Program-made: the position numbers and the translations under genes
The notes under the pieces: model-generated
What the model was told of the DNA's origin: nothing
Seen by the model: the letters and a program-made list of their open reading frames with translations, nothing else
Databases searched by the model: none
In this document: in pieces, positions 1 to 21,813 of the stretch
How positions within the stretch are numbered: position 1 is the first letter of the stretch
Layout of the letters: each line of letters starts with the position of its first letter
Virus record (IMG/VR): IMGVR_UViG_3300007504_000075
Coordinates: 1 to 21,813 of that record
Length of the DNA stretch: 21,813 nucleotides
Strand: one strand, 5' to 3'
DNA from: a virus

Positions 1-25
1 TATGGGTCGAACTCCGGTCCGTCAA
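1..25 (-). promoter_or_regulatory. Possible leftward promoter, partial at window edge
   Basis: Read on the minus strand, TTGACG (25 down to 20) is followed by 17 bases and then TA at positions 2-1, where a -10 hexamer would begin. The -10 box is cut off by the window edge, so only its first two bases are seen. The -35 box is the left arm of the inverted repeat shared with the rightward promoter. It would serve an unseen divergent gene. Confidence 0.4.
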
Positions 26-56
26 TGGATAGCTTTAAAAAGGCCCTCCTTGACGG
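19..56. repeat. Inverted repeat joining two divergent -35 boxes
   Basis: CCGTCAA (19-25) and TTGACGG (50-56) are perfect 7-base inverted arms around a 24-base spacer that is A/T-rich for this genome (ATGGATAGCTTTAAAAAGG). Each arm holds a TTGACG -35 element pointing outward. The arrangement resembles a phage control region in which one dimeric regulator could act on both promoters. The arms are seen; the operator role is inferred. Confidence 0.5.
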
Positions 57-78
57 GGGGTGCGCGGCCGGGTAGTAT
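50..78 (+). promoter_or_regulatory. Sigma70-type promoter for the first gene, leaderless layout
   Basis: TTGACG (50-55), a 17-base spacer and TAGTAT (73-78) form a good housekeeping-type promoter. The -10 box ends 6 bases before the ATG at 85, so transcription should begin at or next to the start codon. No Shine-Dalgarno sequence lies between the -10 box and the ATG. The predicted mRNA is leaderless, as is known for lambda cI made from PRM. Confidence 0.65.
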
Positions 79-84
79 CCGTTT

Positions 85-363
85 ATGCTCGTTCACACTC
101 TGATCTCTGCCCGGCTCCAGTTGCAAGGGCGCACCGTCGCCGATTTTCACCGGGATATGGTCGCCCGGGGCTTCCTGGGCTCCAAACAGGCGGTCTACCA
201 GTGGGTATCGGCCGCGACTTGCCCCTCTGCGTGCTGGTGGTCCGAGGTGGCCGACAGTCTCGGGGTGGATGTCCAAGACGTCGCCTTAGCTCGGCATGGG
301 CTGCTGACTCCGGCGCGAGCCCTGGCCCTGGCCACTACCACTAAACCCGGGGAGGCCGTATGA
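85..363 (+). CDS. Cro/CI-like helix-turn-helix regulator
   Basis: A 92-residue protein whose middle resembles a Cro/CI (XRE) DNA-binding domain. There is a helix around residues 18-28, then GSKQAVYQW (about 32-41) in the place of the turn and recognition helix, and then EVADSLGV (about 53-60), like the closing IAxALGV of XRE proteins. It is likely a phage transcription regulator binding near its own promoter. The ATG at 85 was chosen because it sits 6 bases after the -10 box; no ribosome-binding site precedes it. The next gene overlaps its stop by 4 bases (ATGA). It lacks a peptidase or oligomerisation domain of the lambda cI type, so it is Cro-sized. Fold assignment is by pattern only, and the operator is not proven. 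Confidence 0.6.
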   Translation: MLVHTLISARLQLQGRTVADFHRDMVARGFLGSKQAVYQWVSAATCPSACWWSEVADSLGVDVQDVALARHGLLTPARALALATTTKPGEAV

Positions 364-809
364 ACCTCCATCCGCTCCTCCCTCCCCCTCTCGGGGACCA
401 CCTCGAGCTACCGATAAAGGGCCGCATGGTGCGCGCTGTCGCGCTGCTGGCGATCCAGGTCTTCTTGGACCACCCGGGACTTACGTACCAGGAGGCCATG
501 TACAAGATCATCCGGCGGGCCTGGAGTGTGTGCGGGCAGATCGTATGGCTCGGCGTCGATGGCGGTCCCGAGATCGCGCAGATGGGCCAGGAAGAGCCCC
601 GAGGGCTTCCGTTGGTTGTGGGCAACCACGCGCTGACACCGCTCAACGTGGGCGGGCAGTCCCTCGACATGGCCATCGCCGAGCTGGGCCGCACGGGCGA
701 CTTCCCGGTACTGGTGCTGAATGCGCACCGGTTCGTTCATGGGATGTGGGCGCCGCGCGCCATCGGTGACTGGCTGGTGGACAACCCGACGGCGCGGGGT
801 GCGGTATGA
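360..809 (+). CDS. Unknown early phage protein (149 aa)
   Basis: I do not recognise a family. The ATG overlaps the previous stop (ATGA) and is preceded by GGGGAGG at a suitable distance, so the start is well supported. The protein has a proline-rich N-terminus (about 5-11), a hydrophobic helical stretch (about 23-37) and a C-terminal half rich in Gly, Leu and Val. There is no signal peptide, no cysteine cluster and no catalytic motif I can name. Its place between a repressor-like gene and the replication cassette suggests an early function, expressed from the promoter at 50-78. Coding potential is supported by tight coupling on both sides. Confidence 0.7.
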   Translation: MNLHPLLPPPLGDHLELPIKGRMVRAVALLAIQVFLDHPGLTYQEAMYKIIRRAWSVCGQIVWLGVDGGPEIAQMGQEEPRGLPLVVGNHALTPLNVGGQSLDMAIAELGRTGDFPVLVLNAHRFVHGMWAPRAIGDWLVDNPTARGAV

Positions 810-1033
810 CCCTCACGGAGCGACTCGCTGTAGCGTTGCTCGAGCAGTACGGTCTCGAGGCGGTGTGCCGCCTTCTGGACGACGCCGAGAACGGCGATCT
901 TCACCGCGACCCTGGGCCGGCCGAGGTGCAGGTCGAGCACCGTCGCCGCGCTCTCGCCCAGTTGGGCGAGATGAAACGGAACTGGCGCCCCCTGGTCCAT
1001 CCCGGCGACGTGTGCCGTCCGGGGGTGGCATGA
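806..1033 (+). CDS. Unknown small early protein (75 aa)
   Basis: Starts at an ATGA overlap with the upstream stop and ends in another ATGA overlap with the nuclease gene, which is the main support for it being real. The protein is mostly charged and helical: LTERLAVALLEQYGLEAVCRLLDDAE forms the N-terminal third, and a basic segment lies around residues 45-57. No domain is recognised. It may be an accessory factor of the downstream nuclease/helicase cassette, but this rests only on position. Confidence 0.65.
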   Translation: MTLTERLAVALLEQYGLEAVCRLLDDAENGDLHRDPGPAEVQVEHRRRALAQLGEMKRNWRPLVHPGDVCRPGVA

Positions 1034-1548
1034 GCCGCAACCCGCGCGCTGCGGGGCGCCGGTTCGAGCAGCGGATCGCCCGCGACCTGCGCGCCTGGCT
1101 CGGCGAGGACTGGACCGTGATGCGGAACCAGACCGATCGGCAGGCCGGACAGGGTGGGTGTGCGGGTGAATTCACGATCACCGGGCCGCACCGCTTCCCG
1201 TTCGCCATCGAGTGCAAGGACGGCCACGGCTTCGACTCGCGGCAGCTCTGGCGCATCCCGGTGCCTGGACCTCTGGTGTCCACTCCGAGCAAGCGCGGGT
1301 TCTGGGCTCAGGCTCAGGACCAGGCCGACGCGGTGGGCCTCGAGCCCCTTCTGGTGTTCCGTCGCGCATCGACGGGGACCGTGCTGGCTGCTGCTCGCCG
1401 GAGCGCGATGATCCACATCGGCGCCGCTGGGACTCGGTGCGACATCGAGATCGAGCGCTCCTGGATCCGGGTGGTCCGGTGGGCTGCGGTGCTCGACACC
1501 CTGCCGTCCATGCTGTTCGAGATGCCGGGCGCGCGGAGGGTAGCGTGA
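1030..1548 (+). CDS. PDDEXK-type nuclease, RecB/Holliday-resolvase-like
   Basis: A 172-residue protein with a PDDEXK layout: an early helix with E13 (RRFEQRIARDL), an acidic residue at E47 (GEF), then AIECKDG with E61-x-K63 as the core pair, followed by a helix with Q94 and Q97 (WAQAQDQADA, about 91-100) and a strand LLVFRR, as in archaeal Hjc and RecB-family nucleases. Small phage members of this fold cut branched or damaged DNA during replication or recombination. The usual Asp of the motif appears here as Glu47, or lies elsewhere. The frame is open upstream, but the ATG at 1030 overlaps the previous stop (ATGA) and fits the family N-terminus. It is followed by the exonuclease gene with a GTGA overlap. 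The nuclease fold is likely; the exact substrate is unknown. Confidence 0.7.
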   Translation: MSRNPRAAGRRFEQRIARDLRAWLGEDWTVMRNQTDRQAGQGGCAGEFTITGPHRFPFAIECKDGHGFDSRQLWRIPVPGPLVSTPSKRGFWAQAQDQADAVGLEPLLVFRRASTGTVLAAARRSAMIHIGAAGTRCDIEIERSWIRVVRWAAVLDTLPSMLFEMPGARRVA

Positions 1549-2183
1549 GTCGCCCGAACCTGCTCGCGCTGGACAGCGAGCTGGCCTCCCCTGCGGAGGG
1601 CGGCGCGGGGTTCATGGCGTCGGCGCTGAAGGCCGGGCCCGGGGTGGTCTGCGCCACGGGGACCGCGACGCCGCGAGCGGTGATCTTATACGCCGACCGG
1701 GCCAGCCAGGCGCGGCGTCGGGCGTTCGCCGCCCAGCTCGGGACCTATGAGGGGCTGCTGACGTGGGGCGGGCTGACGTTCGACGTCCCGGTGCTTAATG
1801 CGTGGTGGCCGGACTGGTCCAAGCACCTGCCGAACCGTCATGTGGACCTGATGGCGCTCTGCACGCTGCTGGCCCACGGGGTTCCTGCCGAGCAGCTTGA
1901 GAGGCTGGGACTCGGGTGGACGAAGCGGTGGCCGTCGTGGAAGCGGCTGGTGCGCGGCTGGGGTCTGGACAACGTCGGCATGCACACGCTACAGCGCCGG
2001 AAGGTCGAGGGCATGACCGGAGCCACTGCGCCGATCGCGTGGCAGGCCGGACGGCTGGATGAGGTTACCGAGTACTGTCTGGGCGACGTCACGCTGCTGT
2101 GGCGCCTGTACTGGCACGCCTGGAACGGCGGCGCGCTGAGCAACGGCAGCGCCAGCGTCAGGATCCCCCGGGAGCTGCTGTGA
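1545..2183 (+). CDS. DEDDy-type 3'-5' exonuclease
   Basis: A 212-residue protein with the acidic motifs of DnaQ/PolB-proofreading exonucleases: D10-x-E12 (LALDSEL) as Exo I, WGGLTFDVPVL with D80 as Exo II, HVDLM with D101, and Y177-x3-D181 (YCLGDVTLL) as Exo III of the DEDDy type. It should remove nucleotides from DNA 3' ends using two metal ions. No polymerase is visible in the window, so it may proofread for a host polymerase or process ends with the upstream nuclease. The start is a GTG overlapping the nuclease stop (GTGA); the longer open frame upstream is a shadow of the nuclease gene. It is coupled by GTGA to the next gene. It most resembles the stand-alone PolB-exonuclease-like family. 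Confidence 0.78.
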   Translation: MSRPNLLALDSELASPAEGGAGFMASALKAGPGVVCATGTATPRAVILYADRASQARRRAFAAQLGTYEGLLTWGGLTFDVPVLNAWWPDWSKHLPNRHVDLMALCTLLAHGVPAEQLERLGLGWTKRWPSWKRLVRGWGLDNVGMHTLQRRKVEGMTGATAPIAWQAGRLDEVTEYCLGDVTLLWRLYWHAWNGGALSNGSASVRIPRELL

Positions 2184-2860
2184 CCGTGGCGGTGGACTGG
2201 ACGTTCGTCGAGTGCGTGGTGCGCGACCTCGACTCCGAGGGCCTGGATCCGACGGCGCTGCTGTTCGCCGTGAGCGCGCTGGGCTGCGTGTGGAGTGACA
2301 GCGACGACGACCGGGAGGTCTTCAACGGAGCGGAGATCGCCTCCGCATTCGTGGTCGACGCGCGCCGGATCGAGGCGCTGTGCCACGGGCGCGACACGGG
2401 GCCGGGCACCAAGCAGCGGATAAGCGCGTTCTCCGGGCTCGAGTCCTGGGAGGACTTCGAGGCCCGGCTGGAGCGCGAGGACCAGGAGCGCAAGGCCCGC
2501 GAGGAGGAGGAGCGGCAGGAGCGCAGGGAGAGATACCGGCGCGAGTCGCAGAAGGCGTGCGCGGTACCGCGCGGGCAGCGCGCTGGCGAGGTCCGGCGGC
2601 GGCTGCGGGAGCACCGGGTGCCGCGGGAGAACCTGGCGCACGCGCTGCGGGCGCGGATCACCAACGGTCAGGCCCGCAAAATCGTCTGCCCGAAGTGTGG
2701 CAAACGCTCGGTCTGGTTCCATATCGAGCCCGGCCGGATGAGTGGGGCAGAGTGCAACCACAAAAAGTCATGTGGTTGGCACGGGGCGCTTGACCTGCTG
2801 GCGCTGATGTCTGGCGCGAGCGCCAACCCGGCCGCCAGCGGCCAGCGGAGCCTACTGTGA
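2180..2860 (+). CDS. Primase-like zinc-ribbon protein
   Basis: A 226-residue protein. It has an acidic N-terminal domain (1-90), a long highly charged Arg/Glu helix probably forming a coiled coil (about 92-125), a basic segment (131-165), and a C-terminal zinc ribbon with C170-x2-C173 and C192-x5-C198. The ribbon sequence (CPKCGKRSVWF, then CNHKKSCGW) resembles the DNA-binding ribbon at the N-terminus of phage primases. No TOPRIM or archaeo-eukaryotic primase catalytic motif is seen, so it may recognise template DNA for the helicase encoded next rather than make primers itself. It starts at a GTG overlapping the exonuclease stop (GTGA) and ends in a GTGA overlap with the helicase gene. The ribbon is clear; the role is inferred. 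Confidence 0.65.
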   Translation: MTVAVDWTFVECVVRDLDSEGLDPTALLFAVSALGCVWSDSDDDREVFNGAEIASAFVVDARRIEALCHGRDTGPGTKQRISAFSGLESWEDFEARLEREDQERKAREEEERQERRERYRRESQKACAVPRGQRAGEVRRRLREHRVPRENLAHALRARITNGQARKIVCPKCGKRSVWFHIEPGRMSGAECNHKKSCGWHGALDLLALMSGASANPAASGQRSLL

Positions 2861-4119
2861 ATCGCGAAGACCTGGAGCTGCTTGTGGGGATCGGGACAGA
2901 TCCGGAGGCGGGGCCACGCCCGGGCGTCTGGGCGATGCTGAACCGGTACAAGGACACCTATCGACGCGGGAAGCTGGTCGATGAGGGCGCACCGAAGGGG
3001 CGCCCGGGCAACATCATCAAGGTCCTGACGCATGACGACCGGTGGGCCGGACAGCTTCGGCTCAACGAATTTACCCAGGACCACGAGCGCAACGGGGAGG
3101 CCCTCGGAGAGACCGACGACACCCGGATCGGGGTCTGGATGGAGGAGCACTACGGGATGGAGGCCAAGACGTCGGCTGTCCGCGAGGCGGTGGCCGTCGT
3201 CACGGAGAACGAAAGGCACCATCCCGTCAGGGATTACCTGTCGGGGCTTCAGTGGGATGGAGAGAAGCGCATCCACCGATTGCTCAGCCGGTACATTGGA
3301 GCTGAAGATACGCCCCTGAATTCGGAGGTATCGACGCGCTGGTGTATCTCTGCTGTCGCGCGCATCCTAGTGCCTGGAACGAAGGTGGATACGACGCTCG
3401 TGCTCGTGGGCCCTCAAGGCGCGCTGAAGAGCACCGCGTTCCAGACGCTGGCGACCCGCGATGAGTGGTTCGCTGACTCAGCGCTGGACCTGCGCAGCAA
3501 GGACGCATACCAGGCGCTCCCCGGGGTCTGGATCTACGAACTGAGCGAGCTGGACTCAGTAAACCGGCGGGAGGCGTCGAGCGTTAAGGCGTTTCTCTCC
3601 TCGCGCGCAGACCGCTACCGGCCGTCGTTCGCGAAGCGCACGATCACCGTGAGGCGCCAGTGCGTCTTCGTGGGCACCACCAATGAGCAGGAGTTCCTGA
3701 ACGACCCGACGGGCGCTCGCCGGTTCTGGCCGGTGCGGGTGGGGGACATCGACCTCCCCGCGATCAGGCGAGACCGGGGCCAGATATGGGCCGAGGCTGT
3801 CCACCGGTTCCGCTCCAAGGAGCGTCACTGGCTCGATGCCATCTCCTCCAAGTTACTGGTGGAGGCGCAAGACGAGTTCCGGCGCGTCGACCCCTGGGAG
3901 CATCCGATTAAAGAGTTCCTGGCAAGGCCGACCAATCGGAACGGGGTCACCGTCGCGCAGATATTGACGTCGGCCTGCGAGCTGAAGGTGGACAAACAGG
4001 GGAAGAACCATTCGATGCGTGTAGCCGGAATCCTCACCGGACTCGGCTGCACAAAGAAGCGGAAGCGTCAAGGCGCTAACCGCCCGGTCCTCTGGTACCC
4101 TGAGGGGGTGAGGCCATGA
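2857..4119 (+). CDS. VapE-family SF3-like replicative helicase
   Basis: A 420-residue P-loop ATPase of the virulence-associated E (PF05272) type found in phage replication modules. Walker A is GPQGALKST (185-193). Walker B is in GVWIYELSELD (223-233). A sensor-like VGTTNE (272-277) and the arginine-rich GARRFWPV (286-293) follow, the latter a family signature. Residues 1-150 form the usual N-terminal part (NIIKVLTHDDRWAGQLRLNEF, about 52-72, and HHPVRDYLSGLQWDG, about 121-135). The C-terminal 60 residues are basic and look DNA-binding. It likely unwinds the phage origin. The start is GTG, overlapping the previous stop; SD-like GCGGAGCC lies just upstream. The candidate origin lies directly downstream. 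Many relatives are fused to a primase; here the zinc ribbon is a separate protein. Confidence 0.88.
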   Translation: MNREDLELLVGIGTDPEAGPRPGVWAMLNRYKDTYRRGKLVDEGAPKGRPGNIIKVLTHDDRWAGQLRLNEFTQDHERNGEALGETDDTRIGVWMEEHYGMEAKTSAVREAVAVVTENERHHPVRDYLSGLQWDGEKRIHRLLSRYIGAEDTPLNSEVSTRWCISAVARILVPGTKVDTTLVLVGPQGALKSTAFQTLATRDEWFADSALDLRSKDAYQALPGVWIYELSELDSVNRREASSVKAFLSSRADRYRPSFAKRTITVRRQCVFVGTTNEQEFLNDPTGARRFWPVRVGDIDLPAIRRDRGQIWAEAVHRFRSKERHWLDAISSKLLVEAQDEFRRVDPWEHPIKEFLARPTNRNGVTVAQILTSACELKVDKQGKNHSMRVAGILTGLGCTKKRKRQGANRPVLWYPEGVRP

Positions 4120-4316
4120 GAGCGCACCGGACACACCGGACACACCCTGGCCACACCTCAGGACCGGTAGGTGTGACCGTCAAAATCGACGATCCAGACG
4201 CAGTTTTGGGTACTGTGGACACACCGGACACGCCTCACGACGATCCAATACGCGCTCACACCAGAACGACTCCAAGCCAGTCCACCGGGCAAAAGTGTGG
4301 CCAGTGTGTCCAGTAA
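4116..4316 (+). CDS. Possible small His/Thr-rich ORF within the repeat region
   Basis: A 66-residue ORF beginning at an ATGA overlap with the helicase stop and preceded by a strong purine-rich SD (GAGGGGGTGAGG), so translation is plausible. Its sequence is low-complexity: an HRT repeat (residues 4-9), then HPGHT, many Thr, Pro and Asp, and a C-terminal CGQC. It is largely dictated by the 9-base and CACACC-type DNA repeats under it. No family is recognised. It may be a real short protein, or merely open because the repeats avoid stops. Confidence 0.35.
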   Translation: MRAHRTHRTHPGHTSGPVGVTVKIDDPDAVLGTVDTPDTPHDDPIRAHTRTTPSQSTGQKCGQCVQ

Positions 4317-4380
4317 GAAAAGAGTAGTTCAAAGGCTGAATATCCTGGCCACACTTTGGCCACACCTCCCCACACCCTGG
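4125..4380. repeat. Iteron-like repeat cluster, candidate replication origin
   Basis: Short repeats are clustered here. CACCGGACA occurs twice in tandem (4125-4133, 4134-4142), and TGGACACACCGGACAC follows at 4216-4231. CTGGCCACAC occurs at 4147-4156 and 4345-4354, TTGGCCACAC at 4356-4365, and the inverted GTGTGGCCAG at 4295-4304. GGCCACACCTC recurs at 4149-4159 and 4358-4368, and CACACCCTGG at 4141-4150 and 4371-4380. Between the inverted copies lies an A/T-rich patch (about 4312-4344) unusual for this genome. The position after a helicase gene and before a winged-helix gene fits a phage origin with iterons and an unwinding element. The repeats are seen; the origin function is inferred. Confidence 0.55.
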
Positions 4381-4385
4381 AAGGC

Positions 4386-4715
4386 ATGACCACCTCCAAG
4401 CAACATGTGATGTTCGGCGAGGTCTGGCCGACAGCTCGCAGTACGCCCCGAAGCCGCCTGGCGGCGCTGAAGCCCGCGGCCCTGATCGCCGGCATTCACT
4501 CGGCGTTGCGCGGCCAGGGCTGGGTGTCCAGCTACGAGCTGGATAACCTGCTGGTCAGGGCGGGCTGGAAGCGGGGGGTGCTGCACCCCCCGCGGCGTGG
4601 GTCTGTGGTCGATGAGGCGCTGGGCCGGATGCGTCGGAACGGGCTGGTGCAGCGGAGGACGGTGGAGCGGGTTGGGCTCGATCCTCGGCATGAGTGGCGC
4701 AGGGAGGCAGCATGA
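4386..4715 (+). CDS. Winged-helix DNA-binding protein
   Basis: A 109-residue basic protein. Residues about 30-100 fit a winged helix-turn-helix: helix AALIAGIHSALRGQG, then SYELDNLLVRAGW, then a recognition-type helix SVVDEALGRMRRNGLVQRR, then a short beta wing ending in HEWRRE. Such proteins are common phage regulators or origin-binding proteins. It begins directly after the repeat cluster, which could be its target. The ATG at 4386 follows GGAAGG, which is very close to the start, so a slightly different start (for example GTG 4407 or ATG 4410) is possible; the upstream TTG at 4356 lies inside a repeat and is not preferred. A 23-base near-perfect palindrome lies in its coding sequence. It ends in an ATGA overlap with the next gene. 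Confidence 0.65.
   Translation: MTTSKQHVMFGEVWPTARSTPRSRLAALKPAALIAGIHSALRGQGWVSSYELDNLLVRAGWKRGVLHPPRRGSVVDEALGRMRRNGLVQRRTVERVGLDPRHEWRREAA
4571..4593. repeat. Perfect 11-base palindrome arms inside the winged-helix gene
   Basis: GCGGGGGGTGC (4571-4581) and GCACCCCCCGC (4583-4593) are perfect inverted arms around a single T. As RNA it would fold into a very stable hairpin (8 G/C pairs with a 7-base loop, or more). No T-run follows, so it is not a standard intrinsic terminator. It may be a protein-binding site or simply G/C coincidence in the codons for RGVLHPPR. Confidence 0.5.
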
Positions 4716-5032
4716 GCAACGCCATGAAGCCGGGGCCCGATGCCTTGCTATCGCTGGATAGGGGCATCACCGAGCTGCGCGATGCGCTGGATCGGATGGT
4801 AGCGGAGCGCAGGGCGGCACCGACGCGCCTCCAGCGACTGGAGCGTGTGGCGGCTACTGCTCAGGCGTTCGCCTCAGACTTCTCGGATGGCACCCTGATC
4901 TACGAGGACGAGCAGGGCGATCAGAGCTGCCTGTCATGCAGCTCGCCAATCGGGCGCTGCTGGGAGGGGTGCAGGTGGCAGGCCCTCAGCGACGCCCTGG
5001 CCGCGCTGGCGGCTGAGAAGGAGGTGGCGTGA
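4712..5032 (+). CDS. Unknown small cysteine-containing protein (106 aa)
   Basis: Starts at an ATG overlapping the winged-helix stop (ATGA) with GGGAGG upstream; an in-frame GTG at 4694 is a less likely start. Residues 17-60 are helical and charged (ITELRDALDRMVAERRAAP). Four cysteines follow in CLSCSSPIGRCWEGC (about 72-86), a C-x2-C and C-x3-C pairing that could bind zinc. The C-terminus is an alanine-rich helix. No family is recognised. It sits just before the terminase genes and is coupled by GTGA to the next gene. Confidence 0.6.
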   Translation: MSNAMKPGPDALLSLDRGITELRDALDRMVAERRAAPTRLQRLERVAATAQAFASDFSDGTLIYEDEQGDQSCLSCSSPIGRCWEGCRWQALSDALAALAAEKEVA

Positions 5033-5334
5033 CCGTCTGCCTCCCCCGCTGGCTCCAGGACCAGGTTGGCATCCTGCGCGGCATGGGCTGTGACCCGGGT
5101 GCTGTGGCCTGGGCTGCGGAGATTGTGCAGCGCGTAGGCGCGACGGCGGCGACCATGGCGCCCACCGAGGACGGCAAGGGCGTGCTGGTGGGGTGGGCCA
5201 ACGCTGGGGGGACCGTGGACGTGATGGTGACCGAGCTGGGGGAGGTGGACGTGTTCATCTCAAGGGGCGCAGGGCAGGCGCGGCCGGGGGATGTGAGCCG
5301 GGCTGTGAGGGCTGGGCTTGGGTGGGGTGGGTGA
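5029..5334 (+). CDS. Unknown protein upstream of terminase (101 aa)
   Basis: Starts with GTG overlapping the previous stop. AAGGAGG (5018-5024), a full match to the canonical anti-SD, precedes it, so the start is strong and the host uses ordinary SD initiation. The protein has an N-terminal helical part (1-40) and a beta-rich centre (GVLVGWANAGGTVDVMVTELGEVDVFIS, written here only to its key turns at about 51-79). I recognise no domain. Position next to the small terminase gene suggests a packaging or late-gene role, but that is inference. It ends in TGATG, sharing one base with the terminase small subunit start. Confidence 0.6.
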   Translation: MTVCLPRWLQDQVGILRGMGCDPGAVAWAAEIVQRVGATAATMAPTEDGKGVLVGWANAGGTVDVMVTELGEVDVFISRGAGQARPGDVSRAVRAGLGWGG

Positions 5335-5789
5335 TGGCCAGGACCGGGCGACCGTCGAAGCTGACTGAGGAGGCAGTCAGCGCCATAGAAGAGGCGCTGG
5401 GGAGCGGCTGTTCTATGGACGACGCCGCAGACGCAGCGAGTATCGACCGGGCCACCCTGTACCGGTGGATTGAGAGGGGTGAGGGGGCGAAGTCTGGGGA
5501 GTATAGCGACTTCTGCGACCGGCTCAATCGCGCACGCGCGAGGGGCAAGGTCGCGATGGTTAAGGCCATCAGGAAGGCAGGAGACAAGGACTGGCGCGCT
5601 AACGCCCACATCCTGGCCTGTCGCTACCCGGAGGAGTGGAGCGAGAAGCGGATCATAGAGGCCACCATCAAGGCGGTGCAGACCATCGAGGACCCGGAGG
5701 CGTGGGCGAAGCAGATCATGGAGCTGGCGCCGGTGGCCGCCGAGCTGCTCGGACTCGAGATGGAGATCCGCGGTGAGGCCCCCGAGTAG
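5334..5789 (+). CDS. terS: Terminase small subunit (DNA-binding)
   Basis: A 151-residue protein with an N-terminal helix-turn-helix typical of small terminase subunits: GRPSKLTEE (5-13), then CSMDDAADAASIDRATLYRWIERGE (about 26-50), where the second helix would contact DNA. The rest is helical and charged (RLNRARARGKVAMVKAIRKAG, about 63-83), consistent with an oligomerisation core. It recognises the phage packaging site and feeds DNA to the large subunit. Size and position immediately before the large subunit support the call. The ATG at 5334 shares its first base with the preceding stop (TGATG). The gene overlaps the large subunit by 17 bases. Similar HTH starts also occur in transposon resolvases, but the context makes terminase far more likely. 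Confidence 0.8.
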   Translation: MARTGRPSKLTEEAVSAIEEALGSGCSMDDAADAASIDRATLYRWIERGEGAKSGEYSDFCDRLNRARARGKVAMVKAIRKAGDKDWRANAHILACRYPEEWSEKRIIEATIKAVQTIEDPEAWAKQIMELAPVAAELLGLEMEIRGEAPE

Positions 5790-7230
5790 CCTGCGGGGCC
5801 AGGCGGCCCTCGCTGTCGGTGCACACCCGCTGACCAGGGCCCGGCTGTGGCACCGAGAGCCGCCGCAGACCAGCCAGCGGCGGGCAGCCCAGGCGGTGCT
5901 CGGACCAGGCATCCTGATAGGCATCGTCCTGGGAGGGAACCGCTCGGGGAAGACGGAGGAGGGCGCGCAGATAGCCGTGGCGTCCGCCGAGGGGAAGCAG
6001 AGCCTGGCGGTGCAGATATGGGCGAGGCTCAACCGCCTCGACATCAGCGAGCTGCCAGATGGGCCCGGCCGCGTGTGCTGCTCGTCGCTGACCGGCAACG
6101 ACAGCATTCGGGTGCAGCGCAAGAAGGTGGAGAAGTACCTGCCGCCGGGCACGAAGTGGAAGAACCAGCAGGGGCACGGTGAGGCGTCGGCCCACCTGCC
6201 GGGCGGCGGGCTGTTGCTGTTCAAGTCCAACGACCAGGGCCGGCGAGCCTTCCAGGGCGACAACTGGGACCTGTTCTGGGCCGACGAGGAGCACGACGAG
6301 GCCGTGGTGGACGAGGCCCGCATGCGCCTCGTGGATCGGTCTGGCCGGGCGCTCTTCACTATGACCCCACTCAAGGGGCAGACCTGGGTGTGGGAGCGCT
6401 TCGTAGACAAGCCCGAGTCCGGCTCGGTGGTCTACGCCCTGCACTCCGCCGATAACCCGCACATCCCCAGGGAGTACATGGAGGCGCTGTTGTCGAAGTA
6501 CGGCAGCCGCCAGCGCGCGGCGCGAAGCCGCGGTGAATTCGTGGCACTGGAGGGGCTGGTGTATCCGGACTGGCGCCGGGACATCCACGTCATCAGCCCG
6601 TTCGACATCCCGCAGAGCTGGGACCGCTACCAGGCGATCGACTTCGGGTACACCAACCCGACGGCGGTGCTCTGGGGCGCGCTGGATCCAGATGGGCGCC
6701 TGTTCATCTACCGGGAGCACTATCGGGCGCGCTGGCTCATCGGGCAGCACGCGGAGGCCATCATGGAGGCCGAGGCGTGCCCGCGCTGCTGGGACGCCGA
6801 CGGCTTCGGGCCGATGGAGAAGGCCGAGAGCTGGTGGGAAGGGGCTGCTGAGCGCGCCGAGAAGTGCCCCGCCTGCAAGGGCTCAGACTGGCCGGGCCGG
6901 CGAGAGCCAGAGCCCGAGGTGCGGTGGGCTGACCCTGAGAACGTGGAAAACCGGCGAACGCTGCATCAGGACTACGACCTCCACACGCAGATGGCGATCA
7001 AGGACGTGCTGCCAGGCATCGAGGCGGTGGCCGGACGGCTGGTGGCGCAGGGCGACGGACGGCCAAGGCTGTACGTGTTCCGGTCGTGCCCGAAGCTCAT
7101 CAGGGAGATCGGGAACTACCGGTGGAAGCAGAGGACGGCGGACGGTAAGCCGAAGCCGATCAAGCAGGATGACCACGCGGTCGATGCGCTCCGGTACATG
7201 GTGTTCGGGCTGCAGCGATTGGGGGTGTAG
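5773..7230 (+). CDS. terL: Terminase large subunit (packaging ATPase/nuclease)
   Basis: A 485-residue packaging motor. Walker A is GGNRSGKT (54-61). Walker B is WDLFWADEEHDE (165-176), with the catalytic Glu after D171. The coupling motif is TMTP (196-199). The RNase H-like nuclease carries D290 (AIDFGYTNP), D387 (WADPEN) and D471 within QDDHAVDALRY. It pumps DNA into the prohead and cuts the concatemer. Between nuclease motifs I and II are two CxxC pairs (C336/C339 and C365/C368) that look like a zinc ribbon insertion. The start is GTG with GGAG 7 bases upstream, overlapping the small subunit by 17 bases. Length is usual for the family. The module boundary after it contains a new promoter. 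Confidence 0.95.
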   Translation: MRPPSSLRGQAALAVGAHPLTRARLWHREPPQTSQRRAAQAVLGPGILIGIVLGGNRSGKTEEGAQIAVASAEGKQSLAVQIWARLNRLDISELPDGPGRVCCSSLTGNDSIRVQRKKVEKYLPPGTKWKNQQGHGEASAHLPGGGLLLFKSNDQGRRAFQGDNWDLFWADEEHDEAVVDEARMRLVDRSGRALFTMTPLKGQTWVWERFVDKPESGSVVYALHSADNPHIPREYMEALLSKYGSRQRAARSRGEFVALEGLVYPDWRRDIHVISPFDIPQSWDRYQAIDFGYTNPTAVLWGALDPDGRLFIYREHYRARWLIGQHAEAIMEAEACPRCWDADGFGPMEKAESWWEGAAERAEKCPACKGSDWPGRREPEPEVRWADPENVENRRTLHQDYDLHTQMAIKDVLPGIEAVAGRLVAQGDGRPRLYVFRSCPKLIREIGNYRWKQRTADGKPKPIKQDDHAVDALRYMVFGLQRLGV

Positions 7231-7251
7231 TGGGACTCAGGGTGGTCGATA

Positions 7252-7281
7252 TCTACAATTCGTAGCGGCCTGCGTTATCAT
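7252..7281 (+). promoter_or_regulatory. Putative promoter for the portal gene, leaderless layout
   Basis: TCTACA (7252-7257), an 18-base spacer and TATCAT (7276-7281, five of six consensus bases) precede the portal ATG at 7288 by exactly 6 bases. No Shine-Dalgarno lies upstream of the portal ATG. This repeats the layout of the first promoter in the window. The 57-base gap here is one of the few real intergenic spaces. The -35 box is weaker than the -10 box. Confidence 0.5.
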
Positions 7282-7287
7282 CGGGCC

Positions 7288-8697
7288 ATGAGCACCGCTC
7301 TCACTGTCCGCCCGTCCCTGTTCGTCCGCATGGTCCGCGCCACGCCCCTACTGCGTGCGCTGATCCCTGTGGAGAACCCGCAGGAGCACATCGCAGGCTC
7401 GGACTACGTGAGCACGGGCCCGATGGGGACTGCGCCTTCGTTCAGCGTCGCGCGGTCTATGTCTGCCTACGGGGCCTTCCCGTGGGTGGTGGCGTGCGTC
7501 GAGGCGCTGTGCACCGACCTGGGTGGCCTGCCGCTGCGGGTGAAGGTGGGCGGCGAGCGGCAGGACAACCACCCCGTGCTCGACCTGATGGCGCGCCCGT
7601 CAGAGCGGACGAGCGGGCTGGTGTTCATGCACCAGTGGATCACCGACCTGTCGCTGACGGGCTGGGCTCCGTGCCTGGTGCTGGTGGACCACCGGGGCGA
7701 CCCGGCGTCTGTGGTGCGGCTGCACCCCCAGCGCACGACCATCAAGCCGACGCCCGCCGGCGAGCCCGACGTCTACGTCTACAACCACGGCGGCGGCGAG
7801 CCCCAGCCGTACCGCTACGATGACGTGCTGTGCCCGCGCCGCCCCAGCTGGGAGGACGACCCGAGCAGCGTGTACGGGCAGGGCGCGATCCGGGCGCTGA
7901 ACGAGACTCTGACCGCTGACCTGGCGTTCCAGAAGCTCACGGCTCAAGCTGCGCGCCACGGGCGACCCGCTGCGGTGGTCAAGCCCGCCGTCGGGCCGGA
8001 CAAGGCGGTGACCACCTGGAATCCGAAGAAGGTCAAGGAGGTCAAGCGCGCCGTGGAAAAGGCCGCAGGCGACAGCCACGGCGGCATCATGGTGCTCAAC
8101 GCCCTGCTCGACATCGAGACCCTGGGCTGGAGTCCTCGCGACATGGAGGCCCCGAAGCAGGCTGAGCTCTCCCGCGAGACCATCCTGGCCGCCTTCCACG
8201 TTCCACCCTCCCGCGTCGGGCTGCCCACGGCGAACTACGCCACGCAGGCGCAGCAGATGAAGACCTACTGGGAGCACCTACAGGGGCTGGCCGCGCTGAT
8301 CGCTGGGGAGCTGACCCGCCTGGCGCGCCGCTGGGATCCGTCGGCGGTGGTCTACTTCGACTTCTCCGGCGTCGAGGCGCTCCAGGCGCAGCGGTCTGAG
8401 CGCCTCCAGCGCGTGCAGCTCCACACCTTCAACGGCTTGAGCGCCGCCGACGCCTACCGCGCTGAGGGCTTCGATGAGCTCGCCGACAAGGTCCGCGACG
8501 ACGTGGACGAGAAGCAGGACGCCGCGCGCGGCCTGGCGCTGGACATCCTCCGCAGCGGTGAGCCCCTGGACGACACCATGCGGCATGAGCTGATCGCTGC
8601 GCTGGACGGCGGGTGGCAGGAGCGCGGGCTGCGGCTGGTCGAAGGTGGCAAGCGCGAGCCGGTGGCCGACATGGGCTGGCTCGCACCGGGGGCGTGA
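7288..8697 (+). CDS. Portal protein (HK97-type)
   Basis: A 469-residue protein of the Phage_portal (PF04860) type. It forms the dodecameric DNA entry ring at the capsid vertex and docks the terminase. Recognisable portions are AYGAFPWVVACVEALCTDLGGLPLRV (shortened here; about 60-86, the helix after the clip region start), DNHPVLDLMARPSE (about 92-105), the beta-rich wing, and ETILAAFHVPPSRVGL (about 296-311), which is highly typical of HK97 portals, followed by the QQMKTYWEHLQGL helix. The C-terminus has a charged helical crown. The ATG is chosen by the -10 box 6 bases upstream; there is no SD. The following minor head gene begins in a TGATG overlap. Gene order terminase-portal-head protein agrees. 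Confidence 0.92.
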   Translation: MSTALTVRPSLFVRMVRATPLLRALIPVENPQEHIAGSDYVSTGPMGTAPSFSVARSMSAYGAFPWVVACVEALCTDLGGLPLRVKVGGERQDNHPVLDLMARPSERTSGLVFMHQWITDLSLTGWAPCLVLVDHRGDPASVVRLHPQRTTIKPTPAGEPDVYVYNHGGGEPQPYRYDDVLCPRRPSWEDDPSSVYGQGAIRALNETLTADLAFQKLTAQAARHGRPAAVVKPAVGPDKAVTTWNPKKVKEVKRAVEKAAGDSHGGIMVLNALLDIETLGWSPRDMEAPKQAELSRETILAAFHVPPSRVGLPTANYATQAQQMKTYWEHLQGLAALIAGELTRLARRWDPSAVVYFDFSGVEALQAQRSERLQRVQLHTFNGLSAADAYRAEGFDELADKVRDDVDEKQDAARGLALDILRSGEPLDDTMRHELIAALDGGWQERGLRLVEGGKREPVADMGWLAPGA

Positions 8698-9518
8698 TGC
8701 TGGCTGTCGGCCGCAAGTCGAGCCTGTTGGTGCGGGCACTGCCGACTACCGAGCGGGGGCGCGCCGCGCTGTGGCGCGCGTTCATCAGGACGAAGCACGC
8801 CCCGTCGGAGCTGAAGCTGGCGATCGCCTGTCGGCGCTACCTGCGCGACGCCCGCCAGCGGTACGCCGATCGGCTCGAGCGCATCTTGGATGGAGGCGAG
8901 GGTAAGGCGATCCGCCGGAACCTGTCTTTGATGGAGTGGTCCGAGCTGTTCGCCACGGTGTTCGAGGACGCAGCCATGGGTAGCGCGTCGTCGCCCAGCA
9001 TCGGCCGCGCGATGGCTCGAGCCTTCCGGTGGGCGATCCGTGAGGTGGGGGCCGCGTCGAAGTGGAGCCCCACGCTGTCGCCGCTCGACCAACAGGTAGG
9101 CGAGCTCGTCACCCGCGTCGGGCAGACCACGCGCGCCCAGGTGCGCCGCATCGTCACTGACGGCTTGGAGAACGGGGCCACGATCGCCGAGATTCAGGAG
9201 GGGCTGATGGAGTCCCCAGCATTCGGCCCATCGCGAGCCCTCATGATCGCCCGCACCGAGACGACCCGCGCGGTGTCCGGCGGTACCGACTTTGCGCTGC
9301 AGGCCGCCGCCGAAGAGGGGATCATCGTCAAGCGCCAGTGGTTGTCGGCCCGCGACGCTGCGGTTCGTGAGAGCCATCGGGAGATGGACGGTCAGGAGGT
9401 CGCCGTCGGTGAGCGGTTCGTCTCACCGTCTGGTCGCAAGGCCACCCACCCCGGGGGGTTCGGTATCCCCAGCGAGGACATCAACTGCCGGTGCACCGTG
9501 CTGCCGGTTGTGGACTGA
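8697..9518 (+). CDS. Minor head protein, SPP1 gp7 / Mu F-like
   Basis: A 273-residue protein with the C-terminal signature of the phage Mu F / SPP1 gp7 family (PF04233): RTETTRAVSGG (186-196), WLSARDAAVRESHREMDG (about 215-232) with H227 and D231-G232, HPGG (251-254), and the closing INCRC (262-266). These proteins sit inside the head near the portal and travel with the DNA in relatives. The N-terminal 120 residues are basic and helical. The ATG at 8697 shares a base with the portal stop; a GTG one codon upstream is an alternative. A short gap with GAGGAGAGA leads to the protease gene. Confidence is high from the terminal motif. Confidence 0.88.
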   Translation: MLAVGRKSSLLVRALPTTERGRAALWRAFIRTKHAPSELKLAIACRRYLRDARQRYADRLERILDGGEGKAIRRNLSLMEWSELFATVFEDAAMGSASSPSIGRAMARAFRWAIREVGAASKWSPTLSPLDQQVGELVTRVGQTTRAQVRRIVTDGLENGATIAEIQEGLMESPAFGPSRALMIARTETTRAVSGGTDFALQAAAEEGIIVKRQWLSARDAAVRESHREMDGQEVAVGERFVSPSGRKATHPGGFGIPSEDINCRCTVLPVVD

Positions 9519-9528
9519 GGAGAGAGTC

Positions 9529-10329
9529 ATGTACGCACAGCTCATCGGGACCCCGGGTGACACCCTGCTCGCGCTGGTTCGCCATGCCGACATCGGCCAG
9601 GACCGCGAGGTCGAGCGCCTACAGGCAGAGTCCGGCGCTGACGCTGGGGCCGTTCGTGCGCTGCTGGAAGGGGAGCACCTCCCTACCACTGGCGACGCTG
9701 ACGTGCTCGACGCCATCGCCCGCGCCGCAGGCATCGCGCCACAGGCGCTGGGGTACCAGGCCGCCATGACGCGAGCCGCTGATGGTGAGCAGGCCGAAGG
9801 CGGGATGCGGTTCGTGATGAGCACAGCCAGTTCCGACCGCTACAAGGACATCCTGCTCCAAAACTGGGATGTCACGAACTTCATGAAGGCGCCAGTCTGC
9901 CCCTGGATGCACAACTACTGGGGCCTACCGGTGGGGAAGTGGACGGACGTGGCGGTCAGCGGGGCCGGCGAGAGTCGCTCTCTCAAAGGAACCCTCATCT
10001 TTGATGACGACCCCGAGCACGAATTCGCACAGAAGGTGGCGAGCCAATACCGCCGCGGCTTCCTGGGGGCGGTCTCGGTCGGCTTCCTGCCAGGCAAGTA
10101 CACCCGGCGCTACTCGCTGGACGAGGATGATCCGCTGTTCAGCAAGCGCGGCACGATCTTCGATGACCTCGTCCTGCTGGAAGCATCCGCGGTGACGGTG
10201 CCCGGCAACGGTGAAGCGGTGGCGATCGGCCGCTCGATGCTGGGTGTCCGGCACTCCGCGCCCCCCGTGCCGCCCCTCGACATGAGCTGGCTGCAGGCTC
10301 CGGAGGAGGAGCGCGCCTGGCTCTGGTGA
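9529..10329 (+). CDS. HK97-family prohead protease with N-terminal extension
   Basis: A 266-residue maturation protease. Residues about 93-250 match the HK97 prohead protease (PF04586) layout: MRFVMSTASSDRYKDIL (93-109), H128 in WMHNYWGLPVGKW, and S183 in GAVSVGFLPGKY as the likely His/Ser catalytic pair, then LLEASAVTVPGN. It trims the capsid N-terminal delta domain and itself during head assembly. The first about 90 residues are extra. Their end (ALLEGEHLPTTGDADVLDA, then IARAAGI) looks like the back half of an XRE helix-turn-helix. The ATG at 9529 has GAGGAGAG about 5 bases upstream; the open frame further upstream is a shadow. It is followed by the capsid promoter region. Confidence 0.87.
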   Translation: MYAQLIGTPGDTLLALVRHADIGQDREVERLQAESGADAGAVRALLEGEHLPTTGDADVLDAIARAAGIAPQALGYQAAMTRAADGEQAEGGMRFVMSTASSDRYKDILLQNWDVTNFMKAPVCPWMHNYWGLPVGKWTDVAVSGAGESRSLKGTLIFDDDPEHEFAQKVASQYRRGFLGAVSVGFLPGKYTRRYSLDEDDPLFSKRGTIFDDLVLLEASAVTVPGNGEAVAIGRSMLGVRHSAPPVPPLDMSWLQAPEEERAWLW

Positions 10330-10370
10330 CACTCTGTCGTCACTGAAGCCTGTTGACGACATTCTGTCAA
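10326..10370. promoter_or_regulatory. Two operator-like inverted repeats before the capsid gene
   Basis: GTGAC-8-GTCAC (10326-10343) and TTGAC-8-GTCAA (10353-10370) share the same 5-8-5 arrangement and are 27 bases apart. Within them ACACTCTGTC (10329-10338) and ACATTCTGTC (10359-10368) match at nine of ten bases. The second element covers the -35 box of the capsid promoter. This looks like paired binding sites for a dimeric regulator. The first overlaps the protease stop codon. No T-run follows, so these are not standard terminators. Confidence 0.5.
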
Positions 10371-10381
10371 TCGTGTATGCC
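10353..10381 (+). promoter_or_regulatory. Sigma70-like promoter for the major capsid gene
   Basis: TTGACG (10353-10358), 17 bases and TATGCC (10376-10381) lie in a 90-base intergenic gap. Transcription would start near 10388, leaving a leader of about 30 bases with GAGG (10408-10411) before the ATG at 10420. An extra strong promoter for the capsid gene fits its need for hundreds of copies per virion. The -10 box is only a partial match. Confidence 0.5.
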
Positions 10382-10419
10382 TCTACTGTGAGTCGTGAGA
10401 CCCGTATGAGGTGAAGGCC

Positions 10420-11967
10420 ATGGACGAAGATCAGATCCAGCCCATCGTTGCCGGGGACACCCAGGCGCAGATGCAGGATAAGGTAAACAAGGCCATCGCC
10501 GAGATCAACGACGCGCGGCAGCGCATCAAGGAGCTGGGCGACAGCAAGGCAGAGCTCAAGAAGCTCGCTGAGCGCTCTGCTGAAGAGCTTCGCGCCATCC
10601 GCGAAAGCAACGCTCTGACCGGCCGCGCGCCCAGCGGCTCCGAGTCAGAGATGGTCGGCATGTACAGCACGAAGGCTGCCGACGGTACGCCCACCGTGCG
10701 GATGTACAGCGGCGAGGTGCGCGCCCAGGACGGCGGCGGGTGGGAGTCTGGCCTGCTGGATGACACCACCGATCATGGCGCCTGGCACTCCGCGGTGAAG
10801 GGCGCGGCCTCCGACTGCGCGTTCGTCGCCCTGGTTCGCAGCCGCGACCCCCGCGACGTCCGCGACCCCCGCATCGTCCGCGCGCTGGCTCCCAGGTCGG
10901 TGGCCCGGCTCAACCGGCTGCTCAAGGCGGCACCGGACGGCATCAAGCAGCGCATCTTCAACTCGGTGGACGGCTCCGGTGGGGAGTTCATCCCCACAGA
11001 GGTGCGGCTGCCGGAGCTGATCGTCGCGCTGGAGCTAAAGCTGTCGCGCGGCTTCACCAACCTCTTCCGCTCTGCCGGGATGTCTTCGAAGACCGTGGTG
11101 AACCCCCTGCTCCAGGCGGGCGGATTGACGGCGTACATCATGGGAGAGGCGCTCAACGACGACCCGGATCAGTTCCGCTCATCCCAGATGAGCACCTCCG
11201 ACCGGTCACGCACCGCGGTGAGGTACGGCACCCGCACCGTCATCGACTCGGACGCCGACGAGGACTCCCTCATCGACTCCAAGGCGACGGTGATAGCTCG
11301 GGCCGCTGGAGCCATGGCGATCGCTCGTGAGAACGCGACTATCAACGGCGACACTGCGGCGACCCACGGGGATACCGGTATCACCAGTTGGAACCCCCGG
11401 GGGGTACTGGCCTCCGGCGGGCTGGGCTCTGGGGTGGACTGCCGCCGCGCCTGGATCGGCCTCCGGCACCGCGCCATGGACATCGGCGCCACCGCACAGC
11501 TCGACCTGAGCGACTCGCTCACCTACGCGAAGATCCTCCAGATGCGCGGGATGCTCGCGCCCGCCCAGGGGATGGACGGCGATCTCATCCTGGCCATCTC
11601 GTGGGATGAGTACATCAGCGACCTGCTCAACATCGACCAGGTGGCCACGGTCGACAAGTACGGCCCGAACGCGGCCGTGGTGACCGGCGAGGTCGCGCGC
11701 GTCGCCGGCCTCCGGGTGGTGACCCCGTTCCTGCTGACCAGCGACACGAACGCGACCGGTATCTTTGACAACGCGACGACCACCCAGGGTCAGACCCTGA
11801 CGTTCAACCGGAACCAGTTCGAGTACGGCGTCCGGCGCGGATTCATGGCTGAAGCCGACAAGGACATCACCCGCGGCATCCACAACCTCGTGGCGTCTCG
11901 TCGGGAGATATTCTGGACGCTGGACCCCGCCACCACGGTGAACGTGGTCCACGGCTACAACCTCTGA
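10420..11967 (+). CDS. Major capsid protein (HK97 fold)
   Basis: A 515-residue capsid protein. Residues about 14-62 form a charged coiled coil (QAQMQDKVNKAIAEIN, KELGDSKAELKK) typical of the delta domain that acts as internal scaffold and is cut off by the prohead protease. The rest has HK97-like features: ELIVALELKLSRGFTNLFRSAG (about 200-220, shortened), the long helical region with ARAAGAMAIARENATINGD, RMRGMLAPAQGMDGDLILAIS-type strand near the end and the C-terminal GIHNLVASRREIFW. It is longer than HK97 gp5, so an insertion domain is possible. The ATG at 10420 has GAGG 8 bases upstream; the GTG at 10411 overlaps that SD and is less likely. An 18-base tandem duplication (10843-10878) codes for RDPRDV/RDPRIV. 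Confidence 0.85.
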   Translation: MDEDQIQPIVAGDTQAQMQDKVNKAIAEINDARQRIKELGDSKAELKKLAERSAEELRAIRESNALTGRAPSGSESEMVGMYSTKAADGTPTVRMYSGEVRAQDGGGWESGLLDDTTDHGAWHSAVKGAASDCAFVALVRSRDPRDVRDPRIVRALAPRSVARLNRLLKAAPDGIKQRIFNSVDGSGGEFIPTEVRLPELIVALELKLSRGFTNLFRSAGMSSKTVVNPLLQAGGLTAYIMGEALNDDPDQFRSSQMSTSDRSRTAVRYGTRTVIDSDADEDSLIDSKATVIARAAGAMAIARENATINGDTAATHGDTGITSWNPRGVLASGGLGSGVDCRRAWIGLRHRAMDIGATAQLDLSDSLTYAKILQMRGMLAPAQGMDGDLILAISWDEYISDLLNIDQVATVDKYGPNAAVVTGEVARVAGLRVVTPFLLTSDTNATGIFDNATTTQGQTLTFNRNQFEYGVRRGFMAEADKDITRGIHNLVASRREIFWTLDPATTVNVVHGYNL

Positions 11968-11977
11968 GGCTGTCACC

Positions 11978-12355
11978 ATGAGCATCGAGACCAGGTCCCT
12001 ACAACTGCCCGAGGCCATCGCCGCCACGAGCGTCAAGAGCGGGCTCACATGGAGCCGCGACGACTCCGCGATGATCTCCTCTGCCACGTTCTGCCCGACC
12101 GTGGACCTCACCGCGCACGACTCCAACTACGTTGATCTCTCCCTGGAGATCGCGGGCACCGAGGTGGCCTCCGAGCAGACCACCACCGGCGACACCGGCG
12201 ACCTCACCGAGGGTACCGAGATCACCCTGGCCCTGTCGGGGAGCCTGGAGATCCAGAGCGGCGACTACGTCGTCTTCAAGGCCACCAAAGCCGGATCTGG
12301 CGTGGTCGTCTCGGGCTCCTGTGAGCTCAAGCTCGAGCGCTACCGGGCGGCGTGA
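11978..12355 (+). CDS. Putative capsid decoration protein
   Basis: A 125-residue protein immediately after the capsid gene. It is rich in Ser, Thr, Gly and Val with alternating strand-like segments (YVDLSLEIAGTEVA, TEITLALSGSLEI, DYVVFKATKAGSGVVVSG), suggesting a small beta-sandwich. Position and composition fit a head decoration or cement protein that binds the expanded capsid surface. GAGG overlapping the capsid stop lies about 8 bases before the ATG. I recognise no named family, so the role is inferred from place and beta character. It could also be a neck protein. Confidence 0.5.
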   Translation: MSIETRSLQLPEAIAATSVKSGLTWSRDDSAMISSATFCPTVDLTAHDSNYVDLSLEIAGTEVASEQTTTGDTGDLTEGTEITLALSGSLEIQSGDYVVFKATKAGSGVVVSGSCELKLERYRAA

Positions 12356-12371
12356 TGGGGGAGGGGCGCTC

Positions 12372-12461
12372 ATGGCCGACAGCCATAGCTACAGCGCCCT
12401 CTGCTCCGTACGCGCACCGCGCGCTCTACGCCCAGCTCCGGAGGTGGTCATATGGCTCTGA
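12372..12461 (+). CDS. Possible 29-residue ORF with strong SD
   Basis: GGGGGAGGGG lies 5-14 bases upstream of an ATG that opens a 29-codon frame ending inside the start of the connector gene (stop at 12459-12461, connector ATG at 12452). It fills the only unexplained gap in this part of the head region. The peptide (MADSHSYSAL at its N-terminus, ending PEVVIWL) has no recognised function. It may be a translated leader coupling the connector gene, or non-coding. Confidence 0.35.
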   Translation: MADSHSYSALCSVRAPRALRPAPEVVIWL

Positions 12462-13069
12462 TGACTGCCGACGAGGTCCAGGTGTACCTGCCTGCCCTGG
12501 CGGGGGATGCCGAAGACACGACCCTCGACACGCTGATCGCGCGGTTCGATGCGCTGGCGGCCGAGCACCTGCGGTTCCCGGATGCGCCGGGTGGAGTGGT
12601 CGGCGCCTCGAGGACACTCGAGGACTCGACATACACCCTGTATATCGACGGTCCTGACTCCCAGGACCCGCGCATCCTCGACCTGGGTGTCTACCCGGTC
12701 GTCTCCATCACCAGCATCCACGCCGACGCGATCCGAGACTACGGCACCGATGCTCTGGTAGACTCCGGTGACTACACGCTGTTCGGCGCTGAAGGCCTGG
12801 TCGAGCTGACCAGCGCAGCAAGCAGCGCCTGGGCCACCGGGCCGCGGGCGAACAAGGCGGTGATCGTCGCCGGCTGGACCTCGATCCCGGCCGCCATTAA
12901 GCACGCCTGCGGACTGCAGGTGGCGGGCTGGTGGAAGAACCGGGGCACCGTCGGCGTGCGGTCAACATCGCAGCGCGGCACCTCGGTACAGCTCCGCGCC
13001 CTGTCGCTCCTGCCCAGCGTGCGCGAGGCCCTGCAGCCCTTCGTCCTGATGGGTGGCTGCTGTGCCTGA
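12452..13069 (+). CDS. Head-tail connector (gp6-like adaptor)
   Basis: A 205-residue protein resembling the HK97 gp6 / SPP1 gp15 adaptor group. It starts with a helical segment (TADEVQVYLPALAGDAEDTT, about 5-24; DTLIARFDALAAEHL, about 26-40), then strands with YPVVSITSI (about 81-89), SGDYTLFGAEGLVEL (about 104-118), and KAVIVAGWTSIPAAIKHAC (about 134-152) near the end, which is typical of the family pattern VxYxAGxxxxPxxIkxAc. It would form a ring beneath the portal. GGAGG lies 7 bases before the ATG at 12452; an in-frame ATG at 12461 is an alternative. It overlaps the next gene by about 8 bases. Confidence 0.72.
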   Translation: MALMTADEVQVYLPALAGDAEDTTLDTLIARFDALAAEHLRFPDAPGGVVGASRTLEDSTYTLYIDGPDSQDPRILDLGVYPVVSITSIHADAIRDYGTDALVDSGDYTLFGAEGLVELTSAASSAWATGPRANKAVIVAGWTSIPAAIKHACGLQVAGWWKNRGTVGVRSTSQRGTSVQLRALSLLPSVREALQPFVLMGGCCA

Positions 13070-13634
13070 TACCGTCCATCAGCTCTCTGTCCGCCTGCGC
13101 GCTCTCGGCGCTGGTCGCCTGGCACTCGCGTTGCGGCGCGTCGCCATCAAGACCGCCCTGCGCGCCGAAGCGGGCGCCAAGATCAATGCCACCCAGCGCC
13201 TCCGGGTTCGCTCGGGGCGCTTGCGGAACAGCATCGCGGGGAAGGTCGAGCCGCGCCCTGGCGGCCTGGCCGTGGTGCTGTCTGCCGGTGGGCGCACCGG
13301 GGGCGCTGACGTGGCCTATGCGGGGATCCAGGAGGAGGGCGGCACCATCCGGCCGAAGCGGGGCCGCTACCTCGCCATCCCGGTCCATGATGCCCTGTCC
13401 ACGGCCGCAGGCGTCCAGCGCTACCCCAGCGCCCGCCACGTCCCAGACCTGCAGTTCATCCCCCGCGGCAAGCCCCGGCTGGTCCACAAGGAGACCGGGG
13501 AGCTGTACTACATCCTCAAGGAGCAGGTGACCATCACGGGCAAGCACTACCTGCGCGACGGGCTGCGGTCCGCCACCCAGCGCCTCCCCGCTGAGCTGCG
13601 CGACGTGCTGCAGACGGAGGTGGCTGGTGGGTAG
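13062..13634 (+). CDS. Head-tail joining protein (HK97 gp10-like)
   Basis: About 190 residues. Key stretches fit the HK97 gp10 / phage morphogenesis family: RLRVRSGRLRNSIAGKV (about 47-63), VAYAGIQEEGGTIRPK (about 85-100), YLAIPVHDA, and a C-terminal HYLRDGLRSATQRLP. These proteins complete the neck between adaptor and tail. The start is a GTG, either 13062 (8-base overlap, GGGTGG 5 bases upstream) or 13053; I prefer 13062. The gene ends in an 8-base overlap with the next GTG start. The family has variable N-termini, so the start is the least certain part. Confidence 0.72.
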   Translation: MPDTVHQLSVRLRALGAGRLALALRRVAIKTALRAEAGAKINATQRLRVRSGRLRNSIAGKVEPRPGGLAVVLSAGGRTGGADVAYAGIQEEGGTIRPKRGRYLAIPVHDALSTAAGVQRYPSARHVPDLQFIPRGKPRLVHKETGELYYILKEQVTITGKHYLRDGLRSATQRLPAELRDVLQTEVAGG

Positions 13635-14124
13635 CAGGCTGCGCGACATCCTGGAGATGATCCGCGACGAACTGCGCGACCGCGTGGACGGTGGCGCCAG
13701 CTACGACTTCGACCTCCGGACCGTGAGCAGCACACCGCGGGTGGACATCGGCGAAAGCCTGATGCCGCCGAGCGGCGCCGAGGCGCACGTCCTGATCACC
13801 CCGATCGGCCGGCCCTCCAACGAGACACCCGGGCAGGTGCAGCTCAACAGCTATGGTCGGACCCTGACGGTGCAGATCACCGGACTGGTGAAGGCGACGA
13901 CGGCGCCCGGCGGCGAGGCTCTCCTGCGCGCCTGCGACCTGGCTGACGACATCGAACTCGCCCTGGAGACGTCGATGGGCGTCGCCACGAAGCTGGGGAG
14001 CCTGCTGCACGGGCTCAGCTTCGACTACGACGTCCTGAGTGGCGCCGCCCTGCAGCTCCCCGCCGGCTTCGGCGCTGTCCTGGGAACGGTGACCTGCCAC
14101 TACCAGGAAGTGAGGGCGGCATGA
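13627..14124 (+). CDS. Tail terminator / tail completion protein
   Basis: A 165-residue protein placed between the gp10-like gene and tail tube gene, the usual position of the lambda gpU-like tail terminator. Features are an N-terminal helix (SRLRDILEMIRDELRDRV), a strand-rich middle (AHVLITPIGRP; YGRTLTVQITGLVKA) and a helix ACDLADDIELALETS (about 102-116), followed by strands ending GTVTCHYQE. This alpha-beta order matches tail terminators, which cap the tail and set its length with the tape measure. The start is a GTG overlapping the previous gene by 8 bases. It is coupled by ATGA to the next gene. Assignment is from order and fold pattern, not a catalytic motif. Confidence 0.6.
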   Translation: MGSRLRDILEMIRDELRDRVDGGASYDFDLRTVSSTPRVDIGESLMPPSGAEAHVLITPIGRPSNETPGQVQLNSYGRTLTVQITGLVKATTAPGGEALLRACDLADDIELALETSMGVATKLGSLLHGLSFDYDVLSGAALQLPAGFGAVLGTVTCHYQEVRAA

Positions 14125-14879
14125 GCTGGCTCGACTCCACCTGGAACTTCCGCGCACCCATCGCGGTGGACAACACCGGAGGCGCGACGCCCATCGACGC
14201 ATCCGTGACGATCCCGGACACCTGGGACGAGTTCTGGGACACCGTCCTCTCGACAGGGTTCGACGTGCGCCTGGTCGCCGCCGACGGTGTCACCGCGCTC
14301 ACCTTCAAGCGCACGACCTGGGACCACCCGAACAAGTCCGCCGTCTTCGAGATCGACGCTTGGGCGCCGGGCTCCTCGGACGCGACCTGCCAGGCGTTCA
14401 TCTACTGGGGCCGAGTGGGAGCCTCGGACGCCGCGACGAGCCCGACGATCCTGTCGCCGAAGCTGGGCACCATCGAGCTGGGTGTACCCATCGGCACCGT
14501 CGTCGATGCGCGGCGCGAAGCCCCGGGGACCACGTCGCCGTCGCAGAACATCCACAAGACCGCCAACGAGACGATCTTCGTCTACATCGCGCTCGACGGC
14601 ATCCTGGCCGGTCGGTCCACGAAGGGCAACGGCAGCTTCCTGTACGAGGAGCTGCAGTGGGCGCAGGTGAAGGTCACCGACGGCGCTGTCGACCAGCCCG
14701 GCATGTACGACGAGACGAAGACCCGCATCATCGAGCACGGCGGCCGGCGCTACCTGCGCGCCCAGATCGCCGCCGGCACCGCGGGCGAGAACTACACGCT
14801 CGAGACGACGATCCGAACGTCGCTCGGGCAGCAACACGAACCCCGACACCTGATCAAGGTTCGGACCCCTGCTGACTGA
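14121..14879 (+). CDS. DUF2341-like structural protein
   Basis: A 252-residue beta-rich protein. The N-terminus (WNFRAPIAVDNTGG, then VTIPDTWDEFW, TGFDVRLVAADGVTALTF, VFEIDAWAPGSSDATCQAFIYWG) resembles the DUF2341 domain, which is found at the start of many surface and virion proteins and is related to jelly-roll carbohydrate-binding folds. The C-terminal half has strands and a RRYLRAQIAAGT segment. It is likely a virion protein, perhaps decorating the head, neck or tail tube; its location between tail terminator and tail tube is not usual in lambda-like gene orders. It starts in an ATGA overlap and is followed by an 11-base gap holding an AGCGAGG SD. The domain call is by pattern. Confidence 0.6.
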   Translation: MSWLDSTWNFRAPIAVDNTGGATPIDASVTIPDTWDEFWDTVLSTGFDVRLVAADGVTALTFKRTTWDHPNKSAVFEIDAWAPGSSDATCQAFIYWGRVGASDAATSPTILSPKLGTIELGVPIGTVVDARREAPGTTSPSQNIHKTANETIFVYIALDGILAGRSTKGNGSFLYEELQWAQVKVTDGAVDQPGMYDETKTRIIEHGGRRYLRAQIAAGTAGENYTLETTIRTSLGQQHEPRHLIKVRTPAD

Positions 14880-14890
14880 GCGAGGCGAAC

Positions 14891-15853
14891 ATGGCCATTT
14901 CTGCAACCGGACGCGGCACCTACATCGGCTTCGAAGCCGAGGCCACCTACGGCACCGCGGAGACCATCGACGGCAGCAGCAATTGGCGGCCGCTGGTGTC
15001 GGGCTCCCTCCAGACCCGCGTACAGCGACAGGCTGTGCCTGACCTGTACGACGGGGGCACCGTCTCCCGCCGGAAGCACGACGTCTCCAGCGAGAGCGGC
15101 GGCGCGCTGCGGCTGGTCGTCACCTACGACAACATCGGCCTGCTGCTCAAGGCAGCACTCGGCTCGCTGTCGGATGGCGGTGGCGGTGGGCCGACCTACA
15201 CCCACGACTACACGCTCGCCAACGCGCTCCCGTCGCTGACCATGGAGCTGATCCGGGGGAACTCCACCAACTCGGAGACCTTCGAGGGCATCCAGATCAA
15301 CACCGCCACGTTCGGTATCGAGACCGGCCAGGTGATGTTCCTCGATCTGGACCTGGTGGCCGAGGCGTCCGCAGCACGCGGCGCCGCCGGCTCCCCGGCG
15401 GTGGGCGCTACCGAGACCGTGGTGCTGCACTCGCACGCCGGTCAGCTCAGCTTCGACGGCAACAGCTACGACCTGATCAGCTTCCGTGTCGTCCTGAACA
15501 ACAACCTGGAGCGGCGCCCGAAGCTGGGGTCGCTGAACACCCAGGAGCCGAACCGCGGCGGGTACTCCACGATCTCCATCGAGGCCACGGTGGAGGCTGT
15601 CAGCAACCAGAACGACACCCTGCTCGCCGCGCAGCTCGCCGGCACCGAGGGCGACGTCGCGATCACCTTCACCAGCGGCACCCGCACGATGACCTTCACC
15701 GGGCACAACGCCTATCTGAACGAGGCATCCGACCCCGTCGGCGGCGCCGGCATCATCCGCCAGCGCCTGCGGTGGATGTGCCAGAGCGACGGCACCGACC
15801 TGGGCCTCAAGATCGCCGTGGTCAATGAGACCTCCAGCGGGACCGCGAACTGA
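14891..15853 (+). CDS. Tail tube protein
   Basis: A 320-residue protein with the N-terminal form of phage tail tube proteins (GRGTYIGFEAEATYGTAE, about 7-24; then a GSLQTRV-type strand), a glycine-rich loop (GGGGG, about 97-101), THDYTLANALPSLTMELIRG (about 104-123), and a C-terminal beta domain with AAQLAGTEGDVAITF and RTMTFTGHNAYL. It should stack in hexameric rings to form the hollow tail. It lies before the two chaperone ORFs and the tape measure, as expected. AGCGAGG precedes the ATG. It ends in TGATG coupling to the first chaperone. The extra C-terminal beta part could be an Ig-like surface domain. Confidence 0.8.
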   Translation: MAISATGRGTYIGFEAEATYGTAETIDGSSNWRPLVSGSLQTRVQRQAVPDLYDGGTVSRRKHDVSSESGGALRLVVTYDNIGLLLKAALGSLSDGGGGGPTYTHDYTLANALPSLTMELIRGNSTNSETFEGIQINTATFGIETGQVMFLDLDLVAEASAARGAAGSPAVGATETVVLHSHAGQLSFDGNSYDLISFRVVLNNNLERRPKLGSLNTQEPNRGGYSTISIEATVEAVSNQNDTLLAAQLAGTEGDVAITFTSGTRTMTFTGHNAYLNEASDPVGGAGIIRQRLRWMCQSDGTDLGLKIAVVNETSSGTAN

Positions 15854-16371
15854 TGGCCGGTGCCCTCCGAGCTCTCGCCGAGAAGGCGTACAAGGTGGTC
15901 GAGACCGGCCCGATGGAGTGGCGGATCCGCCGCGTACGCTCGCGTGACCTCGCGGTGAACGGCCACGGACACCTGCTCGCCTTGCTCACCGTCGAGGACT
16001 TCACCGAGATGATGGGCGCCGCCAAGAGCGGTCAGACGCCCGACTTCCAGGGCAAGGCCGCGGAGCTGCTGCAGCGACTCGGCAGCCTCCCGGACACCGC
16101 CAGGGTCCGCCGCGCGAACGCGCAGGACGCCCTCGTGTGCGCTGGGGTGGTCGCCGGCCGCGACCCGCAGGCCGGCGAGGAGTGGGAGCCGGTGGAGGTG
16201 TCACGGGACAAGGACTCGTCTGAGGATGGCGCGGTGCTCAACATCTGCGACCTACCCGAGCCCTGGCGCGCGAGACTCGCCACCGAGATTCAGGAGCACT
16301 CTGGCTCCGAGGAGGGGCTGGCCGAGGCGCTGGCCTCATTTCGGCCCGGATCAACTCCTGATGATGGATAG
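15853..16371 (+). CDS. Tail assembly chaperone, first ORF (lambda gpG-like)
   Basis: A 172-residue protein between tail tube and tape measure, the standard place of the tail assembly chaperone. It begins with a helix (LRALAEKAYKVVE), a strand segment WRIRRVRSRDLAVNG, and then helical and acidic parts, including GEEWEPVEVS (about 107-116) and EEGLAEALASF near the end. Such proteins coat the tape measure during tube assembly and are not in the virion. The ATG shares a base with the tail tube stop. Its 3' end overlaps a second ORF that lacks its own SD. A CCC-G (16345-16348) in the overlap could allow a +1 shift, giving a fusion of about 235 residues. Confidence 0.68.
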   Translation: MAGALRALAEKAYKVVETGPMEWRIRRVRSRDLAVNGHGHLLALLTVEDFTEMMGAAKSGQTPDFQGKAAELLQRLGSLPDTARVRRANAQDALVCAGVVAGRDPQAGEEWEPVEVSRDKDSSEDGAVLNICDLPEPWRARLATEIQEHSGSEEGLAEALASFRPGSTPDDG

Positions 16372-16561
16372 CCTCGGCCGCGCCTACTCCCTTCCCCCTT
16401 CCGCGCTGCTCGACATGAGCCCGTTCGATCTCGCTCTGAACATCCGCTGCTGGCTCACCGGCCGTGAACACCGCGGCTCGATGGTCGAACAGGCTGGTCG
16501 TGGCGGCGGCATCGGCGGCACCGTCGCCTCCCTCATCGCAGCCCTGATGTCGAGGTCTTAA
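16361..16561 (+). CDS. Tail assembly chaperone, second ORF (gpT-like part)
   Basis: 66 residues if it starts at ATG 16361 (an ATG also follows at 16364). The frame stays open upstream into the first chaperone, through DQLLMMDSLGRAY, which agrees with its being a frameshift extension. The segment YSLPPSALLDMSPFDLALNI looks like the second part of phage chaperones (helix-rich, tape-measure facing). No SD lies before the ATG codons, so it is made either by coupling at ATGATGGATAG or as a +1 or -2 frameshift product. Its stop overlaps the tape-measure start (TAATG). The role rests on position and layout. Confidence 0.6.
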   Translation: MMDSLGRAYSLPPSALLDMSPFDLALNIRCWLTGREHRGSMVEQAGRGGGIGGTVASLIAALMSRS

Positions 16562-18849
16562 TGTCTGACGTCGTCCGCATGGTCCTGGAGCTCAAGGATA
16601 GCGCCTCCCCGGTGCTGTCCAAGACCTCCCGTGCGGCCGAGGAACTGGCCCGGAAGGAGCTGGAACTCAAGAAGCTGGAGGGGGCGCTGGAGCGTATCGC
16701 TATTGAGGCGAAGCGGGCGACCGCGGCGTCTGATCGCATGGCGGAAACGCTTGAGAGGGCGCTCAAGCGAACACCAGGCCCAGCAAAGAAGGCGGGCGAC
16801 AGCGTCAAGAAGGTGGCCGATCAGACAAAGGATCTGGGGGACAAGGCTGGCGACGCAGACAGCATAGTACTCGGGCTGGGTGGTGCGCTGGGGGCGCTGA
16901 GTCCGGAGGCCGGCGCAGCGGCGACAGCGCTGGGCGACGTGTTCGCGGCGACAGAGGCAATCCTGCGCAGTGGCGCCCAGGTAGCTCGTGTACTGGGACC
17001 GGTGGCTGTCGCCGTCGGGGCGCTCGCCGGCACCTACGCCCTGCTCAAGAAAAAGATCGACGATGCGGCAGAGGCCCAGCGCAGGGCGGCAGAACAGGCG
17101 TCGAAGATGATGCAAGTCCACGCCATGCTGGCCGACACCGAGCTGGAGGCGGCACGCGCCCGGGGGGAGCTGACCCAGGCTGAGTTCGACGCTGAGTCTG
17201 CAAGCCGCCGAGCAACGCGCGCCTTTGAGGATCAGTTTGATGCCCTCCGAAAAGAAGGAGACGAGCTATCCAATCTTATTGCGAAGAAGGAAAAAGAGAT
17301 TGCAACGCGCGGGCAGACCGTCGATGCGTTGCAGCGCCAGGCCCGCGCGAATCACACTTCAGCGGCCGCTATGCGCGAGAATGCTGATGCGGTAGGGAGC
17401 TTGAACCAGGCTATCACTGGGGCGAACCAGAGCGGCGAGATCGCTCAACAGAGGCGGGCGCTCACCGCTCTCAATAAGGAACTTGAGAATCTCCAGCGGC
17501 GACAGGGAAACCTGGGGCAGGAAATTGAGACGACGGGGGCGCAGCGAGATGCGTACCGGCAGGATCTGCTGGACATAGCCGGCGCGTCTCGGGTGACGAC
17601 CACCGCGATATCTGCGGTGGCTGAGACCGTCGACGACCTCGCATCACGCCTGCAGGGCGCCGCAGACGAGATGGGTTTGCTCGGCGGTGAGGCGCGCCAG
17701 TTGAAGGACCCATATTCCAAGCTCCGCGAGGAGCTGGACCGCATGGCGGACTCGCTCGGTCTGGGCGTGACGAAGTCCGAGAAGCTACGCCTGATGCAGA
17801 TGGAGGTCGAGGCGGCGTTCCGGCAGGGCGCCCTCTCTGCCGAGGAGTACACCCGAGCACTGGAGGTGCTGGACGCGGCGTCCACAGTGGAGGTCGACAT
17901 CACCGCTGACGTCACCGACGCCGTTGAGGAGGTGCGCCGGTTAGTCTCGTGGGCACAGAGTCAGGGGATCACCATCGGTGAAGGGGCGGTATCCACAGCG
18001 GCCGGGGCTGTCAACTTTGGGACCAGCGCGGGGAGCGACCCTCTCGGAGCGGCGCAAAGCACCGCGGCGGCTACCGGCCCGTGGGGTCAGCTCGTCGCCG
18101 CCATGCTCGGTGCGTTGGACATGCTGAGCCAGAAGACGGAGGACGGCACATCACAGATCACCGCGAACATCCTGGCGTCAGACAAGGCTCTGGTAGACGG
18201 GGTCAAAGCCCTGCCCGACTTCCTGTCGGAGGACCTGGGCCGCATCATCGAAACGACAGCCACCCGGGTTCCGGTCGCCATCATCGAGGCGCTCCCTGAG
18301 ATCCTGAAGGAGGCGGTGATCTTCTCTCACCAGGGGCTGCCCGAGGCCACGCTCAAGGTGATTCCAGCGCTCATCGAGGCGTTCGCGGGGATGATCGGCG
18401 ACCTCCTCAATCAGTGGCTTGGCCGGGACCCCAAGGGGCCGTCTGGCTCGTCCACCGATGCGCAGGTGGAGGCAGAGCAGGACCAGTATTCCACAGCCGT
18501 ACTCGGCGGCGGGACCGCAGAGGAGAACCAGGACGCTTTCCGTGAGGGACTCAGTGGCGGCTCGGGCACCAGCTCAGCACGGACGGTGCGGGGCCTCCAG
18601 TTCAGCCTTGCCAACGCCCGCGCCGCACACTTCAACGACCCGGCGATTTCCTCCCTGCGGCGCATGCAGATGGCGCAGTCGGTGGCTGCAGCCTCGGGGA
18701 ACGGGCTCGGCAGCGGCGGAGACATTCACCTGCACTCCGAGTACTTCGACGGCACAGCGATCGACCGCATCGAGCAGAAGCTCCAACGCCGCCAGGGAGC
18801 TTTCGGCCACGCCATGCCTCGCCCCGTCTTCAACACCGGGGCGGGCTGA
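16561..18849 (+). CDS. Tape measure protein
   Basis: A 762-residue protein of mainly helical, Ala/Glu/Lys/Arg-rich sequence. It has coiled coils at about 22-66 and 165-330, a hydrophobic segment at about 142-162 (VARVLGPVAVAVGALAG), a second hydrophobic part near ILKEAVIF and IPALIEAFAGMIGDLLNQWL (about 580-620), and a glycine-rich C-terminal part. Tape measure proteins set tail length and enter the cell with the DNA. At roughly 1.5 angstrom per residue the tail would be about 110 nm long. Positions about 17220-17560 are visibly less G/C-rich than the neighbours, with Lys AAG/AAA and Ile ATT codons, suggesting a recombined segment. It starts in a TAATG overlap and ends in TGATG. Confidence 0.88.
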   Translation: MSDVVRMVLELKDSASPVLSKTSRAAEELARKELELKKLEGALERIAIEAKRATAASDRMAETLERALKRTPGPAKKAGDSVKKVADQTKDLGDKAGDADSIVLGLGGALGALSPEAGAAATALGDVFAATEAILRSGAQVARVLGPVAVAVGALAGTYALLKKKIDDAAEAQRRAAEQASKMMQVHAMLADTELEAARARGELTQAEFDAESASRRATRAFEDQFDALRKEGDELSNLIAKKEKEIATRGQTVDALQRQARANHTSAAAMRENADAVGSLNQAITGANQSGEIAQQRRALTALNKELENLQRRQGNLGQEIETTGAQRDAYRQDLLDIAGASRVTTTAISAVAETVDDLASRLQGAADEMGLLGGEARQLKDPYSKLREELDRMADSLGLGVTKSEKLRLMQMEVEAAFRQGALSAEEYTRALEVLDAASTVEVDITADVTDAVEEVRRLVSWAQSQGITIGEGAVSTAAGAVNFGTSAGSDPLGAAQSTAAATGPWGQLVAAMLGALDMLSQKTEDGTSQITANILASDKALVDGVKALPDFLSEDLGRIIETTATRVPVAIIEALPEILKEAVIFSHQGLPEATLKVIPALIEAFAGMIGDLLNQWLGRDPKGPSGSSTDAQVEAEQDQYSTAVLGGGTAEENQDAFREGLSGGSGTSSARTVRGLQFSLANARAAHFNDPAISSLRRMQMAQSVAAASGNGLGSGGDIHLHSEYFDGTAIDRIEQKLQRRQGAFGHAMPRPVFNTGAG

Positions 18850-19649
18850 TGGGCAACCCAGCCTTCTACTACTACCCAGACGCCCACGGCACCCTGGAGG
18901 TGATCGACCTGGGGATCCTGCGCCTGTCGAACCTCATCGTGGGGCAGGTCCGGGTTGTCTCCGACGCTGTCAGCCGAGCCGGTGGGTTGTACCGCGACGC
19001 GGGTGGAATGCGCCTCATGGTCCGCATCACGGTGGACCGGTTCACAGACGACGCCCTGGTGCGCAAGCTCCGGAACATGAGCGCCCACCTGGAGCGGGGC
19101 GGCTGGGTGGGCTTCACCCGCGACACCGCGCGGGCCTGGGGCGGCTTCATTGACACAGCGGCCACCCCGGTGGCGCGCGGCGCGACGACGCTATCCATAC
19201 CCGCCGGCAACGCCTGGTCGGCCTGGGCCTCGGCGAACCCGCCCACGACCGCTGACATCGCCATCCACAGCGCTCATCCGGAGGGCCTGTACGAGGAGCA
19301 CACGCTGTCGAGCTGGGGCCTGAGCGGCGCCCAGATCACCCTCGGTGAGGGCGCGGTCTACACCATGGAGCAGTCGCCGGTTCTGGTGCGCTGGCTCGAC
19401 TTCTTCCCGGCGCTCAAGCTCCCTGAGCAGCAGGTGGCCGGGCTGGCTCAGGCGCCGATCGTCATCTCCCACCGACGGCTCAACCACACCCTGGACGTGA
19501 CGCTGATCGAGGACTGGGAAACCATCGCCGCGGCGTCGGGTCAGGCTTTCCCGGGCCCCCAGGCGCAGTCCGCCATCAAATCGGTCAGCCATGTCGAGAA
19601 TGTGCATGGGCAACTCGGCGCCACCGAGTACTACCAGCGGCGCTTCTGA
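18849..19649 (+). CDS. Minor tail protein, distal-tail-like
   Basis: A 266-residue protein directly after the tape measure, where siphophages encode the distal tail protein. It is beta-rich: an N-terminal tyrosine run (NPAFYYYPD), HGTLEVIDLGILRLSNLIV, GGMRLMVRITVDRFTDDALVRKLRNM (shortened; about 52-78), then GGWVGFTRDTARAWGGFI, a middle STT-like loop region and a C-terminal TLDVTLIEDWE. It is likely to form the ring linking the tail tube to the hub. It starts and ends in TGATG overlaps. No fold motif is definitive, so the name rests on gene order. Confidence 0.55.
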   Translation: MGNPAFYYYPDAHGTLEVIDLGILRLSNLIVGQVRVVSDAVSRAGGLYRDAGGMRLMVRITVDRFTDDALVRKLRNMSAHLERGGWVGFTRDTARAWGGFIDTAATPVARGATTLSIPAGNAWSAWASANPPTTADIAIHSAHPEGLYEEHTLSSWGLSGAQITLGEGAVYTMEQSPVLVRWLDFFPALKLPEQQVAGLAQAPIVISHRRLNHTLDVTLIEDWETIAAASGQAFPGPQAQSAIKSVSHVENVHGQLGATEYYQRRF

Positions 19650-21235
19650 TGGCGTGGTCTGCCCAGTTCACCACCGCACTCGCGATGCAGTCACGGAACC
19701 CGGTGTACCGCCTGCTCGTGCACGGTGGGTACGGCTCCACCGGGTTCCGGCTGGGCAGCACCCCGCCGGGCCGGGCGCTCACGATCGCCAGCGCGCCGGG
19801 CTACGCGCCGCCGTCAGCCAGTGGCAGCGCCCTGTTGCTCATCGGTCAGCGGATCCGGGTCCAGGGCACCCGCGTCGGGCCGATCACCTGGCGGGTGAGC
19901 ATCGGACAGTGGGCTGTCGAGCTGGTGGGCGACATCAGCACGTTCCGGAAGCACTGCCCCCGCGGCGCGATCTGCTCACTCGAAATGGGCTTCGTCGGCT
20001 GGGACGTGTCCAAGTTTCAATGCATCGCGGTTGGGCGGTTCCAGGCCTGCACGAGCACAGGCCTGGAACGCGGCGTGCAGCACATGGCGACGTTCAGCGA
20101 CGCCGGAGCGATGCTGCAGACACGCATCCCCGACACCTACACCGAGGTGGAACTGTTCCACTCCGCGGGCGGCGGGGGCGCGCTGACGGCGAACTACACA
20201 CCGGGCGACGCTGTCATCACGGTCTCGGGGATCGCCAACTTCTACCGCCAGAACAGCGGCGTCGGGGTCGTGAAGGTGACCCCGACGACGGGTGAGCCTT
20301 TCTACCTGAAATGGGATGGCGTCTCGGGCTCCGACCTGCAGCTCAACCCGTCGGGTTCCGACGTCTTCAACACCGCACAGACGGCGGCGGTCATCGGCGA
20401 CAGCGTCTCCAGCGTCGCCTACCTGTACGGCCACCCGCTTGACATCCTCCGCAAGCTGCTGGTGAGCGGCAACGGGGGCGGCTCGGTCTGGGATCTACTG
20501 CCAGACCCATGGAGCATCCGCCTTCCGCAGGAGCTGGTAGATACCAGCAACATCGAGGTGTGGGAGCTGGCTCTACAGGCGGCGGCTGGCGCCTACTCGT
20601 GGGAGGTTCTCGAGGAGGAGTCCCAGAGCAACGGGTGGTCGTGGCTCACAACGCTCCTGAGCAAGGCCGGCATATGGCCGGTGCTGCGACAGGGGCAGCT
20701 TACCGCGCGCTACGCACAGGACCCGTTCAGCCCTTTGGTGCATTCGGGGAGGACGATCACCGAGGCTGACCTGATGGGCCCGTGGTCGCTGGTGGACTGG
20801 GATCCGTCGGTGCCCGCGGAGTACGCTCGCAACGACGCCGCGACACGGCTTGGCCACGCGACAGGGGCCAGCAAGGGCCTGACGGCATCGCGGAACACGC
20901 TGGCGGACTCGCTACCGATGTCGATCGCGTCCACGCCGCTCGACCTCAGCGACCGGATCTACGACACCACCGCCGGGCCATCAATGCGCCAAGACGCCAT
21001 CGATCGCATGAGCCCCTGGGCCTTCAGAGTCCCCGAGCGCCTGACGCTCCCGCTGCGGCTGGACTGGGCTCAGATGTGCTCTGGCGACATCGTCGACGTG
21101 ACCCTCCCTGCACAGGGGCGGACCAGCAACACGCTCCGTGGGTACGAGCAGCAGCCGTGCATGGTGGCCGCTGTCGATGCTGACTACGCCGCCGGGGTCT
21201 GCATTCTCGAACTATTGACCATCGAGGATACCTGA
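19649..21235 (+). CDS. Minor tail protein / tail hub
   Basis: A 528-residue protein following the distal-tail-like gene. The N-terminal part (1-160) is a beta domain with LLLIGQRIRVQGTRVGPITW and CPRGAICSLEMGFVGWD. The centre has DAVITVSGIANFYRQNSG and then VAYLYGHPLDILRKLLVSGNGG (shortened; about 255-277), which resembles the segment in tail hub proteins before a DPWSIRLPQELVD region. The C-terminal part has a LRLDWAQMCSGDIVDVTLPAQG segment (about 465-486, shortened), seen in hub domains related to phage T4 gp27 and in BppU-like baseplates. It likely forms the trimeric hub at the tail tip. Coupled upstream by TGATG; one base separates its stop from the next ATG. Confidence 0.55.
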   Translation: MAWSAQFTTALAMQSRNPVYRLLVHGGYGSTGFRLGSTPPGRALTIASAPGYAPPSASGSALLLIGQRIRVQGTRVGPITWRVSIGQWAVELVGDISTFRKHCPRGAICSLEMGFVGWDVSKFQCIAVGRFQACTSTGLERGVQHMATFSDAGAMLQTRIPDTYTEVELFHSAGGGGALTANYTPGDAVITVSGIANFYRQNSGVGVVKVTPTTGEPFYLKWDGVSGSDLQLNPSGSDVFNTAQTAAVIGDSVSSVAYLYGHPLDILRKLLVSGNGGGSVWDLLPDPWSIRLPQELVDTSNIEVWELALQAAAGAYSWEVLEEESQSNGWSWLTTLLSKAGIWPVLRQGQLTARYAQDPFSPLVHSGRTITEADLMGPWSLVDWDPSVPAEYARNDAATRLGHATGASKGLTASRNTLADSLPMSIASTPLDLSDRIYDTTAGPSMRQDAIDRMSPWAFRVPERLTLPLRLDWAQMCSGDIVDVTLPAQGRTSNTLRGYEQQPCMVAAVDADYAAGVCILELLTIEDT

Positions 21236-21236
21236 C

Positions 21237-21605
21237 ATGGCAGCGCACGACCACACCAGCGCCAACACCGCGCCCCTGATCGACCGCCTCGATGAACTGG
21301 GCGAGACGTGGCAGGAACTTCAGCTACCGCCCTGGACCACTCGGGTGGAGTTCCACGCCACCGACGACGTCTACATCGGGTTCGCCGGCAGCGCGGGGGG
21401 CGGCACGATTGTCACCCCGACGCACGGCGGCGCCCTCGGGGGCCACTACACCGAGCTGGCCGCGGGCGGATCCTACGTCCTTCCGATCAACCCGCCGCCG
21501 CGCACTGAGTGGGCAGGCCTCAACCAGATCACCTCGGTGTTCGTCCGAGCGCAGCAGGGCGCCAGCAAGGTCTGCACGGTGATCATGGCCCTCGGGGGTG
21601 CGTGA
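21237..21605 (+). CDS. Small tail-tip protein (122 aa)
   Basis: 122 residues with a helical start (TAPLIDRLDELGETWQEL), then beta strands (TRVEFHATDDVYIGFAGS, GGGTIVTPTHGG), and a C-terminal strand pair (SVFVRAQQGASKVCTVIMALGG). I recognise no family. The beta-sandwich look resembles small tail-tip or adsorption-accessory proteins encoded between hub and fibre. It begins directly after the hub stop and ends in a TGATG overlap with the fibre gene, so coding is well supported. Function is unknown. Confidence 0.6.
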   Translation: MAAHDHTSANTAPLIDRLDELGETWQELQLPPWTTRVEFHATDDVYIGFAGSAGGGTIVTPTHGGALGGHYTELAAGGSYVLPINPPPRTEWAGLNQITSVFVRAQQGASKVCTVIMALGGA

Positions 21606-21813
21606 TGCCCCGCAGGCAGCCAACCACCGCCGCCCGCGTAGCCCTCGTCGCCCGCGTAGCAGCGCAGGGCGACGTGGACATTTCCAGCGCTCCCGCAGCC
21701 GGCGCCGCTGTGTGGGACGGCGAGACCCTGGTCGCCGACAACCTCGTGATGCTGCCCAGGCAGACCGACACCACCGAGAACGGGCTCTACGTCTGGCCAG
21801 GTGCGGGGCTGCT
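21605..21813 (+). CDS. Tail fibre / receptor-binding protein, 5' part only
   Basis: The first 69 codons of a gene that runs off the window. The segment after residue 20 (GDVDISSAPAAG, then WDGETLVADNLVMLPRQ, then ENGLYVWPG) follows the phage fibre pattern in which a residue run TANVDL, DGVTL, GDRVLL and NGIYVW recurs in tail fibres and receptor-binding proteins. It would attach the fibre to the hub. The N-terminal part carries a 12-base direct repeat (CGCCCGCGTAGC at 21631-21642 and 21649-21660). The ATG shares a base with the previous stop. The C-terminal receptor-binding domain is outside the window. Confidence 0.65.
   Translation, partial: MPRRQPTTAARVALVARVAAQGDVDISSAPAAGAAVWDGETLVADNLVMLPRQTDTTENGLYVWPGAGL

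Follow-up and report, generated by a model that had tools for sequence, protein, structure and literature searches.

The left end of the window, as we call the 21,813-nt stretch of the virus record IMGVR_UViG_3300007504_000075 analyzed here, carries two sigma-70-type promoter sequences that point away from each other, with a set of genes beginning just downstream of each. We consider it likely that the region is a regulated bidirectional early promoter hub. The phage itself is tailed and GC-rich, with 68% G+C in its 24.2 kb of known sequence. In the arrangement that we propose, two promoters of the host sigma type, placed back to back, would form the central early control region. The rightward promoter would give a leaderless mRNA that begins with the gene of a 92-aa probable HTH protein and continues into replication, nuclease, and terminase genes, and the leftward promoter a transcript for a 23-aa peptide followed by Zn-ribbon-like, pentapeptide-repeat, Mgm101-like annealing, and Cro/CI-type proteins. 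An AT-rich block may act as an UP element shared by the two polymerases, and most likely one or both of the HTH proteins would bind here and tune how the two directions are balanced. For an uncultured phage lineage without close relatives in the searched collections, the region provides a clear and testable point of control, and it is a tidy case of two near-consensus promoters combined with a probably leaderless regulator mRNA. The known picture of phage switches is unchanged by it.

Divergent promoter pair and AT-rich tract

An independent contig of this phage supplied the sequence to the left of the window. A search of viral contigs with the first rightward protein returned a single locus, L002, on IMGVR_UViG_3300007765_000078. 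This 17.5-kb contig has one mismatch to the window across 15,084 bp and reaches 2,420 bp further left; L002 positions are converted to window positions by subtracting 2420. The left end of the known phage sequence is incomplete.

The preliminary description, made from the window, had pointed to CCGTCAA (19-25) and TTGACGG (50-56) as inverted arms that each contain an outward TTGACG, to a rightward TAGTAT at 17-nt spacing, and to a leftward TA at the same distance at the window edge. All of these letters are as described, and L002 completes the edge TA as TAGGGT, with minus-strand genes immediately beyond it, as that description had anticipated. Both strands thus carry an outward sigma-70-type pattern, TTGACG-17-TAGTAT and TTGACG-17-TAGGGT (Table 1). 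The gap between the two arms is 24 bp, the minus-strand genes begin about 23 bp past the leftward -10 box, and the intergenic region between the divergent genes measures 110 bp.

Table 1. Promoter elements and genes around the divergent region. Positions are those of the window unless marked L002.
Feature	Position	Strand	Remarks
Leftward -10 box TAGGGT	2 to -3 (L002 2422-2417)	-	read from L002; window 1..2 holds only TA
Leftward -35 box TTGACG	20..25	-	17-nt spacer to TAGGGT
AT-rich tract ATAGCTTTAAAAA	29..41		most AT-rich 13-mer of 24.2 kb
Rightward -35 box TTGACG	50..55	+	seen in the sequence
Rightward -10 box TAGTAT	73..78	+	17 nt past -35; 6 nt ahead of ATG
92-aa protein	85..363	+	first rightward gene; probable XRE (Cro/CI)-type HTH, predicted fold only
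Rightward gene block	360..7230	+	tightly packed/overlapping; from 149-aa gene to large terminase
149-aa and 75-aa proteins	within 360..7230, before 1030	+	no assigned function
RusA-like/PDDEXK nuclease	1030-1548	+	
Exonuclease-like protein	ends 2183	+	
VapE-type helicase	2857-4119	+	
Large terminase	5773-7230	+	
23-aa reading frame	ATG at -26	-	first leftward gene
Zn-ribbon-like protein	GTGA overlap with 23-aa frame	-	
Pentapeptide-repeat protein	L002 1297-2025	-	
Annealing protein, Mgm101-like	after pentapeptide gene	-	phrog_11717; annotated relative named mgM101-like
Cro/CI-type HTH protein	GTGA overlap with annealing gene; start about 2.06 kb beyond the left window edge	-	runs off contig

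The strict pattern TTGAC-N-(16-18 nt)-TAnnnT occurs at two sites on both strands of the 24.2 kb, exactly these two promoters, against a mean of 0.155 in 200 shuffles. The expectation for the 17.5-kb contig is 0.09 sites, and no shuffle out of 200 held two; likewise, when the 110-bp intergenic region was shuffled 5000 times, no shuffle gave one strict match per strand. A simple promoter scan of the first 3 kb of the window had the rightward promoter as its sole match. On these counts the pair of predicted promoters is confirmed as real, far beyond chance, and we infer that both are transcribed. The leftward -10 box is a poor match to TATAAT (three of six positions), so the leftward promoter rests mainly on its -35 box and the spacing.

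The tract ATAGCTTTAAAAA, which separates the two -35 boxes, has 11 A/T, a count that no other 13-mer of the known sequence reaches. It lies about 39-56 bp upstream of both predicted starts, a location usual for UP elements, and may be an UP element common to the two promoters.

Genes on the two sides

The rightward -10 box and the first start codon form the arrangement TAGTAT-N6-ATG. With 6 nt separating the end of the -10 box from the ATG, and neither a Shine-Dalgarno nor another purine-rich site in front of the gene, the rightward mRNA is predicted to be, and probably is, leaderless. The 17.5-kb contig holds two TAnnnT-N6-ATG sites with 0.8 expected, a count that is itself not unusual, and both fall at real gene starts, those of the 92-aa gene and of the portal gene at 7288. 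Ahead of the latter we observed TCTACA-18-TATCAT-N6-ATG (window 7252-7290), a probable second leaderless promoter by its sequence, which would divide the rightward genes into early and structural sets.

The 92-aa protein had been described from its sequence as a Cro/CI-like regulator. That assignment is probable at the level of predicted fold, and no sequence family supports it. The protein has no match in Pfam or NCBIfam, no useful score against PHROGs (PHROG 35, transcriptional repressor, at an E-value of 0.4 only), and no match among PDB sequences or phage records. In a single-sequence model of low confidence (pLDDT 69) the helices follow the XRE order. XRE proteins dominate the lists from both Foldseek, with E-values above 0.1, and VIA-align 2; the best matches are TP901-1 CI (Z 6.3) and the 434 repressor (Z 6.2), at Z-scores that alone are not conclusive. 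Taken together, the model makes the product probably an XRE-type HTH protein.

The minus-strand genes are tightly packed, with two GTGA overlaps, and their codon-position G+C fits recognised genes. Some pentapeptide-repeat proteins mimic DNA, and it is conceivable that the pentapeptide-repeat protein of the leftward set acts against host or defence enzymes. The Cro/CI-type gene matches Pfam HTH_31 (E 1.5e-9) and HTH_3 (E 1.6e-8) as well as PHROG transcriptional regulators and repressors. In profile searches of the window, the sister contigs, and distant relatives, the HTH_3 match was confined to the left extension. A Cro/C1-type HTH gene lies past the annealing-protein gene in one distant phage, L085, as well, with one gene between. 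A divergent repressor or integrase had been anticipated immediately left of the window. The expected repressor-like gene is indeed clear, but it is 2 kb away, the last of the known leftward set after at least four other genes and not adjacent to the promoters; no integrase was found in any of the contigs.

Inverted repeat and operator search

The preliminary description had further suggested that one regulator dimer could bind both TTGACGG arms and control the two directions at once. In favour of such a reading, each arm is a perfect inverted copy of the other over 7 bp, at a distance of about three turns of the helix. However, 20% of the shuffles of the intergenic region contain a perfect inverted repeat of 7 bp whose spacer is 40 or less, so that the observed repeat is at chance level, and six of the seven bases of each arm are -35 consensus. 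The arm centres are 31 bp apart, a spacing too long for one Cro/CI-type dimer on its usual operator. The mapped Cro operator of phage PY54 measures 16 bp (PMC4488713), against these 31 bp. A dimer on the two arms is therefore very improbable. The inverted repeat is incidental, and we take it for a pair of opposed -35 boxes with one further base.

Searches of the same intergenic region revealed no operator-like dyad or repeated site that stands out: the best dyad has 8 bp and was equalled in 94% of shuffles, and no direct repeat was found. Imperfect operators may still lie there. We also considered the 10-mer GGTAGTATCC, which is common to window 71-80, at the rightward -10 box, and L002 2028-2037; with at most one mismatch these are its only sites in L002 (0.09 expected). 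The second copy comes directly ahead of the pentapeptide start codon, and the annealing-protein gene is preceded by a comparable sequence (GGATACTACCTGATG versus GGAGAATACCTGATG), so the copy at the pentapeptide gene is more likely part of the translation start, and we do not rely on the 10-mer as a common operator. A hairpin CGGGTAGTATCCG over the -10 box was discarded as a terminator, being weak with only five pairs.

Comparison with known switches, lifestyle, and relatives

Two well-described phages offer the closest architectural precedents. In TP901-1 the promoters PR and PL lie back to back, nearly symmetric about a central operator, and the CI gene is on one side and the MOR gene on the other (PMC7250872). 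The present region shares the back-to-back promoters, and the model of the 92-aa protein is closest to the N-terminal domain of TP901-1 CI, tied with the 434 repressor; in TP901-1, however, the two regulator genes adjoin each other divergently and their operators have been mapped, whereas here the repressor-like gene is 2 kb off and no operator is visible. In PY54, divergent promoters in a region of 116 bp yield the cI and cro mRNAs, both of which lack a leader (PMC4488713). Again the short intergenic region (110 bp here) is alike, as is the leaderless mRNA starting at AUG, which is a prediction in our case. The differences are that both PY54 mRNAs are leaderless and an operator has been mapped, and here only the rightward mRNA is predicted to be leaderless. 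By analogy the region plausibly works like TP901-1 or PY54. Since the clear repressor-like gene lies away from the promoters and an operator cannot be seen, we do not class the region with their type of switch.

How far regulation goes is where the possible explanations part. At one end, the phage could be lytic and both early promoters constitutive; host polymerase would fire them when the phage enters, and the HTH proteins would act elsewhere or only damp early transcription. The near-consensus -35 boxes, the AT-rich tract as a potential UP element, and the replication and recombination genes directly downstream on the two sides all agree with this, as does the absence of an integrase. Two HTH-type regulators, however, exceed what constitutive early expression needs, and we regard this explanation as a serious possibility that falls somewhat short of convincing. 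Our preferred reading of the region as a regulated hub gives one or both of these proteins a likely role at the promoters themselves.

At the other end stands a true lysis-lysogeny switch, as the preliminary description had proposed, with the leftward Cro/CI-type protein as prophage repressor, the 92-aa protein as its Cro- or MOR-like opponent, and operators in the intergenic region. The divergent promoters, the clear Cro/CI-type gene at left, the probable XRE fold of the rightward protein with its likeness to TP901-1 CI, and the precedents of TP901-1 and PY54 speak for it. Against it are the place of the repressor-like gene, 2 kb off at the end of a recombination gene set, the lack of an operator dyad above chance, and the absence of an integrase or serine recombinase from all contigs: profiles of tyrosine and serine recombinases (PF00589, PF00239) found none in the window, three sister contigs, and two distant relatives, the left end of this phage being incomplete. 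Lysogeny is possible, and such a switch seems to us somewhat less probable than not. A more specific arrangement is unlikely, namely a divergent switch in which a repressor encoded at the far end of the recombination set would face an HTH protein that has a leaderless mRNA and no known relatives in sequence, while two polymerases competed for one shared AT-rich UP element.

The searched collections yielded no close relatives beyond the same phage. Searches with the helicase, annealing protein, portal, capsid, and repressor returned either the same phage or relatives at most 59% identical in one protein, and none of the latter encodes a relative of the 92-aa protein. The related phage G002 has another gene order upstream of the helicase, and there is no HTH_3 match there. 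Among bacterial genomes, the portal search gave no match and the terminase search gave only matches of 29-33%, all in Clostridia-type assemblies and too distant to name a host. In mycobacteria, TANNNT promoters with leaderless mRNAs are common, and those of M. tuberculosis have no conserved -35 (PMC3898074). The TAnnnT -10 box placed for a transcription start at the start codon is alike in our phage; in contrast to M. tuberculosis, both of its -35 boxes are near consensus. The combination of TAnnnT and a predicted leaderless start is a hint to the host and no more. With regard to the other end of the phage, three contigs (the window, 3300007512_000328, and 3300007504_000882) have an identical last base, window 21813, which marks either the end of the genome or a break common to the assemblies.
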